NCBI GenBank assembly: GCA_028383305.1
Contig: JAOEVD010000010.1
Location: forward strand, 1 to 64,000
Reading direction: 5' to 3'
From: Candidatus Puniceispirillum sp.
Lineage (GTDB): Bacteria > Pseudomonadota > Alphaproteobacteria > Puniceispirillales > Puniceispirillaceae
Length of the DNA stretch: 64,000 nucleotides
Below are positions 1 through 64,000 of this stretch, piece after piece. Under the pieces are notes generated by a model that was not told the origin of the DNA, did no database searches, and saw nothing but the letters and a program-made list of their open reading frames with translations. Made by a program: the position numbers and the translations under genes. Every line of letters begins with the position of its first letter. The first letter of the stretch is position 1.

Positions 1-2
1 GG

Positions 3-1340
3 CTTGGCGGGCTTGACCGCACCGCAACCTTGGTGAAATCGATCCGTGCTGATCGCGGTGATGATAAGGTGTTGCTCCTTGATGGTGGTGACACATGGCA
101 GGGGTCTTATACATCACTGAAAACCAATGGTCAGGATATGGTCGATGCGATGGCGATGCTAAAGCCTGATGCAATGGTTGGGCATTGGGAATTTACCTTT
201 GGCGTTGATCGGGTCAATGAAATCATTGAATCGATGAATTATCCATTCCTAGGCGGCAATGTGTTTGACACTGAATGGGAAGAGCCGGTTTTTAAAAGCA
301 CCGCCTTTTTTGAAAAGGGCGGGGTTAAGGTCGCGGTTATCGGCCAGCATTTCCCCTATACGCCAATCGCCAACCCGCGTTACATGGTGCCACAATGGTC
401 ATTTGGTATCCGCCCTGAAACTGTGCAGAAAAATGTGAATGCCGCACGGGATGCTGGTGCCCAAATTGTGGTTCTGTTGTCGCATAACGGGTTTGACGTT
501 GACCAAAAATTGGCAACGGTTGTGACCGGCATTGATGTGATCTTGACCGGCCATACGCATGATGCGGTGCCGCAGGCATTAAAGATCAATAAAACTTTGC
601 TACTGTCATCAGGGTCGCATGGCAAATATCTTGGCCGTATCGATCTTGATGTTAAGGGCGGCGAGGTTGTTGATTATAGTTCAACCCTGATTCCGGTCTT
701 TTCTGATGTGATTACACCCGATCCTGAAATGTCGGCGCATATTGACGCCTTACGCGCGCCGTATGAGGCCGAATGCAACCGTGTGATCGGCAGCACAAGC
801 GGGCTTTTATATCGGCGCGGCAATTTCAATGGCACATGGGACGATTTGATTTGTCAGGGCATTATCGAAGAACGCGATGTTGAGATTTCACTTAGCCCCG
901 GATTCCGCTGGGGAACAACGCTTCTTCCGGGTCAGGATATCACCATTGATGATCTTTATACCCAAACAAGCATGAGCTATCCGAATGTTTACCGTACCGA
1001 AATGACCGGCGCGCAGATCAAGAACATCCTTGAAGATGTTTGCGACAATCTTTTCAATATTGATCCATTCTATCAACAAGGCGGTGACATGGTTCGGGTT
1101 GGCGGCATGAATTACACCTGCGCACCAAAGGCCAGCATGGGCAATCGCATCAGTGATTTGACCATGACAAAAACCGGCGAAAAGCTGGATGCTGATCGAA
1201 AATATGTTGTTGGTGGTTGGGCATCGGTGAATGAGAATGTCGAAGGGCCAGCCATTTATGACCTTATGGAAGGCTATATCAGCCGCAAAAAATCAATTGA
1301 TCTGCCAGCACAACAGGCAGTCAAGGTGATTGGCTTGTAA
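3..1340 (+). CDS. soxB: SoxB thiosulfohydrolase, 5' end cut by window edge
   Basis: Periplasmic SoxB hydrolyses the sulfate group from cysteine-bound sulfur intermediates on SoxYZ during thiosulfate oxidation. The reading frame is open to the window edge, so the TTG at position 30 is not the start. The visible 445 residues carry the SoxB signatures GGDTWQGS, TNGQDMV and GHWEFT, where ordinary 5'-nucleotidases have GNHE, followed by the C-terminal nucleotidase-type domain. SoxB proteins are usually about 560 residues, so roughly 120, including the export signal and first metal ligands, lie outside. The gene ends just before a strong terminator, so it is the last gene of its transcript. Any soxXYZA partners would be upstream, outside the window. 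Confidence 0.88.
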   Translation, partial: LGGLDRTATLVKSIRADRGDDKVLLLDGGDTWQGSYTSLKTNGQDMVDAMAMLKPDAMVGHWEFTFGVDRVNEIIESMNYPFLGGNVFDTEWEEPVFKSTAFFEKGGVKVAVIGQHFPYTPIANPRYMVPQWSFGIRPETVQKNVNAARDAGAQIVVLLSHNGFDVDQKLATVVTGIDVILTGHTHDAVPQALKINKTLLLSSGSHGKYLGRIDLDVKGGEVVDYSSTLIPVFSDVITPDPEMSAHIDALRAPYEAECNRVIGSTSGLLYRRGNFNGTWDDLICQGIIEERDVEISLSPGFRWGTTLLPGQDITIDDLYTQTSMSYPNVYRTEMTGAQIKNILEDVCDNLFNIDPFYQQGGDMVRVGGMNYTCAPKASMGNRISDLTMTKTGEKLDADRKYVVGGWASVNENVEGPAIYDLMEGYISRKKSIDLPAQQAVKVIGL

Positions 1341-1382
1341 CGCCACATTTTATAACGGATCACCATTAGCGTGATGGTTTTG

Positions 1383-1410
1383 AAAGGCTGGCCCGATGGG
1401 TCAGCCTTTT
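1383..1410 (+). terminator. Rho-independent terminator of soxB
   Basis: A 12-bp stem with one G-U pair (1383-1394 against 1398-1409) and a 3-base loop is followed by a T run. It lies 42 bases after the soxB stop and separates soxB from the molybdenum hydroxylase cluster. Confidence 0.8.
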
Positions 1411-1463
1411 GTATTTTCAGGTGAAGCCCAAACATTGAGAGCGTCATTTTTACCGATTTTAAT

Positions 1464-1492
1464 TTGACAAGACGCCACGACCATTCTCTAAT
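1464..1492 (+). promoter_or_regulatory. Sigma70-like promoter of the molybdenum hydroxylase cluster
   Basis: TTGACA at 1464-1469 and TCTAAT at 1487-1492 are separated by 17 bases, a near-consensus housekeeping promoter. It would leave a leader of about 125 bases before the first ATG at 1626. I recognise no riboswitch in that leader. Confidence 0.6.
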
Positions 1493-1625
1493 CTTTACCT
1501 ATTGATTGCGTATAATGGCCTTTGGAATCCCCCATGATCCAACAGCTATCCCCACAATTTGGTTGTGACTCCATTGCCGTTCAATGAAGGCCAGCCTCAT
1601 TTACTAACAAAACGGAAAGAGCCGG

Positions 1626-2498
1626 ATGAAACCCGTTCGCTTTGACTATAAAAGACCCGCAACGATTGATGAGGCATGTGGCCTTCTTGCCGGCGATGAT
1701 AATGCGCGCATTCTGGCTGGCGGCCAGTCATTGATCCCGATGTTGTCGATGCGGCTGTCACGCCCGTCCTTGTTGATTGATATCGCGCATATCCCCGAAT
1801 TAACCACCTTTGTCGAAACCGAAACACATATTGAAATTGGCGCGATGGTGCGCCAAGCGGCGGCGCAGAAATCCGAATTGGTCAAAACGCATATTCCGCT
1901 TTTGGCAAAGGCGCTTGGCCATGTTGGCCATCCGCCAACCCGCGCGCGCGGCACGGTTGGCGGCTCGGTGGCGCATGCCGATCCTTCGGCTGAAATTGCG
2001 CTTGTTACGGCGACTTTGGGTGCGGAAATCACTTACCGTGTTGATGGCACCGATGAAATATTTGATGCGTCCGATTTTTTCATTGGCCCGATGTTGACCA
2101 TCGCGCCGCCAACCGGATGTTTGACGCGGTTGAGCTTTGCCAAGGCACCGGCGGTTTGCGGCACGGGCTTTCATGAGGTTGCCCCGCGCAAAAGCGATTA
2201 TGCGCTGGTATCTGCGGCTGCACAGATCAATTTTGCCGCTGGATCAGGCGTGACCAGCATCCATCTTGGCATTGGCTCGGTTGGCGATTTTCCCGAACGG
2301 TTGGATGTCAATAAGCTATGCGGCACGCCGCTTGATGATGCGGCAATTGCTGATGCAGTTCATGCGGCAATGCAGATGGTGGAAACGGTTGAAGATTTGC
2401 ACGCCACCGCAGCTTACCGCAAACGCGTCGCTACCGAATTGGCGATCCGCGCGCTTCGCGATGCGCGTGACGAAATATCAAAGGATCTAAACCAATGA
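1626..2498 (+). CDS. FAD-binding (medium) subunit of xanthine dehydrogenase-family hydroxylase
   Basis: CoxM-type flavoprotein subunit that passes electrons from the 2Fe-2S subunit to an acceptor. The 290 residues match the family's usual length. The FAD motif AGGQSLIPML lies near residue 35 and TVGGSVAHADPSAE near residue 110. It is the first gene of a tightly packed operon, and its stop overlaps the next start by four bases, suggesting coupled translation. Family membership is firm. The substrate is not set by this subunit, and the large subunit argues against CO. Confidence 0.88.
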   Translation: MKPVRFDYKRPATIDEACGLLAGDDNARILAGGQSLIPMLSMRLSRPSLLIDIAHIPELTTFVETETHIEIGAMVRQAAAQKSELVKTHIPLLAKALGHVGHPPTRARGTVGGSVAHADPSAEIALVTATLGAEITYRVDGTDEIFDASDFFIGPMLTIAPPTGCLTRLSFAKAPAVCGTGFHEVAPRKSDYALVSAAAQINFAAGSGVTSIHLGIGSVGDFPERLDVNKLCGTPLDDAAIADAVHAAMQMVETVEDLHATAAYRKRVATELAIRALRDARDEISKDLNQ

Positions 2499-3010
2499 AT
2501 GATGTGACCTTGACGATTAATGGCAAGCCAGTTTCGGGCGTGACCGAGCCGCGCGTTACCTTGCTGGATTTTCTGCGTGATGTTGCCGGATTAAAAGGCA
2601 CCCATGCCGGATGCGAACATGGTGTTTGCGGGGCGTGTACGGTGCTGATTGATGGTACCGCTGTTCGGTCTTGTTTGATGCTGGCGGTTCAGGCTGAGGG
2701 CGAGGATATCACAACGATCGAAGGCATTGGCGGGTCGGGTGCGCGCGCTGGTGAACTTGGTGTTATTCAAGATGCGTTTTGCGAAACACATGGCCTGCAA
2801 TGCGGCTATTGCACCCCGGGCATGATCTTGGCTGCCGAAGCGTTATTATCGGTTAATACAGACCCAACCGAACATGAAGTCCGCGAAGCCATTTCAGGCA
2901 ATATTTGCCGTTGCACCGGCTATGTTCAGATTGTCGACGCCATCCTGCTGGCGGCCAAACGTCTTGGCCAGCGCAATGATGCCGTGCCGTCCGATGCGAC
3001 TTTGGCTTAG
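2495..3010 (+). CDS. 2Fe-2S (small) subunit of xanthine dehydrogenase-family hydroxylase
   Basis: CoxS-type iron-sulfur subunit linking the molybdenum site to FAD. Both clusters have all their ligands: C40, C45, C48 and C60 for the plant-ferredoxin-type cluster, and C103, C106, C138 and C140 for the helical one (QCGYCTPG and ICRCTGY motifs). At 171 residues it is a complete small subunit. It sits between the FAD and molybdopterin subunit genes, overlapping the former by 4 bases and preceding the latter by 11. Confidence 0.92.
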   Translation: MNDVTLTINGKPVSGVTEPRVTLLDFLRDVAGLKGTHAGCEHGVCGACTVLIDGTAVRSCLMLAVQAEGEDITTIEGIGGSGARAGELGVIQDAFCETHGLQCGYCTPGMILAAEALLSVNTDPTEHEVREAISGNICRCTGYVQIVDAILLAAKRLGQRNDAVPSDATLA

Positions 3011-3021
3011 GGGTTTGATTC

Positions 3022-5400
3022 ATGACTGAACAGAAATATAAATTTCTTTCAACCCCGCGCCGTCCGGTTGAGGATCGGCGTTTTGTTGCTGGCCGCGGAA
3101 AGTTCATTGCCGATCTTGATCGGCCAAATATGCTTCATGTTGCGCCGCTGGCATCGCATCATGCGGCGGCGGTGATTAATGGCATTGATGCCAGTGCGGC
3201 GCTTGCCATGCCTGGCGTTGTGGATGTGATTACCGGGGCTGAACTTGCTGCCGCTGTCCAGCCCTTGATGAATGGGTTGAACACACCAAATGTTCGCCGG
3301 TTTCCGCTGGCGGTCGATCGGGTGCGCTATGCTGGTGAATGGGTTTGTGCCGTTGTCGCCGAAAGCCGCGCCTTGGCCGAAGATGCGTTGGAAAAAATCA
3401 TTGTTGATGCAACGCCGCAGCCTTTTATTCTGGATGCCGAAGCGGCATTGCTGGAGACCAGTGCGCCGGTTCACCCCGAACATGGCAGCAATTTGCTTCT
3501 TGACCGGAAATTTGTCTGGGGGCCGGTTGATGATGATTTTGACGCAGCCGCGCACAGCCTGTCATTTTCGGTGACATGGGGCCGCAATTCTACCGTGCCG
3601 ATTGAAACATTTGGCGTTCTTGCCGAATGGAATGGCTGGGATCAGATGCTTGATATCTGGGCGTCAATCCAGATGCCAAAATATGCTGATCAGATTGCCC
3701 GCAGCCTTGACCTGCCAGGCAATGCCATTCGGGTGCATTATGATGTTGATGTTGGTGGCAGCTATGGCGTGAAACGCGGCATCAAACATTCGGTGCTGGT
3801 TGGTTATGTCGCGCGTAAACTTGGCTGTCCAGTTCGCCTGATTGAAGACCGGCTGGAAAATATGCGGGCTGGTGACGCACATGGGCCGGAACGCAAATTT
3901 GATATCACAATTGCCTTTGATCAAGATGGTACGGTTCGATCAATGAAAATGCGCGCGCTTGATAATGCCGGTGCCTATGCTGGCCGAGCGCCATTCCAGC
4001 TTGGCAAGCCAATCAGCGCCATTGTTGGCCCTTATCAAATCAATTCGGTGGCCTATCATGCGCTGTCGGTAACAACCAATAAAACGGTTCAAGAAGCGGT
4101 TCGCGGCTTTGGCCAAGCGCCAACCAATTATGCGATTGAAACCGCGATGGATCGGGTTGCCAAATATCTTGGCATGGATCGGCTGGCATTGCGTCAGAAA
4201 AACCTAATCCGCAAAGATCAATTCCCCTATCTCATTCCAAGTGGCAGCTATTATGATAGTGGCGATTATCATGCGGTAATTGATAAGGTTCTTGCTGCTG
4301 CTGATTATCCGGCAATGCTTGCCGAACGCGACCGGCTTCGCGATGCGGGGATGATGGCCGGTATTGGCATTGCTGCCTGCCTTGAGCCAAGCGGTGGCAA
4401 TTCGTCATTCGAGCCGTTGCTGAATCAAAGCAATCAGACATCAACATGGATGGAATCCTGTCAGGTCAATATTGACGCGCTTGGCAAGCTGACAGCACGA
4501 ATTCACACAACATCATCGGGTCAAGGCCATGAAACGCTTGTGTCAACCGTGCTTGGCGAAGTCATGCAGATTGATCCGGAATTGATTCGCATCACCCGGC
4601 CTAATTCGCTGGAAAGCCTGCCGGGAAATTCACCGGTTGGCAGTCGTATGGCAATTATGCTTGGCGGTGCTGCGGCGCGGGCGGGTGAAAAGCTAAAAGC
4701 CAAAATCATGGCCATTGCGGCGCACCGGCTTGGCGTTGCCATTGACCAGCTTCGCTATGAGGGTGGTGACGTCCTGGCGCATGATGGCCGCCGGTTTACA
4801 TGGGATGAAATGGTTGAACTGGCGCATCGCCAATATCACAATCTTCCCGATGGAATGGATCCGGGGCTTGCCAGTTTTGATATTATGCAAGTGCCAACCG
4901 GCGATGCCTTGCCGGTTGATGACAAGGTGCAGATGTATCCTTGCTATTCATTCGAATTTCACCTTTTGCTGGTGTCCTTTGATCCGATTATTGGCCGTCC
5001 CGATATTCATTCCTATGTCATTGGCCATGATTGTGGAACGGTGATTAATCCGGCGATTGTTAGCGGCATGACCTATGGCGGTATCGCGCATGGCATTGGG
5101 GCGGCGCTGTTTGAAGAATTTGCCTATGACACTAATGGCCAGCTTTTGACGCAAAGTTTTCTTGATTATCTGATGCCATCGTCACATGAGGTGCCCGCGA
5201 TCCAGATTGTCAAACATTGCACGCCGTCACCCCATACGGTTTTTGGCCAGAAGGGATCGGGTGAAAGCGGTTATCTTGGGGCACCTGCCGCTGTGTCAGC
5301 TGCGATTAATGATGCGGTTTCCGGCCTTGGTATCCATTTTGAAAAACTGCCAATTCGCATGAGTGCAATTAGCGATGCCATTGCCGCAAAAACATCTTAA
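3022..5400 (+). CDS. Molybdopterin (large) subunit of xanthine dehydrogenase-family hydroxylase, not form I CO dehydrogenase
   Basis: Catalytic subunit that would hydroxylate an organic substrate at a molybdenum-cytosine-dinucleotide-type site. The 792 residues start with a PRRPVEDRRFV segment typical of CoxL-like proteins. The active-site loop reads AVRGFGQ at residues 359-365, where CO dehydrogenase form I has AYRCSFR with the copper-binding cysteine. The catalytic glutamate is present as E748 in GSGESG. The loop resembles xanthine or N-heterocycle dehydrogenases more than CO dehydrogenase. No XdhC or CoxD-F maturation gene occurs in the window, so maturation must be encoded elsewhere. The substrate is unknown. 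Confidence 0.88.
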   Translation: MTEQKYKFLSTPRRPVEDRRFVAGRGKFIADLDRPNMLHVAPLASHHAAAVINGIDASAALAMPGVVDVITGAELAAAVQPLMNGLNTPNVRRFPLAVDRVRYAGEWVCAVVAESRALAEDALEKIIVDATPQPFILDAEAALLETSAPVHPEHGSNLLLDRKFVWGPVDDDFDAAAHSLSFSVTWGRNSTVPIETFGVLAEWNGWDQMLDIWASIQMPKYADQIARSLDLPGNAIRVHYDVDVGGSYGVKRGIKHSVLVGYVARKLGCPVRLIEDRLENMRAGDAHGPERKFDITIAFDQDGTVRSMKMRALDNAGAYAGRAPFQLGKPISAIVGPYQINSVAYHALSVTTNKTVQEAVRGFGQAPTNYAIETAMDRVAKYLGMDRLALRQKNLIRKDQFPYLIPSGSYYDSGDYHAVIDKVLAAADYPAMLAERDRLRDAGMMAGIGIAACLEPSGGNSSFEPLLNQSNQTSTWMESCQVNIDALGKLTARIHTTSSGQGHETLVSTVLGEVMQIDPELIRITRPNSLESLPGNSPVGSRMAIMLGGAAARAGEKLKAKIMAIAAHRLGVAIDQLRYEGGDVLAHDGRRFTWDEMVELAHRQYHNLPDGMDPGLASFDIMQVPTGDALPVDDKVQMYPCYSFEFHLLLVSFDPIIGRPDIHSYVIGHDCGTVINPAIVSGMTYGGIAHGIGAALFEEFAYDTNGQLLTQSFLDYLMPSSHEVPAIQIVKHCTPSPHTVFGQKGSGESGYLGAPAAVSAAINDAVSGLGIHFEKLPIRMSAISDAIAAKTS

Positions 5401-5480
5401 CCCCTTTTTGATTTGATCTAAGGCGCGCCCTTTCATTCATCAATTCACCACTTCATTCATTCACTGCGAGACCAACCCAA

Positions 5481-6455
5481 ATGATTATCGACAGCCATGC
5501 CCATTTCATTCCGTCAAGCCTGCTTGCCGCGATTCAGGATCGCGCTGGCGAATTTGCCGCGCTTTCGCTTATCCATGATGAGTCAGGCAGTTTCGGCTTT
5601 TCCTTTGCCGGCAGCAAGCCAACACGCCCTGCCAGTAAAATGCTGTCAGATACGAAGGGGCGGCTTGAATGGATGGATGCCAATCAGATTGACCGGCAGG
5701 TGATTGGTGGCTGGCTTGATATGTTTGGCTATGAATTGCCGGTTGATGAAGGCCAGCGCTGGTCGGCCATGATCAATGAACATCTTGGTCAGTTCTGCGC
5801 CGAAAATGATCGGTTTCTGCCGCTGGCAAGCCTGCCGATGCAGAATGGCATTGCCGCGGCAACGGTTCTTGATCAGGCGCATCAAAACGGGTTTAAGGGT
5901 GCCATGATCGGCACCCAGCCAAAGGGCAAGGGCGGCGTTCTTGATGATCCTGAATTGACCCCATTTTGGGAATCGGCGCATCGCAATGGATCGGTTTTAT
6001 TCATTCATCCGGTGTTTGATTCAGGCGATGATCGGGTCAATGATTATGGCATGAATAACGCGATTGGCCGCATAACCGATACCTTGATTGCGATTTCACG
6101 GATCATCTATTCAGGACATGTTGAAACCTATCATAATGCCAAGATTGTCATTGGTATTGGGGGGTCGGCATTACCGTATGTTCTTGGCCGGATGATGCGA
6201 AATTACAATCTTCACAAAGATACACTTGCCGATCCGTCAAAGGCATTATCAATGCTGTATTACGACACTTTGCTTCATGATCCAGACGCATTGGCCTTTT
6301 TGATTCGCGCGGTTGGGATTGACCGTATCATGCTTGGATCGGATATGCCGTTTCCGATTGGCGACCCATCGCCTCTTGCTGTTCTTGAAGGGCTGGATAT
6401 GGCCGACCGCAACAAGCTGGTCAATGGCGTTGCCAGCCAGCTATTTGGGCTTTGA
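5481..6455 (+). CDS. ACMSD-type amidohydrolase family protein
   Basis: Amidohydrolase-2 family TIM barrel of 324 residues. The family includes 2-amino-3-carboxymuconate semialdehyde decarboxylase and non-oxidative aromatic decarboxylases. The N-terminal metal-binding pair H6-x-H8 sits in DSHAHF, a later His is in FIHPVFD, and the C-terminal metal Asp is in LGSDMPFP. It lies in the molybdenum hydroxylase cluster after an 80-base gap without a clear Shine-Dalgarno. A decarboxylation or hydrolysis step after ring hydroxylation is a reasonable inference; the actual substrate cannot be read from the sequence. Confidence 0.8.
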   Translation: MIIDSHAHFIPSSLLAAIQDRAGEFAALSLIHDESGSFGFSFAGSKPTRPASKMLSDTKGRLEWMDANQIDRQVIGGWLDMFGYELPVDEGQRWSAMINEHLGQFCAENDRFLPLASLPMQNGIAAATVLDQAHQNGFKGAMIGTQPKGKGGVLDDPELTPFWESAHRNGSVLFIHPVFDSGDDRVNDYGMNNAIGRITDTLIAISRIIYSGHVETYHNAKIVIGIGGSALPYVLGRMMRNYNLHKDTLADPSKALSMLYYDTLLHDPDALAFLIRAVGIDRIMLGSDMPFPIGDPSPLAVLEGLDMADRNKLVNGVASQLFGL

Positions 6456-6494
6456 TCCGCTGCGATCCAATCAGATGAGTCGAGGAGACATATC

Positions 6495-6944
6495 GTGAAT
6501 ATTGAGTTGAATGGCAGCGAGCAAATCAATACCAGTCCGGCAAATCTGTGGGAGTCGGTTATTGATCCGGTGGTTTTGCAACGCGCGATTCCGGGTTGTA
6601 TCAGCATGACCGAAACCGGCGAAGGTCAATATCAAATGACCTTGGAATTGAAAGTGGCGGCGGTTGGTGGCAGTTTTGAAGGGGCGGTGTCGCTTTCCGA
6701 AATGAACCCACCGCATAGCTGTATCATTACCGTGTCGGGAAGCGGCACGCTTGGCACAGGTGGTGGCAATGCCACTGTTGCCATTACCGAAGGCGATGAT
6801 GGCAATGCGCTGATTTCCTATCAGGCACAAGGCGAGGTGAGCGGGCTTGTTGCCGGTGTCGGCCAGCGGATTTTGATGGGGGTTGCCAAACATCTGGCAC
6901 GCCAGTTCTTTACCGCTTTGAAAAAGGAATTTGCCGCAGCCTAG
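6495..6944 (+). CDS. CoxG-like SRPBCC protein
   Basis: 149-residue START/SRPBCC-fold protein of the CO dehydrogenase subunit G family, seen in VIDPVVLQRAIPGC near the N-terminus and the glycine-rich SGSGTLGTGGG stretch. CoxG of carboxydotrophs recruits the hydroxylase to the membrane; here the basic C-terminal region near residues 128-146 could do so. The start is a GTG preceded by AGGAG at 6483-6487. Its place in the cluster supports a shared role with the three-subunit hydroxylase. Confidence 0.85.
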   Translation: MNIELNGSEQINTSPANLWESVIDPVVLQRAIPGCISMTETGEGQYQMTLELKVAAVGGSFEGAVSLSEMNPPHSCIITVSGSGTLGTGGGNATVAITEGDDGNALISYQAQGEVSGLVAGVGQRILMGVAKHLARQFFTALKKEFAAA

Positions 6945-7007
6945 TTATCGCGGCCAGCCGTGATCAGTCTATCCAGTCGTGATCAGTTATTTATGGAGAG
7001 CATTTTG

Positions 7008-8669
7008 ATGAAAACCTATGATGTGGTTGCAGCCGCAATTGAGGCACAGGAAACAGGGCATTGTTTTGCGCTTCTTGGTGATGGCAATATGCATTTTGCC
7101 GGTGCGCTTGCCCATCTTGGCATGCCCTTTACCTATGCACGGCATGAACATTGCGCGGTATCGATGGCGATGGCCTATGCGCGGGTGACAGTACGCCCCG
7201 GTCTTGCCACGGTAACTTGTGGCCCTGGTCTGACGCAGGTGATGACCGGTCTTGCTGCCGCCGTGCGGGCGCGCATCCCGCTGGTGTTGTTTGTTGGCGA
7301 ATCGCCACTTCGCAATTCATGGTATAATCAGGAGATTGACCAAGCCCCCTTTGTGACCGCTTGCGGTGCGGAATATGTTCGTATCTTGCACAAGCCGCGG
7401 ATCACGCGGCAGATCCAAGATGCTTTTGCGCGGACGCAAATGACCGGCATTCCGATTGTGATTGGCATGCCATTTGACCTTCAGGAAAGTGACTGGGGCG
7501 ATCTTGCCTGTAAAGTTGAAAAGGCGGCTGATCTGATACCTGCCGTTGGCAAGATGTTTCCCGATCCGGCAAATGTAACCTCAATCGCGGCGATGGTGGC
7601 GGCGGCAAAAAAGCCGGTGATCATTGGCGGGCGCGGTGCAATCGCAGCCGATGCTGGGCCTTCTTGTATGCGCCTTGCTGATCATATTGGCGCTATATTG
7701 CTAACCACCCTTCCGGCGCGTGGTCTGTTTCATCAATCGGCGCATTCGCTGAATGTGGTTGGGGGGTTTGCTTCGGATACGGCACGCGAGGCCTGTCTTG
7801 ACGCTGATCTGATCATTGCCGTTGGCACGAGTCTGGCATCGCATTCGGCCGATGCTGGCAAGCTTTATCCAAATGCCAAAATCCTGCATATCGATACCAA
7901 ACCGGTGGTCTATAGTCAGGGACGTGTTGCCGCGCATTTTCATTTATGTGCCGATGCCAAAATTGGTGTTGATGCGCTTATCAGCGAAATTGAAACCAGC
8001 CATGGCACAGCAGCAGCCGACAATAGCTGGCGCAATGCATTGGTCGCCAAACAGGATGCGGCCGAATATCCTGATGCCATGCCGTTTCAGGTTGCCCCTG
8101 ATGTTCTTGACCCGCGCGCGATGATCAAGGCGCTGGATCAGAAATTGCCCAAAGACTGGTTCATGGTGAATTCATCCGGCCATTGCTCTTATTATGCTGC
8201 GCATATGACTGGCCGTTCATCTGATGCGTTTTTGACCATCCGCGAATTTGGCGCGATTGGAAATGGCCTGTCTTATGCCATTGGTGTTGCTGCGGCACGC
8301 CCTGAAACACAGGTTGTTTTGATTGATGGTGATGGTGGATTTTTAATGCATGCACAAGAGTTGGAAACTGTTGCGCGTCATGGAATCAAGCTGTTGATGA
8401 TTGTGATGAATGACGCGGCTTATGGGTCAGAAATCCACAAATTGCGCGTTGACGGCCATGACGAAGATGGTGCCGCCTTTGGCGCAACCGATCTTGCATC
8501 AATGGCGCGGGGCTTTGGCCTTGGCGGCGTGTCTTTCCGCAATCTTGATCATCTCGATTCGGCTTATGATGAATTTATCGCATCAGATAAAGCGGCTTTA
8601 TGGGATTTTCATATTTCGGATCAGGTGGTCTCGCCAGTGATGCGCCGTCTGACTGCTGCCAAAAAATAG
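7008..8669 (+). CDS. Thiamine-diphosphate-dependent enzyme, acetolactate synthase/benzoylformate decarboxylase-like
   Basis: 553-residue enzyme with all three ThDP-enzyme domains. The cofactor-activating glutamate is E47 in RHEHCA. The central domain has IIGGRGAIA, and the ThDP/Mg motif begins with GDG at 441-443 and continues to NDAAYG. An in-frame GTG at 6960 exists, but the ATG at 7008 has GGAGAG just upstream and gives a normal N-terminus. It is the last gene of the cluster. Family relatives decarboxylate or ligate 2-oxo acids, and a 2-oxoacid decarboxylase acting on a product of the hydroxylase pathway is one reading. The exact reaction is undetermined. Confidence 0.8.
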   Translation: MKTYDVVAAAIEAQETGHCFALLGDGNMHFAGALAHLGMPFTYARHEHCAVSMAMAYARVTVRPGLATVTCGPGLTQVMTGLAAAVRARIPLVLFVGESPLRNSWYNQEIDQAPFVTACGAEYVRILHKPRITRQIQDAFARTQMTGIPIVIGMPFDLQESDWGDLACKVEKAADLIPAVGKMFPDPANVTSIAAMVAAAKKPVIIGGRGAIAADAGPSCMRLADHIGAILLTTLPARGLFHQSAHSLNVVGGFASDTAREACLDADLIIAVGTSLASHSADAGKLYPNAKILHIDTKPVVYSQGRVAAHFHLCADAKIGVDALISEIETSHGTAAADNSWRNALVAKQDAAEYPDAMPFQVAPDVLDPRAMIKALDQKLPKDWFMVNSSGHCSYYAAHMTGRSSDAFLTIREFGAIGNGLSYAIGVAAARPETQVVLIDGDGGFLMHAQELETVARHGIKLLMIVMNDAAYGSEIHKLRVDGHDEDGAAFGATDLASMARGFGLGGVSFRNLDHLDSAYDEFIASDKAALWDFHISDQVVSPVMRRLTAAKK

Positions 8670-8680
8670 ATGAGGATTAC
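8666..8680 (+). repeat. Left copy of imperfect direct repeat flanking the AT-rich island
   Basis: ATAGATGAGGATTAC overlaps the stop codon of the ThDP enzyme gene. A near copy, ATAGATGATGATTTAC, lies at 15055-15070 just beyond the other edge of the island. They differ by one substitution and one inserted T. The match may be chance or an insertion scar. Confidence 0.35.
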
Positions 8681-8689
8681 TGTAAACTT

Positions 8690-9952
8690 TTACTCTAAAA
8701 TTGAGTGAGGTGGGTCAAGAAATGTTGGGTCGGTGGTAATTATTCCTTTTTCATGGAGAGCGACTATTTCACTTTTGTCCAGACCACAGATAGTTGTTAG
8801 AATTTCTTCATTGTGTTCGCCCAAAAGTGGCGCTACGAGATCATCGTTGTGAGACCACTTTGAGAATATTGGAGGCTGGCCAGGTATTGGAAACTTGCCA
8901 ATATGCGGGTCGTTTATTTGTCGTATTGCGCCTCGTTGGATGGCATGGGGGTGGTTGATCGCTTCTTGCAATGTTAGGACTGGAGCAACCGGCACGCGTT
9001 CCCTCTTTAATATATTAAGAATTTCTTGCCGGTTACCAATCTTTGCCATCCATTTTTCAATAATACCTTGCAACTCATATTTGTTTTTACGCCTGTTTTG
9101 AGGCGAGTCGAACCTGGTATCTTTTTCTAGTTCAGGCATGCCGATGGCCTGCAAGAGCCTTGGCCATTGGTAAGGCATGATCATCATTTGTAAAAATGAA
9201 CCGTCGCCACATTCAAAAATGCCGGTTGGCCCACCGTTTGGATGTTGAGATCCCGACCGCTCTGGTGACGCAGCGTCGCCTCTTAACCCAACCCGTGGAA
9301 TATAGTCCTCATGCATCTGAAGGTATGTATCTAATAATGAACAATCGATAAATTGCCCTTCGCCTGTTCTCTCTCGATGTAAAAGTGCAACTGCAATGGC
9401 CATTGCTGCTGAAATTCCAGTCGCGCTGTCCCCAACTGCCATACTCACTTGACTTGGTGGACGACCATTCTCGCCAATCATCTCTGTAATGCCAGCATAT
9501 GCTGCGGCCATATAGTCAAAGCCGGGCTCGTTCGCCAATGGACCTTCTTGACCCGCAAAAGATATTGAACACATAACAATTCTAGGATTAATTTTTACTA
9601 CCTCATCATACGCCAACCCCAATCGACCTATTACGCCAGGGGCAAAGTTTTCCACAAGGACATCTGATCGTTTAATAAGTTTTTTGATCAGTGCCTGTCC
9701 CTCGTTGGATTTAAGATTAATCGCTAAACTGCGCTTGGAGTGGTTATGCTGAGCAAAATATGTGCTTTGTGTACTGTTTGCATACCCTTTTTTACGTGAT
9801 TTAAGGCCAGACCTCCTAGCGTGATCGCCGATTGGCGTTAACTCTACTTTTATGACATCTGCCCCAAGTTCAGCCATAAGTCGCGAACATGTTGGGCCCG
9901 CAACAAATTGAGTGATGTCTAGTACCCGATATCCACAAAGCATTTTGCCCAT
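8690..9952 (-). CDS. CaiB/BaiF (class III) CoA-transferase, island copy 1
   Basis: Class III CoA-transferase of 420 residues that would move CoA between carboxylic acids. The N-terminal motif LDITQFVAGPTCSRLMAEL leads to GADVIKVE, and the likely catalytic Asp lies in MAVGDSATG. An upstream in-frame TTG overlaps the preceding stop, but the ATG at 9952 follows AGAGGG and gives the usual family start. It is the last gene of a four-gene minus-strand operon and only 20 bases from the convergent ThDP gene. Codons are much richer in A and T than in the left-hand cluster. The substrate is unknown. Confidence 0.85.
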   Translation of the reverse strand: MGKMLCGYRVLDITQFVAGPTCSRLMAELGADVIKVELTPIGDHARRSGLKSRKKGYANSTQSTYFAQHNHSKRSLAINLKSNEGQALIKKLIKRSDVLVENFAPGVIGRLGLAYDEVVKINPRIVMCSISFAGQEGPLANEPGFDYMAAAYAGITEMIGENGRPPSQVSMAVGDSATGISAAMAIAVALLHRERTGEGQFIDCSLLDTYLQMHEDYIPRVGLRGDAASPERSGSQHPNGGPTGIFECGDGSFLQMMIMPYQWPRLLQAIGMPELEKDTRFDSPQNRRKNKYELQGIIEKWMAKIGNRQEILNILKRERVPVAPVLTLQEAINHPHAIQRGAIRQINDPHIGKFPIPGQPPIFSKWSHNDDLVAPLLGEHNEEILTTICGLDKSEIVALHEKGIITTDPTFLDPPHSILE

Positions 9953-9975
9953 GGTTTTTTTACCCTCTGATTTTG

Positions 9976-10680
9976 TCAAATATTTGTGGGGTTACCAAAA
10001 AGTGTTTGCCACGCGTCCCCTTCAGGTTTTTGACCGCTCTTGCCGATTTTTTCACTCATTACTGAAAGGCCACGTTGCACTGCTGGCCTCTCTCTAATGG
10101 AATTGTACCATCGCTGAATATTGGGATGTTTAGAAATATCTTGCCCTTGTAATTTTTGAGGCCTAAGCCAGGGATAAACAGCAATGTCGGCGATACTGTA
10201 ATCTTCCCCACCCAAATATTTAGATTTACCTAATCTGGTGTCGAGGACAGCGTAGACCTTACTAGCCTCGTTTGTGTATCTTTTAATTGCATATTCAACT
10301 GTTTCTTTGGCGTAATGCCGGAAGTGGTGTGCTTGCCCTAGCATTGGCCCCACATTTCCCATTTGAAACATTAGCCACTGGATCACATCTAGCTTTGTTG
10401 TGGAGTCGGTCTCAAGAAATTGGTTATATTTTTCTGCTAGGTAAAGTAAAATAGCACCTGATTCGAACACCGATATTTGACGCTTGGTATCTAAAGTATC
10501 AGTGATTGCGGGGACTTTTCCATGTGGGCTAAGTTGTAAAAAATTTCTCGCAAACTGTTCGCCCTTGCCAATGTGGACTGGATAAATGTTGTATGGAACT
10601 TTTAACTCTTCCAGCAAAATGCTAACTTTGTAGCAGTTAGGTGTAGGCCAAAAAAATAGAGTAATCTTACCTTTTTTCAT
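9976..10680 (-). CDS. YfcG/YghU-type glutathione S-transferase
   Basis: 234-residue GST with an N-terminal thioredoxin fold and an all-alpha C-terminal domain. WPTPNCYKV, FESGAILLYLAEKY, GPMLGQAHHF and GGEDYSIADIAVYPW closely follow the nu-class YfcG pattern, whose members use glutathione for disulfide reduction or peroxide chemistry. The start overlaps the stop of the upstream isomerase gene in an ATGA, so the two are probably translationally coupled. In this operon a glutathione-dependent isomerisation, reduction or conjugate-removal step on the catabolic substrate is inferred. Base usage is AT-rich like the rest of the island. Confidence 0.85.
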   Translation of the reverse strand: MKKGKITLFFWPTPNCYKVSILLEELKVPYNIYPVHIGKGEQFARNFLQLSPHGKVPAITDTLDTKRQISVFESGAILLYLAEKYNQFLETDSTTKLDVIQWLMFQMGNVGPMLGQAHHFRHYAKETVEYAIKRYTNEASKVYAVLDTRLGKSKYLGGEDYSIADIAVYPWLRPQKLQGQDISKHPNIQRWYNSIRERPAVQRGLSVMSEKIGKSGQKPEGDAWQTLFGNPTNI

Positions 10681-11288
10681 GATCTGTCACTTTTAGCCAG
10701 CCCTGCGTTCGCTAAGGTTTCTTCAAGCAACCAGATTCTATCTGCGCCCCAGAATTGCTCGCCATTGAATACAAAAATTGGTACTCCAAAAATATGATCG
10801 TCTGCCGCTTCATCTAAGCACGCTTCAAATTCCACGGCGCCGTCGCCCTCAAGAAACGTAAGGTATTCCTTTTTTGATAGTCCAATATGTTCAATAAGTT
10901 TCGAAACCTCCTCTATCTCATCTGCTGCAAACTCACGTTTGAAGAATGACTCAAATAACGTCATGCAATATTCTTCGAGCTTTTTATGCTTTTCGGCAAA
11001 GAGGCTGCCAATCAATGATGGTGTTGTGTCAAAAATTTTTAGAGGTCCTCGTAACATTTGACCATCATAAAGCCGATTTGCGTGACGACGTGCATCCATA
11101 TAGGAATATTTTACCTTCCATTCTGAGTAAATACTGCGCTGGCCTTTGCCCTTCAGTCGTAATTGGAACGGGCGCCATTTAATATTGACGTTGTATTTTC
11201 TCGCCAGCTCAATCCCAGGCTTGAACGCCAAAAATGCATATGGGCTCTTAAAATCAGAGTACATTTTGACTACAGGTTTTTGATCCAT
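10677..11288 (-). CDS. 2-hydroxychromene-2-carboxylate isomerase family (kappa-GST/DsbA-like) protein
   Basis: 203-residue DsbA-fold protein. The active-site serine lies in DFKSPYAF near the N-terminus, in place of the CxxC of DsbA. The cis-Pro loop appears as GVPIFVFNGEQFWGADR near the C-terminus. This is the pattern of 2-hydroxychromene-2-carboxylate isomerase, a glutathione-dependent enzyme of naphthalene breakdown. An in-frame ATG at 11345 exists, but the ATG at 11288 is preceded by GAGAGGA and starts right at the fold. Family assignment is good; the isomerised substrate here is unknown and need not be aromatic. Confidence 0.83.
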   Translation of the reverse strand: MDQKPVVKMYSDFKSPYAFLAFKPGIELARKYNVNIKWRPFQLRLKGKGQRSIYSEWKVKYSYMDARRHANRLYDGQMLRGPLKIFDTTPSLIGSLFAEKHKKLEEYCMTLFESFFKREFAADEIEEVSKLIEHIGLSKKEYLTFLEGDGAVEFEACLDEAADDHIFGVPIFVFNGEQFWGADRIWLLEETLANAGLAKSDRS

Positions 11289-11328
11289 GAATGATCCTCT
11301 CTTGGTGATAGTTAATAACAAGACCTCG

Positions 11329-12573
11329 TCAAGCGTTACCTTCACTGCTGAGCCAGCTTTCCATTATTTCTTTGAAATGTTCGTTGGGTTTTGGCGCTGG
11401 GTTGTCGAGGGTTATTTTAGATCCTGAAAATTTGATTGGAAAGTTTGCAGCTAGAGGACCTCTCATATTGGTAAAATATGGGTGTGGGAGTGGCGTGAGG
11501 ATCTCCCGATCAGTGATTTGTTTCCACTCCGCAATTTGCGCAATATCATTGACTGGGTGACACGGGATCTCATGATTTTCGCACAACCTTGCAATTTCAT
11601 CGACAGTGCGTGTGCTTGTCCAAATGCTTATTATTGTATCAATTTCAGAGTTGTTTTCGATACGTTTACTTATGCTTGAAAATTTGTCTTCATATTGTAA
11701 ATCTGCTTGGCCAATCATTCTCAGAATTGAAATCCAATCTTTTTCCGATGCAGCGCCCAATACAACTGTACCGTCTTTTCCAGCGTAGCAATTAAATGGA
11801 GAAAATCGCATTATCCGATTACCTTGTCTTTTCTTCAGCCCCAAAGCCTCGAAACAATCCCAGGGCTCATCGTATAATAAAGAAACAAGACAGTCGGTCA
11901 TTGAAACATCAATATATTCTCCAAGCCCCGTTTTTTCACGTCGGAAAAGGCTGGCAAGTATTCCAGAGAAGGCAAATGTGCCAGCTATAGTGTCAGCCAT
12001 TGAAGATCCGATCTTCATTGGCAAGCCATCCGGTTCACCGGTTATACTCATCAGCCCAGAGGCAGCCTGAACGGTCGCGTCAAATGCTTTCTTGGACGCA
12101 TCCGGGCCAGTTGCGCCAAAACCTGTAATTGAGCAATATATTACTTTTGGGTTTTTTGATTTTAGTTGTTCATAATCGATTTTTAATCGCTTAGTCACGC
12201 CAACTCGAAAGTTCTCAACTATTACGTCAGCTTTCTCTGCTAGGCGCAAAAAGGTGTTTAGACCTTCCGCGCTCTTTAAATCTAGTTCAATAGATTTCTT
12301 TGACCGTGCACGTTTTAAATAGGCAATACCAATATCTAATGGCGATGCCTTTGACATTGAAACGCCATCTTTACCAAAAAAAGGTGGTGAATTTCTAACA
12401 GGGTCACCTTGATTTGGATCATCTATTTTTACAACTTCTGCACCAAGCGCACTTAGAAAAAGAGTTGTCTGTGGGCCGGATAGGTATCTGGTAAGGTCCA
12501 AAACCTTGATGCCACTCAGAGCTCCTTTATCAGCGATTTTGTCGTCTTTAATTGCATCTGTTTGATTAAGCAT
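11329..12573 (-). CDS. CaiB/BaiF (class III) CoA-transferase, island copy 2
   Basis: First gene of the minus-strand island operon, 414 residues. The family N-terminus reads KVLDLTRYLSGPQTTLFLSA with GAEVVKIDDP, and the probable catalytic Asp is in GSSMADTIAG. It differs clearly from the copy at 8690-9952, so the two are not a recent duplication. They may act on different acids, or on activation and release of one pathway's intermediates. It is divergently arranged with a LysR regulator only 58 bases away. Confidence 0.85.
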   Translation of the reverse strand: MLNQTDAIKDDKIADKGALSGIKVLDLTRYLSGPQTTLFLSALGAEVVKIDDPNQGDPVRNSPPFFGKDGVSMSKASPLDIGIAYLKRARSKKSIELDLKSAEGLNTFLRLAEKADVIVENFRVGVTKRLKIDYEQLKSKNPKVIYCSITGFGATGPDASKKAFDATVQAASGLMSITGEPDGLPMKIGSSMADTIAGTFAFSGILASLFRREKTGLGEYIDVSMTDCLVSLLYDEPWDCFEALGLKKRQGNRIMRFSPFNCYAGKDGTVVLGAASEKDWISILRMIGQADLQYEDKFSSISKRIENNSEIDTIISIWTSTRTVDEIARLCENHEIPCHPVNDIAQIAEWKQITDREILTPLPHPYFTNMRGPLAANFPIKFSGSKITLDNPAPKPNEHFKEIMESWLSSEGNA

Positions 12574-12595
12574 CCCATTACAAAACCAGATATGA

Positions 12596-12616
12596 ATAGA
12601 AATTACAAAATTTTAT
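12596..12616. promoter_or_regulatory. Candidate LysR operator in divergent intergenic region
   Basis: The 58 bases between the CoA-transferase and the LysR gene hold a 21-base imperfect dyad, ATA...TAT, centred on ACAAA, of the T-N11-A kind LysR proteins bind. The region is so AT-rich that such a match is weak evidence. Position is the main argument. Confidence 0.3.
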
Positions 12617-12631
12617 TGATAAGATTTTTGT

Positions 12632-13567
12632 ATGCCAAAATCGAATGACAATGAATTTGACCCTGTTTCCGCTCCTAATCTAAGCATGAGGCATTTTAAG
12701 GCTATAATTAGCCTAACTAATTTCAAAAGCTTTTTGGCTGCTTCAGCTTATTTAAGAATTTCACAACCCGGTTTAACAAGAATAATACAGCAAGCTGAAC
12801 AAAGACTTGGTTTTATTCTTTTTGAACGTGGCGCTAAGTCCGTTACGCTCACCGCTGTCGGCAAAGAGTTTTTGCCATTTGCGGAAACAACTTTACGTGA
12901 ATTTGCGCAAAAGACGAATAAGTTGAGGCTTAACCACTACGAGGAGCGTCCAAAGCTCACCATTTCCTGCCTGATGTCTGTATCTCACGTTATTTTACCG
13001 AGTGTCATAAAAGAGTTCAAAACATATCACCCAAACACCTTGATCGAAATTTATGAAGGGGTGGGTGGCTTCATATCTGATGCGGTCATCGACGGCAAAG
13101 TTGATTTTGGGATTGGCAGTTCTGAATTCTATCCAAAAGCCGTTTCACTAGTTGATGAAGTGGAGGAGAAGTTTGTAGCAGTAATGCCCAAGCGCCACGA
13201 TCTCGCGAAGCTGAGTGCTATCACCTTGCAGAATATTGGTCACTTACCTCTTGTTTCTATGCCACCAAGCTCTGGTATTAGGCAGCTTATTGACGCTGAA
13301 GCCTTGAAGGTTGGTTTAATACTGAACCACGAGATCACGACAAATCAGTATAATACGATGTTCAAATTTATTTTGGCTGACCTTGGTGTGTCTATTGTGC
13401 CTGTTTCAGTTGTTAGGGAACTGGATAAATCCCAATTCTGTGTGAAAACAATTGAGCCAGTAATAAACAGAAAACTTGCGGTGCTAATTCGGTCGGATCA
13501 AATTTTGGGTGATGCATCAAAACAATTTTTAAAGTTGCTTTTGCCAAATCTTAAAAATATTTCTTAA
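12632..13567 (+). CDS. LysR-family transcriptional regulator
   Basis: 311-residue regulator. A winged helix-turn-helix at about residues 18-80 contains FLAASAYLRISQPGLTR and the FERGAKSVTLTAVG wing. The periplasmic-binding-like effector domain follows, ending in a typical C-terminal lobe. It is divergent from the four-gene CoA-transferase/GST operon and converges on the MFS gene, so it most likely controls the operon in response to a pathway compound. The gene is among the most AT-rich in the window. Confidence 0.87.
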   Translation: MPKSNDNEFDPVSAPNLSMRHFKAIISLTNFKSFLAASAYLRISQPGLTRIIQQAEQRLGFILFERGAKSVTLTAVGKEFLPFAETTLREFAQKTNKLRLNHYEERPKLTISCLMSVSHVILPSVIKEFKTYHPNTLIEIYEGVGGFISDAVIDGKVDFGIGSSEFYPKAVSLVDEVEEKFVAVMPKRHDLAKLSAITLQNIGHLPLVSMPPSSGIRQLIDAEALKVGLILNHEITTNQYNTMFKFILADLGVSIVPVSVVRELDKSQFCVKTIEPVINRKLAVLIRSDQILGDASKQFLKLLLPNLKNIS

Positions 13568-13590
13568 TCAAATTTATTTATAAAAATTGC

Positions 13591-14904
13591 CTAAACGATT
13601 TTGTTCTGCCTTATGCCAGGTATGAGCCAAAACATAGATAACCCAACACAAAGAAAGAGGAGGCTGATGCCAAATCCAGCAGAGTAGCTTCCGGTTAAAT
13701 CATAGCTATATCCAGCTAAAAAAGCTCCAATCGCTGCACCGCATCCATTTCCAACACCAGTAGCTCCAAAAATTGAGGCAAGACCGCGTCCAGCGAATAG
13801 CTCGCCCATTTGTGCTGTGATGATGGGACCACGGGCACCAGCAGATAACCCAAAACATGTAATAAAGACAACGAGCAGAGTCCAGTTCTGATCCAGTTGT
13901 AGACATGCTAACGCTAGAATACCAACAGCTGTAAGCGTATAGCTGCCTGTTGCTATGATATGGCGCGGAAAACGTTCGGCGAGGATGCCTGTGATGGCGA
14001 TGCCCAAAATTGTTAACATACCGGTAAGGCCATAGGCAAAGGCAGCTGAAATGGGATCAAACTTATGATCAATTAGGTACGCAACTGTTTGCAGTGAGAC
14101 CCCAAAAACTGCAATTGCTGTAGCGCCAAAAATGGTGAAAAAGCCCCAAAATTCTCTCCGTCTAACTGCCTCACTCAAAGACAAACCGTTGTTAGTGAAT
14201 TCGGGTTTTGTCGGGCTGCTATCTGGCATCAAGCTCTGGGAGGTAGGTTTTGCACCTGCGGAGATGCTTGCCCAAGGGAGAAGTAAAACCAAGCAAAGAA
14301 TAAAGATGAACCCATAGCTTGCGAACATATATGCATCTTGCCAGCCTGCTACTTCGATGACCATTTGCGCCGCTGGTACCAGCATCATCACGCCTATTCC
14401 CTGGCCTGAATAAGCAACAGAGAGTGCCGTAGAACGTTTGCGGGTAAACCAGCGCAAAATCAGGCTTTGCGTTGGCACTATTCCAACCATTGCGGCACCG
14501 ACACCGCCACAAACACCAAGTACAAGATAAAAAGAAATTATTGAGTTTAAATGGCCAGCAAAACCATAGCATCCGGCTAAAAGAGATAAGCCTATTATGT
14601 AGTTGAATCGTGGTCCTATGCGATCAAAAACCAGCCCTGAAATCAATGATCCAAACCCAAAAAATATCATATAGACCGAAAAAATTGATGTTACACTGGC
14701 CCTGCTCCATTCAAAACTTTCTGTCAAAGGTAGCAGAAAAACACCGTAGGTTTCACCCATACCACGGCTAACACCAATCATAAAAAGGCAAAAAGCTAAT
14801 ACTGCGAGCGGAGCAAGGGTATATTGCTGCAGGCGTGGTGTGTTTAATGTCATGTCAAAAAATAATCCAAGCAGATTGCCCCGGGTATCTTGGCCTGAGA
14901 ACAT
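13591..14904 (-). CDS. MFS transporter, oxalate/formate antiporter or monocarboxylate type
   Basis: 437-residue carrier with twelve predicted membrane segments and an A-motif-like loop DRIGPRFNY after the second helix. A central hydrophilic loop around residue 220 ends in SLSEAVRRREFW, typical of the OFA/monocarboxylate carrier group. The start may instead be the internal ATG at 14853; neither has a clear ribosome site. It is transcribed toward LysR at the island's right end, with a stop only 23 bases from the LysR stop. Uptake of the carboxylic acid processed by the CoA-transferase operon is inferred. Confidence 0.83.
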   Translation of the reverse strand: MFSGQDTRGNLLGLFFDMTLNTPRLQQYTLAPLAVLAFCLFMIGVSRGMGETYGVFLLPLTESFEWSRASVTSIFSVYMIFFGFGSLISGLVFDRIGPRFNYIIGLSLLAGCYGFAGHLNSIISFYLVLGVCGGVGAAMVGIVPTQSLILRWFTRKRSTALSVAYSGQGIGVMMLVPAAQMVIEVAGWQDAYMFASYGFIFILCLVLLLPWASISAGAKPTSQSLMPDSSPTKPEFTNNGLSLSEAVRRREFWGFFTIFGATAIAVFGVSLQTVAYLIDHKFDPISAAFAYGLTGMLTILGIAITGILAERFPRHIIATGSYTLTAVGILALACLQLDQNWTLLVVFITCFGLSAGARGPIITAQMGELFAGRGLASIFGATGVGNGCGAAIGAFLAGYSYDLTGSYSAGFGISLLFLCVGLSMFWLIPGIRQNKIV

Positions 14905-15013
14905 AGTAGTGTTGATAGGGGTAAGGTATAATTCAGTTAAAAACTAGAGACTAATTCTTGGCTTTTCTGTACCAAAACGCAATTAACTTTTTTTCAAAAA
15001 AAAATCAGATAAA

Positions 15014-15026
15014 TTAGTGAAACTAA
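15014..15026. repeat. 13-base perfect inverted repeat between MFS and dehydrogenase genes
   Basis: TTAGT-GAA-ACTAA is a perfect short dyad in the 214-base AT-rich gap between the divergent MFS carrier and the dehydrogenase. It could be an operator half-site pair. The surrounding A and T runs make chance matches likely. Confidence 0.25.
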
Positions 15027-15054
15027 CTGGATTTTTTGCGCGTAATCGCGCCTC

Positions 15055-15070
15055 ATAGATGATGATTTAC
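15055..15070 (+). repeat. Right copy of imperfect direct repeat flanking the AT-rich island
   Basis: ATAGATGATGATTTAC matches 8666-8680 except for one base and one inserted T. It lies where base composition returns to that of the rest of the window. Confidence 0.35.
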
Positions 15071-15118
15071 CGATGCCATGACGCAGTTTTGCCGATGGCT
15101 GAAACAGGATTAAAACTC

Positions 15119-16042
15119 ATGAATGTTCGTGATGCAGTGACGTCTTTTCCTACTAATCCAAAAATTGGCTTTATCGGACTTGGCAATATGGGGGCGGCGC
15201 TTGCGATGCGGTTACTCAATCCGGGTTTGATGGTTTATGATCCTGATCAAACGGCAATGAAACCCTTTGTTGATGGCGGGGCAATCGCTGCCAGTGACCT
15301 TGCGGCAATGGCGAGGCAATGCGATATTATTTTTGCCTGCCTGCCAACCTCGGCGGTAACTGAGACAGTGTTATTTGGTGATAACGGCATGGCAGGCCAT
15401 ATGAAAGCTGGTCAGATTTTCATTGATATGACATCGGGCGATCCGGCGATAAGCCGTGATCAGGCGGCACGTCTGAAACCGGGTGGCATTGATTTTGTCG
15501 ATGCGCCGGTAAGCGGTGGCCCGCGTGGGGCGCGCGAAGGCGTGATTGCCATTATGGTTGGCGGTGATGCGGCGCTCTATGCACAGCTGTTGCCTTTGCT
15601 TGGCCGCATCAGCAGTAATTGTTTCCATGCTGGGCCGGTTGGGGCGGGGCATGCGCTAAAGGCAGGCAATAATCTATTAAATCTGATTTGCCGGATGGCC
15701 AGTTTTGAGGTTGTATCCCTTTTGGTGAATGCCGGTGTTGATGCTGGGCGCGCGGTCGATATTTTGCAAAAAAGTTCGGGTCGAAACTATGCAACTGAAA
15801 TCACATTACCTGACAATATTTTGTCGGGAAAAATGCATCAGGGATTTTCCATGGCGTTGATGCAAAAAGATGCCGGATTAGCGCTTGGCATGGCGGCGGC
15901 GATGGCTCAGGATATGCCGCTAGGCGCATCGGCTTTTGACGCGCTGCAAGATGCGATTAACACGCATGGTGATGCGGCTGATATGAGCCTTGTCGCCCTT
16001 AGCTATGAGGCGAAAACGGGCGCACGCATCCGGCCTGAATAA
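15119..16042 (+). CDS. 3-hydroxyisobutyrate dehydrogenase-family oxidoreductase 1
   Basis: NAD(P)-dependent beta-hydroxyacid dehydrogenase. The Rossmann motif GFIGLGNMG starts near residue 17, the substrate loop DAPVSGGPRGAREG near residue 131, and the catalytic lysine sits in GHALKAGNNLL. An in-frame ATG at 15059 would add 20 residues without a ribosome site; the ATG at 15119 has AGGA nine bases upstream. It leads a short operon with ytoQ and an M19 dipeptidase. Which 3-hydroxyacid it oxidises, or which semialdehyde it reduces, is not evident. Confidence 0.85.
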   Translation: MNVRDAVTSFPTNPKIGFIGLGNMGAALAMRLLNPGLMVYDPDQTAMKPFVDGGAIAASDLAAMARQCDIIFACLPTSAVTETVLFGDNGMAGHMKAGQIFIDMTSGDPAISRDQAARLKPGGIDFVDAPVSGGPRGAREGVIAIMVGGDAALYAQLLPLLGRISSNCFHAGPVGAGHALKAGNNLLNLICRMASFEVVSLLVNAGVDAGRAVDILQKSSGRNYATEITLPDNILSGKMHQGFSMALMQKDAGLALGMAAAMAQDMPLGASAFDALQDAINTHGDAADMSLVALSYEAKTGARIRPE

Positions 16043-16096
16043 CCGTTAATTACATGGTGAACAGCCAAAGCAGATCATTCAAAAAGGAGATAGCAG

Positions 16097-16558
16097 ATGA
16101 AACTAACTGTTTACCTATCGGGCGAAATTCATACCGATTGGCGTGATGAGGTGGCCGCGGCCTGTGCCAAGCAAAATCTTGATATCATGTTTTTAGGGCC
16201 AGTGACCGACCATGCGGCATCGGATGATTGCGGTGTTGAAATCATAGGCGCCGAACCCGATAAATTCTGGCATGATCATAAAGGTGCCAAGCTGAACGCA
16301 ATCCGCACCCGAACCGCGATTGGCCGGGCCGATATTGTCGTTGTGCGCTTTGGTGAAAAATACAAACAATGGAATGCGGCTTTTGATGCCGGTTATGCTG
16401 CCGCACTTGGCAAGGCGCTTATCATTATGCATGGAAGTGATCACCAGCATGCCTTGAAAGAGGTTGATGGGGCAGCGCTGGCGACTGTCGAAACCGCCGA
16501 TCAGGTGGCGGCAATTTTGGATTATGTCATCACAGGCAAATTACCGGCGGCATCATGA
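16097..16558 (+). CDS. YtoQ family protein
   Basis: 153-residue protein matching the YtoQ family, which to my knowledge is grouped with nucleoside 2-deoxyribosyltransferase-like folds. Typical stretches are YLSGEIHTDWR at the start, DDCGVEIIGAE in the middle and ADIVVVRFGEKYKQWN after it. A strong AAAAAGGAGA ribosome site precedes the ATG. Its stop overlaps the start of the dipeptidase gene (ATGA). The biological role of YtoQ is not established. The overlap suggests it serves in the same process as the dipeptidase and the upstream dehydrogenase. Confidence 0.8.
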   Translation: MKLTVYLSGEIHTDWRDEVAAACAKQNLDIMFLGPVTDHAASDDCGVEIIGAEPDKFWHDHKGAKLNAIRTRTAIGRADIVVVRFGEKYKQWNAAFDAGYAAALGKALIIMHGSDHQHALKEVDGAALATVETADQVAAILDYVITGKLPAAS

Positions 16559-17634
16559 GTGACAATGCGCCCATAACGCCGCCAATTTTCGACGGCCATA
16601 ACGATATTTTATCGCTGTTATATGATGCTGGCCTATCAATGGATGCGCCGGTTGATATCGACCGATTTATCACTGGAATGGCAGGGCATCTTGATGCGGA
16701 TAAAATGCGCAAAGGCGGTTTTGCGGGTGGGTTTTTTGCGATCTGGGTGCCATCGCCAATTGATATGTATGTCAAAACCACACAAATGAATTTGCCGGTT
16801 TATGATTTGCCATTGCCGCCAGAAATCGCGCTTGATCAATCCGTGCCGGTGGCCTTAGCGCAGGCGGCAATTCTGCATCGCATGGAAGCGGCAGGATATC
16901 TGCAAATCTGCACCAGCACGGCCATGCTTCAATCCTGTCTGGATCATGGTGAGATTGCGGCCATCATGCATATTGAAGGTGCCGAACCAATTGATCGGGA
17001 TTTCTATCATCTCGATATGTTTCGCCGCGCTGGATTGCGATCAATTGGCCCGGTCTGGAGCAGGCCAAACAGATTTGGTCATGGTGTGCCATTTCGCTAT
17101 CCAAGCAGCGGTGATATCGGCCCGGGCCTCACCGATGATGGCAAACGGCTTGTCACTTATTGTGATGCGAATGGAATCTTGATTGACCTTTCGCATCTGA
17201 ATGAGGCGGGGTTTTGGGATGTTGCCAAAATTTCGCAAAAGCCGTTGGTAGCAACACATTCCAATGCTTATGAAATCAGCCCGCATTCGCGCAACCTTAC
17301 CGATCGCCAGCTTGCGGCGATTGCCGAAAGTGATGGCATGGTTGGGTTGAATTTTGCGGTTGCCTTTTTGCGCCCTGATGGCCGGATGGAAGCCGATACG
17401 GGTTTTGACGTCATGCTTCGCCATCTTGATCATTTGATCGAACATCTTGGCGAAGACCGCGTTGGGCTTGGATCAGATTTTGACGGCACGACGGTGCCGC
17501 AGGCGATTGGCAATGCCGCGGGTCTGCCAGCACTGCGAAGCGCCATGAGCGCGCATGGATATAATGCCGATTTAATGACCAAATTATGCCATGCGAATTG
17601 GGTGAATGCGCTTGGCCGCATTTGGCACGACTAG
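16555..17634 (+). CDS. Membrane dipeptidase family (peptidase M19)
   Basis: 359-residue zinc-dependent TIM-barrel dipeptidase. The metal site begins with H and D in FDGHNDIL near residue 12, continues with the bridging Glu in HIEGAEPID, then His in ATHSNA, and ends with Asp in GLGSDFDG. M19 enzymes hydrolyse dipeptides, including those with D-residues or dehydropeptide bonds. There is no obvious signal peptide, so it is probably cytoplasmic. It is coupled to ytoQ by a four-base overlap and ends three bases from the convergent acyl-CoA dehydrogenase stop. Confidence 0.87.
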   Translation: MSDNAPITPPIFDGHNDILSLLYDAGLSMDAPVDIDRFITGMAGHLDADKMRKGGFAGGFFAIWVPSPIDMYVKTTQMNLPVYDLPLPPEIALDQSVPVALAQAAILHRMEAAGYLQICTSTAMLQSCLDHGEIAAIMHIEGAEPIDRDFYHLDMFRRAGLRSIGPVWSRPNRFGHGVPFRYPSSGDIGPGLTDDGKRLVTYCDANGILIDLSHLNEAGFWDVAKISQKPLVATHSNAYEISPHSRNLTDRQLAAIAESDGMVGLNFAVAFLRPDGRMEADTGFDVMLRHLDHLIEHLGEDRVGLGSDFDGTTVPQAIGNAAGLPALRSAMSAHGYNADLMTKLCHANWVNALGRIWHD

Positions 17635-17637
17635 CGG

Positions 17638-18798
17638 CTAGGCACGTTGATTGAACCGTCTGCCAACAAGCGCGGCGGCGATATTGATTTTCTGAATATC
17701 AATTGATCCGCCAGCAATGCCCCATCCCCATGCGTCACGCATTTTCTGTTCCATCGGATATGATTTCGAATAGCCATAGCCACCCATAAGCTGTACGGCG
17801 GCGCTGGCAACCTCGCGGGCAATTTCATTGGCATAGCATTTCGCGATTGAACTATCGGCAATTGACGGCAGTTCCTGTTCGGCATTATTGACCGCGCGGT
17901 AAAGCAACAGCCGCGCCGCATCAAGCTTCATCTTCATCTGTGCAATTTGCAATTGGACAGCCTGAAAATCAATGATTGGCTTGCCAAATTGTTCGCGTTC
18001 TTGAACATAGGCAAGCGCGTAATCAAAGGCAGATTGACCACAAGCAAGGCTCATTGTTGTATTGCCGCAACGCTCAAGATCGAAGGCTTCCATCAATTGT
18101 TTAAAGCCACCCGCTGGAACAATGATATTGTCGGCAGGCACTTCAACATTATCGAAATACATATCGGCGCTTGAAATGCCGCGCCAGCCCATATGTGATT
18201 CCGGTGCACCAAAGCTAAATCCATCCGTACCTTTTTCAACCAGGACCGCGCCAATGCCCTTGGCACCGGGCGCATCGGAAAGGCGGCAATAGACAACATA
18301 GGCATCAGCATGACCGCCGCCTGAACACCAGCGTTTATTGCCGTTCAAAGTGATTTTATCACCATCGCGTTTGCCGGTTGTTTTCAAATCGGTTAGCGCG
18401 GTACCAGCCTGCGGTTCCGACATTGACACGGCAACAACCATTTCACCTGAACAGACTTTGGGAAGGATACGCTGGCGAAGCGCCTCGGGTGCAAAATGCG
18501 CAATGGCCAAAGCTGGACCAAAGCTGGCCTCAAATACCGGAAAGGCCACCGCAACCGAAATTTTTGCCAATTCTTCGAGGATCAGCACTGCCTCAAAATG
18601 CCCAAGGCCAGCGCCGCCATATTCGGTTGGCAGATTAATGCCCATAAAGCCCATTTCGGCAAAGCGTTTGCGAAGCGCCAGTGTTGGCGGTGTATCATTT
18701 TCTTCAATGGCTTTTGCATGGGCTGGCAATTCATCCGCGGCAAAGCGGCGTGCGGTGTCTTGAAGCATTTTCTGTTCAGCGGTAAGCGAAAAATCCAT
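17638..18798 (-). CDS. Acyl-CoA dehydrogenase with isovaleryl-CoA-dehydrogenase-type base position
   Basis: FAD-dependent alpha,beta-dehydrogenation of an acyl-CoA. The 386 residues have the normal three-domain layout with SMSEPQAGTALTDLKT, RWCSGGGHAD and REQFGKPI signatures. At the usual catalytic position (YEGT in medium-chain enzymes) this protein has A362-G363-G364-S365. A glutamate, E242 in FDLERCGN, occupies the place used as base by isovaleryl-CoA dehydrogenases, which suggests a branched or bulky acyl-CoA. The in-frame ATG at 18912 is rejected because the family start MDFSLTAEQ is at 18798. It is divergent from a CoA-transferase. Confidence 0.88.
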   Translation of the reverse strand: MDFSLTAEQKMLQDTARRFAADELPAHAKAIEENDTPPTLALRKRFAEMGFMGINLPTEYGGAGLGHFEAVLILEELAKISVAVAFPVFEASFGPALAIAHFAPEALRQRILPKVCSGEMVVAVSMSEPQAGTALTDLKTTGKRDGDKITLNGNKRWCSGGGHADAYVVYCRLSDAPGAKGIGAVLVEKGTDGFSFGAPESHMGWRGISSADMYFDNVEVPADNIIVPAGGFKQLMEAFDLERCGNTTMSLACGQSAFDYALAYVQEREQFGKPIIDFQAVQLQIAQMKMKLDAARLLLYRAVNNAEQELPSIADSSIAKCYANEIAREVASAAVQLMGGYGYSKSYPMEQKMRDAWGWGIAGGSIDIQKINIAAALVGRRFNQRA

Positions 18799-18823
18799 AA
18801 TATATCCATGTATTTGAGATGAT

Positions 18824-18877
18824 GGCAGGCCGGATAGCACCACCATATTTTGTAAATTAGCTAATGGTAAGCCTGCC
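18824..18877 (-). promoter_or_regulatory. Long hairpin in the leader of the acyl-CoA dehydrogenase gene
   Basis: On the minus strand GGCAGGC TTACCAT (14 continuous bases) pairs with ATGGTGG, a 9-base bulge, then GCCTGCC, 25 bases before the ATG. Two G-U pairs exist only on this strand, so the structure suits the acyl-CoA dehydrogenase leader better than the plus-strand gene. The loop region includes the palindrome ATTAGCTAAT. It could be an RNA control element or a DNA operator. Confidence 0.45.
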
Positions 18878-19009
18878 AATTTTCCCATAGGCTGTAAATT
18901 GAAAATCAGCAAGTTTACGCAATATGGTTAGTTTGAGATGCTTTGCCCACATCGCCCAAAGACGGCAAATCAGCAGATGCCCGTCAATCTGGCCAGCACA
19001 ACAGGATGA

Positions 19010-20248
19010 ATGATGACGAATAACAATACGCCGATGGCGCTTGCCGGCATTAAAGTGCTTGATCTTAGCCGGATTCTGGCTGGCCCCTATGCTGCCCAGA
19101 TGTTTGCCGATCTTGGCGCAGATGTGGTGAAGGTTGAAAACCCCGATGGCGGCGATGACACGCGCAAATGGGGGCCGCCTTTTACCAAAAATGCCGATGG
19201 CAGCCGCGATGATGCTGCCTATTTCAGCGCATGTAACCGGAATAAACGGTCGGTGACGATTGATTTTTCAACCAAAGACGGTGCTGATCTGGTTCGGCAA
19301 TTGGCGGCCAAAGCCGATATTTTGATCGAGAATTTCAAACCTGGTGGATTGCAAAAATACGGTCTTGATTATGCGTCAATCGCCGCCTTTAATCCGGGGA
19401 TCATCTATTGTTCGATCACTGGCTTTGGTCAGACCGGCCCCTATTCGCACCGATCAGGATATGATTTTTTAGTTCAGGGCATGGGCGGGTTGATGAGCAT
19501 TACCGGCCAGCCCGATGGCAGCCTGGGCGGCGGCCCGATGAAGGTGGGGGTTGCGGTCTGTGATTTATTCACCGGAATGTTTGCCGCCAATGCAGCCCTT
19601 GCAGCCTTGGCCTATCGCAGCCGTACCGGCATTGGCCAGCATATTGATTGCGCGCTTCTTGATAGCCAGATTTCGATGCTGGCAAACCAATCGGCAAATT
19701 GGCTGAATGCCGAAACATGCCCTGATCGTATGGGCAACAGCCATCCAAGTGTTGTTCCCTACACTGTTTATGAGGCCAAGGACGGATTTGTGATTATCGC
19801 CTGCGGAAATGACAAGCAATTCATCCGTTTGACAGCGGCGCTTGGGATTCCGGCGCTGGCGGATGATGATGATTTTGCCAGCAACGAAGCCCGCATCAAA
19901 AACCGCGACCGTCTTGATGCGATGCTTAGTGATATCATTGCCAAGCTGGATCGTGTTCAGGTGATCGACAAGCTGGAAACAGCCGGTGTGTCTTGTGGCC
20001 CGATTAATGATATTGCCGAAGTCTTTGCCGACCCACATGTCAAGGCACGCGGCGCGCGCATTGATCAGCAGCGTGACGATGGCAGCCAGATTTCGTCAAC
20101 CGCCTTTGCCGCCAAACTTGGTGTGACACCAGCGCAATATCGCACCGCGCCGCCGCGCCTTGGCCAGCATAATGATCAGGTCATGCAGGAATGGGCGGGT
20201 CTTGGTGCCGATGCGGTTGCAGCATTGCGTGCCGCCAAGGTTATGTGA
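19010..20248 (+). CDS. CaiB/BaiF (class III) CoA-transferase, third copy
   Basis: 412-residue CoA-transferase with KVLDLSRILAGPYAAQMFAD, GADVVKVENP and the probable catalytic Asp in AVCDLFTG. Two ATGs are in tandem at 19010 and 19013; AGGA at 19003-19006 is better spaced for the second. Codon usage matches the host, unlike the two island copies. It is divergent from an acyl-CoA dehydrogenase, so activation of an acid followed by alpha,beta-dehydrogenation is a likely two-step pair. Confidence 0.86.
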   Translation: MMTNNNTPMALAGIKVLDLSRILAGPYAAQMFADLGADVVKVENPDGGDDTRKWGPPFTKNADGSRDDAAYFSACNRNKRSVTIDFSTKDGADLVRQLAAKADILIENFKPGGLQKYGLDYASIAAFNPGIIYCSITGFGQTGPYSHRSGYDFLVQGMGGLMSITGQPDGSLGGGPMKVGVAVCDLFTGMFAANAALAALAYRSRTGIGQHIDCALLDSQISMLANQSANWLNAETCPDRMGNSHPSVVPYTVYEAKDGFVIIACGNDKQFIRLTAALGIPALADDDDFASNEARIKNRDRLDAMLSDIIAKLDRVQVIDKLETAGVSCGPINDIAEVFADPHVKARGARIDQQRDDGSQISSTAFAAKLGVTPAQYRTAPPRLGQHNDQVMQEWAGLGADAVAALRAAKVM

Positions 20249-20264
20249 TCAAAATTGCCAGCCG

Positions 20265-20666
20265 TTATTGCTGTTGGAACCGTTCTTTCATTGATCCAAA
20301 AATTGACCGCAATTTGGGTGAAACTGAACAATCGGCAATCAAGGTGACGATTGGTGCCACATCTTGCGGCGTGTCTTCATAGGTAAAGGCTGGAAAGGCG
20401 CGTGAAACGGCAAGCCTGATTTTGGCATTCTCCGGCAACCGCATGATGGCAACCCCATCGCGAAATTTTGCTGTTCGCCCCTGTTCAGGGGCTTCGGCAA
20501 CAAAGGCGTCATTTGTGACTGTGCAGCGATTATCGAGATAGGCTTTGACTTGAATGATTTTTGGCGGCTCAAACTGGGTGCTAAAGCTTGGCATGACAAA
20601 CCATAATAGGGCAAAAATGCCAGTAATGGTAAGCCCGACAAGGATCAATGACGCAAAGATTTTCAT
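20265..20666 (-). CDS. Hypothetical membrane-anchored protein
   Basis: 133-residue protein I do not recognise. It has one N-terminal membrane segment (FASLILVGLTITGIFALLWF), then a soluble domain of about 105 residues with two cysteines (NRCTV and IADCSV) that may form a disulfide outside the membrane. An in-frame GTG at 20690 exists; the ATG at 20666 follows AAAGG. It sits between a convergent CoA-transferase and the dapA-like gene on the same strand. Confidence 0.6.
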   Translation of the reverse strand: MKIFASLILVGLTITGIFALLWFVMPSFSTQFEPPKIIQVKAYLDNRCTVTNDAFVAEAPEQGRTAKFRDGVAIMRLPENAKIRLAVSRAFPAFTYEDTPQDVAPIVTLIADCSVSPKLRSIFGSMKERFQQQ

Positions 20667-20711
20667 CACGGCACCGCCTTTAAACCGCACAATAGATTAA
20701 TGTGACCAAGG

Positions 20712-21614
20712 CTAAAAATGCATGCCAAATTCACTGGCAAGCCCATTGGCAAGCGCGTCAAGCTTGTCCTTATCCATTGGCCGCATTGGCGCACGAAGAT
20801 TGCCCCAAGCGCTATGGCCGGTTGATCGGGCAAGAAGTGCCTTTTGTGCGGGGATCGGCGCATAATCTTGGAACATCAAGCGCACTGCACAGACCTTTTT
20901 ATGTTTGGTTTCGGCCAATTCCCAATTGCCAGCAAGACATAGCTCAATCACTTCGGCAATATCGGTTCCGTTCAAATTTGCCGTTGCTGAAATGCAGCCG
21001 GGCGCGCCAAGCCGGATGGCTTCGATAATCGGCAATTCGGCCCCCGGATAGACAATCAATCCGTCAATCTCAAGAAGCGCCTTGGTATTGTCCCAAACGC
21101 CCGAACTGTCTTTGATGCCAACAATGGCTTCGGGGAAATCAGCATGCAGCTTTTTCACAAGATCAATCGACAGCCCGACACCCGATACTTGTGGAATATG
21201 ATAAAGATAGATTTTCAGCCTTTGATCATTCATACCAGCAATAAGCTGGGCGTAATAATCATACAGGCCAGCATCGCTCATGCCCTTAAAATAGAAAGGC
21301 GGCAAAACCATAACACCAGCACAGCCAAGCCCGACAGCATGCTGGCAAAGATCAATCGTATCAGGAAGATTACAAAGGCCGGTTCCGGGAATCATCACTG
21401 CCGGATCGATGCCCGCATCGACCAAACCCTCAAGCGCGGCTTTGCGCTCGCTATGACTAACCGACAGCGCCTCGCCGGTTGTTCCAAAAGGGGCAAGCCC
21501 GCTAACGCCAGTGGCAAGAAGGTGTTTGGCAAGATCGTTATACAAAGACTGGTCAAGATTTAGATTGTCGTTAAACGGGGTAAGAAGAGGGGCAATAAGA
21601 CCTTTGATCATCAT
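20712..21614 (-). CDS. Dihydrodipicolinate synthase/N-acetylneuraminate lyase family aldolase
   Basis: 300-residue class I aldolase of the DapA/NanA superfamily. The substrate-carboxylate loop is FGTTGEA near residue 45, the catalytic Tyr is in YLYHIPQ, and the Schiff-base lysine is in VGIKDSSG. These proteins join or split pyruvate and an aldehyde. It is not in a lysine biosynthesis context, so a catabolic aldolase is at least as likely as true dihydrodipicolinate synthase. Confidence 0.8.
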   Translation of the reverse strand: MMIKGLIAPLLTPFNDNLNLDQSLYNDLAKHLLATGVSGLAPFGTTGEALSVSHSERKAALEGLVDAGIDPAVMIPGTGLCNLPDTIDLCQHAVGLGCAGVMVLPPFYFKGMSDAGLYDYYAQLIAGMNDQRLKIYLYHIPQVSGVGLSIDLVKKLHADFPEAIVGIKDSSGVWDNTKALLEIDGLIVYPGAELPIIEAIRLGAPGCISATANLNGTDIAEVIELCLAGNWELAETKHKKVCAVRLMFQDYAPIPAQKALLARSTGHSAWGNLRAPMRPMDKDKLDALANGLASEFGMHF

Positions 21615-22021
21615 CGTGCTTTCTGTCGTGAATTGGCCTGATCAAATGACCGGCCAAAAAGAAAAGAAATAGACCCAAAGGATTTTGCCAGAGGGTTTTA
21701 CCAAGAGATGACTATGACGCTAAATTGCGGCTTTCTCAAGCTGCTAGATTTTGCAAGCTACTCGACCAAGCCAATCAACAGGGGCTGTTTTGCGCCGTGG
21801 TTTTCAGCGGTTTATGATGCGCCCCATCTCTCCCCCCATCTTTTGGGCTTTTGTGAAATTTTTGCAAAATCACAGATGCCGCTTTGCTTTCACGGGTTTC
21901 GGCCGTAAAATCAGGGCAACGTTGTTAGTTGGCTTGCTATCCCCATTTCTAAGCTGTTGATGGCATGGGTCGAACCCAAATCGACCTTCAAACCGAATTT
22001 ACAAGAAAGATATACAGTCCA
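21615..22021. other. Gene-free stretch upstream of pyruvate kinase, with a nested palindrome
   Basis: About 400 bases without a convincing gene between the dapA-like gene and pyk. TTGGCC/GGCCAA (21633-21638, 21652-21657) is an inverted repeat close to the dapA-like start. The palindrome TTTTGCAAAA at 21860-21869 is enclosed by TGTGA (21852) and TCACA (21870), a possible operator for pyk. Short open frames here lack ribosome sites and family features. Confidence 0.4.
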
Positions 22022-23446
22022 ATGAATGTTGAAATTTCTCACCCGCAGCGAGCCACAAAAATTGTTGCTACCCTTGGCGATGTGTCATCAAGCCCTGACA
22101 TGCTTGGCAAATTAATGACTTCTGGCGTAAATGTCTTCCGGTTGAATTTTTCGCATGGCACACGCGAAGAACAGGGTGCGCGCATTGATGCCATTCGGGC
22201 GCTTGAAGCCAAAACCGGAACGCCATGCTGTATACTTGCCGATTTGCAGGGGCCGAAATTCCGCGTTGGTAAAGTTGCCGATGAGACAATCGTCAAAAAT
22301 AGTGATCGCATCACGTTTGATCTGAAAACCGATATGGGCAATGCCAGCATTGTTGGCCTGCCACATGCGGAAATTTTCAAGGCGATGTATCCGGGTGCCA
22401 GATTATTGATGGATGACGGCAAGCTGGTTTTCAAAGTGGTGTCGGTTGATACGCAAAGCTTTGACGCTGAAGTTGTTGTTGGTGGCCCATTGAAAAGCCG
22501 GAAAGGGGTTAATCTTCCCGATATTATTCTCGATACAACACCGCTAACCGAAAAGGATTTGGCCGATCTCGACTATGCGTTGGAAAAAGGGGTTGATTGG
22601 GTGGCCTTGTCATTTGTGCAACGCGCCAGCGATGTGATTGCGGCGCGAACCATCGTTGGCAAACAGGCGGCATTGATGTCAAAAATCGAAAAGCCAGCGG
22701 CGCTGAATGACCTTGATGATATCATTGCTGCATCCGATGGTGTGATGGTGGCACGGGGCGATCTTGGTGTTGAATTGCCGCCCGAGCAAGTGCCGGGCTG
22801 GCAAAAAACCATCATTTCCAGATGCCGCATGGTTGGCAAGCCTGTGGTGGTTGCAACGCAGATGTTGGAATCAATGATCGAAGCACCAACACCAACGCGC
22901 GCCGAAGCATCAGATGTTGCTGGTGCGGTATTTGATGGTGCTGATGCGGTGATGCTGTCTGCCGAAACAGCGGCAGGCCACTATCCGGTAGAATCGGTTG
23001 AATTCATGGCGCGAATTGTCAGCTCTGCCGAGGCGCATATCAAATCAGACTCGGCATCAGGGCCGGGCAAATTGCCAGTTGAACATAGCGTCTATCACGC
23101 GGTTGCAAAAACCAGTGTCGCCCTTGCCGAAACGGTTGAGGCCAAGGCGATGGTTGCGTTTTCGAGTTCGGGCAATACCGCGGTTCGGATTGCGCGTGAA
23201 CGGCCCAGAATTCCGTTTCTGGTGATGACCCCGCATCTGGGTGTTCAGCGCAAATTATGTTTGCTATGGGGAACCCATACCGGTGCCAGCGCTTATAGTG
23301 AAGATTTCGAATCAGCGATTACTGAAGCCATTGGTGAAATTCGAAGCCGTGGCATGGCCAGCACTGGCCAGCAGGTTGTTGTTGTTGCCGGCATGCCATT
23401 TGGCATTGTTGGCACAACAAATTCAATGCGGGTGGTGACGCTTTAG
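22022..23446 (+). CDS. pyk: Pyruvate kinase
   Basis: Final step of glycolysis: phosphoenolpyruvate plus ADP to pyruvate and ATP. The 474 residues match bacterial enzymes. ATKIVATLG opens the barrel, FRLNFSHG follows, the signature is SKIEKPAA with MVARGDLGVELP, and the C-terminal domain has SSSGNTAVRIARERP. An in-frame ATG at 21965 would add 19 residues of unconserved sequence, so the ATG at 22022 is preferred. A weak terminator follows before the next gene. Confidence 0.95.
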   Translation: MNVEISHPQRATKIVATLGDVSSSPDMLGKLMTSGVNVFRLNFSHGTREEQGARIDAIRALEAKTGTPCCILADLQGPKFRVGKVADETIVKNSDRITFDLKTDMGNASIVGLPHAEIFKAMYPGARLLMDDGKLVFKVVSVDTQSFDAEVVVGGPLKSRKGVNLPDIILDTTPLTEKDLADLDYALEKGVDWVALSFVQRASDVIAARTIVGKQAALMSKIEKPAALNDLDDIIAASDGVMVARGDLGVELPPEQVPGWQKTIISRCRMVGKPVVVATQMLESMIEAPTPTRAEASDVAGAVFDGADAVMLSAETAAGHYPVESVEFMARIVSSAEAHIKSDSASGPGKLPVEHSVYHAVAKTSVALAETVEAKAMVAFSSSGNTAVRIARERPRIPFLVMTPHLGVQRKLCLLWGTHTGASAYSEDFESAITEAIGEIRSRGMASTGQQVVVVAGMPFGIVGTTNSMRVVTL

Positions 23447-23494
23447 ACGAAATTCGGTTGCATTTAAATTTACTCTGTCTTTAGGGTATTGCCA

Positions 23495-23517
23495 GCAACC
23501 GGCTGGTTGCAGTTTTG
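23495..23517 (+). terminator. Possible terminator of pyk
   Basis: GCAACC-GGCT-GGTTGC forms a perfect 6-bp hairpin followed by AGTTTT. A competing CCAGC/GCTGG pairing overlaps it, and the T run is short, so termination may be partial. Confidence 0.4.
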
Positions 23518-23550
23518 GTTATCCTGAGCAAAGCCATGGGGAAGATGGAA

Positions 23551-24507
23551 ATGCATTCAGTTGGATTTATTGGACTAGGCAATGTTGGCGGCAAGCTGGC
23601 CGGCAGTTTGCTTCGTAACAAATGTGACGTCATGATTCGCGATCTTGATCGCGATGTTGCCGCGCCGTTTCTGCAAGCTGGCGCAAAATGGGCTGACAGC
23701 CCAAAAGCAATGGCCGAAGCTTGTGACATCATCATCACTTGTTTGCCGTCACCAGCGGCAAGCGCTGCAGTCATGGAAGCCGATGACGGTGTTCTTGCAG
23801 GCCTAAGCGCTGGTAAAATCTGGGCGGAAATGAGCACAACAGATGCTGCCGAAGTTGCGCGTCTTGGCGCGCTTGTCGAAGCCAAAGGCGCCAGCCCGGT
23901 TGATTGTCCGGTATCGGGCGGTTGCCATCGTGCAGCGACAGGTAATATTGCTATTTTCGTCGGATGCGACCGGCCGGTTTTCGAACGGCTATTGCCTGTT
24001 TTGACGATCCTTGGCCGCCGTGTTCTGCATACCGGCCCGCTTGGCACGGCATCGGTGTTGAAAGTGATGACCAATTATCTGGCAACGGCGAATTTGATCA
24101 CGCTTTGCGAGGCGCTTGTGACATCAAAAATGGCTGGGATGGATTTGAAAACCACCTATGAGGCGATCCGCATTTCATCAGGCAATTCCTTTGTTCATGA
24201 AACTGAAAGTCAGGTCATTTTGAATGGCAGCCGCAACATCAATTTCACCATGGATTTGGTGCTAAAGGATATTGGCCTTTTTCAATCGATTGCCGAACAG
24301 CATAATGTGCCGCTTGAAGTCTCGCCACTTTTGATTAAGATTTTCGAGGATGGCCGGGCACGTTTCGGCCCGCGTGAATGGTCGCCGAATATCATTAAAA
24401 GGCTGGAAGAAGCCTGCAATACTGAAATTCTGGCGGCCGGATTTCCGGCAGAAATGACCGATGATGAGCCTGAAGAGCCGGGCTATGAGGTTATCCCAAA
24501 ATCTTAA
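23551..24507 (+). CDS. 3-hydroxyisobutyrate dehydrogenase-family oxidoreductase 2
   Basis: 318-residue beta-hydroxyacid dehydrogenase. GFIGLGNVGGKLAG begins at residue 4, the substrate loop is DCPVSGGCHRAATG, and the catalytic lysine lies in ASVLKVMTNYLAT. Upstream in-frame starts exist at 23515 and 23536, but GGGGAAG is well spaced for the ATG at 23551. The C-terminal 30 residues are acidic and unusual for the family. The stop overlaps the convergent zinc-ribbon gene by 17 bases. The substrate is unknown. Confidence 0.83.
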   Translation: MHSVGFIGLGNVGGKLAGSLLRNKCDVMIRDLDRDVAAPFLQAGAKWADSPKAMAEACDIIITCLPSPAASAAVMEADDGVLAGLSAGKIWAEMSTTDAAEVARLGALVEAKGASPVDCPVSGGCHRAATGNIAIFVGCDRPVFERLLPVLTILGRRVLHTGPLGTASVLKVMTNYLATANLITLCEALVTSKMAGMDLKTTYEAIRISSGNSFVHETESQVILNGSRNINFTMDLVLKDIGLFQSIAEQHNVPLEVSPLLIKIFEDGRARFGPREWSPNIIKRLEEACNTEILAAGFPAEMTDDEPEEPGYEVIPKS

Positions 24508-25033
24508 GCCATTGATCAACAGGCAATTGGCCGGTTTTGCGCGCCCAATAAAGATAAACCGCAAGACAGACCAGAATTAGCAAATAAAGCGGCATCCGGT
24601 TCACGCTAGCGTCGCGCTCTGGCTTGCCGGCATTATCATTGCTGATTGCGGCAACAGGACTTGGCGTCTCTTGCGGTGTGGCTGGTGTTGTTGTGCCTGG
24701 GCTTGTTGCGGCCTGATTTTCTTGATCACCCTGCTGGATTGCGCTGTCACATAAGGGGCAGAATAAATCAATTTTCGCATCACCGGAAAGACGTGTGGGA
24801 ATGGTGATTGCCATTTTGCATGACGGGCAATCTACAATTTTCATCTCGGCTGGTCGGGCAGGTTTAGTGCCAGTGGGGCAGTTATGCTCAAGACCGAATT
24901 GTGCGTTACATTGATGACAGGTAATGGCAACGGCTTTGTTGGCGGCCAGCGCCGTATCAACCTCGCTTTGTGACAAAAGGCAAAGGCTGTCACAATGCGG
25001 ACAATGGTTCATGATGCTGTCATTATGTGTCAT
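24491..25033 (-). CDS. Zinc-ribbon membrane protein of unknown function
   Basis: 180-residue protein with four CxxC pairs, CPHC, CHQC, CPSC and CPLC, arranged as two zinc ribbons over residues 11-95. A low-complexity Thr/Pro/Gln linker (about 105-135) and one C-terminal membrane helix (LYLLILVCLAVYLYW) ending near the C-terminus follow. It starts with a strong GGAGGAG ribosome site. It looks like a tail-anchored zinc-ribbon protein; I do not recognise a named family. Its leader contains an unusual structured element at 25051-25125. Confidence 0.7.
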   Translation of the reverse strand: MTHNDSIMNHCPHCDSLCLLSQSEVDTALAANKAVAITCHQCNAQFGLEHNCPTGTKPARPAEMKIVDCPSCKMAITIPTRLSGDAKIDLFCPLCDSAIQQGDQENQAATSPGTTTPATPQETPSPVAAISNDNAGKPERDASVNRMPLYLLILVCLAVYLYWARKTGQLPVDQWLKILG

Positions 25034-25050
25034 TGTTTCTCCTCCGCCTT

Positions 25051-25125
25051 AGACCCCTGATCGGCGTGAATGCCTTAATCACCGCTTTCATACCATATCC
25101 TTTCTACGGTACTGTTTAGGGGTCT
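25051..25125 (-). ncRNA. Candidate structured 5' leader RNA (three-way junction) of the zinc-ribbon gene
   Basis: On the minus strand AGACCCCT and AGGGGTCT, eight perfect pairs about 60 bases apart, enclose two smaller stems: G-TACC with GGTA-T, and GC-g-GTGA with TCAC-GC. The element ends ten bases before the GGAGGAG ribosome site. No U run follows, so it is not a normal terminator of the upstream TPR gene. It resembles a riboswitch or attenuator layout but matches no class I know. Confidence 0.45.
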
Positions 25126-25195
25126 GCTATGGCAACACATGAATCATGCTAACAAACAATTGGGTGCGGATCACTAGGCAAATGAAATCGCTTTA

Positions 25196-25795
25196 TTAGA
25201 TGCCGCGGCCATTTAATTTTTGTCCAAGCTTGTCAATGATAATTTCGATATTCGGTAAAAACGGGTTGATGCGTTGGGCGGCGCGATAGGCCTGTAAGGC
25301 ACCCTGAAGATCGCCTGCGCGAACCTTGATCATGCCAAGCCCCGACAGCGCGCCAAAATGGCGTGGTTCTAATTTGATCACTTGCAGAATATCATTTGCC
25401 GATCCGGCATCATCACCGTGAAAAAACCGAACCGTGGCGCGTTTGTTCCAGGCTTCGGCAAAGGCAGGTTTGCGCGCAATGATAGCGCTGAACATGGCTT
25501 CGGCGTCATCAAGCTGGCCAGCATTCATCATTTTGATAGCCCTATCCATTTGGCGATTGATTGCCTGATCATCTGGATAGCGCGTCCAGATAGCCCAGAT
25601 TTCGCGTTCAAGGCTGGCAGCACCGGCATTTGATAGGCTTGTTTGCAATGAGGCAAATAGCTTGTCCAGCTTTGGATCATTTTGGTCGGCATTGGCGGGC
25701 GCATAAGCAAGCAAAAGCATAGCTGTTGCCAGAAATATGATGATTTTTGACCCAATCGACTTGGGGCTGGTCATTTTGGTTTGTTGATCCCTCAT
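25196..25795 (-). CDS. Exported tetratricopeptide-repeat protein
   Basis: 199 residues with a signal peptide (hydrophobic IIIFLATAMLLLAY, cleavage near ANA-DQ). Three TPR-like helical repeats follow, seen in AMFSAIIARKPAFAEAWNKRA, the GSANDILQVIKLEP segment and GALQAYRAAQRINPF. It is a periplasmic scaffold-type protein; the partner is unknown. The start may be the first ATG or the one 21 bases downstream. It is 162 bases upstream of the zinc-ribbon gene on the same strand. Confidence 0.78.
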   Translation of the reverse strand: MRDQQTKMTSPKSIGSKIIIFLATAMLLLAYAPANADQNDPKLDKLFASLQTSLSNAGAASLEREIWAIWTRYPDDQAINRQMDRAIKMMNAGQLDDAEAMFSAIIARKPAFAEAWNKRATVRFFHGDDAGSANDILQVIKLEPRHFGALSGLGMIKVRAGDLQGALQAYRAAQRINPFLPNIEIIIDKLGQKLNGRGI

Positions 25796-25965
25796 CCTTA
25801 AAGACTATCGCCTCACCATGCGCTTGCCAAGTGATGACATTTCATGCCGTCCTGGCCAGATTGCGATTTTGCGGCAAATCCTAATTGAGATAAAATTAAG
25901 CAAATAGCCTTTAGAGATTTGCTGGGTTTTGTTCACGCTTTGCATGATTTTGTGGGGAATATGTT

Positions 25966-26331
25966 TTGATTGATCAGGCGAACCGCCAGTTTGGATTTAG
26001 ATCATGTCTTTATATAGTTGTTGCTGGCTTTTGGCTTGTCAGCGGCATGATGCAAGCTATGGCAAATTCTGACTGGCTTGATGCATCATTAAAAGCGGCG
26101 CTACAGGCAACGATGACCCACTTTATTGATAATGCGTCTGATGATGAGGGTGGATTCCACTATATTGAACGGCAAAGCGGCGCTTTAATGACCGCCTATC
26201 CTGGCGTTATCCATCCCAAAATCATTCCTTTTGGTGACGATTATTTTTTATGTATCGATATGTTGGCGGCGAATGGAACAAGGCGGCTGGTTGATTTTCT
26301 GGTTCGCGAAGGGCGCGAAGGCTGGATTTAG
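25966..26331 (+). CDS. Small exported hypothetical protein (TTG start)
   Basis: 121 residues, not recognised. The start appears to be TTG, with GGGGA nine bases upstream. An N-terminal hydrophobic segment (CLYIVVAGFWLVSGMMQAMA) looks like a signal peptide cleaved near AMA-NS. The mature part is about 85 residues, acidic, with the GGFHYIERQSG and FLCIDMLAANGTRR stretches. The stop overlaps the convergent rhodanese gene by four bases. Confidence 0.6.
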   Translation: MIDQANRQFGFRSCLYIVVAGFWLVSGMMQAMANSDWLDASLKAALQATMTHFIDNASDDEGGFHYIERQSGALMTAYPGVIHPKIIPFGDDYFLCIDMLAANGTRRLVDFLVREGREGWI

Positions 26332-26729
26332 CGTTGCCGCCAACCAAGGCCAGCATTGCGCCAGCCATTTAAATGACCGCGTTGCTGATCGGCGTCAAGA
26401 TCGCCTTCAAAGCCATCACTAATATTGATGACGGTTCGATAGCTAGCCGCCAACGCCGCATTACCAGCGGCGAATGATCGAACGCCAGACCGGCATAGCA
26501 TCAACAGGCTTGTATCGGGCGAAACCGCTGCCCCAAGCTTTTGGGTAAAATCGGCATTGGGTGTGCCGTCCATGCCAACCCATTCGATTAGCACTGGCTG
26601 CCGGTCAAGCGCGTCCAGATTGGCAATCCCAACAAAATGCCATTCAGCTTTGGTTCGCACATCAACAAGCTGGGCATTTGGGTTGGCGGCTAAATAGGCC
26701 CAAGCCTCGGCAGCAGTCATTTGAATCAT
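26328..26729 (-). CDS. Rhodanese-domain protein
   Basis: 133-residue single-domain sulfurtransferase-like protein. LVDVRTKAEW marks the N-terminal half, and the catalytic cysteine sits in the loop LCRSGVRS, a standard six-residue active-site loop. The C-terminus (GHLNGWRNAGLGW) is typical of small alphaproteobacterial rhodaneses. An ATG at 26759 is in frame, but the ATG at 26729 gives the normal start and has AGGA upstream. It may handle persulfide sulfur; the partner is unknown. Confidence 0.85.
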   Translation of the reverse strand: MIQMTAAEAWAYLAANPNAQLVDVRTKAEWHFVGIANLDALDRQPVLIEWVGMDGTPNADFTQKLGAAVSPDTSLLMLCRSGVRSFAAGNAALAASYRTVINISDGFEGDLDADQQRGHLNGWRNAGLGWRQR

Positions 26730-26984
26730 GGTTTTGCTTGTCCTGTTCAGGCGGTGCAAAGGCTAGTATTGGCGATTGTTTTGTTGTTGCCAAGCCTCTT
26801 TTGCCGGTGTTTGTCGCCTACCCTGCCATGGCATTATCTTGATCGGCAACCCTTTGATTGGCGTTATTGACTGGCAAAGCCGGCGATTGGTTGTTTGTGA
26901 TCATTCGGGATCTGTTTTTGGGCTGTCTGGCTTTGGCGAAAAATGCTATTGAGGGTAGGACAATTGCAATCAAGGAGCCACGCC

Positions 26985-27983
26985 ATGTCTAGTTTTAAAG
27001 CCCTTATGGTGCATCGTGATGAAGATAAAACCATTCGCCATGAAATGACCGAATTGCAGCATGATGATTTGCCTGCCGATGGCGAGGTGTTGGTTGCGGT
27101 CAAATATTCAACCGTCAATTACAAGGATGGCCTGTGTTTGTCGGGCAAGGGCGGGCTGGTGCGAAACTATCCGCATATTCCGGGCATTGATTTTGCTGGC
27201 GAGGTGGTAAGCAGTTCGGACAAACGTTATCAGCAAGGCGATCTCGTGGTGCTAACCGGATGGCGTGTTGGCGAAATCTGGTGGGGCGGCTATGCGCAAT
27301 TTGCCAAGGTGCGTGCCGATTGGCTGGTGCCGCTGGTTGATGGGCTTGATTGCCAGCAGGCAATGGCGATTGGCACCGCTGGCATGACTGCTATGTTGTC
27401 GGTTCTTGCACTTGAAAATGCTGGCGTCACCCCTGATAAGGGGCCGGTGCTGGTGACGGGGGCGGCAGGCGGTGTCGGGTCGGTGGCAACAGCGCTATTG
27501 GCGGCGCGTGGCTATGCTGTTACCGCTGTTACCGGACGACCCGAAAGCGCCGACTATCTTCGCGCACTGGGTGCAAATGATGTTCTGGCGCGGACTGAAA
27601 TGCTGGAAGGTGATGTTCGGTTGCTCGAATCAGCAAGTTGGTCCGGATGTATCGACTCGGTTGGCAGTTCGATTCTGGCACGGGCTCTTGCACAGATGCA
27701 ATATGGCGGCGTGGTGGCAACGGTTGGAAATGCTGGTGGTGCTGACCTGTCGACATCGGTAATGCCATTTATCATTCGTGGCGTGTCGTTATTGGGAATT
27801 GACTCAGCGATGGCGCCTTATGAACGTCGGATGTCTGCGTGGAACCGGCTGGCAAGCGATTTGCCAAAGCCGCAATTATTGGCTGCGATGACGGTAATCG
27901 GGCTTGGCGACGTGCCGTCGGCTGGGGCTGATATTCTGGCGGGTAAAGTGCAGGGTCGATTGGTTGTCGATGTGAATGCTTAG
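26985..27983 (+). CDS. acuI: Acrylyl-CoA reductase AcuI / YhdH-family quinone oxidoreductase
   Basis: Zinc-independent medium-chain reductase of 332 residues that reduces acrylyl-CoA to propionyl-CoA with NADPH in DMSP and acrylate metabolism. Family marks are STVNYKDGLC, PHIPGIDFAGEV, a tryptophan-rich GEIWWGGYAQFA, and the NADP site VTGAAGGVGSVA. AAGGAG precedes the ATG at 26985, so the upstream in-frame ATG is rejected. Propionyl-CoA from this step could feed mutAB at 52301-56184. No DMSP lyase is in the window. Confidence 0.85.
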   Translation: MSSFKALMVHRDEDKTIRHEMTELQHDDLPADGEVLVAVKYSTVNYKDGLCLSGKGGLVRNYPHIPGIDFAGEVVSSSDKRYQQGDLVVLTGWRVGEIWWGGYAQFAKVRADWLVPLVDGLDCQQAMAIGTAGMTAMLSVLALENAGVTPDKGPVLVTGAAGGVGSVATALLAARGYAVTAVTGRPESADYLRALGANDVLARTEMLEGDVRLLESASWSGCIDSVGSSILARALAQMQYGGVVATVGNAGGADLSTSVMPFIIRGVSLLGIDSAMAPYERRMSAWNRLASDLPKPQLLAAMTVIGLGDVPSAGADILAGKVQGRLVVDVNA

Positions 27984-28063
27984 ATTGGCCTGATGATGTG
28001 GCGCGAATAACGGCCGGCCATTTGCTGATCATAAAGTGATTAAACGGCTGAAAAGCTGGCTGG

Positions 28064-28609
28064 CTATTTCACCGCTTTGACAACACCAATATGCGGCAAG
28101 TTGCGCCCTTGCTGAGCATAGTCAATGCCATAGCCGATCACAAAGGCATCAGGTATATCAAACCCAACCCAATCAACATCGACATCAACTTCGCGGCGCG
28201 ATGGTTTGTTCAGCAAGGTGCAGATCGACAGGCTTTTTGGTGATCGTGTTAGCAGGATTTTTTGAACCTGCGATAATGTATGGCCGGTATCAACGATATC
28301 TTCGACAATCAGCACATCACGATTTTTAATGACTGTTTCAAGATCTTGAATGATACGCACCTGACGCGATGAAACTGTGTCATTACCGTAAGAAGATACG
28401 GTCATGAAATCAACTTCGACCGGAAGCGCAAGGCGGCGCACAAGATCGGCAATGAAAACAAATGAACCGCGCAACAGCCCGACAACAACAAGCTGTTCAG
28501 TGCCTTTGTAATGATCGGTGATTTGGCGGGCGAGATTATTTGTGCGGGCGGCAATTTCGGCTTCGGTAATCAGAATGTCGATTTCCTGCTGGCTTGATAA
28601 TACGGTCAT
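28064..28609 (-). CDS. hpt: Hypoxanthine phosphoribosyltransferase
   Basis: 181-residue purine salvage enzyme. The PRPP-binding motif [14 protein letters not shown] lies near residue 100, a flexible loop [13 protein letters not shown] near residue 70, and the purine site [19 protein letters not shown] near the C-terminus. It is divergent from a beta-hydroxyacid dehydrogenase and apparently single. Confidence 0.93.
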
Positions 28610-28785
28610 GCGATAAGATTACCCCTGTCGTCGCAAGTGGTCTTTGATTGTTATATCGGCCGCCACTTAATATCACGTCGCCGAACAGGTTGCAGTATAA
28701 TCGTGCTGACAGAAATGGCTATGGCAAATTACGGTGACAGCAACGTCATTTCGGTTTCGGCCGGCAAATTGAAAAGGAATATTCT

Positions 28786-29655
28786 ATGTCGAAAGTAGCA
28801 TTTTTAGGTATGGGTGTAATGGGCTATCCGATGGCTGGCCATATCGCCGCCGCTGGTCATGAGGTGACTGTCTACAACCGGACGGCGGCCAAATCCGAGG
28901 CATGGGCTGCCCAGCATGGCTGCGCGGCTGCGCTGACACCGGCGGCCGCCGCGGCGAATGCCGATTTTGTGTTTTGCTGTGTTGGCGATGATCCCGATGT
29001 CTTGTCGGTTGCGCTTGGTGATGATGGTGCGATTCCGGCAATGAAAAATGGCGCGGTGTTTATCGATAATAGCACCGTTTCGGCCGATGTCGCGCGTCAG
29101 ATTTATGATGCGGCCAAAGCAATGGGCGTTCACACGCTTGATGCGCCGGTATCAGGTGGCCAGGCTGGCGCAGAAAATGGCAAATTGACGGTTATGGTTG
29201 GGGGTGACGACGCTGCTTTTGCCGCGGCTTTGCCATTGATGGAATGCTATGGGGCGCGGGTTGTTCACATGGGCGGTGCTGGCAAAGGCCAACAGGCCAA
29301 GATGGTAAACCAGATTTGTATTGCCGGCCTTGTTCAGGCCTTGTCTGAAGGGTTGAGCTTTGCGATGGATGCTGGTCTTGATACCGACAAGCTGCTTGAG
29401 GCTATTTCCGGCGGCGCGGCACAATCATGGCAGATGGTTAATCGCGGCGAAACCATGGTCAAAGGTGAATTTGATTTTGGCTTTGCCGTTGATTGGATGC
29501 GCAAGGATCTGCGGATTTGTCTGGAAGAAGCCAAACGTAATGGCGCTGATTTGCCCGTGACGGAAATTGTTGCAGGCTATTATGCCGAGCTAAGCGCCGA
29601 TGGTTTTGGCCGGAATGATACATCAAGCCTGATTCGCCGATTGAGTCAATTCTAG
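28786..29655 (+). CDS. Beta-hydroxyacid dehydrogenase 3 (3-hydroxyisobutyrate/tartronate semialdehyde reductase family)
   Basis: 289 residues. The NAD site is FLGMGVMGYPMAGH, the substrate loop DAPVSGGQAGAENG, and the catalytic lysine is in KGQQAKMVNQICIAG. AAGGAA precedes the ATG. The protein is closest in pattern to the enzymes annotated as 2-hydroxy-3-oxopropionate reductase or glyoxylate/succinic semialdehyde reductase. The next gene, convergent, is a succinate-semialdehyde dehydrogenase, so a semialdehyde substrate is plausible. Confidence 0.86.
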   Translation: MSKVAFLGMGVMGYPMAGHIAAAGHEVTVYNRTAAKSEAWAAQHGCAAALTPAAAAANADFVFCCVGDDPDVLSVALGDDGAIPAMKNGAVFIDNSTVSADVARQIYDAAKAMGVHTLDAPVSGGQAGAENGKLTVMVGGDDAAFAAALPLMECYGARVVHMGGAGKGQQAKMVNQICIAGLVQALSEGLSFAMDAGLDTDKLLEAISGGAAQSWQMVNRGETMVKGEFDFGFAVDWMRKDLRICLEEAKRNGADLPVTEIVAGYYAELSADGFGRNDTSSLIRRLSQF

Positions 29656-29675
29656 TCCGAACTGGTGATGAGTCA

Positions 29676-29704
29676 AAAAAGGCCGGGATTGCCCCGGCCT
29701 TTTT
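29676..29704. terminator. Bidirectional terminator
   Basis: AAAAAGGCCGGG and CCCGGCCTTTTT form a perfect 12-bp stem with a five-base loop, flanked by A and T runs. It serves both the convergent dehydrogenase and gabD. Confidence 0.88.
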
Positions 29705-29720
29705 CATGGCTAAATGGCGG

Positions 29721-31172
29721 TTACAGGCCGATACAAACAAATTTGATTTCAAGAAATTCATCAATGCCATATTTTGAGCCTTCACGCCCAAGGCCTGAAT
29801 TCTTGACGCCGCCAAATGGGCCAACCTCGGATGAGAAGATGCCGGTATTGGCCGCAACGATTCCATATTCCAACGCTTCGCTGACACGGAACAGGCTTGA
29901 TGCATTTTCGGTAAAAAGATAGGCTGCCAAACCGAATTCGGTATCATTTGCCGCTTGAATGGCTTCTGCTTCGTCGGTAAAGCGGAACAGGCCAGCCACT
30001 GGCCCAAAGGTTTCTTCGCGGAACATCCGCATTGATGCATTCATATTCGTTAGAACGGTTGGTTCATAATAGGTGCCGCCCAATTCATGCGGTTTGCCGC
30101 CGACCAATGCTGTTGCGCCTTTTGCCAATGCGTCATCAACATGCGCTGTTACCTTGTCAAATCCCTGTTGATCAATCAGCGGGCCTTGCTCGACACCGGC
30201 GTCAAGGCCATTGCCAACTTTCATCGCAGCCGATTTTTTGGCAAGACGTTTGGCAAATTCATCATAGATGCCGTCCTGCACAAAAATCCGGTTTGCACAA
30301 ACGCATGTCTGTCCGGCATTGCGGTATTTCGACAGCATCGCGCCTTCAACAGCGACATCAAGATTGGCATCATCAAACACCAGCAATGGCGCATTGCCGC
30401 CAAGCTCAAGGCTCATCTTCTTGACCGAGTCGGCGCTTTGGCGCATCAGAATGCGGCCAACTTCGGTTGATCCAGTGAAGGTCATTTTGCGAATACGGCT
30501 ATCGGCGCAAAGCGCCTGACCAATGGCTGGTGCGTCAAGGCCGGTAACAATATTCATCACGCCTGCCGGAATGCCAGCGCGCGTTGCCAATTCGGCAAGT
30601 GCCAGCGCCGAAAGCGGGGTCTGTTCAGCCGGCTTCAAAACACAAGCACAACCCGCAGCAATGCCGGGTGCTACCTTGCGGGTAATCATCGCAATTGGAA
30701 AATTCCACGGGGTGATGGCACCAAAAACGCCAATCGGCTGTTTGAAGGTCAACAGGCGTTTATCGGCCTGTGGGCTTTCCATAACATCGCCGCAAACGCG
30801 CCGCGCTTCTTCACCAAACCAGTCAATAAAGCTGGCACCATAGGCGATTTCACCTTTGGCTTCGGCAAGCGGCTTGCCCATTTCAGTGGTCAGGATCGTG
30901 GCAAGGTCATCGGTATTTTCGATCACCAGATCATACCAGCGGCGAAGAATCATTGCGCGGGTTTTGGCAGGGGTTGCAGCCCAGGCTTTTTGCGCTGGAA
31001 CAGCGGCATCAATCGCGGCGGTAATCGAATCGGCACCGAGATCGGCAACTTTGGCGATCAGGCCGCCATCAGCAGGGTTGTTGACGGCAAAAACGCGGCC
31101 ATCAGCAGCGTCAATCCATGCCCCGTTAATATAGGCCTGACTGCGAAGAAGTGAGGGATCTTTTAATTTCAT
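29721..31172 (-). CDS. gabD: NAD(P)-dependent succinate-semialdehyde dehydrogenase
   Basis: 483-residue aldehyde dehydrogenase close to GabD, which oxidises succinate semialdehyde to succinate. Family marks are ITPWNFPIAMITRK, the catalytic Glu in LELGGNAP, the nucleophile in NAGQTCVCANRI, and EEVGPFGG-like SSEVGPFGGVKNSGLGREG. A TTG at 31187 is in frame, but ATG 31172 follows GGAGG. No gabT is next to it. Confidence 0.87.
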   Translation of the reverse strand: MKLKDPSLLRSQAYINGAWIDAADGRVFAVNNPADGGLIAKVADLGADSITAAIDAAVPAQKAWAATPAKTRAMILRRWYDLVIENTDDLATILTTEMGKPLAEAKGEIAYGASFIDWFGEEARRVCGDVMESPQADKRLLTFKQPIGVFGAITPWNFPIAMITRKVAPGIAAGCACVLKPAEQTPLSALALAELATRAGIPAGVMNIVTGLDAPAIGQALCADSRIRKMTFTGSTEVGRILMRQSADSVKKMSLELGGNAPLLVFDDANLDVAVEGAMLSKYRNAGQTCVCANRIFVQDGIYDEFAKRLAKKSAAMKVGNGLDAGVEQGPLIDQQGFDKVTAHVDDALAKGATALVGGKPHELGGTYYEPTVLTNMNASMRMFREETFGPVAGLFRFTDEAEAIQAANDTEFGLAAYLFTENASSLFRVSEALEYGIVAANTGIFSSEVGPFGGVKNSGLGREGSKYGIDEFLEIKFVCIGL

Positions 31173-31312
31173 TTTACCGGCCTCCAATACCGCTAGCAGA
31201 ATACAAATTGATTACGGATTTGCCAGAAGCGGGCTGGCCTGTGATTTCAGATAGTCTGATTAGCATTGATTGTGGTTGCCTTTCAATCGGCTAGCCTGTT
31301 TGCTTTGTTGAA

Positions 31313-31894
31313 TTAGTCGCGTGGTGGCAAGGGGTGGCTATGCATGTCAATGAAAGGGCCGCCATCCGCACCTAGCCGATGCGCCCGTCCGACCTCGACA
31401 TAATGGCGGGCAATGCGGCGGTTATCCGCAATTTCATCAGCGGTTAGATCACGCATTTTGCGGGCTGGACGCCCGGCCCATAATTCGCCTGACGGGATTT
31501 GTTTGCGCGGTGTCAGCATCGCCCCTGCCGCCAGCATGCCGTCAGATTCAATCACCGCACCATCCATGACAATCGACCCCATGCCAACAAAGGCGTGATC
31601 ATGTAAATGACAGGCGTGAACCAGCGCGCAATGGCCGATATTGACATGATTGCCAATGATCGTTGGATAGTCGCGGCTGTTGATATGGACACAGCTATTA
31701 TCCTGAATATTGGTTCCCTCGCCAATGGTGATGAAATTATTATCGCCGCGCAGCGTCACCTGATGCCAGATGGTGCTGTTTTTGCCAATGCGAACCGCGC
31801 CAACAACGGCGGCGGTCTGGGCAATATAGGCACTGTCATCAATTTCGGGGTGATGATCCAAAAAAGGGGCGATATAGGCATTTCGGCCAGCCAT
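31313..31894 (-). CDS. Gamma-class carbonic anhydrase family protein
   Basis: 193-residue left-handed beta-helix hexapeptide protein of the YrdA/PaaY group. Zinc-ligand-like histidines occur in NSCVHINSRD, IGHCALVHACHLHDHA. It is usually a trimer binding one metal at each interface. Carbonic anhydrase activity is variable in this group, and thioesterase activity is known for PaaY. It starts about 170 bases from sodB, in the opposite direction. Confidence 0.85.
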   Translation of the reverse strand: MAGRNAYIAPFLDHHPEIDDSAYIAQTAAVVGAVRIGKNSTIWHQVTLRGDNNFITIGEGTNIQDNSCVHINSRDYPTIIGNHVNIGHCALVHACHLHDHAFVGMGSIVMDGAVIESDGMLAAGAMLTPRKQIPSGELWAGRPARKMRDLTADEIADNRRIARHYVEVGRAHRLGADGGPFIDMHSHPLPPRD

Positions 31895-31989
31895 GCTGTA
31901 ATCCTTTGCAAATGGAGTATAATGGTGACGATCAAGCGGTCTTGTGATGCCAATTTAGCATGCTGATACCAACTGTCAGTTTTATTTTG

Positions 31990-32017
31990 TTGGCATTTGA
32001 AAAATCGTGACTATATC
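31990..32017 (+). promoter_or_regulatory. Probable sodB promoter
   Basis: TTGGCA at 31990 and TATATC at 32012 are separated by 16 bases, about 45 bases ahead of the sodB start codon. I see no convincing Fur box. Confidence 0.4.
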
Positions 32018-32062
32018 TGTGTAGAGACATATCAATCAGCAAAGATAATTGTGGAGGCCGAA

Positions 32063-32662
32063 ATGGCATTTGAACTACCTGACCTACCTTATGCGCATGA
32101 TGCGTTGGCTAATTTTGGCATGAGTGCTGAAACCCTTGAATATCATCATGATCTGCATCACAACGCCTATGTGGTTAATGGCAATAATCTGATTGCTGGT
32201 ACCGAATGGGAAGGCAAGTCACTCGAAGATATCATCACCGGCACCTATGATTCGAGAGCCGTTGCGCAAAATGGCATTTTTAATAACGCCTCGCAGCATT
32301 GGAATCATATGAAATTCTGGGAAATGATGGGGCCCAAAGGCAATGCAATGCCAACCGAGCTGGAAAAAGCGCTTGTCGAATCATTTGGTTCGGTTGACGC
32401 GTTTAAAGATGCGTTCAAGGCAGCGGGTGCAGGCCAGTTTGGCTCTGGCTGGTGCTGGCTTGTGAAAAACAGCGATGGCGGGCTTGCCGTAACCAAAACC
32501 GAAAATGGGGTAAACCCGCTTTGCTTTAGCCAGACTGCGCTTCTTGGTTGTGATGTTTGGGAACATTCCTACTATATTGATTTCCGCAACAAGCGCCCTG
32601 ACTACCTGTCTAATTTCCTCGAAAATCTTGTCGATTGGGATTATGTCGCAGCGCAGCTCTAG
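32063..32662 (+). CDS. sodB: Superoxide dismutase, Fe/Mn type
   Basis: 199-residue superoxide dismutase. Metal ligands are the His of YHHDLHHNAY, the His of SQHWNHMKFW, and Asp and His in CDVWEHSYYIDF. Length and the GSGWCWL segment fit iron SODs of alphaproteobacteria, although metal choice cannot be fixed from sequence alone. The ATG at 32063 follows GTGGAGG. An earlier ATG at 31997 would put the promoter inside the gene. Confidence 0.94.
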   Translation: MAFELPDLPYAHDALANFGMSAETLEYHHDLHHNAYVVNGNNLIAGTEWEGKSLEDIITGTYDSRAVAQNGIFNNASQHWNHMKFWEMMGPKGNAMPTELEKALVESFGSVDAFKDAFKAAGAGQFGSGWCWLVKNSDGGLAVTKTENGVNPLCFSQTALLGCDVWEHSYYIDFRNKRPDYLSNFLENLVDWDYVAAQL

Positions 32663-32734
32663 CCGATAAACAAGATCGTACTGCGAAAGGCGCTATCCGT
32701 TTAGGGTCTTGCCTTTGGCTTGCTGTCAAATATG

Positions 32735-32769
32735 AAAACCGTCACCCTATTTTAGGTGGCGGTTTTTTT
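32735..32769 (+). terminator. Terminator of sodB
   Basis: AAAACCGTCACC pairs with GGTGGCGGTTTT (12 pairs, one G-U) around an eight-base loop, followed by a run of seven T. Confidence 0.85.
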
Positions 32770-32897
32770 ATGGCTCTTTGAATCCCCAGAATTAAGGCAA
32801 AAATCGGCCTTAATTCGGCGTCATAAATGCCATGTTAGCAAGGCTTTGATAAAAGTCTGAGGCCAATCAAAACAGCATTGAGACAGAAGGCATTAAA

Positions 32898-33122
32898 ATG
32901 GTTGTAGCATTTGTCATGCTGGTTGCATTTGGGATTTATCAAACCGATTCGGCGCAGGAATTTTGCGCTAACAGCAATCATAATCCAGTCTATAAAATTG
33001 TCAGGGGCGTGCCATGCGATTCAGGCCTGAAATCATCAGGCTATTCGATGGTGCCTACGGGCAAGCTTTATCTGAAACAGGTCAATCGTGATGGGATGGT
33101 TGGCGATATTTGCCGTCCGTAA
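32898..33122 (+). CDS. Small secreted cysteine-containing protein
   Basis: 74 residues, not recognised. It has an uncharged hydrophobic start (VVAFVMLVAFGIYQ) that may be a signal peptide, then about 50 residues with three cysteines (QEFCAN, VPCDSG, DICRP). AGAAGG six bases before the ATG and host-like codons support it as real. It sits between the sodB terminator and the convergent argG, whose stop is four bases away. Confidence 0.5.
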   Translation: MVVAFVMLVAFGIYQTDSAQEFCANSNHNPVYKIVRGVPCDSGLKSSGYSMVPTGKLYLKQVNRDGMVGDICRP

Positions 33123-33126
33123 AACC

Positions 33127-34344
33127 CTAGCCGTCTTGAACCATTTTCTTGACGCGAAGGCGAAGCGCATTCAGCCGGATAAAGCCATGCGCGTCACTAT
33201 GGTCATAATCAACCGCGCCATCTTCAAACGTCACCAGATCGGCATTATACAGTGAATTTGGTGATTTGCGGCCAGTGACGATCACATTGCCTTTGTACAG
33301 CTTTAACCGCACAATACCATTAACAGCATCACGGCAGCTATCAATTGCTGCTTGCAGCATTTCGCGTTCAGGCGAGAACCAGAAACCATTATAAACCAGC
33401 TCGGCATAGCGTGGCATCAATTCATCTTTGGTATGCATGGCACCACGATCAAGCGTGATTGATTCCATGGCGCGGCGTGCTGTCAGCAAAATCGTGCCGC
33501 CAGGTGTTTCGTAAACACCGCGTGATTTCATGCCAACAAACCGGTTTTCAACAAGATCAAGCCGCCCAATACCATTATCGCCGCCAAGCTTATTTAATGC
33601 TGCCAGCAAATTGGCAGGTGACAGCGCCTTGCCATCAATCGCCGCCGGATCACCTGATTTGAAAGTGATTTCGATTTCAGTTGGTTTGTCAGGCGCATCT
33701 TCAGGTGATACGCTTCGTGAAAACACATATTCTTCCGGGGCAACCCATGGGTCTTCAAGCACTTTACCTTCAGCTGAAATATGCAGAAGATTCGCATCAA
33801 CACTGAATGGGGCTTCGCCGCGTTTGTCTTTTGGAATTGGAATTTGGTTGGCTTCGGCATAGGCGATCAGTTTCGTCCGGCTGCTCAAGTCCCATTCACG
33901 CCAAGGCGCAATGACCTTAATATCGGGCTGCTTGGCATAATAGGCCAATTCAAACCGAACCTGATCATTGCCTTTGCCAGTGGCGCCATGTGAGACGGCC
34001 TCAGCGCCAACATCACGGGCGATTTCGATTTGCCGTTTGGCAATCAAAGGCCGCGCAATTGACGTACCAAGAAGATAGGCACCCTCATAAAGCGGGTTTG
34101 CCCGAAACATGGGGAAAACATAATCACGTGCAAATTCTTCACGCAAATCTTCGATGTAGATTTGCTTGATTCCCATCATTTCGGCCTTGGCGCGTGCTGG
34201 CTCGATGTCTTCGCCCTGACCGATATCGGCCGTGAACGTAACCACCTCAGCGCGGTAATGGTCTTGCAACCAGCGCAGGATCACCGAAGTATCAAGGCCG
34301 CCTGAATAGGCGAGAACGACTTTTTTAATATCTTGTTTGCTCAT
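33127..34344 (-). CDS. argG: Argininosuccinate synthase
   Basis: 405-residue enzyme of arginine biosynthesis joining citrulline and aspartate with ATP. The ATP pyrophosphatase P-loop is [11 protein letters not shown] near residue 10, with [14 protein letters not shown] and APWREWDL later. Length fits the family. No other arg gene is adjacent, and the upstream neighbour is the ybbP-like permease on the same strand, 88 bases away. Confidence 0.96.
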
Positions 34345-34432
34345 AAGAGATTGCTATATCCGATCGCTGGCGACCTCGCAATGACGTTTTTATCGACGAT
34401 GCATTTTTGCGCGAGGCTGTTTTTGACCCAGT

Positions 34433-37006
34433 TTAAAGTTCGCGAAGCAGCGGCGCCGGTTTGCGGCCAAGGGTTTTCATCGCGCCAGTCAGTCCCAGTA
34501 CCGCCGTTGCCACGGCACCGGCAAGAGTGGTAGCGAAAACCAGCCAGCCATCAAGGATAAATTCCGCGCCCAAAAACCCATGAACCAAAGCCCAGCTTGC
34601 AAGGCTGCCAATAAACGCTGCGGCAATGGCGGTAAGCAATCCTAAAAACGCATATTCGAGAAACCAGGCAAGGCCAATCGACAGGCGTGTTGCACCAAGC
34701 ACTTTTAAAATAACCGAGTCAGCAAGCCGTTGCGATTCGCTGCTGGCAACGGTTCCGGCAAGAACCGCAATGCCGGCGATAAGGGTGACAAGGGCGGTTA
34801 ACCGCACCGCACCGCCAAGAAGGCCAATGACGCGCTGCGCGGTTGCCACCGCTTCTTTCACCGAAACCGCCGAGATGTTTGAAAAGTTGCTGGTAACGGC
34901 GCGCTCAACCGCATCGGTGGCGGCGTCACTATCGGCATGGGTGGTTGCAATCCAGCTATGCGGGGCGGCATCAAGGACACCCGGGTTCAGCACAAAAACA
35001 AAATTGATCTGAAAACTTTGCCAATCCACTTCGCGAAGATTGGCGATTGTTGCGGTGATTTCGCGTCCAAGAACATTGATGCTAACCGTATCGCCAATCG
35101 TTAGGCCAAAATCACCAGCCGCATCTTCGGACATTGAAACAAGTGGCGGGCCGCTATAATCGCTTGGCCACCAATCTCCGGCGACAATCTCGCTTCCTTT
35201 GGGTGCCGATGCTGACCATGTCAAAGCGCGGTCACCGCGCAGAATCCATGCCGATCCTTCAGGCGGGGTAATTTCCGCTGTTGGAATGTCATTGATCTTG
35301 GAAACGCGGCCACGAAGCATTGGCGTTTTGGTGATTTGTGAAATGCCATCAATTGATTTGGCCAGCTTTTCAAAGGCGTCAATCTGGCGTGGCTGAATGT
35401 CAATAAAGAACCAAGCAGGCGCATGTTCGGCAACCCGATCGTCAATTTGGCGGCCAAGATTGGATTCGCTTACCGATACCGCCACTAGAACCGAAAGCCC
35501 AAGCCCAAAGGCAATAATGACTGCGCGCACCGGTGAACCGGGGCGGGTAATATTGGACAATGCCAAACGGGCAGGAACAAAACGTGGCAAGGGCGCAAGG
35601 CGCAATATCCGCACCAAAATGTTGCCAAGAACCGATAATAGCAATAACGAAGCTAGCGAACCGCCAATAAAGCTGGCGGTGATGCCAAGATTATGCGTTG
35701 CAAGATAGGCCAGCCATGTCAGGCCAATGGCGGCTATGATCATCATCACGAGATAGCGCGGCTTGGGCCAGCCATCGGGCATTTCAATCAAGCTGCGAAA
35801 CAGATCGCCAGCGCGTACTTCTTCGGCCTTGGCCAGCGGCCAAACAGCAAACAGAAAAGCGGTGCCAAGCCCGAAACCGGCAGCAATGATCAATGGCACC
35901 GGATAGATTGTCATTTCAAGCGGAACAGTGACATAGTCAGACAGGATGTGAATAGCAAATAGTGGGGCAATCGCCGCAACGATCAGTCCGGCCGCAACCC
36001 CGCAAGTGGCGACCACAAATATTTGCAAAAGATAGATTCGGAAAATCAGAATTGATGGTGCGCCAAGGCATTTCAGCGTGGCAATCACCGGCATCCGGCT
36101 TGCCAGCCATGCGCGCACAGCACCCGCAACCCCAAGCCCGCCAATAAGAAGTGCGGTCAGGCCAACAAGCACCAGAAAAATTTCCGCCTGATTGACAAAG
36201 CGGTCAAATCCCGGGGCGGCGCTGGCAACTTCGCGCACCCTTGCATGGGTTGGCGCGGTCAGCTGGTTTAATGTGGCCATCGCCGCATCGCGGTCTTGGG
36301 AATTATCAAGCAAAAGCCGATAACGATAGGTGATAAATGACCCCGGTTGCTGAAGGCCAGTGGCGGCCAAAGTCGCATCCGAGATCAGCACGCGCGGACC
36401 AAAACTAACAAAGCTGATTGACCGGTCAGGCTCGCTGGTCAGCGCTGCGCGTACCTCGACATCAAGATTGCCAAGACGGGCGCGATCACCCGGTTTCAAG
36501 CCAAGACTGCGAAGCAAAGCGTCATCGGCGACAATTCCTGTCTGATGAAGCGCATCAGCAAGCGGCATTGACGGCGCCGTTGCGGCAGTGCCGACAAGCG
36601 GCCATTTACTGTCAACGGCTTTTAGTTCAACCAGCTTTCGCCGGTCGCTTGCCTGCAGCATGGCGCGCATCTGAACCACTTTTGACACTGTGCCAAAACG
36701 GCTGGCGGCCTCGATGATTTCGGGGTTTGGCGCGGTATGAAGGCTGCTGATTTCAATATCGCCACCAAGCAGAATACGCGCATTATCACTAATCCCGCTC
36801 CGCATTGATTCTGCAACCGAACCAACGGTGCCAATCGCGGCAACACCAAGAAGCAAAGCCCCTAAAAAGACCCGAAACCGGCCAAGGCTGCCACGTATTT
36901 CGCGTTTGGCAAGCTGCCAGGCAAAGCCCCATCCATAACGGCTTACGGTAATCGGGCTTATATCATCGCGGTCAGCGGGGCGCGTGTTTTTATCGGCCTT
37001 GGTCAC
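34433..37006 (-). CDS. YbbP-like ABC transporter permease (FtsX/MacB fold)
   Basis: 857-residue permease with ten or so membrane segments in two FtsX repeats. The N-terminal helix is RVFLGALLLGVAAIGTVG, a large periplasmic domain follows, then a helical group around residues 270-430, a second periplasmic domain, and three C-terminal helices. It pairs with the ATPase gene upstream, whose stop overlaps its start (ATGA). With tesA divergent, this reproduces the tesA-ybbA-ybbP grouping of enterobacteria. Its cargo is not established; lipid or envelope handling is a guess from the neighbour. Confidence 0.86.
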   Translation of the reverse strand: MTKADKNTRPADRDDISPITVSRYGWGFAWQLAKREIRGSLGRFRVFLGALLLGVAAIGTVGSVAESMRSGISDNARILLGGDIEISSLHTAPNPEIIEAASRFGTVSKVVQMRAMLQASDRRKLVELKAVDSKWPLVGTAATAPSMPLADALHQTGIVADDALLRSLGLKPGDRARLGNLDVEVRAALTSEPDRSISFVSFGPRVLISDATLAATGLQQPGSFITYRYRLLLDNSQDRDAAMATLNQLTAPTHARVREVASAAPGFDRFVNQAEIFLVLVGLTALLIGGLGVAGAVRAWLASRMPVIATLKCLGAPSILIFRIYLLQIFVVATCGVAAGLIVAAIAPLFAIHILSDYVTVPLEMTIYPVPLIIAAGFGLGTAFLFAVWPLAKAEEVRAGDLFRSLIEMPDGWPKPRYLVMMIIAAIGLTWLAYLATHNLGITASFIGGSLASLLLLSVLGNILVRILRLAPLPRFVPARLALSNITRPGSPVRAVIIAFGLGLSVLVAVSVSESNLGRQIDDRVAEHAPAWFFIDIQPRQIDAFEKLAKSIDGISQITKTPMLRGRVSKINDIPTAEITPPEGSAWILRGDRALTWSASAPKGSEIVAGDWWPSDYSGPPLVSMSEDAAGDFGLTIGDTVSINVLGREITATIANLREVDWQSFQINFVFVLNPGVLDAAPHSWIATTHADSDAATDAVERAVTSNFSNISAVSVKEAVATAQRVIGLLGGAVRLTALVTLIAGIAVLAGTVASSESQRLADSVILKVLGATRLSIGLAWFLEYAFLGLLTAIAAAFIGSLASWALVHGFLGAEFILDGWLVFATTLAGAVATAVLGLTGAMKTLGRKPAPLLREL

Positions 37007-37725
37007 TGTTTGGTGTCTCCGGCAATCAAGCCATCTTCGATTTCAAGAACGCGCGAACAGCGAGTGGCAAGTGATGCATCATGCGTGACAAGAACCAGCG
37101 CCGCACCAGCTTCTTGTGCGCTTTTGAACAGTATATTGACGACTTTTTCGCCGGTGGCACTGTCAAGATTTCCAGTTGGCTCATCGGCCAAAAGAATGCG
37201 GGGTTTGGGGGCAATGGCGCGGGCAATCGCAACGCGCTGTTGTTCGCCGCCCGACATTTGATCGGGAAGATGCGTCAAGCGGTGTCCCAATCCAACCGAC
37301 CGAAGCGCCGCTGCGGCACTTGTTTCAGCATCGGCGCAGCCCGCCAACTCAAGTGGTATCGACACATTTTGCAAGGCGGTGAGTGACGGGATCAGCCGAA
37401 ATGCCTGAAACACAATGCCAACCATATCGCGACGCAAAGCGGCAAGCGGATCTTCTTGCATGTTGGTGATATCGTTTCCAGCCAATGAGATGCGCCCCTT
37501 GGTCAGGGTTTCAAGACCGGCCATCACCATCAATAGGCTGGTTTTGCCAGCACCACTTGGCCCCAAAACGCCAACGGTTTCACCTGCACCAATTTGCAAA
37601 TTAATGCCTTTTAAAATTTTGACTTTTGCCACCGCTGTGCCAAGGGTCAGATGCGCAGCGTTGAGATCAATAACGGCTGGCTCGATTGTGGCGGGTTCAT
37701 TTGCAGCTTTGGATGATGATGCCAT
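37003..37725 (-). CDS. YbbA-like ABC transporter ATPase
   Basis: 240-residue ATPase of the MacB/LolD type. Walker A is GPSGAGKTS near residue 65, the signature is MSGGEQQRVAIARA, Walker B is ILLADEPTGNLD, and the switch His is in VLVTHD. An in-frame start at 37860 would overlap the tesA promoter region; the ATG at 37725 gives a normal N-terminus. It energises the permease encoded right after it. Confidence 0.88.
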   Translation of the reverse strand: MASSSKAANEPATIEPAVIDLNAAHLTLGTAVAKVKILKGINLQIGAGETVGVLGPSGAGKTSLLMVMAGLETLTKGRISLAGNDITNMQEDPLAALRRDMVGIVFQAFRLIPSLTALQNVSIPLELAGCADAETSAAAALRSVGLGHRLTHLPDQMSGGEQQRVAIARAIAPKPRILLADEPTGNLDSATGEKVVNILFKSAQEAGAALVLVTHDASLATRCSRVLEIEDGLIAGDTKQ

Positions 37726-37931
37726 GAGACTATTCCAATCCTTGATCGTGATGCCCACAATATGGGCTGGTGGGTCATTGATAATCTGCCCGCTCTGGAA
37801 AAACCGGCTTGTATTTCCTACATGCATGTAGGGTCTTTGACCAAATCCCGGCGCGACCATGCCTCAGGGGGTTACCATCCTTGGAAAAACATATGGGTTG
37901 GCATGATGCCGAGATCAAGGGAAACGCGATA

Positions 37932-38615
37932 ATGATAGCTGGATTTTTCTGCCGCCTTTTGGGGCTATTTGGCCGCTGTCGCCATTTTGTTAAACCGTTG
38001 GCATTAGCTGGCATGATGGCACTGATGCCGGTATCGTCAGCCATGGCCTCGGATCAGCCAGTTTTGATGGTTCTTGGTGACTCGCTTGTCGCCGGTCATG
38101 GTTTGCCGCAGGGCGAGGCCTTTCCCGATGTTCTTGGCCGGTTGTTGAAAAAAGACGGCGTTGATGTCAAGATCGTCAATGCAGGGGTTTCGGGTGATAC
38201 CACCGCTGGCGGGTTGGCGCGTCTTGATTGGTCGCTTGCCGCTAAACCTGATGCAGCGATTATCGTCCTTGGGGGGAATGATCTGCTTCGCGGCCTTGAG
38301 CCAGCGGCAAGCTATAGCAATCTTGAGGGCATCATCGAACAGCTTGCGGCAAATCAAGTTGAGGTACTTCTTGCTGGAATGCAGGCACCGCGCAATCTGG
38401 GTGCCGATTATGCAAATGAATTTGATGCGATCTATGACCGGTTGGCAAGGCGTCACAAGATTTTGTTCTATCCCTTTTTTCTGGATGGTGTGGCCTTGCA
38501 GCCAGCGATGAACCAGCCTGATGGAATGCATCCAAACGAGCAAGGGGTGGCGCATATTGCGACAAAGATTTTGCCGTTGGTAAAAACCTTGTTATCGAAA
38601 ACGGGTAAATCATAG
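37932..38615 (+). CDS. tesA: TesA-like SGNH esterase / acyl-CoA thioesterase I
   Basis: 227-residue periplasmic lipase/esterase. After a signal peptide ending near SAMA-SD come the SGNH blocks: GDSLVAGHG (Ser), NAGVSGDTTAGG (Gly), LGGNDLLRG (Asn) and DGMHPNEQG (Asp, His). AAGGGAAA precedes the ATG at 37932; earlier in-frame ATGs are unlikely. It is divergent from ybbA, as in many proteobacteria. It hydrolyses acyl esters or thioesters and lysophospholipids. Confidence 0.9.
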   Translation: MIAGFFCRLLGLFGRCRHFVKPLALAGMMALMPVSSAMASDQPVLMVLGDSLVAGHGLPQGEAFPDVLGRLLKKDGVDVKIVNAGVSGDTTAGGLARLDWSLAAKPDAAIIVLGGNDLLRGLEPAASYSNLEGIIEQLAANQVEVLLAGMQAPRNLGADYANEFDAIYDRLARRHKILFYPFFLDGVALQPAMNQPDGMHPNEQGVAHIATKILPLVKTLLSKTGKS

Positions 38616-38777
38616 CTATGGTGCGGTGATAGCGTCCGCGCCGTTACATTTCCGGCCGTTGCGTTTTCGGTTGGCGCATTTTGGAAAGTCTTTGCATCAC
38701 AGCGCGAGGTATCCTAAAACAATCTGTGTCGCCGCATGCGAGTTTGGGATCGGTTTCATATTGATGCCATAAACCGA

Positions 38778-38822
38778 TGACACAATGTAAAGAAACGCCC
38801 CAACGGGGCTATTATTGTGTCA
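38778..38822 (+). promoter_or_regulatory. Nested inverted repeat in the leader of the ialB-family gene
   Basis: TGACACAAT (38778-38786) and ATTGTGTCA (38814-38822) form nine perfect pairs enclosing a second perfect hairpin GCCCC-AAC-GGGGC (38797-38809). It ends 37 bases before the ATG. No T run follows, so it is not a standard terminator of tesA. It is a candidate RNA control element or protein operator. Confidence 0.5.
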
Positions 38823-38859
38823 GTGAGACCAGATAAGCGAATAAAGGAAGAGTGAATAA

Positions 38860-39381
38860 ATGTTCAGACTCAGCAGAATGATGGGTGTTTTCACATTGGT
38901 GATCGCGACCAGTTTTGCAGCAGCGCCTGCCTTTGCCGAACCGGTACAGATGCTCATTGAAAAAGATTGGGGCGCCTATCGCTATGATAATGATGGCAGT
39001 CGCATTTGTTTTGTTAGCAGCGTGCCAATCTCAAGCAAAGGCAAGTATGATCCTGAAAACCGTGGTGATATAAGGGTTTTTGTATCGCATGGCCCGGGCA
39101 AGGCTGAACGTGATGTCGTTCAGGTGATTGCCGGCTATCGCTATAAGGCGCAGTCGGATGTAACCCTGTTGATTGACGGCAAAAGCTTTAAATTATTCAC
39201 CCTTGAAGACCGCGCCTATGCCGAAAGCGAAGAAGATGACCGGCGGATTATCGTGCAGATGAAACGTGGTAACAAAATGACCGTCATCGGCACCTCTAGC
39301 CGTGGCACAAAAACCACCGATACCTATTCATTGGCAGGCTTTACCAAGACCAAAGCTGTTATTGACAAGACCTGCAAATGA
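38860..39381 (+). CDS. Invasion-associated locus B (IalB) family periplasmic protein
   Basis: 173 residues with a signal peptide ([19 protein letters not shown]). The family pattern follows: [15 protein letters not shown], the two-strand core [21 protein letters not shown], and the C-terminal [19 protein letters not shown] ending in a Cys. Two cysteines, C50 region and the penultimate residue, probably form a disulfide. The family is widespread in free-living alphaproteobacteria, so the name does not imply virulence. It overlaps rlmN by four bases. Confidence 0.82.
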
Positions 39382-40523
39382 CCGTTGTTTCCGAGCTAGC
39401 TGTGGCGGATCAGCCTGCGCCCATCGCCATGGATGCGCCGATGCAAAAAACCAACCTTCTTGGTTTGGCGCTTGCCGATCTTGAGGCGGAGATGGTGGCG
39501 CTTGGCCTACCAAAATTCCGTGCGCGGCAGGTTTGGCGTTGGGTTTGGCGTCATGGCCTCAGCAGCTTTGACGAAATGAGCGATCTTGGCAAACCGGTTC
39601 GCGAATTGCTGGCAGCGCATTTTTCGGCCGACCGGCCAGCGGTTTCGCGGCGGTTGCAGTCAGTTGATGGCACGATCAAATGGCTTATCCGTTTTGCCGA
39701 TGGCAATGAGGCCGAATGTGTTTATATCCCTGATAAGAAGCGCGGCACCTTGTGTATATCATCACAGGTTGGCTGTACCCTGACATGTAGTTTTTGTCAC
39801 ACGGGAACACAAAAGCTGGTTCGCAATCTAACCATTGCCGAAATTTGCGGTCAGGTATTGCTGGCGATGGATGAGTTGAATGACTGGCCATCGGGCAAGC
39901 CGGAACGCCGCCTTACCAATATCGTTTTGATGGGCATGGGCGAGCCTTTGTTCAATTATGAAAATGTTGCCACGGCGATGCGTATCATCATGAGCGGCGA
40001 AGGTGTGGCGATTTCAAAACGCCGCATTACCTTGTCAACGTCGGGTGTTGTTCCTGAAATCAGACGTTGCGGTGAAGAATTAGGAGTTAATCTGGCAATT
40101 TCGCTTCATGCAACGCGTGACGAGCTTCGTGATGAGTTGGTACCAATCAACCGAAAATACCCGCTTGCTGAATTGATTGATGCGTGCCGTAATTATCCTG
40201 GCCTATCCAATGCACGGCGAATTACATGGGAATATGTGATGCTTGACGGGGTGAATGATAGTGACGAGGATTGCCGCGCATTATTGGCGTTGATCAAGGG
40301 CATACCGTCAAAGCTGAATTTGATTCCGTTTAACCCATGGCCCGGCAGCCCCTATATCTGCTCGTCAGATGAACGGATCGAATCTTTTGCCAAACGCGTT
40401 TTGAATGCGGGCTATGCATCACCGGTTCGCACGCCGCGTGGCCGTGATATTCTGGCGGCCTGTGGCCAGTTAAAATCTGATTCACAGCGAGCACGGCGGC
40501 AGAAAACCGGAATTGCTGGCTAG
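39378..40523 (+). CDS. rlmN: 23S rRNA (adenine2503-C2)-methyltransferase RlmN
   Basis: 381-residue radical-SAM enzyme that methylates A2503 of 23S rRNA and A37 of some tRNAs. The CxxxCxxC cluster site is CTLTCSFC, with QVGC just before. [10 protein letters not shown] and [12 protein letters not shown] follow, and the catalytic C-terminal cysteine region is [18 protein letters not shown]. The ATG overlaps the ialB stop, suggesting co-translation with an exported protein, an arrangement seen in other alphaproteobacteria. Confidence 0.95.
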
Positions 40524-40657
40524 CGGGCGTGGCTTGGCAAAAGCCATCTATTCATTACGAAAATTCCAAGTCTGCGCTTGAATCATTTGGTTTTAATCTT
40601 TACATATACACCACAACCATCGTCAATTTTTGGCAATGTCATTTTGGGAGTTACAAA

Positions 40658-41377
40658 ATGCAGGACAATCGTTTTATGAATACCGCCGCAGCGACCGCTG
40701 CCCAGACCGATGTCGGGCTGCGGGCTTATATGCTTGGCGTGTATAACCACATGACCACAGCTCTTTTGCTAACAGGCTTTTTTGCCTTTGCAACAAAATG
40801 GGCCGTGCTGAATGTTGCTGGTCTTGGCCAGCTTTTATATGGCACACCATTGAAATGGGTCATTATGCTTGCACCGCTTGGCATGGTGATCTGGCTATCA
40901 GCGCGGATTAACCGCATGTCAGCCACCAAGGCGCGGAACCTGTTCTATATCTATGGTGCCATCATGGGCTTGTCGCTTGCGTCAATCCTGTTTGTCTATA
41001 CCGGTGCCAGTGTCGCGCGAGCCTTCTTTATCACTGCAGGCGCCTTTGCCGGCCTTAGCCTTTACGGCTATACTACCAAGCGCAGCCTGTCGGCGATGGG
41101 GTCATTCATGATCATTGGCCTGTTCGGTCTGATCATTGCGTCAATCGTGAATATCTTTATGGCGTCAACCCAGATGGAATTTGTGATTTCGGTTGGTGGT
41201 GTGTTGATTTTTGCTGGTTTGACCGCTTGGGATACACAGCGTATCAAATCCATGTATATGGCTGGTGACAGCCGCGAAGTGGCAGCGAAGAAATCAATTT
41301 TTGGGGCGTTAACGCTTTATCTTGATTTCATCAATATGTTCCTGTTCATCCTGCGTCTTTTCGGAAACCGCGAATAG
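40658..41377 (+). CDS. Bax inhibitor-1/YccA family membrane protein
   Basis: 239 residues with seven membrane segments. A family N-terminus (GLRAYMLGVYNHM) is followed by helices and the conserved C-terminal pattern GLTAWDTQRIKSMY plus ALTLYLDFINMFLFILRLF. GGGAG precedes the ATG at 40658, so an in-frame start at 40529 is rejected. Bacterial relatives are linked to proton or calcium leak and membrane protease control. A terminator follows. Confidence 0.9.
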   Translation: MQDNRFMNTAAATAAQTDVGLRAYMLGVYNHMTTALLLTGFFAFATKWAVLNVAGLGQLLYGTPLKWVIMLAPLGMVIWLSARINRMSATKARNLFYIYGAIMGLSLASILFVYTGASVARAFFITAGAFAGLSLYGYTTKRSLSAMGSFMIIGLFGLIIASIVNIFMASTQMEFVISVGGVLIFAGLTAWDTQRIKSMYMAGDSREVAAKKSIFGALTLYLDFINMFLFILRLFGNRE

Positions 41378-41407
41378 TCGCAATGTCGCCGCATTAGGGA
41401 ATAATTG

Positions 41408-41445
41408 AAACGCCCGTACCGCTATGGTGCGGGCGTTTTGTTTTT
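41408..41445 (+). terminator. Terminator after the Bax inhibitor-1 gene
   Basis: AAACGCCCGTACC pairs with GGTGCGGGCGTTT (13 pairs with one G-U) around a five-base loop, followed by TGTTTTT. Confidence 0.88.
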
Positions 41446-41521
41446 GCTAATATCTAAATCTGTTTAAAGCCGGTATTTGCAGGCTTGAATTCAGTCCTCA
41501 CATCCAGCCGAGTGCCGTATT

Positions 41522-42478
41522 ATGTCTCATTTATCTGCCATGCTTGAATCGATAGTCAGCAAGGAGCCAGCCAAGGCGGCTGCTTGTGAGGCAATTGCTG
41601 GACTGGCAGCCGCAGCCGCGTCAATTGCGGCGGTGATCCGCCAGCCCGATCCTGGTGCGGCGCTTGGTGCCATTCGCGGCAGTGCCAATGCCGATGGTGA
41701 TGACCAAAAGGCGCTCGATGTTCTGGCAGATGAAATGATCGAAGCTGCTTTGGCAGATGTGCCAGCGGTGGCTGCCTATCTTTCCGAAGAACAGGATGAC
41801 GCGGTTCAGCTTCATGATCATGGGACGGTGATCGTTGCCAGCGATCCTTTGGATGGGTCGTCAAATATTGATACGAATGTTTCGGTGGGAACAATCTTTT
41901 CGATTTTGCCAGCCGCAGGTGGCGTCTTGCAGCCCGGTCGCAATCAGCTTGCTGCCGGATTTTTTGTTTATGGGCCGCAAACAACTTTGCTTGTTAGTTT
42001 TGGCAAAGCGGTTGCCGCTTTCCAACTTGGTGATGATGGCGTGTTTCACGATATGGGATGGGCGGTCACAATCCCGTCTGATACGCGTGAATTTGCAATC
42101 AATGCGTCAAATATGCGGCATTGGCAGCCTGATGTTGCAGGTTATATCGCAGATTGCCTTGGCGGTGAGGCTGGCTCACGAAAAATTAATTTCAACATGC
42201 GCTGGATTGGCTCGCTTGTTGCCGATGCATGGCGCATTTTCCGGCGCGGCGGCATTTTTCTTTATCCAGCTGATGCGCGTTCGGGCTATGAGGCTGGGCG
42301 GCTTCGGCTGGTTTATGAAGCCAATCCGGTGGCGTTTTTGGTTGAGGCCGCTGGCGGTAAGGCCATTGACGGTGATGGCCCTATTCTTGATTTGGTGCCG
42401 CAAACGTTTCATGCCCGCGTGCCATTTATTTTTGGCTCTGTTAATGAAGTTGACGCATTTACCCGCTTTAGGTCATAA
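41522..42478 (+). CDS. fbp: Fructose-1,6-bisphosphatase class I
   Basis: 318-residue gluconeogenic phosphatase. The metal-binding signature is SEEQDD near residue 90 and DPLDGSSNID near residue 115. The substrate site shows RWIGSLVADAWRIF and GKAIDGDGPILD. It is followed 37 bases later by class II aldolase, which makes its substrate, so the pair forms a gluconeogenesis operon. No RuBisCO or phosphoribulokinase is present, so a Calvin cycle role is not supported here. Confidence 0.93.
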   Translation: MSHLSAMLESIVSKEPAKAAACEAIAGLAAAAASIAAVIRQPDPGAALGAIRGSANADGDDQKALDVLADEMIEAALADVPAVAAYLSEEQDDAVQLHDHGTVIVASDPLDGSSNIDTNVSVGTIFSILPAAGGVLQPGRNQLAAGFFVYGPQTTLLVSFGKAVAAFQLGDDGVFHDMGWAVTIPSDTREFAINASNMRHWQPDVAGYIADCLGGEAGSRKINFNMRWIGSLVADAWRIFRRGGIFLYPADARSGYEAGRLRLVYEANPVAFLVEAAGGKAIDGDGPILDLVPQTFHARVPFIFGSVNEVDAFTRFRS

Positions 42479-42515
42479 ATAGACCCTGAATTTCGCTTTG
42501 ACATAGGATGATTGC

Positions 42516-43577
42516 ATGCTGATTTCCCTTCGCCAACTTCTTGATGACGCCGCCGAGCATGGCTATGGCGTTCCGGCCTTTAACATTAACAATATGGAAC
42601 AGGGCTTGGCTATTTTGAAGGCGGCTGACCGTGTCGATGCGCCGGTGATTATTCAGGCCAGTCGTGGGGCGCGTAATTATGCTGGCGATGTCATGTTGCA
42701 GGCGATGGTCAAGGCCTTGGCCGAAATGTATCCGCATATTCCGGTCTGTATGCATCAAGATCACGGCAATAACGAAGCGACCTGCATGACAGCCATTCAA
42801 TATGGATTTACCTCGGTGATGATGGATGGCTCGCTTGAAGCTGATGCGTCAACACCTGCCTCTTATGACTATAATCTGGATATCACCCGCCGCGTAACCG
42901 AAATGGCGCATCATGCTGGTGTGTCGGTTGAGGGCGAGCTTGGTGTTCTTGGTTCATTGGAAACTGGCGAGGGCGAGCAGGAAGATGGGCATGGCGCAAC
43001 CGGAAAATTATCCGAAGATCAGCTGCTAACCGATCCTGATCAGGCGTTTGAATTTGTCAAAGACACCAAAGTTGATGCGCTTGCCATTGCCATGGGAACA
43101 AGCCATGGCGCCTATAAATTCACCCGCAAGCCAGATGGTGAAATTCTGGCGATGAATGTGGTTGAAGAAATCAATCGCCGCCTGCCGAATATCCATCTTG
43201 TTATGCATGGATCATCAAGCGTGCCGCAGGAATTGCAAGATGTGTTCAATGCGCATGGTGGGGAAATGCCACAAACATGGGGCGTGCCGCTTGAAGAGAT
43301 CGAGCGCGGCATCAAATATGGCGTTCGCAAGGTGAATATTGATACTGATTGCCGTCTTGCCATGCTTGGCGTCATTCGCAAGATTGCCAATGAAAATAAG
43401 GCCGAATTTGACCCGCGGAAATTCCTCAAGCCAGCAATGGATGCGATGGAAAGCCTGTGCACTGACCGGTTTGAACGGTTTGGCACGGCTGGCAATGCGG
43501 CGCGGATCAGGCCATTATCTCTGTCGGCAATGGCATCAAGCTATGCTAGCGGTGATCTTGACCCGTCAATCGGCTAG
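42516..43577 (+). CDS. fba: Fructose-bisphosphate aldolase class II
   Basis: 353-residue zinc aldolase. [11 protein letters not shown] opens the barrel, the zinc ligands lie in CMHQDHG, and [12 protein letters not shown] and [11 protein letters not shown] carry the later metal and phosphate-binding residues. The long form with an extended C-terminus fits the type common in Proteobacteria with cbbA-like aldolases. It is paired with fbp upstream and ends three bases from the convergent epimerase stop. Confidence 0.94.
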
Positions 43578-43580
43578 GGC

Positions 43581-44429
43581 TTATCCGCCAGCCGCCAGAA
43601 TGGCGGCAAGGCCGGTTTCATAATCAGGATAGAGAAGATCAAGCCCTAAATCGGGTTTGATAATGCGCGATCCAACGCGCCGCCGTGACACGTAAAAGCT
43701 TTTTGCCATTGGTGATAGATTCGCATCTTCCAGCCTTTGCGGCATGGGTGGTTCCATGCCAATCAAGCCTGCAGCATGCCGAACAACATCGCCTTGAGGT
43801 GCTGGTTTATGATCGGCCAGATTAATGATCCGGCCCGATCGTGGCTTGGCCATGGCGGCAATGATAATCCGGCAGATATCGTCAACATGAATGCGGTTAA
43901 AGACCTGTTCTTCGCATTCAATGATGCGCGCCGTACCATCGCGAAGCGAATCAAAGGGGCTTCGCCCAACGCCATAGATGCCAGCGGCACGGAAAATTTC
44001 CGTCCCAAAAGCCTCTTGCCATCGGGCTTCGGCAACGACACGCGCTTTGCCACGGGCGGTTGCTGGGGCAACTTCGGTGTCCTCATAGCAGATACCATGC
44101 GGCATATCGGGATAGACCGATGTTGCCGATACATAACCGCTCCAGCCAGAAAAATTGGCAAGGTCATCACCATGCGCATCAAGCACGGGATCTGAGCCGC
44201 CTATGGCGGTAATCGTGCTGATTATTGCATTAATATCGGCAAAAGCGGCGGCCGGATCGACAAGCGGTTTGCCTGATTGAAACGGCAGGATTTGCCAGCC
44301 TTGATCGGCCTTATTGGCAAGCTTGGATGGTGTGCGGGTGGTGCCGCGAATCTGCCAGCCCTGATCGGCAAGCGCTTGTGCCAATGGCACGCCAACATAA
44401 CCAAGACCAAAAATAAAAACCGTTTTCAT
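43581..44429 (-). CDS. NAD(P)-dependent epimerase/dehydratase family protein (YeeZ-like)
   Basis: 282-residue extended short-chain dehydrogenase. The Rossmann motif IFGLGYVGVPLAQAL starts at residue 6, and SATSVYPD corresponds to the region carrying the catalytic Ser/Tyr. FRAAGIYGVGRSPF and RIHVDDICRII follow the SDR family pattern. The canonical YxxxK is not clear, as in the YeeZ group. The function is unknown. Confidence 0.78.
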   Translation of the reverse strand: MKTVFIFGLGYVGVPLAQALADQGWQIRGTTRTPSKLANKADQGWQILPFQSGKPLVDPAAAFADINAIISTITAIGGSDPVLDAHGDDLANFSGWSGYVSATSVYPDMPHGICYEDTEVAPATARGKARVVAEARWQEAFGTEIFRAAGIYGVGRSPFDSLRDGTARIIECEEQVFNRIHVDDICRIIIAAMAKPRSGRIINLADHKPAPQGDVVRHAAGLIGMEPPMPQRLEDANLSPMAKSFYVSRRRVGSRIIKPDLGLDLLYPDYETGLAAILAAGG

Positions 44430-44452
44430 ATCATCGCCTTTTGATCGATCAC

Positions 44453-45334
44453 CTATGACGCTAGATCGGGCATTGCGCCAACCAAAAGCCCGGGATCAAT
44501 GCGCCGCCCCTGCCAATCAATTCGCCAGTCAAGATGTGGGCCGGTGGCGCGTCCGGTGGCACCAATCGTGCCAATCATACCGCCACGTTCAACCATCATG
44601 CCTGTGTCTACATCGACCCGATCAAGATGTAAAAAGCTTGAATTTACGCCAAGCCCATGGGCAATCACAACCGTCCAGCCGGAAAAATATAAATCTTTTA
44701 CCAATGTCACAACCCCGCTTGCCGGTGCGTAAACAGGCGTGCCGGTCGGGGCGGCAATATCAATGCCATAATGCGGCTGGCGCGGCTGGCCGTTTAAAAT
44801 GCGCTGGCTGCCATAGATACCTGAAATCCGCCCAAGGGCTGGCCAATCAAAACCGCGCCAAAAATCGCCAAGCGGCGCTTGGTGCTGGCGGGCGCTACGA
44901 ACCGCGTCACCATCAGATTTGATTCGCGCCAGAACGGTGGCTGGCGGCGTGACCATTGTTGATTTCAGCCCATCGATGCGCTGGATGTTATAGTCGCGTT
45001 GGCGCGGTGACAAAAGGCTGGTTTTGACGCGTCTATCTGGCGCGATAATGCGAAGCGAAACCGGTGCGTCGGAATCACGGTGAAACCCAATCACGAAAAC
45101 GCCATTTTCACCAATTTCAACTGCGTTATCATCAAGCATGATCTGATTGGCCGGATCGGTACGGGCAATAATAAGCCCGCCTTCAACTGCCTTTCCAGAC
45201 AGGATTTCGGCACCATCAATATCTAGTGCCTTTGCCGGAGCTGCAAGCGCCATCAGCAAAACCAAGACCGCTACAAGCCGGATGCGGTACAAACACAGAT
45301 AAGTGGCAATGGGGCTATGAAGTTTCATGGGCAA
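44453..45334 (-). CDS. Exported M23 family (LytM-like) metallopeptidase
   Basis: 293 residues with a signal peptide (RLVAVLVLLMALAAPAKA). The catalytic domain begins near residue 175 with HYGIDIAAPTGTPVYAP, giving the HxxxD zinc site. The second motif reads GPHLDWRIDW, so the usual HxH is HxD. That variant occurs in a group of proteobacterial M23 proteins, so it may be active or regulatory. It acts on cell-wall peptide cross-links or as an activator. The gene lies between trxB (divergent) and the epimerase. Confidence 0.84.
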   Translation of the reverse strand: MPMKLHSPIATYLCLYRIRLVAVLVLLMALAAPAKALDIDGAEILSGKAVEGGLIIARTDPANQIMLDDNAVEIGENGVFVIGFHRDSDAPVSLRIIAPDRRVKTSLLSPRQRDYNIQRIDGLKSTMVTPPATVLARIKSDGDAVRSARQHQAPLGDFWRGFDWPALGRISGIYGSQRILNGQPRQPHYGIDIAAPTGTPVYAPASGVVTLVKDLYFSGWTVVIAHGLGVNSSFLHLDRVDVDTGMMVERGGMIGTIGATGRATGPHLDWRIDWQGRRIDPGLLVGAMPDLAS

Positions 45335-45450
45335 AGGCTAACATGATGTTGTGTAAATGACACTTGAAAACACAAGCTGTTGGGTGTTATCCCCTTCACA
45401 TAGCCTGCCTTGATGAAGCCGAACGCCAAAGATGAAAGAGTAGCCAGAAA

Positions 45451-46413
45451 ATGACCGATCATGCCAGCGCAACAGCCGACGCCGCCCTTCATGAACATGT
45501 TGTTATCATCGGGGCAGGTGCCGCCGGTTTGGCCGCCGGCATTTACACTGCCCGCGCCAATCTTTCGCCAGTCATCCTTGCCGGATTGCAACCGGGTGGG
45601 CAGATGACAATTACCACCGATGTTGAAAATTACCCGGGCTTTGCCGAGGTGATTCAAGGGCCGTGGCTTATGACCGAAATGCAGTCACAGGCCGAAAATG
45701 TTGGCGCGCGTGTCATTTATGATTTGGTGACTGATCTTGATACATCGGCGCGGCCGTTCCGCATGAAACTGGATTCGGGAAAAGTGATGACCGCTGATGT
45801 GGTGATTCTTGCCACTGGCGCGCAGGCGCGCTGGCTTGGCCTTGAGTCTGAATCAGCCTTTAATGGCCGCGGCGTTTCGGCCTGTGCCACTTGCGATGGG
45901 TTTTTCTATAAAGACCGCGATGTCGCTGTTATTGGCGGTGGCAACACCGCCGTTGAAGAAGCCCTATATCTTGCCAATATTTGCCGGTCGGTGACGCTGG
46001 TTCACCGGCGTGATTCGCTTCGGGCGGAACAGATCATGCAGGATCGTTTGTTGAAAAAGGATAATATCACTGTTGAATGGAACCGTGCTGTTGCCGAAGT
46101 TCTTGGCGATAAAACAGGCGTTACCGGATTGCGTTTATCCTCGACCGGCAAAGATGATGATAAGGTGATTTCGGTTCATGGCATGTTTGTCGCGATTGGC
46201 CATGATCCGGCAACCAAGGCTTTTGCTGATGCGGTCGCACTGGATGATGAAGGCTATATCATTGCCGAGGCAGGCGGCACACGAACCTCGGTTGATGGCG
46301 TGTTTGCTGCGGGTGACTGTGTTGATAAAATCTATCGCCAAGCGGTGACGGCCGCTGGCATGGGCTGTATGGCCGCGCTTGATGCCGAACGCTGGCTTGG
46401 TGAGCAGGAATAG
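45451..46413 (+). CDS. trxB: Thioredoxin reductase
   Basis: 320-residue FAD/NADPH enzyme reducing thioredoxin. FAD site IIGAGAAGLAAGIYTA near residue 13, redox-active CATC in SACATCDGFFYKD near residue 145, NADPH site IGGGNTAVEEALYL, and the C-terminal FAD motif GVFAAGDCVD. Length is standard. It is divergent from the M23 peptidase and has its own promoter region. Confidence 0.95.
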   Translation: MTDHASATADAALHEHVVIIGAGAAGLAAGIYTARANLSPVILAGLQPGGQMTITTDVENYPGFAEVIQGPWLMTEMQSQAENVGARVIYDLVTDLDTSARPFRMKLDSGKVMTADVVILATGAQARWLGLESESAFNGRGVSACATCDGFFYKDRDVAVIGGGNTAVEEALYLANICRSVTLVHRRDSLRAEQIMQDRLLKKDNITVEWNRAVAEVLGDKTGVTGLRLSSTGKDDDKVISVHGMFVAIGHDPATKAFADAVALDDEGYIIAEAGGTRTSVDGVFAAGDCVDKIYRQAVTAAGMGCMAALDAERWLGEQE

Positions 46414-46535
46414 GCTTGCCGTTTCATCACGGCGGTTTGTCAATAATCTTGGCTTGGCAATGATCACGGTTGGGCAATGATCTTTGCGCGACAATAAATA
46501 TGGCGAAACAATAAGAGCCGGTCAGGCGTGATGGC

Positions 46536-47741
46536 CTAGGCTGGCACGGCGGCGGGTTTTGGTTCGCGGATCGCCCAATTCACCGCAAAGGCAAAAAAGC
46601 CAGCCGCAGCATTCAACCACCACATGGCTTCGTAATTGCCAAAAACATCATACCAGATGCCGCCAAGCCATGCGCCGGCAAATGATCCGATCTGATGCGA
46701 TAAAAACACCAAACCATAAAGCATGCTTAAATGCCGTGGCCCAAAAAAGGCAAGGATCAAGCCGCTTGTCAGCGGAATGGTGCCAAGCCATAAAAGCCCC
46801 ATTGCCGCCCCAAAAAACAGCGCCAGTGCCGGGCTTGCTGGCAGGCTGACAAAAGCAGCAATGATCAGCCCGCGCAAAAGATAGACAATCGCCAGGGTTT
46901 TCTTCTTTGACACGATACCGCCAAGCCAGCCGCACATAAACGCGCCAATGATGTTAAACAGCCCGATCAGCGCAAGCGACCAGCTTGCGATTTCCGCGCT
47001 CAAGCCAGCATCTTGAAGATAGGTTGGAAGATGGGTTGTGATAAAGACCAGCTGCAAACCACATACAAAAAAGCCGATTGTCAGCAGGATATAATCACGG
47101 CTGCCGGTGGCTTGTCGAAGCGCGCTTCCGGCGCTTTGGGTGATCCCTTCAAGCGGGCGCGCACCGCCAGCCGGTACTCGCATGCCAAGCGTCACCGCCA
47201 CCATTGAGGCAACAATTGCCGATAAAATCACAATCGCGAATTGCCAACCATGTTCGTTCATCATGATTTGCGCAACCGGCACCAGCGCGAATTGGCCAAA
47301 AGATCCAAAGCTGGTGACAAGCCCCATTGCCAATGAGCGTTTTTCTGGTGGTGCGGCGCGCGCAACCGCGCCAACGGCAATTGAAATGCCAGCACTGCCA
47401 AGCCCTATGCCAATCAGAATCTGTCCGAAAAAGATGCCGGATTCGGTCACGACAAAGGCCATTGATAAAAGCCCTACCGCATAGATCAAGACGCCAAAAG
47501 CCGCCACTCGCCATGCGCCAAACCGGTCGGCGGCCGCGCCGAAAAAGGGTGATGAAAGCCCCCAGATCAGATTTTGCACGGCAATGGCTAATGAAAAAAT
47601 CTGGACGCCGCCATCAAGCGCGGTTGAAATCGGCACAAGAAACAGGCCAAAAACCTGTCTGACACCAAAGGTTACCGACACCAAGGCGGCGGCGGACAAC
47701 ATGATCATGACCCAGCGAAATTGTGGTGTTGTTGATGACAT
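46536..47741 (-). CDS. MFS transporter, OFA-like
   Basis: 401-residue carrier with about twelve membrane segments. FGVRQVFGLFLVPIS in helix 1, the A-motif-like loop DRFGAWRV, and a central cytoplasmic loop near residue 200 fit the monocarboxylate/OFA group. Of several in-frame starts, the ATG at 47741 has GGGA at correct spacing. It is host-like in base usage, unlike the island MFS. The substrate is unknown. Confidence 0.84.
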   Translation of the reverse strand: MSSTTPQFRWVMIMLSAAALVSVTFGVRQVFGLFLVPISTALDGGVQIFSLAIAVQNLIWGLSSPFFGAAADRFGAWRVAAFGVLIYAVGLLSMAFVVTESGIFFGQILIGIGLGSAGISIAVGAVARAAPPEKRSLAMGLVTSFGSFGQFALVPVAQIMMNEHGWQFAIVILSAIVASMVAVTLGMRVPAGGARPLEGITQSAGSALRQATGSRDYILLTIGFFVCGLQLVFITTHLPTYLQDAGLSAEIASWSLALIGLFNIIGAFMCGWLGGIVSKKKTLAIVYLLRGLIIAAFVSLPASPALALFFGAAMGLLWLGTIPLTSGLILAFFGPRHLSMLYGLVFLSHQIGSFAGAWLGGIWYDVFGNYEAMWWLNAAAGFFAFAVNWAIREPKPAAVPA

Positions 47742-47855
47742 GGATGGCATTTCCCATAGCGTGCAAAAGGTTTGATACGCATATTTGCAATCAAACCAGA
47801 AAGACAAGCGGGATAACGCTATGCCAACAATAATTCCGATTGCGACCTAAAAAAC

Positions 47856-48353
47856 CTACACGCGATGATTTTGTTTCTCAAGCCAATCATCAAGAAGCCG
47901 AACGGCCTGAACCTGCGGGCCGCGGCCTGAATCATCAATGCGGATCAGCAGTTTCTGCCCCTGCATCAACGAGTGAAATCCGCAATCATTTAAAACCCGC
48001 GAATGAACGAAAACATCTTCGCTTAAATCTTCGGCGGTCACAAAACCAAAGCCACGGATGTCGTTAAAGAATTTGACCACGGCGCGTACCTCGCCCTCGT
48101 CAGGCTCGAATGCGGTGGGTGCTGCTGGATTGGCAGGTCGTTCAATGGTCAATAAATCTTGAATGACCTGACCATGTTTGTTGGTGGCAAGGGAAACCGA
48201 AACCTGATCACCGGTCAACAAGCGAATAAGGCCAAACCTGTCTAAGGTTGGACGGTGAAGAAAAACTTCAGCACTTTCAATTTTGGCAAAGCCATATCCC
48301 TTGCGTTCATTATACCAGACGACTTCGCCATTTTTGACTTCATTTTCTGTCAC
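47856..48353 (-). CDS. Tandem cold-shock-domain protein
   Basis: 165 residues with two cold-shock domains. The first, residues 10-70, has RNP1 motif KGYGFAKI; the second, about 95-155, has RGFGFVTA and EDVFVHSRVL. They are joined by a proline- and acid-rich linker. Such double-domain Csp proteins are common in alphaproteobacteria and bind RNA or single-stranded DNA. The GTG at 48353 follows GAGAGA and is preferred over an ATG at 48392 lacking a ribosome site. RNP motifs in both domains look intact. Confidence 0.87.
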   Translation of the reverse strand: MTENEVKNGEVVWYNERKGYGFAKIESAEVFLHRPTLDRFGLIRLLTGDQVSVSLATNKHGQVIQDLLTIERPANPAAPTAFEPDEGEVRAVVKFFNDIRGFGFVTAEDLSEDVFVHSRVLNDCGFHSLMQGQKLLIRIDDSGRGPQVQAVRLLDDWLEKQNHRV

Positions 48354-48516
48354 GTTAAATCTCTCAACCACGGCTGAACAGTCTGTTTTCAAATGATTAA
48401 AACAACAGAACAGCTTGGTAAGGGTTAACAGATACCGCTAAGGGAAAAACCATTTACGATATTCAAGGTTGCGTGATTATTGTCAGCTAGTCAGGGGTTT
48501 AGTGTCAAAACACCGT

Positions 48517-49419
48517 TTAGAAAACGCGATTCAGGATTGTTTTATTTTCAGCGATGGTTTCGGCGATCGCATGACGCCATTCGTCAAGTGATCCTGCGGC
48601 AGCGGCCTTTTTTGGAAAGATGAGGCCGCGGGTGCTGTTGATCAGCCCGCCTTCCCAGCCATGCTTGCCGCGGTTAAGCCCGCTTGTGGCTTTTTCCGCG
48701 CCAGCGCCTTGTGCGCCAAATCCGGGAATAAGAAATGGGGCATCGACAAGTGTTGCACGAAGCGCTTCGGCTTCTTCAGGCCATGTTGCCCCAGCAACGA
48801 TGCCAAGTGATGATATGCCTGATTTGCCTTTGCGCGAAGTGGCAAGCGGTGCCAGCAAGGTGGCAAGATGCTGGTAGAGCGGTTGCCCATTAACCATTTG
48901 ATCCTGAAGATCGCCAGCGCCCGGATTGCTTGTCCGGTTCAAGATGAAAAGGCCGCTTCCCGTCGCGTCGGCACGATCAAGAAACGGCGCAAGCGTGTCG
49001 ATGCCAAGCCATGGATTCACCGTCAGCGCATCACTTGGAAATGGCGCGTCATGCCCAACCCAGCCAGCGGCATAGGCGGTTGAGGTACTGCCGATATCGC
49101 CGCGTTTGGCATCCATGATAACAAGTAGGTCAGCATCAATGGCGGCGCGGCCAAGATTTTGCAAAATCTGCATGCCAGCAGGGCCTTGCTGCTCGAAAAA
49201 CGCAGCTTGCGGCTTGATTGCGGCAACATGGCCAATGGCCTGTTCAAGGCAAGCCATGGAAAAATCATTAATGGTGCGAATGGCGGCATCACTGGCGGCA
49301 CCGTCTTGCGCATCGCCGAAAATAGCCGGAATCATGCTGGCATGTGGGTCGATTCCCATGCAAAGCGGGGTGGCTGTGCGGCGGTTTGCCTCGGTTAGGC
49401 GGTCACCAAAATGGGTCAT
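48517..49419 (-). CDS. pyrF: Orotidine 5'-phosphate decarboxylase (long subfamily)
   Basis: 300-residue enzyme of the last UMP-biosynthesis step. CMGIDPH near residue 20 and the catalytic DAKRGDIGSTSTAYA near residue 105 define the family. The length and motif match the longer PyrF type rather than the 230-residue E. coli form. It is followed on the same strand, upstream, by gapR and DUF1244 genes. Confidence 0.93.
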   Translation of the reverse strand: MTHFGDRLTEANRRTATPLCMGIDPHASMIPAIFGDAQDGAASDAAIRTINDFSMACLEQAIGHVAAIKPQAAFFEQQGPAGMQILQNLGRAAIDADLLVIMDAKRGDIGSTSTAYAAGWVGHDAPFPSDALTVNPWLGIDTLAPFLDRADATGSGLFILNRTSNPGAGDLQDQMVNGQPLYQHLATLLAPLATSRKGKSGISSLGIVAGATWPEEAEALRATLVDAPFLIPGFGAQGAGAEKATSGLNRGKHGWEGGLINSTRGLIFPKKAAAAGSLDEWRHAIAETIAENKTILNRVF

Positions 49420-49461
49420 CAGATCACGCTCCGGTCTGGTTAGGGCTGGATAATGCCGTGG

Positions 49462-49713
49462 CTAGCGAAGGCCAAGCGCATCACGATATGTGTCCAAAAG
49501 CGCATCCTGTTCGCTTAGAAGATCGCGATCCATAGCCCGCAATCGCACAACTTGGCGCATGATTTTTGGTTCAAAGCCGGTGGCTTTGGCTTCGGCATAG
49601 ACATCCTTGATATCAGCCATCAGGGCGCGCTTTTCTTCTTCGAGACGTTCGATACGCTCAATATACTGGCTTAGCTGCTCGGCACCTGCGCCAGCTCCAG
49701 GAATAACGGTCAT
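49462..49713 (-). CDS. gapR: GapR family (DUF2312) DNA-binding protein
   Basis: 83-residue alphaproteobacterial nucleoid-associated protein that in Caulobacter binds overtwisted AT-rich DNA ahead of forks and helps topoisomerases. It is almost entirely helical. The core YIERIERLEEEKRALMADI leads to VYAEAKATGFEPKIMRQVVR and a C-terminal RAMDRDLLSEQDALLDTYR. It lies between DUF1244 and pyrF. Confidence 0.9.
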   Translation of the reverse strand: MTVIPGAGAGAEQLSQYIERIERLEEEKRALMADIKDVYAEAKATGFEPKIMRQVVRLRAMDRDLLSEQDALLDTYRDALGLR

Positions 49714-49722
49714 GCGATTATC

Positions 49723-50022
49723 CTAATCGTCGTGGTTATGGGTTTTTAGATATTGCGCCTTCTGTTCGGGCGTTGCCTCGGTTTGGTATTGCGCTTTCCA
49801 ATCAGCATATTCCATGCCGTAAATAAGCTTGCGGGCTTCACCGTCGGTCATTTCAATGCCTGATGTTTCCGCAGCTTGGCGATACCAGCGCGACATGCAA
49901 TTCCGGCAAAATCCGGAAAGATTCATCATATCAATATTTTGAACATCGGTACGTTCTTGCAAATGGGCAACAAGACGCCGGAATGCGGCGGCTTCAAGCT
50001 CGGTTGTAGTGGCTTTGTCCAT
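49723..50022 (-). CDS. DUF1244 family protein
   Basis: 99-residue small helical protein conserved in Proteobacteria. AFRRLVAHLQERTDVQNID leads to the invariant NLSGFCRNCMSRWY, with a CxxC, and then IYGMEYADWKAQYQ. Function is not established. The CRNC pair could bind metal. It ends nine bases before gapR, so the two are probably co-transcribed. Confidence 0.86.
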   Translation of the reverse strand: MDKATTTELEAAAFRRLVAHLQERTDVQNIDMMNLSGFCRNCMSRWYRQAAETSGIEMTDGEARKLIYGMEYADWKAQYQTEATPEQKAQYLKTHNHDD

Positions 50023-50147
50023 AATGGTTCCGCTTGTCTGTTGTGGCGTTAAATCGATATCAAACCGGCCATCACTCTAGCCCATTGCCACTAGCTGGCG
50101 CAACCTAATTGCCCATAAAGAAAGCGCTATTTCTGCCAGTGATGGGC

Positions 50148-50190
50148 GATTACTGCCTGATTTGCTGATCTTACCGGAAATCAGGTAATC
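50148..50190. repeat. Large imperfect dyad between DUF1244 and the MntR-like gene
   Basis: GATTA-ctg-CCTGATTT (50148-50163) pairs with AAATCAGG-TAATC (50178-50190): thirteen pairs with one 3-base bulge around a 14-base loop. It lacks a T run on either strand and lies between divergent genes, so an operator or structured leader is more likely than a terminator. Confidence 0.5.
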
Positions 50191-50201
50191 GATGAATCCG
50201 T

Positions 50202-50232
50202 TAAAAATTTTGGTATGGCTAAAAATTTTGGT
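50202..50232 (+). promoter_or_regulatory. Tandem TAAAAATTTTGGT repeats, candidate operator of the MntR-like gene
   Basis: The 13-base sequence TAAAAATTTTGGT occurs twice, at 50202-50214 and 50220-50232, 18 bases apart start to start, each with an AAAATTTT dyad. They lie 63 bases before the ATG of a DtxR/MntR-type regulator, a good place for autoregulation. Confidence 0.45.
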
Positions 50233-50294
50233 TTTCTTTATATTTTCATTAATTCAAAGCCAGATTGCGGCCAAAGCCGAGACAGGATCGTAAC

Positions 50295-50714
50295 ATGCCC
50301 CGCAAGGCCATTGCCGAAAGCGCTGCAAAATTTGACCGAATCAGGCGGGCGCATCAATCCGAAGTCGCCGAAGATTATGTCGAAATGATCGCCGATCTGA
50401 TTGCCGAAATTGGCGAGGCCAGAACGGTCGATCTTGCGGCGCGCTTTGGTGTGACCAGCCCAACGGTCAATGCGATCATCCAGCGGTTACAGCGTGAAGA
50501 TCTTGTTGAGACCCGCCCTTACCGTTCAATCTTTTTAACCGAAGCAGGTCAAGCGCTTGCCAAAGAAGCGCGTGACCGGCATCGCATTGTTCGCGATTTT
50601 CTGGTGGCGATTGGTGTTCCTGAAACGATTGCCGAGGAAGATGCTGAAGGGATCGAACATCATGTCAGTGCTGAAACCTTGGCGGTGTTTGCCAAAATTA
50701 CCAACCAAGACTAG
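50295..50714 (+). CDS. mntR: MntR-like (DtxR family) metal-responsive regulator
   Basis: 139-residue repressor. The winged helix-turn-helix (ARTVDLAARFGVTSPTVNAIIQRL) is followed by the wing LVETRPYRSIFLT and the metal-binding dimerisation helices RHRIVRDFLVAIGVPE and DAEGIEHHVS, with the typical His/Glu ligands of manganese sensors. It lacks the SH3-like domain of larger DtxR proteins, as MntR does. AGGA precedes the ATG at 50295. No mntH is in the window. Confidence 0.85.
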   Translation: MPRKAIAESAAKFDRIRRAHQSEVAEDYVEMIADLIAEIGEARTVDLAARFGVTSPTVNAIIQRLQREDLVETRPYRSIFLTEAGQALAKEARDRHRIVRDFLVAIGVPETIAEEDAEGIEHHVSAETLAVFAKITNQD

Positions 50715-50735
50715 CTGTCAAGATTGGCGTGCCCG

Positions 50736-52232
50736 CTATTCAATGCCTTTATGAATGTAAAGATCTCGGCTTTTATTGCGGCTGATCACAATTTTGCTTT
50801 GGCTTGGACTGCCTTGCCATTTGATTGGCGGCATGATTGGCGGCGTTGATGATCCGGACAAAACCAATAATGGCGATCCGGCGCGATGTTGCCAGTTGTG
50901 GTTGGCCTCAAAATGATTGCTCGGCACGCCATCACGATCATGAATCATGATGGTCACGTCCTGACCATGGAAATGCCAGCTTAATAGTGCGGCGGTGGCG
51001 CGGCGATCAGCGATCATGCGGCTTGCCTGATGCGCGGCAAGATGCGGCTCGATATCTTGTGCCAATGCCTGCCAGCCGCGTAACCGGCGAAGTGGATCGG
51101 ATGCTGGTGTTAAAGGGCCAAGGCTGCCTGCCATTGTGGCCAGCAACAGGCCGGTAGTCAGAATAAAATTCAGACCAACCGCACCAATGCCAAGCCATTT
51201 GCGCGGCAACAACAAAAGCGTTTTTTGAGCGCCATCACTGCCAAGCCAGCCACCAAGCCAAACCGATAGTGCCGGATAGGCGGCCATCGCCCAATTGGCA
51301 TTGGCCTCGCTTAGATAGGCTTGCAGGCTAATCAGGCCAATGATCGGCACCGCCATCCAGACAAGCCAACTAGCATGTTTTTCATTGCGTGAGGCGAACA
51401 TAATGCCAAGCATCAGGAAAAACACCAAAGGGCCAGCGACACCAGCCTGACCAATCAAAAAGATCAGGATTTGCCCTATGTCATGCGTTTGCTTGGCAAG
51501 ATTGGCATTATCGCCAAGATGCCGCATGGTCGAAAAATCATGCATCAAATTCCAGATAAGATTCGGGCTTACCGTGATCAGACAGGCGGCGATGACCAGC
51601 AAAAGATGCCGTCCTTGGATGATTGGATTTGGATGGTGACGACCCGAAGCCCAGATCAGCATGAAACCGAAAAGACCGTAAATGGCAGCATATTTGGCAA
51701 GCATGCCGACCCCAAGCGCGATTCCGGCATAAATCATCGCGCGCGCTGGCGGAATTTTTCCGCAAACCGATCCGGCAAGCGCCAGCAAGGCCAAAGCGAT
51801 TGCCAGCAAAAGCGGCGTATCGGTTGAGATCAGAAAACTGCCAAGCCCGACAGCAGGAAGGCTGATCCAGATCAGCGCGGTCAGGCGGCCAGCGCGGGGC
51901 CCATAAAGCCATGATGCGGTTTGCCAAAGCACCAATGCGGTTACAAGTTGCAACCAACAGGCCGGAAGCCGAACCGCCATGGCGCTATGGCCAAACGCCC
52001 AATGCGCCGCGCCAATGATCCAGGCAATCAGTGGCGGTTTGGTGAAATAGCCAAAATCAGGACTTTGGCTCCAAAGCCAATATTGGGCTTCATCAACCCC
52101 CAGCTCAAGCGGGCTGATTGCCACCGCTGCGGTGCGAAGCAAAGTCAGCCCAAGCAGAACCAGCAGAACAAGGCGGTTCGAATCAAAGGCGATAGGCGGC
52201 TTTATATTGGTCTGTTGGCGATTGGCCTTCAT
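50736..52232 (-). CDS. GT39/ArnT-like lipid-linked glycosyltransferase
   Basis: 498-residue membrane protein with about ten segments. The catalytic luminal loop near residue 45 carries DEAQYWLWS followed by FGYFTKPPLIAW, the ArnT/dolichyl-phosphate-mannose transferase pattern with an aspartate-glutamate pair. It would transfer a sugar from a polyprenyl carrier to an envelope acceptor in the periplasm. Donor and acceptor are unknown. It converges on mntR and is divergent from mutA. Confidence 0.84.
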   Translation of the reverse strand: MKANRQQTNIKPPIAFDSNRLVLLVLLGLTLLRTAAVAISPLELGVDEAQYWLWSQSPDFGYFTKPPLIAWIIGAAHWAFGHSAMAVRLPACWLQLVTALVLWQTASWLYGPRAGRLTALIWISLPAVGLGSFLISTDTPLLLAIALALLALAGSVCGKIPPARAMIYAGIALGVGMLAKYAAIYGLFGFMLIWASGRHHPNPIIQGRHLLLVIAACLITVSPNLIWNLMHDFSTMRHLGDNANLAKQTHDIGQILIFLIGQAGVAGPLVFFLMLGIMFASRNEKHASWLVWMAVPIIGLISLQAYLSEANANWAMAAYPALSVWLGGWLGSDGAQKTLLLLPRKWLGIGAVGLNFILTTGLLLATMAGSLGPLTPASDPLRRLRGWQALAQDIEPHLAAHQASRMIADRRATAALLSWHFHGQDVTIMIHDRDGVPSNHFEANHNWQHRAGSPLLVLSGSSTPPIMPPIKWQGSPSQSKIVISRNKSRDLYIHKGIE

Positions 52233-52300
52233 GCAGTTTCCTTGATTTGCGGTGGCAGCGCTGCTAATTTCAGCACGACTATAGAGAAAAAAGGTCTATC

Positions 52301-54028
52301 ATGTCATCTACCCAAAGTAAGTTTCCGTCTGCAAGCCGTGAAGATTGGCATGCGCTGGTCAGTGCCGCCCTGAAAGGTGGCGACCCGCAAAGCCTTGATT
52401 GGTTGGATGAGGATGGGCTTGCAATCAAGGCTCTATATGACATTGCCTCTTATGCGGCGGCGTCACCTGATGCGTGTGCCATTACCCGCCTGCCGGTGAA
52501 TCCGGCAAACCATATCGCGCATGGATGGGATATTTGCCAACCAGTCATGGCCAACGGGTCAGCAAAGGATGTTAACCGGCTGATTCTTGATGAATTACAG
52601 GATGGGGTTGGCACGATCTGGCTTCAAGGCCTGCAAACCACCGATTTGGCGGGTCATTTACCAGCAATGATGCAGGATGTCGTTTTTGCGGCAGCAGGCA
52701 TTCATCTCGATGCTGGCAATGATGTCATGGTGCAGATTGCGGCCTTTGCCGGTTTTGCCAAAAAGGCCGATACCAATCTGGCGGCGTCGCGCTTTCATGC
52801 CAATATCGATCCGTTTGCCCCAGCAGCAGATGCTGATCTTCTGGCAAGCGCGCTTGCCTATTTCATGTCGGCAGATGCTGGTGATGTGCCGCCCGATATG
52901 TTTCGCGCCCAAGGATGGCAATGGCATAATCAGGGCATGACCGCGGTTCAGGAGCTTGCCTATATTTTGGCGTCACTGACCGAGATTTTGCGCCAAGGCA
53001 TAGCCAGAAATATTGATACGGCACATTTGGCAAAGCATATGTCAGCATCGCTTGCGCTGCCGGCGGATTTATTTGAGAGCATCGCGAAATGTCGTGCTTT
53101 GCGGCGTGGCTGGGGCGCGATTGTCAGCGCGCTTGGTCTTGATCCCGACGCGCATCGTTTATGCATTCATGGGGCGGTATCAATCCGCATGTTTTCAACG
53201 GTCGATAGCGAGGTCAATATGCTTCGCACGACAACAGCACTTCTTGGCGGGGCGATTGGTGGGGCTGACCAATTATCGGCGCATGCGCATAATTGTTTGA
53301 CGGGTGATGATTTTCTGGGTCGCCGTTTGGCGCGCATGCAACAGCATCTTCTGATTGATGAAAGCGGGCTATCGCGCAGCCTTGATCCGGCAGGTGGGGC
53401 AGGTTTCATCGAGGATCGCACTGACCAGCTTGGCCTTGCGGCTTGGTCGGCCTTTCAACAAATTGAGGCAGATGGCGGCGCGATCGCGGCGCATCAGACC
53501 GGCCAATTTACCGCGATGGCGCGCCGCGCTGCAAGCCAGCGTTATGCAAGGCTTGCTGCTGGTGATCTAACGCTTGTCGGGGTGAATTTACAGCCCGATA
53601 GCCGTGCCTTTGACACGGTTCTGCCCTATTGGCAGATGATCCCGCGTCCGGCAGCGGCGGTTGAGATGGTGCGCCATGCCGCGGCGCAAAGCCCGCCGCG
53701 TATTCTGATTTTGCAGCAGCAGGCTGATCCGGTGCCGCAGCTTGCCAAATTGCGCGGGCTTTTTGCAATTGGCGGCATGCAGCCGGTGCATATACGGCTT
53801 GATGGCACAAATGCTGATGCCGTTGATCTTGCGCGGCCTGATCTGGTAATCTTGCTTGATGGTGACTTTGGCTCGCTTGATGAGGCAATGCAAACGGCGC
53901 TTTCGGGTCTGCTGGATGCTGGCCGGGCAATGACTGGTGATTCATTGCTTGGTGATGCAGCACCACTTGAAAAGCTGGCCAGCCTTGTCGGGTTATCGCT
54001 TGACTCGTTTCGCAAAGGAGATGCGTAA
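52301..54028 (+). CDS. mutA: Methylmalonyl-CoA mutase small subunit
   Basis: 575-residue non-catalytic partner of MutB. The barrel half has [14 protein letters not shown] and the [23 protein letters not shown] stretch of the mutase family. Its C-terminal cobalamin-like domain ([19 protein letters not shown]) lacks the DxHxxG histidine loop, as expected for the small subunit. The stop and the mutB start share a base (TAATG), giving equimolar production. Confidence 0.9.
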
Positions 54029-56184
54029 TGCCGCATTTTCCCGATTTTACCAAGATTGATTTGCCGCCATCGCACGAGATGCGCGTGCAAACGGGTGCGT
54101 TGCCCGCAACGCCGGAAAATGCCGAACAGATTGCGATTCCCGCCCTTGCCGTAGGCCATGCCGACCAGCAGGAATTTGCTGCCAATAGCCAGCCCGGATT
54201 TGCGCCGTTTTTGCGCGGCCCCTATCCAAGCATGTATGCCACGCGCCCTTGGACGATCCGGCAATATGCCGGCTTTTCGACAGCGCAGGAATCCAATCAT
54301 TTTTACCGCCGCAATTTGGCAGCTGGGCAAATGGGGCTGTCGGTGGCGTTCGATCTGCCAACGCATCGTGGTTATGATTCGGACAATCCGCTTGTGGCAG
54401 ATGATGTTGGCCTTGCCGGTGTTGCGATTGATTCAATTACCGATATGGCCGAATTGTTTGACGCGATTCCACTCGACCGGATGAGCGTGTCGATGACGAT
54501 GAATGGGGCGGTGCTTCCGGTACTTGCCTTATTTATTGTTGCGGCTGAGGAACAGGGCGTTCGCCCCGATCAATTGGCCGGTACAATCCAGAATGACGTG
54601 TTAAAAGAATTTATGGTGCGTAACACCTATATTTATCCGCCGGCGCCATCAATGCGGATCGTGTCGGATATTTTTGCCTATTGCGCTGCCGAAATGCCCA
54701 AATTCAATTTCATCTCGGTTTCGGGCTATCACATGCAAGAAGCCGGTGCTTCGGCTGATCTTGAACTTGCCTATACGCTTGCTGATGGGCTTGCCTATAT
54801 TCGGGCGGGTGTCGCTGCGGGGCTTGATGTTGATGATTTTGCGCCGCGCCTGTCGTTCTTTTTTGGCGCAAGCATGAATTTTTTCATGGAAGTGGCGAAA
54901 TTACGGGCGGCGCGTTTGTTATGGTCTGAATTGATGCAGCAGCATTTTGCCCCGAAAAACCCAAAATCTCTGATGCTTCGCACCCATTGCCAGACATCTG
55001 GCTGGTCACTTGCGGCACAAGATGTGTTCAATAATGTGCCGCGCACCTGTATCGAGGCGGCCGCGGCGGTTGCTGGCCATACGCAATCTTTGCACACAAA
55101 TTCGCTGGATGAGGCTTTGGGACTGCCAACTGATTATGCCGCTCGCATCGCCCGCAATACCCAGCTTCACCTTCAGCATGAAGGGAATATGGCGCATGTC
55201 ATTGATCCTTTTGGCGGCAGTTATCTGGTTGAAGATTTAACCCAACAGCTTGTCGATAAAGCGCGCCAGCATATTGCCGAGGCCGAATCGCTTGGCGGGA
55301 TGGCTGCAGCGATCGAGGCGGGCGTGCCAAAGCTGCGAATTGAAGAGGTGGCAACGGCAACGCAAGCGCGGATTGATTCGGGCAGCCAAACAATTGTTGG
55401 GGTGAATAAATATCAGCCGCAAGATAGCGGTGAGTTAGAACAGGTTGAGGTTAGGCGGATTGACAATTCCGAAGTGCGAAGCCAGCAAATCGCACGGCTG
55501 AAAACGCTTCGCAAAACGCGCAATCAGGCGGCGGTTGATGCAGCGTTACAAGCCTTGCAACAGGCGGCTGCGGGCACTGAAAATCTGCTGCCTTTTGCCA
55601 TTGAAGCGGCGCGCCAGCGTGCCACAATTGGCGAAATGTCCGATGCGATGGCGCGTGAATTTGGCCGTCACCGCGCCACCATTCAAGGGGTGCGAGGTGT
55701 CTGGAAACAGCATATGCAAGCCAGCGCCGATATGGATGTGCTGAAAGATCGTGTCGATGAATTTAGCAAGGCGCTTGGCCGTGTGCCGCGTATTCTTGTT
55801 GCCAAGCTTGGCCAAGATGGTCACGACCGTGGGCAAAAAGTCATTGCCTCGGCCTTTGCCGATCTGGGATTTGATGTTGTTACTGGCCCATTATTCCAGA
55901 CGCCTGACGAGGTGTATGACCTTGCCATAAGCCATGATGTTGACGCGGTTGGTGTTTCCACGCTTGCTGCGGCGCATTTAAGTCAAGTGCCCCAGCTTCG
56001 CAAAAAGCTGGATACAGGGGCTGGCCGTCATATCGAACTTGTCGTTGGCGGGGTTATTCCACCAGGTGACATTCCGATTCTTGAGCGTGACGGTGCCGCT
56101 GCGGTATTTCTTCCCGGTACAAAATCAACCGATGCGGCAATGCGACTTCTTGACCTTCTGGCGCGGCGGCGGAATATAAGTTAA
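54028..56184 (+). CDS. mutB: Methylmalonyl-CoA mutase large, B12-binding subunit
   Basis: 718-residue adenosylcobalamin enzyme interconverting methylmalonyl-CoA and succinyl-CoA. The barrel has [17 protein letters not shown] with the substrate Tyr/His residues, and MTMNGAVLP. The C-terminal domain starts near residue 590 with [14 protein letters not shown], where DxHxxG holds the cobalt-ligating His. It would complete propionyl-CoA use after acuI. Neither the epimerase nor the MeaB chaperone gene is next to it. Confidence 0.95.
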
Positions 56185-56258
56185 CCCTCTAGTTGGCAGA
56201 GCCAATGATGTTTAGGGTGGCTATGACTGCTGATGGCCTGTTTTGAAATCTGTACGCG

Positions 56259-56288
56259 CAATGACTCAAATTGCAATGAATCAAATTG
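56259..56288 (+). repeat. Tandem 15-base repeat upstream of sufE
   Basis: CAATGACTCAAATTG (56259-56273) is followed directly by CAATGAATCAAATTG (56274-56288), 14 of 15 bases identical. It ends 15 bases before the sufE ATG at 56304. It could be a duplicated regulator site or a slippage product. Confidence 0.55.
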
Positions 56289-56303
56289 AAAGTGGATCTG
56301 ATC

Positions 56304-56720
56304 ATGTTGACCAATAATGCCAGCGCCGAAGCCGAAGCGATTGCTGATGAATTTGGCTTTTTTGACGATTGGGAAGATCGCTATCAAATGCTGATTGATC
56401 AGGGTCGGAAATTGGCGCCTTTGCCCGAAAAGTATCGGCATGATGATTTTCGGCTTCGCGGTTGCCAATCGGTTGTCTATTTTGCGGCCGTACGTGATGA
56501 AGCGGATAAAATAACCTTTATGGCGCAATCAGATGCGGCCATTGTTCAGGGGCTTGTTGCATTGCTTTTGCGCGTTTATTCGGGCCGAACTGCCAAAGAG
56601 ATTCGTGAGACTGAGCCTGAATTTCTAACCAAGATCGGTCTTGATTCGCATTTATCGGCAACGCGGAAAAACGGTCTTGCCAGCATGCTAAATGCGATTA
56701 AATCAGCAGCGGCTGAATAA
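56304..56720 (+). CDS. sufE: SufE family Fe-S cluster assembly protein
   Basis: 138-residue sulfur acceptor that takes persulfide from a SufS-type cysteine desulfurase and passes it to SufB. The acceptor cysteine is C54 in LRGCQSVVY. The N-terminal part (DWEDRYQMLIDQGRKLAPLP) and the C-terminal GRTAKEIRE plus LSATRKNGLASM are typical. A TTG at 56286 is in frame, but the ATG at 56304 is more likely. No other suf genes are in the window. Confidence 0.9.
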   Translation: MLTNNASAEAEAIADEFGFFDDWEDRYQMLIDQGRKLAPLPEKYRHDDFRLRGCQSVVYFAAVRDEADKITFMAQSDAAIVQGLVALLLRVYSGRTAKEIRETEPEFLTKIGLDSHLSATRKNGLASMLNAIKSAAAE

Positions 56721-56743
56721 TTGCATCGGCAAAATGGGCCGGT

Positions 56744-57733
56744 TTATTCGGGGCTGCGTTCGGCGCGTGGTGTCCGCCCATAGCATTCGCGGTAACATTT
56801 CGAAAAATGTGATGCAGAAACAAATCCGCAAGCCAAAGCCACCGATAGAATTGACATTGATGTTTGGCGCAATAGATGGCGCGCACGGGCAAGCCGCAAA
56901 TTCAGATAATAACGGGTTGGGGTGGTGTCCAGATATTTGCGGAACAATCTTTCGAGCTGGCGCGTTGACAGGTTGGTCTTGCGGGCAATATTGGTTTGCG
57001 CCAATGGTTCTTCCAGATTGTCTTCCATGGTTTTGACAACCGCCAGCAATTTGGGGTGACTAACCCCAAGGCGGGCGCGAAGCTCCATACGCTGCCGATC
57101 GGTTGGTTCGCGGATTCGGTCATGGATAAACTGGTCAGAAACTTCGGCTGCCAAGGCTGATCCATGCGTTTGCGTAATTAGATTCAGCATCATATCAAGC
57201 GATGCGGTACCGCCTGAGCAGGTGACGCGGTTGCCGTCAATTTCAAACAGGTCATTGGTGATATCAAGATGCGGAAATTCTTCGGCAAGCCCATCGATAT
57301 TTTCCCAATGGATCGTACAACGCCGCCTATCAAGAAGACCGGCAGCGGCCATCACATAGGTGCCGGTACAAATCGCACCAATGATCGCGCCATTGCGATC
57401 AAGGCGGCGGATCAGATTCAAAATTGATTTATTGGTGTTTTTGCGCACCCTGACACCCGAGCAAACAAAAACCATGCGGCAGCTTTGCAATGCTTCGATT
57501 TCGGTAGCGGTTTGTAAGGTCATGCCGTTGCTGGCGGTGCTGGCATTGCCATCGGTGCTGGCCACAACCCACTCAAACAATGTCTGATTCGATTGGCGAT
57601 TGGCGGCGCGAAGCGGCTCGATTGCCGATGCAAAGGCAATCATTGAAAATTCATTTAAAAGAAGAAATCCAATTTTTTGCGGCTCCGCATTATTGTCGGC
57701 GCGAAGCAAGGATTTAATCGTGTTTTCACCCAT
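56744..57733 (-). CDS. GlxA family (GbdR/CdhR-like) transcriptional regulator
   Basis: 329 residues: an N-terminal DJ-1/PfpI-type domain (IGFLLLNEFSMIAFASAIEP, then GAICTGTYVMAAAGLL with the nucleophile-elbow Cys) and a C-terminal AraC DNA-binding domain with two helix-turn-helices (NLSTRQLERLFRKYLDTTP and SVALACGFVSASHFSKCYRE). Relatives control choline, betaine and carnitine catabolism. A betB gene lies 5 kb downstream in the window, so betaine sensing is plausible. The ATG at 57733 follows GGAAAAG. Confidence 0.85.
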   Translation of the reverse strand: MGENTIKSLLRADNNAEPQKIGFLLLNEFSMIAFASAIEPLRAANRQSNQTLFEWVVASTDGNASTASNGMTLQTATEIEALQSCRMVFVCSGVRVRKNTNKSILNLIRRLDRNGAIIGAICTGTYVMAAAGLLDRRRCTIHWENIDGLAEEFPHLDITNDLFEIDGNRVTCSGGTASLDMMLNLITQTHGSALAAEVSDQFIHDRIREPTDRQRMELRARLGVSHPKLLAVVKTMEDNLEEPLAQTNIARKTNLSTRQLERLFRKYLDTTPTRYYLNLRLARARHLLRQTSMSILSVALACGFVSASHFSKCYRECYGRTPRAERSPE

Positions 57734-57992
57734 ATGGTATCTTTTCCACAATGGGCATCTTATCAGCCCATCACCCCAATTAAAATGCCGCATCCGCCAG
57801 CCGGTTTCATGCCGGCAATTTATCTAACTTCTCATTACGCTGCAAATTGTCGGAATTGAAACAAAATATTTCTTTTTGAAGTTTTTTTAATGGATTGGCA
57901 TCGTGGTTTGGCCAATTTCATACAATTTTGCAAGGTGGGTTTGGCAATCAAATCTATTCCTGCGACCAAAACTTTGCTATGCAGCGATCATT

Positions 57993-58820
57993 ATGAGCCA
58001 ATATCCCGTTCCCATTCCCGACATGATCACCAGCGCCGCAAATGACGAGGTGAAACGGCTTCGTGCGCTTCACGAACGTAAATTTCGCAAACAGACGGGT
58101 TGGTTTCTGGCTGAAGGGGCGCGCATTTGCCATGAGGCGGTTGCGCTTGGTTGGGCGATGCACCGTTTGGCATTTGTTGCTGGCCGTGAAGATGATCGGC
58201 AGGTCAGAACTTTACTATCTGGCCTTGTCGAGTCAAAGGGGCGCGCCTTGCCGATGACCGAATCGCTGTTGCAGCGGATCAGCCGGAAAGATAACCCGCA
58301 AATGGTGCTTGGTGCTTTTGGCCAGCGCTGGGATGATCTGGATCAAGTTGGCCGAACGCCAGACGAATGCTGGGTTGCGCTTGATCGGGTTCGTGATCCG
58401 GGCAATCTTGGCACGGTTATGCGCACGGCTGATGCGGTTGGTGCCAAGGGGCTGATTCTAGTTGGTGATTGCACTGACCCCTATTCGGTTGAGGCGGTGC
58501 GCGCATCAATGGGGGCGGTTTTCAATGTACGGATCATTGCCTGTAGTGAGGTTGAATTTTTAAAATTCACTGCTGGCTGGCCAGGTCATGTTATCGGCAC
58601 GGCACTTCCGGCAGCGGTTGATTATCGCACCGCTGATTACGCCGGATCACTGATCATGTTGATGGGGAATGAACAGGCTGGGCTAACCCCCAATTTGATG
58701 AAGGCTTGTACGCAATTGATCAAGATTCCGATGCTAGGACGGTCTGACTCGCTAAATCTTGCGGTGGCTACAGGTGTTGCGCTTTATGAGGCGCTTGCCA
58801 AACGTGGTCAAAGTAACTAG
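57993..58820 (+). CDS. TrmH/SpoU family RNA 2'-O-methyltransferase
   Basis: 275 residues. An N-terminal RNA substrate-binding domain (TGWFLAEGARICHEA) precedes the knotted SPOUT domain with motifs DRVRDPGNLGTVMRTADAVG, MLMGNEQAGL and SDSLNLAVATGVALYEA. The target 2'-hydroxyl, in rRNA or tRNA, cannot be named. A GTG at 57903 is in frame but lies in AT-rich leader; the ATG at 57993 is preferred though its ribosome site is poor. Confidence 0.88.
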   Translation: MSQYPVPIPDMITSAANDEVKRLRALHERKFRKQTGWFLAEGARICHEAVALGWAMHRLAFVAGREDDRQVRTLLSGLVESKGRALPMTESLLQRISRKDNPQMVLGAFGQRWDDLDQVGRTPDECWVALDRVRDPGNLGTVMRTADAVGAKGLILVGDCTDPYSVEAVRASMGAVFNVRIIACSEVEFLKFTAGWPGHVIGTALPAAVDYRTADYAGSLIMLMGNEQAGLTPNLMKACTQLIKIPMLGRSDSLNLAVATGVALYEALAKRGQSN

Positions 58821-58858
58821 CGGCCAAACCCCATTTACACGCTAGGCTATTATGGAAG

Positions 58859-59797
58859 CTAGGCGGCGATGTCCGAACACCAGCGGGCAAAATTGGCCTG
58901 TGCCACATAGCGTGATAAATCGGCCTTGCCAGATTTCAGCGGCGCTTCTTGGATCGCCAATTCGCCTGATTCAAGACAGCCACCTTGATTGTCAAAAAGA
59001 TCGGCAAGCGCATAATGCGCCGCAAGTGAAGAGGCGCGAATGGCATAGATGGTCAAAACCATAAGTAGCGCATCTTCGGATAAAAGCTGGCGGCATTTTT
59101 GCAGCAATGGGGTCAAATCATCTTCGATGCGCCAAAATTCGCCTTTTGGCCCACGCCCATATTTTGGTGGGTCAAGAATAATGCCATCATAGCTTTTCTG
59201 GCGGCGCAATTCGCGATTGACAAAGCCGGTTGCATCATCGGTGATAAACCGGATTGGTGCCGATTGCATGCCACATAGATCACGATTTTCAAAGGCCTGC
59301 GCCACGGCTTTTTTGCTAGCATCAAGATGCGTGACTTCGGCACCTGCGGCGGCGGCGTGAAGGCTGGCAAGACCGGAATAGGCAAATAGATTCAAAATGC
59401 GTGGCGGGCGTTTATGCGTTTGGATAAAAGCCTTAATTGCCGCAGCGCACCAATCCCAATGCGCCGCCTGTTCGGGAAAAAATCCCAAATGACGAAAGGG
59501 TGTCGGCCGCGCCAGAAAGCGCAATGATTGATAACCAAGTTGCCAGCTTGGCGGCAATCCACATGAAAGCTGCCAGCCGCCACCTTCACCATCATCCTGT
59601 TCATTCTTGCCGGGGACAAAAACGCCATCAGCAACCCAATCATCTTCGCCAAGTCGTGGTTGCCACATGGCCTGTGGTTCCGGGCGAATGAAACGATGCT
59701 GGCCAAACCGTTCGAATTTCCGCAAATTGCCGCTATCCAGCAATTCGTAATCCTCCCAGTTCGGGCTTGTAATCAAAGATAATTGATGCTTTTTCAT
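58859..59797 (-). CDS. Class I SAM-dependent RNA methyltransferase (RlmI/RlmK-like)
   Basis: 312 residues. The C-terminal Rossmann methyltransferase begins near residue 130: ILNLFAYSGLASLHAAAAG for SAM motif I, VTHLDASKKAV for the ribose-binding acid, and LDPPKYGRGP as the catalytic motif IV of RNA methyltransferases. A separate N-terminal segment of about 110 residues precedes it. 23S rRNA is the likely substrate by family. It converges with the SpoU-family gene 38 bases away. Confidence 0.83.
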   Translation of the reverse strand: MKKHQLSLITSPNWEDYELLDSGNLRKFERFGQHRFIRPEPQAMWQPRLGEDDWVADGVFVPGKNEQDDGEGGGWQLSCGLPPSWQLGYQSLRFLARPTPFRHLGFFPEQAAHWDWCAAAIKAFIQTHKRPPRILNLFAYSGLASLHAAAAGAEVTHLDASKKAVAQAFENRDLCGMQSAPIRFITDDATGFVNRELRRQKSYDGIILDPPKYGRGPKGEFWRIEDDLTPLLQKCRQLLSEDALLMVLTIYAIRASSLAAHYALADLFDNQGGCLESGELAIQEAPLKSGKADLSRYVAQANFARWCSDIAA

Positions 59798-60075
59798 GCG
59801 GGCGATATTGCCGATAGACGATCAAGATTGCAACCGATCAATCAGCGTGTGCTTGGTGCCGTTTTTGTCATATTTATTATGGTCATCACCAATATTTTTG
59901 GCACTAGAGAAAAATTTTAAAAAATTGAGATGATTTGGCAAAATTTGTCGTGATTTTGAGAAAATGAAATGAATAAAGCAAAATATTTTGGAAAAGCTTT
60001 TATTTTTCGGAAAAATCACTACTCTCGGCACGGTAAATGCCCCCTTTAGGTCTGGCTGCCGCTTTTGAGGCTGTC
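59798..60075. other. AT-rich gap upstream of the Lrp-family gene
   Basis: 278 bases with a strikingly AT-rich core (about 59860-60020) containing several AAAATTT and AATATTTTGG motifs, resembling the sites Lrp proteins bind. No terminator, RNA gene or convincing open frame is seen. It probably holds the divergent promoters of the methyltransferase and the Lrp regulator. Confidence 0.4.
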
Positions 60076-60561
60076 ATGGAGATGAAAGCAGAACATGCCA
60101 TGGATCAGATAGACAAACAGATTCTTGCTCAATTACAGGTCAATGCCGCCCAGCCGGTTGCCGATATCGCGCGCAAAGTCGGGCTGTCGGTAACGCCGTG
60201 CTGGCGCCGGATTCAACGGATGGAAGAGACCGGTTTGATCCGCAAACGCGTTGCCTTGCTTGACCCACAGAAAATTGGTGTTGGCATGTCGGTATTTGTC
60301 GCCGTCCGCACGGATCAGCATAATGCCGAATGGTTGCAGGATTTTGCCAGTATGGTTGCCGATATGCCGGAAGTTGTCGAATTTTACCGGATGAGTGGCG
60401 AGGTCGATTATTTGCTTCGGGTTGTGGTTCCGGATATGGCGACCTATGACACTTTTTATCGCAAGCTGATTGCCAATGTGCAGCTAACCGATGTCAGCTC
60501 TTCATTTGCGATGGAAGAAATCAAATATACAACGGCGCTGCCGCTTCCCGAGATTAATTAG
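60076..60561 (+). CDS. Lrp/AsnC family transcriptional regulator
   Basis: 161 residues. Helix-turn-helix IARKVGLSVTPCWRRIQRME near residue 35 and an RAM ligand/dimer domain (VAVRTDQHNAEWLQDFASMV, then YRMSGEVDYLLRVVVPDM). The ATG at 60076 has GAGG at six bases and is preferred among four in-frame candidates. The likely effector is an amino acid. It overlaps the convergent glycosyltransferase gene by eight bases. Confidence 0.88.
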   Translation: MEMKAEHAMDQIDKQILAQLQVNAAQPVADIARKVGLSVTPCWRRIQRMEETGLIRKRVALLDPQKIGVGMSVFVAVRTDQHNAEWLQDFASMVADMPEVVEFYRMSGEVDYLLRVVVPDMATYDTFYRKLIANVQLTDVSSSFAMEEIKYTTALPLPEIN

Positions 60562-61636
60562 GCTTGTCGGTGCTGGCTACTTTGTCCTTGGCGTATCGCT
60601 TGATCATGTCACTGTAGGATTCTATCAGGGTCGCAATGACTGAATCCCGGCTGAACAGCTTTTCATAGGTTTCCTGCCCGCCTTTAACGAGCTTGGCGCG
60701 AAGGGGCTTGTCGTTCAGCGCACGGTCAAGGGCTGTTACCAGCCCGTCACAATCGTCAATTTCGACAAGCAAGCCATCTCGTTCATCATGGACATAATGT
60801 TTGGCACCCGCGGCCTTGGTGGCAACAAGCGGAACATTGGCAAACCATGATTCGGCAATGACAATCCCGAAAGGTTCATAACGCGATGGCAAAACACACA
60901 CATCGGCAATGCCTAAAAGCCCCAGCCGGTCGGTACACCATCCGGCAAAAATGACCCGATGTTCCAGATTTAAAGCCTTTGCTTGCGCTTTATATGTGTC
61001 GATCTCGGGACCGTCTCCGGCAAGTAGGAAGACCACCTCATCATCCATTTTTGCCGCCGCGTCGATCAAAAGATCAACCCCTTTTTTCCAATGCATTCGC
61101 GACAGTAATAAAACAACTTTTGACGCTTCGGAAATGCCATAGTCCGATTTTTTAATTTCGCCCATTGGTTCCAATGTGCCAAAGACATGCCCAACATAGG
61201 CCTTGTCTGGCTGGTTGGTAGCAGCGGCGATATGCGCGACAATATCTTTGGTGACGCCCATATAAAAATCGCAGGATTGGTAATTTTTCAAATCATAATA
61301 GCCGCCAAACCAGCCAAGCACAGGCATTTGGGTTTGTTTTGGCGTAAAGCTGGCCGCACGATTCATCCAAGAATGCACCAGATCGGGTTTTTCACGCTTT
61401 ATGATGGCGTTGATTTTAGCCTTTTGAACCCATTTCAACATCGGGTGAAAGCTCAAAAAATGATGCTCAAGATTGCAATCTTCCACCAATTTCAAAAAGG
61501 CCGGATGCGGGCGGCAAATCATAATTTGTTCAATGCCAGCAGCGGCAAGTGCGCGGATCGTATCAACCGCACAGGATTCGGCGCCACCCTGTTTTGCCCC
61601 AGCAATGATATGAAGAATTTTCATGGATTGCGCCAT
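60554..61636 (-). CDS. Glycosyltransferase family 4 protein
   Basis: 360-residue GT-B enzyme. The N-terminal loop IIAGAKQGGAESCAV binds acceptor and diphosphate. The C-terminal donor domain has VLLLSRMHWKKGVDLLIDA and the E-x7-E motif EPFGIVIAE. It probably adds a sugar to an envelope or capsular polysaccharide. The adjacent nucleotide-sugar dehydratase gene on the same strand supports that. The start may be here or at the ATG four codons later. Confidence 0.86.
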   Translation of the reverse strand: MAQSMKILHIIAGAKQGGAESCAVDTIRALAAAGIEQIMICRPHPAFLKLVEDCNLEHHFLSFHPMLKWVQKAKINAIIKREKPDLVHSWMNRAASFTPKQTQMPVLGWFGGYYDLKNYQSCDFYMGVTKDIVAHIAAATNQPDKAYVGHVFGTLEPMGEIKKSDYGISEASKVVLLLSRMHWKKGVDLLIDAAAKMDDEVVFLLAGDGPEIDTYKAQAKALNLEHRVIFAGWCTDRLGLLGIADVCVLPSRYEPFGIVIAESWFANVPLVATKAAGAKHYVHDERDGLLVEIDDCDGLVTALDRALNDKPLRAKLVKGGQETYEKLFSRDSVIATLIESYSDMIKRYAKDKVASTDKPN

Positions 61637-61747
61637 TATTTGCTTTTGGCCCGACAGTGGTTAATTTTGGTCTAGCGGTGGATCGGCTGCCCGTCACCGG
61701 CGCTGATACCGAACTTGTCCATGGGCAGATTCTTGGCCGCCAGCTGA

Positions 61748-62683
61748 TTATACCAGATCGCGAAAATGATTGAGATGCGTTCGATACCATTCAATTGTTT
61801 CAGGCAGGAAATCATCAAGATCGCGCGTTGGCTTCCAATCGAAATCGCGAAGCATATCCAGACTATCAGCAGGATAGATCGTATCATTAATCAGACGGTC
61901 TTTTTCAAATGAGATATAATCTTCGAGCTTTAGATAGCTGCCAATCTTCTTGGCAATCTCAAGGTTGGAAAACGACTGTTCATGGCCGATATGGTAAATA
62001 TGGCTTTTGGTGGCATGTTCCGCCAAAAGATAGATCGCCATCGCCGCATCCTTGACCCATAGATAGCGCCGGCGCGCCGACCCATCGCCATGCAGGGTGA
62101 ATTTCTGGTCAAGCAGGCCAAGAACCGAAAATCGGGGAATGATGTTATTGATGAACTGACCTGGGCCGGCAATATTGTTTGATCGCAGCGTCGTAATCGT
62201 TAATTCGGGGTGCATTTTTTGATAGGCGCTGACAATCATGTCGGCGGCGGCTTTGGATGCGCTATAGGGGTTTGCCGGATCAAGCAGGCGAACATCGACA
62301 ATTTCATCGGTTGACCCGTACACCTCATCAGTACTCATGACGATTAGTTTTTTCACACCTTTTTTGACGCAGGCGGCAAGCAGGCTATGAATGCCAACAA
62401 CATTGGAAATGGTTGTCGAAACAGGGTTTTTGAAGGACACATCAACATGCGATTGGGCGGCAAGATGAATGACCACATCATCAGGCAATAAGGCCTTTTC
62501 CATCAGTTGCGGGTCGCTGATATCCATGTAGAAATGTTGTGCGCCTTCATTCAGAAATGCGCTGTCGATCGCTTTCCGGTTGGTAATCTTATCGACAATT
62601 GCAACGTTTTTACCTTTGGACTGTAAAAGATTAACAACGTGAGCGCCGATAAAACCGCAGCCACCTGTCACAACATATCGCAT
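61748..62683 (-). CDS. Nucleotide-sugar 4,6-dehydratase/epimerase family protein
   Basis: 311-residue extended SDR. NAD site VTGGCGFIGAHVV at residue 5. MSTDEVYGSTDE carries the Thr-Asp-Glu triad typical of RmlB-type 4,6-dehydratases, and YSASKAAAD the YxxxK pair. The substrate is probably a dTDP-, CDP- or UDP-sugar. It is about 110 bases upstream of the glycosyltransferase gene on the same strand and likely supplies it. Confidence 0.86.
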   Translation of the reverse strand: MRYVVTGGCGFIGAHVVNLLQSKGKNVAIVDKITNRKAIDSAFLNEGAQHFYMDISDPQLMEKALLPDDVVIHLAAQSHVDVSFKNPVSTTISNVVGIHSLLAACVKKGVKKLIVMSTDEVYGSTDEIVDVRLLDPANPYSASKAAADMIVSAYQKMHPELTITTLRSNNIAGPGQFINNIIPRFSVLGLLDQKFTLHGDGSARRRYLWVKDAAMAIYLLAEHATKSHIYHIGHEQSFSNLEIAKKIGSYLKLEDYISFEKDRLINDTIYPADSLDMLRDFDWKPTRDLDDFLPETIEWYRTHLNHFRDLV

Positions 62684-62831
62684 TTTTTCTTACCCAAACT
62701 CTGTGATTTTCGAATGGAGAGACCATAAACATGTCTTGTTGATTTTGCCATTGAATATTTTGGCTGATCTTTGGTTAGCCATGGCGGATTGCATGATGTT
62801 GCAAATCATCCCGCCATCGCCCAAAACCGAT

Positions 62832-64000
62832 TTACAGCTGAATATAAACCGATTTGATTTCACTGTAGGCATCAAGTGTGTGGGCGCTATTTTCACGGCC
62901 AAAACCGGAATATTTCGTCCCGCCAAATGGTAGGCCGGGTGGTAATAGATTATAGCTGTTCACCCAGACATTGCCGGATTCAAGCGCATCGGCAACGCGG
63001 TGCGCCCGCGCCAGATCCTTTGTCATCACACCAGCACCAAGACCAAAATTGGTGCTGTTGGCACGGTGGATGGCTTCATCTTCATCATCAAAGATTAAAA
63101 CTGACATGACCGGCCCAAAAATTTCTTCGCGGACAACCCGCATATCATCATGGCAATTGGTCAAAATGGTTGGCTGCATGAAATAGCCATTTTCAAAACC
63201 TTGTGGCTTTAGCCCGCTGCCGCCTGTCGCGATTGTTGCGCCTTCATCCACGCCAATTTTGACATAATCAAGAACCTTGGCAAGATGCCGGCTTGAGATT
63301 AGTGCGCCCATCTGAATATCGCTTGCCATCGGATCGCCAACCCGCAGGGCCTCGGTGCGGGCGATCATGGCGGCAATGAAATCATCGGCGATGCTGCGCT
63401 GGACAAACACCCGCGTGGCGTTCGAGCAAACCTCGCCACCAGTGTAGAAATTCGCATCAAGCGCGGTCTGGACGGCAAGGTCAAAATCGCAATCTTCAAA
63501 CACCAGCAAAGGCGATTTTCCACCAAGCTCTAGGGTGATTTTTTTCAGTGATTGCGCCGATTGCGCCATGATCAGCCGCCCTGTTTCAACGCCGCCGGTT
63601 AGTGATATTTTGGCAATGCCCGGGTGCGCGCACAAAGCTGCGCCAATTTCGCGATCACCATGAATGATCTGGAACAAGCCGTCAGGAAGACCGGCGGCTT
63701 GCAGCAATTCGGCAACCTTATGCGCCACAAAGGGGGTTTCTTCGGATGGCTTTAGAATGAACGCATTGCCTGCGGCTAACGCTGGCGCTGATTTCCAGCA
63801 GGCAATCTGCATTGGATAATTCCATGCGCCAATGCCAGCGCAAACCCCAAGCGGCACCCGCATGCTATAGCCAATGGCCTTGTCCCATTTGTTGAAATCA
63901 CCACTTTGTGTGGTGATACAGGCTGCAAAATAGTCAAACGCATCGGTTCCTGATGGCACATCACCGCTGACAGCTTCGCTAAAAACCTTGCCAACATCGC
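62832..64000 (-). CDS. betB: Betaine-aldehyde dehydrogenase, 5' end cut by window edge
   Basis: The frame is open to the window edge; the GTG at 63959 is internal, since upstream codons read GKVFSEAVSGDV, as in BetB. About 389 of the usual 485-490 residues are visible: GAWNYPMQIACWKSAPAL, the catalytic Glu in LELGGKSP and Cys in GGEVCSNATRV, and the C-terminal GGTKYSGFGREN. It oxidises betaine aldehyde to glycine betaine. Other bet genes may lie beyond the edge. Confidence 0.9.
   Translation of the reverse strand, partial: DVGKVFSEAVSGDVPSGTDAFDYFAACITTQSGDFNKWDKAIGYSMRVPLGVCAGIGAWNYPMQIACWKSAPALAAGNAFILKPSEETPFVAHKVAELLQAAGLPDGLFQIIHGDREIGAALCAHPGIAKISLTGGVETGRLIMAQSAQSLKKITLELGGKSPLLVFEDCDFDLAVQTALDANFYTGGEVCSNATRVFVQRSIADDFIAAMIARTEALRVGDPMASDIQMGALISSRHLAKVLDYVKIGVDEGATIATGGSGLKPQGFENGYFMQPTILTNCHDDMRVVREEIFGPVMSVLIFDDEDEAIHRANSTNFGLGAGVMTKDLARAHRVADALESGNVWVNSYNLLPPGLPFGGTKYSGFGRENSAHTLDAYSEIKSVYIQL

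Follow-up and report, generated by a model that had tools for sequence, protein, structure and literature searches.

Among described systems, the isoprene and styrene gene sets isoGHIJ (Rhodococcus AD45, Variovorax WS11) and styGHIJ (Gordonia) share with the locus described here the combination of a Frc-type family III CoA-transferase with glutathione enzymes. In isoprene degradation, the CoA-transferase IsoG is believed to convert a glutathionylated acid to its CoA thioester and the GST IsoJ to take glutathione off the acid as GSSG, although both steps are still proposals in these reports, ahead of assay proof (PMC9804861, PMC10057887). These gene sets are carried on mobile DNA and, in Gram-negative degraders, have a LysR gene upstream (PMC9804861, PMC10057887). 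Family III CoA-transferases act via an acyl-Asp intermediate (PMC9196870), and in benzylsuccinate CoA-transferase (BbsEF) two unlike family III proteins are encoded together. The Nu-class GSTs, such as NaGSTNu, YghU and YfcG, are glutathione lyases; in NaGSTNu two Tyr residues, 166 and 224, are critical for glutathione removal, and YfcG, which is without the second Tyr, retains weak lyase activity (PMC5892560).

Within the window, a stretch of 64,000 nucleotides of Candidatus Puniceispirillum DNA, four minus-strand genes lie at 8690-12573. Their logic resembles the isoprene and lignin-ether pathways, with no exact match to any described one. The preliminary description of this DNA had likewise noted no described pathway with this gene order, and the literature we searched yielded none; in particular, no operon of CoA-transferase and glutathione-enzyme genes was found for SAR116 in open-access papers. 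With the four genes numbered g1 to g4 in transcription order, the features of the locus are as follows.

8669..15026, no strand: low-GC island that replaces 1.55 kb of the relative G006 (flank alignment, GC)
8690..9979, minus strand: g4, family III CoA-transferase B (Pfam CoA_transf_3, E 3.8e-109; Asp184 in AVGDS)
9976..10680, minus strand: g3, Nu-class (YfcG-type) GST with Thr13/Asn15 and Tyr123 (Pfam GST_N/GST_C, NCBIfam)
10677..11345, minus strand: g2, protein of HCCA-isomerase/kappa-GST type (Ser34 in SPY; Pfam DSBA, profile, AlphaFold fold match)
11329..12573, minus strand: g1, family III CoA-transferase A (Pfam CoA_transf_3, E 4.5e-104; Asp194 in SSMADT)
12613..12622, no strand: TTATTGATAA, probable LysR operator in the divergent g1/LysR promoter (kept in LysR-bearing copies)
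12632..13567, plus strand: LysR-type regulator, divergent to g1 (Pfam, orthologous loci)
13591..14904, minus strand: MFS carrier of monocarboxylate/oxalate-formate type (Pfam, NCBIfam)

The arrangement first reported, in which two unlike CoA-transferases flank a kappa-GST/HCCA-type protein and a YfcG-type GST, was borne out by the open reading frames and by their Pfam and NCBIfam families, and Pfam likewise supported the LysR and MFS genes. The accompanying statement that the four genes overlap or abut stood for g2 and g3, which share 4 bases, but the overlap of g1 with g2 is doubtful because it needs a GTG start at 11345, and comparison of orthologues favours ATG 11288, the position at which most of them begin. 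As GAGAGG also lies upstream of ATG 11288, this codon is probably the true start of g2 and the GTG wrong, which would leave a gap of ∼40 bases between g1 and g2. For g4, the start may be TTG 9979, with ATG 9952 as the alternative.

Both CoA-transferases have the full-length CoA_transf_3 fold with a catalytic Asp (Pfam, alignment): Asp194 of g1 aligns with the catalytic Asp of PDB 10uh, 4ed9 and 9br6, and Asp184 of g4 with that of 9br7 and 10uh. The two are only 27% identical, and neither is closer to its partner than to further CoA-transferases of the genome, which has 13 family III matches; SAR116 genomes generally carry many. Identity of orthologues is 54-96% for g1 and 64-91% for g4. Both proteins stay below every NCBIfam equivalog cut-off, so that a substrate cannot be assigned by comparison with known enzymes. 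Profile searches with g1 and g4 elsewhere returned only distant single or tandem CoA-transferases that had no GST nearby.

The second protein, g2, is assigned to the DSBA family (Pfam, E 1.8e-21) without having a CxxC motif; it carries SPY at residue 34 and two isolated Cys only (127 and 176), a DsbA-like fold with Ser replacing the redox Cys. A profile search matched it to 2imd (9.2e-16), and its AlphaFold model (pLDDT 88.9) was closest to the HCCA isomerases 3fz5 and 2imd, followed by FrnE-type oxidoreductases and kappa GSTs. With NahD (2-hydroxychromene-2-carboxylate isomerase) and kappa GST it shares the predicted fold, the Ser in SPY/SPF and a GxDR motif, which 2imd also has. In contrast to these, g2 is only about 22-24% identical to solved members, has a conserved block of its own, LRLKGKGQRSIYSEW, and, unlike NahD, has no aromatic ring-cleavage genes in the module flanks examined. 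Judged from sequence and model, g2 is an HCCA-isomerase/kappa-GST-type protein, an assignment that covers isomerase and transferase alike, the two not being separable by sequence. To our knowledge, HCCA isomerase-like proteins are mostly uncharacterised.

For g3, NCBIfam places YfcG/YghU nearest, below the equivalog cut-offs, and the protein is 47% identical to E. coli YfcG and 37% to YghU. It shares the T-P-N motif of these lyases; Thr13 and Asn15 of this glutathione-activating T-x-N are found in 7/7 aligned copies. In the alignment, Tyr123 occupies the position of YghU Tyr167, where E. coli YfcG has no Tyr, whereas the second lyase Tyr (YghU 225) and its loop are missing, as in YfcG. Because other Nu-class proteins also carry a Tyr at the first position (4l8e and 4eci alignments), Tyr123 is permissive and not discriminating evidence for lyase activity. 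What further sets g3 apart from the described lyases is its place in an operon with CoA-transferases, around which no lignin etherase genes were seen.

To learn how far the arrangement extends, the preliminary description had proposed a search for the same four-gene neighbourhood, since genes that rarely co-occur would speak against a system. Among 136 genomes of the order, g2 was present in nine, all of them SAR116, and in 9/9 it lay within the module g1-g2-g3-g4, in identical order and at three unrelated sites; one copy is decaying (G014, L022), with g1 split and g3 and g4 truncated. With one order kept across nine genomes and three sites, the arrangement is non-random. When 84,980 species genomes were scanned for a motif, seven loci came up, each among the nine copies; matches that carry a name include Candidatus Puniceispirillum and SAR116 cluster bacteria. 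Searching a class sample (385 genomes) and a phylum sample (398 genomes) with the g2 profile gave only relatives of g2 at 30-41% identity and zero modules; the nearest non-SAR116 relatives, from the class sample, are about 34-41% identical. None of these nearest relatives lies beside a GST or a g1/g4-type CoA-transferase. At one such locus, a distant CoA-transferase is found one gene away. The plasmids and viral contigs searched yielded nothing. As the class and phylum sets are samples and the motif scan was strict, there may be a rare distant donor.

Comparison of close relatives showed that the module moves. The flanks of the corresponding site in G006 are 98.5% and 96.0% identical to the window, and the difference is sharply confined to 8669-15026 (6.36 kb), where G006 has 1.55 kb with an MFS gene; within this interior only part of the MFS gene matches. 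GC content is 0.40-0.46 inside the island and 0.51-0.53 outside, and g1-g3 keep a GC of about 0.40-0.47 in every host. In another genus (G028), module and LysR gene sit in a different neighbourhood, with a recJ-like gene and an aminotransferase gene nearby, as judged by inspection of the sequence. In a third genus (G110), the module, without LysR or MFS gene, lies near a gene for a quinone oxidoreductase of PIG3 type (480.6 bits against a cut-off of 296.8). Across the four proteins, the matrices of pairwise distance are correlated at r 0.97-0.99, and dN/dS is 0.03-0.17, indicating purifying selection; by these values, the four genes are inherited and selected jointly. Both catalytic Asp residues, the Ser of SPY and GxDR of g2, and Thr/Asn of g3 are conserved in every sampled copy, and the outermost copies retain 50-70% protein identity. 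The four genes are thus one horizontally transferred, jointly evolving SAR116 cassette. It is conserved and undescribed, confined to SAR116 among the genomes searched, and both narrower in range and more mobile than first supposed. Horizontal transfer, the restriction to SAR116 and the IsoG/IsoJ precedent had not been seen in the preliminary description. The neighbouring TPP-enzyme and CO-dehydrogenase-like genes were also considered as pathway partners and discarded, as they are present in operon-less relatives and missing beside two of the copies.

The divergent LysR and the MFS carrier had been regarded as completing the set; this held for the regulator but not for the carrier. A divergent LysR gene stands beside 5/9 copies, and TTATTGATAA occurs at the same promoter position in all five of these, whereas it is missing upstream of g1 in LysR-less copies. 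The box would be expected 0.17 times per 64-kb window, and one additional copy lies at 26123; its position and conservation make it the probable LysR operator. The MFS gene, in contrast, is found at the same site in the operon-less G006, G004 and G008, to whose proteins that of the window is 66-68% identical, and it is missing beside 2/9 module copies. We therefore rejected it as a core member; sequence comparison identifies the MFS gene of the window as a resident of the site that was swapped along with the island. In the G005/G013 lineage, the MFS gene is co-directional with g1 and only 26 bases upstream of it, and so may have been recruited there as carrier.

What might the cassette do? Most likely, it breaks down or detoxifies an organic acid. 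We consider it about an even call that it is a LysR-controlled, horizontally exchanged SAR116 cassette that processes one organic acid both as CoA thioester and as glutathione adduct; within this reading we infer the class of substrate, the order of steps, the division of labour between g1 and g4, and catabolism over detoxification. In Puniceispirillum, the adjoining monocarboxylate-type MFS carrier would probably import the acid. Either g1 or g4 would load CoA from a donor, for example succinyl-CoA, onto the acid via its catalytic Asp. A glutathione thiolate activated by the Ser of g2 could then add GSH to the electrophilic, probably unsaturated, acyl group or isomerise it, and g3 might strip off the glutathione by using a second GSH and releasing GSSG, amounting to a net reduction, before the other CoA-transferase passed the CoA to another acid. 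This proposal has in common with the isoprene scheme a glutathione-bearing acyl-CoA and the reductive removal of the glutathione as GSSG (PMC9804861, PMC10057887). A scheme of import, activation, glutathione-dependent rearrangement or reduction, and transfer of the CoA had already been put forward as an inference in the preliminary description. More speculatively, and on balance improbably, the glutathione chemistry would take place on the acyl-CoA itself, with g1 and g4 forming a closed relay that hands CoA from the product acyl-CoA to the incoming substrate, so that SAR116 bacteria could use an electrophilic acid abundant in the sea without ATP cost. As no dehydrogenase, oxygenase, hydratase or thiolase moves with the module, it is not a whole catabolic pathway alone.

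The absence of downstream beta-oxidation genes from the moving unit, together with its two glutathione enzymes, would also suit a protective role, in which a reactive acid, unsaturated or halogenated, or its acyl-CoA is cleared by addition and removal of glutathione and the CoA-transferases release trapped CoA. The PIG3-type quinone oxidoreductase that adjoins the module in one host and the patchy presence expected of a conditional stress trait point the same way. We nonetheless regard detoxification as a minority possibility, as most copies stand beside a carboxylate-type MFS and a LysR gene, which are characteristic of nutrient use, and two dedicated CoA-transferases would be unusual for such a role. 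Rather less probable is that g1 and g4 are the subunits of one heteromeric CoA-transferase like BbsEF, with the GST genes giving a single glutathione step. Two unlike family III genes do always occur together here, and chains A and B of PDB 9fn0 provide a precedent; yet, the catalytic Asp is intact in both proteins, they are no closer to one another than to the other CoA-transferases of the genome, their genes lie non-adjacent at opposite ends of the operon, and no benzylsuccinate genes were seen around.

The cassette could, in principle, also be a SAR116 form of the isoprene/styrene pathway: a family III CoA-transferase, a pair of glutathione enzymes and an upstream LysR occur in both. This seems very improbable to us: the module has neither a di-iron monooxygenase nor an IsoH-type dehydrogenase linked to it, a kappa/HCCA-type protein replaces the second cytosolic GST, there are two CoA-transferases instead of one, and the gene order is different. 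Moreover, g3 scored only 22 bits against the IsoI model (cut-off 300), which g2 did not match at all. PF02332 (monooxygenase) had zero matches in the genome, in a search without positive control of an assembly that is 84% complete. Equally little remains, or slightly less, for the view that unrelated neighbours merely share an operon. The richness of SAR116 genomes in family III CoA-transferases would make such encounters easier, but the order persists in nine genomes and at three sites while the proteins diverge in parallel, which argues against chance, and the 50-70% identity of the outermost copies against a chance assembly spread by one recent event.

Little is known about the accessory metabolism of SAR116, an abundant marine lineage. 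Because the cassette is compact, regulated and mobile and its catalytic residues are intact, its substrate can be searched for with a small enzyme set. If the idea of a glutathionyl-acyl-CoA is true, the cassette would generalise the IsoG/IsoJ step, so far only proposed in isoprene degradation.

The MFS gene of genome G010 encodes a protein 83% identical to the window's monocarboxylate/oxalate-formate-type carrier and 81% identical to the native MFS of G006, a near-identical relative without the four-gene module. Between themselves these two carriers share just 66% identity; the G010 protein looks, by sequence comparison, like a recombinant of both. This gene and other features considered here are as follows.

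L018:6087-7403 (G010), MFS gene
L076:3991-8339 (relative G110), low-GC stretch adjoining the module, with GAF-adenylate/guanylate cyclase, cyclic-nucleotide-binding-like protein and PIG3-type quinone oxidoreductase
Window 1626-8669, CoxM/S/L-like molybdenum-hydroxylase genes, amidohydrolase, CoxG and acetolactate-synthase-like TPP enzyme
Window 17638-20248, acyl-CoA dehydrogenase gene and divergent third family III CoA-transferase gene (432 bits to Pfam)
Window 26123-26132, second exact copy of the LysR-linked probable operator box (TTATTGATAA), away from the operon region

In G110, the module and its low-GC neighbour are perhaps a single larger island. The module copy in G014 (L022:8481-10969) is decaying, with g2 intact, g1 split, and g3 and g4 truncated. 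Most members of the genus keep the molybdenum-hydroxylase/TPP block; the G005/G013/G014 lineage retains just its TPP gene, beside a class III aminotransferase.

Family III CoA-transferases resembling g4, the module's second such enzyme, occur in tandem in other alphaproteobacteria (L102, L105, L111; 340-420 bits to the g4 profile). The window's acyl-CoA dehydrogenase/CoA-transferase pair is possibly a glutaryl-CoA dehydrogenase with a succinate-glutarate CoA-transferase.
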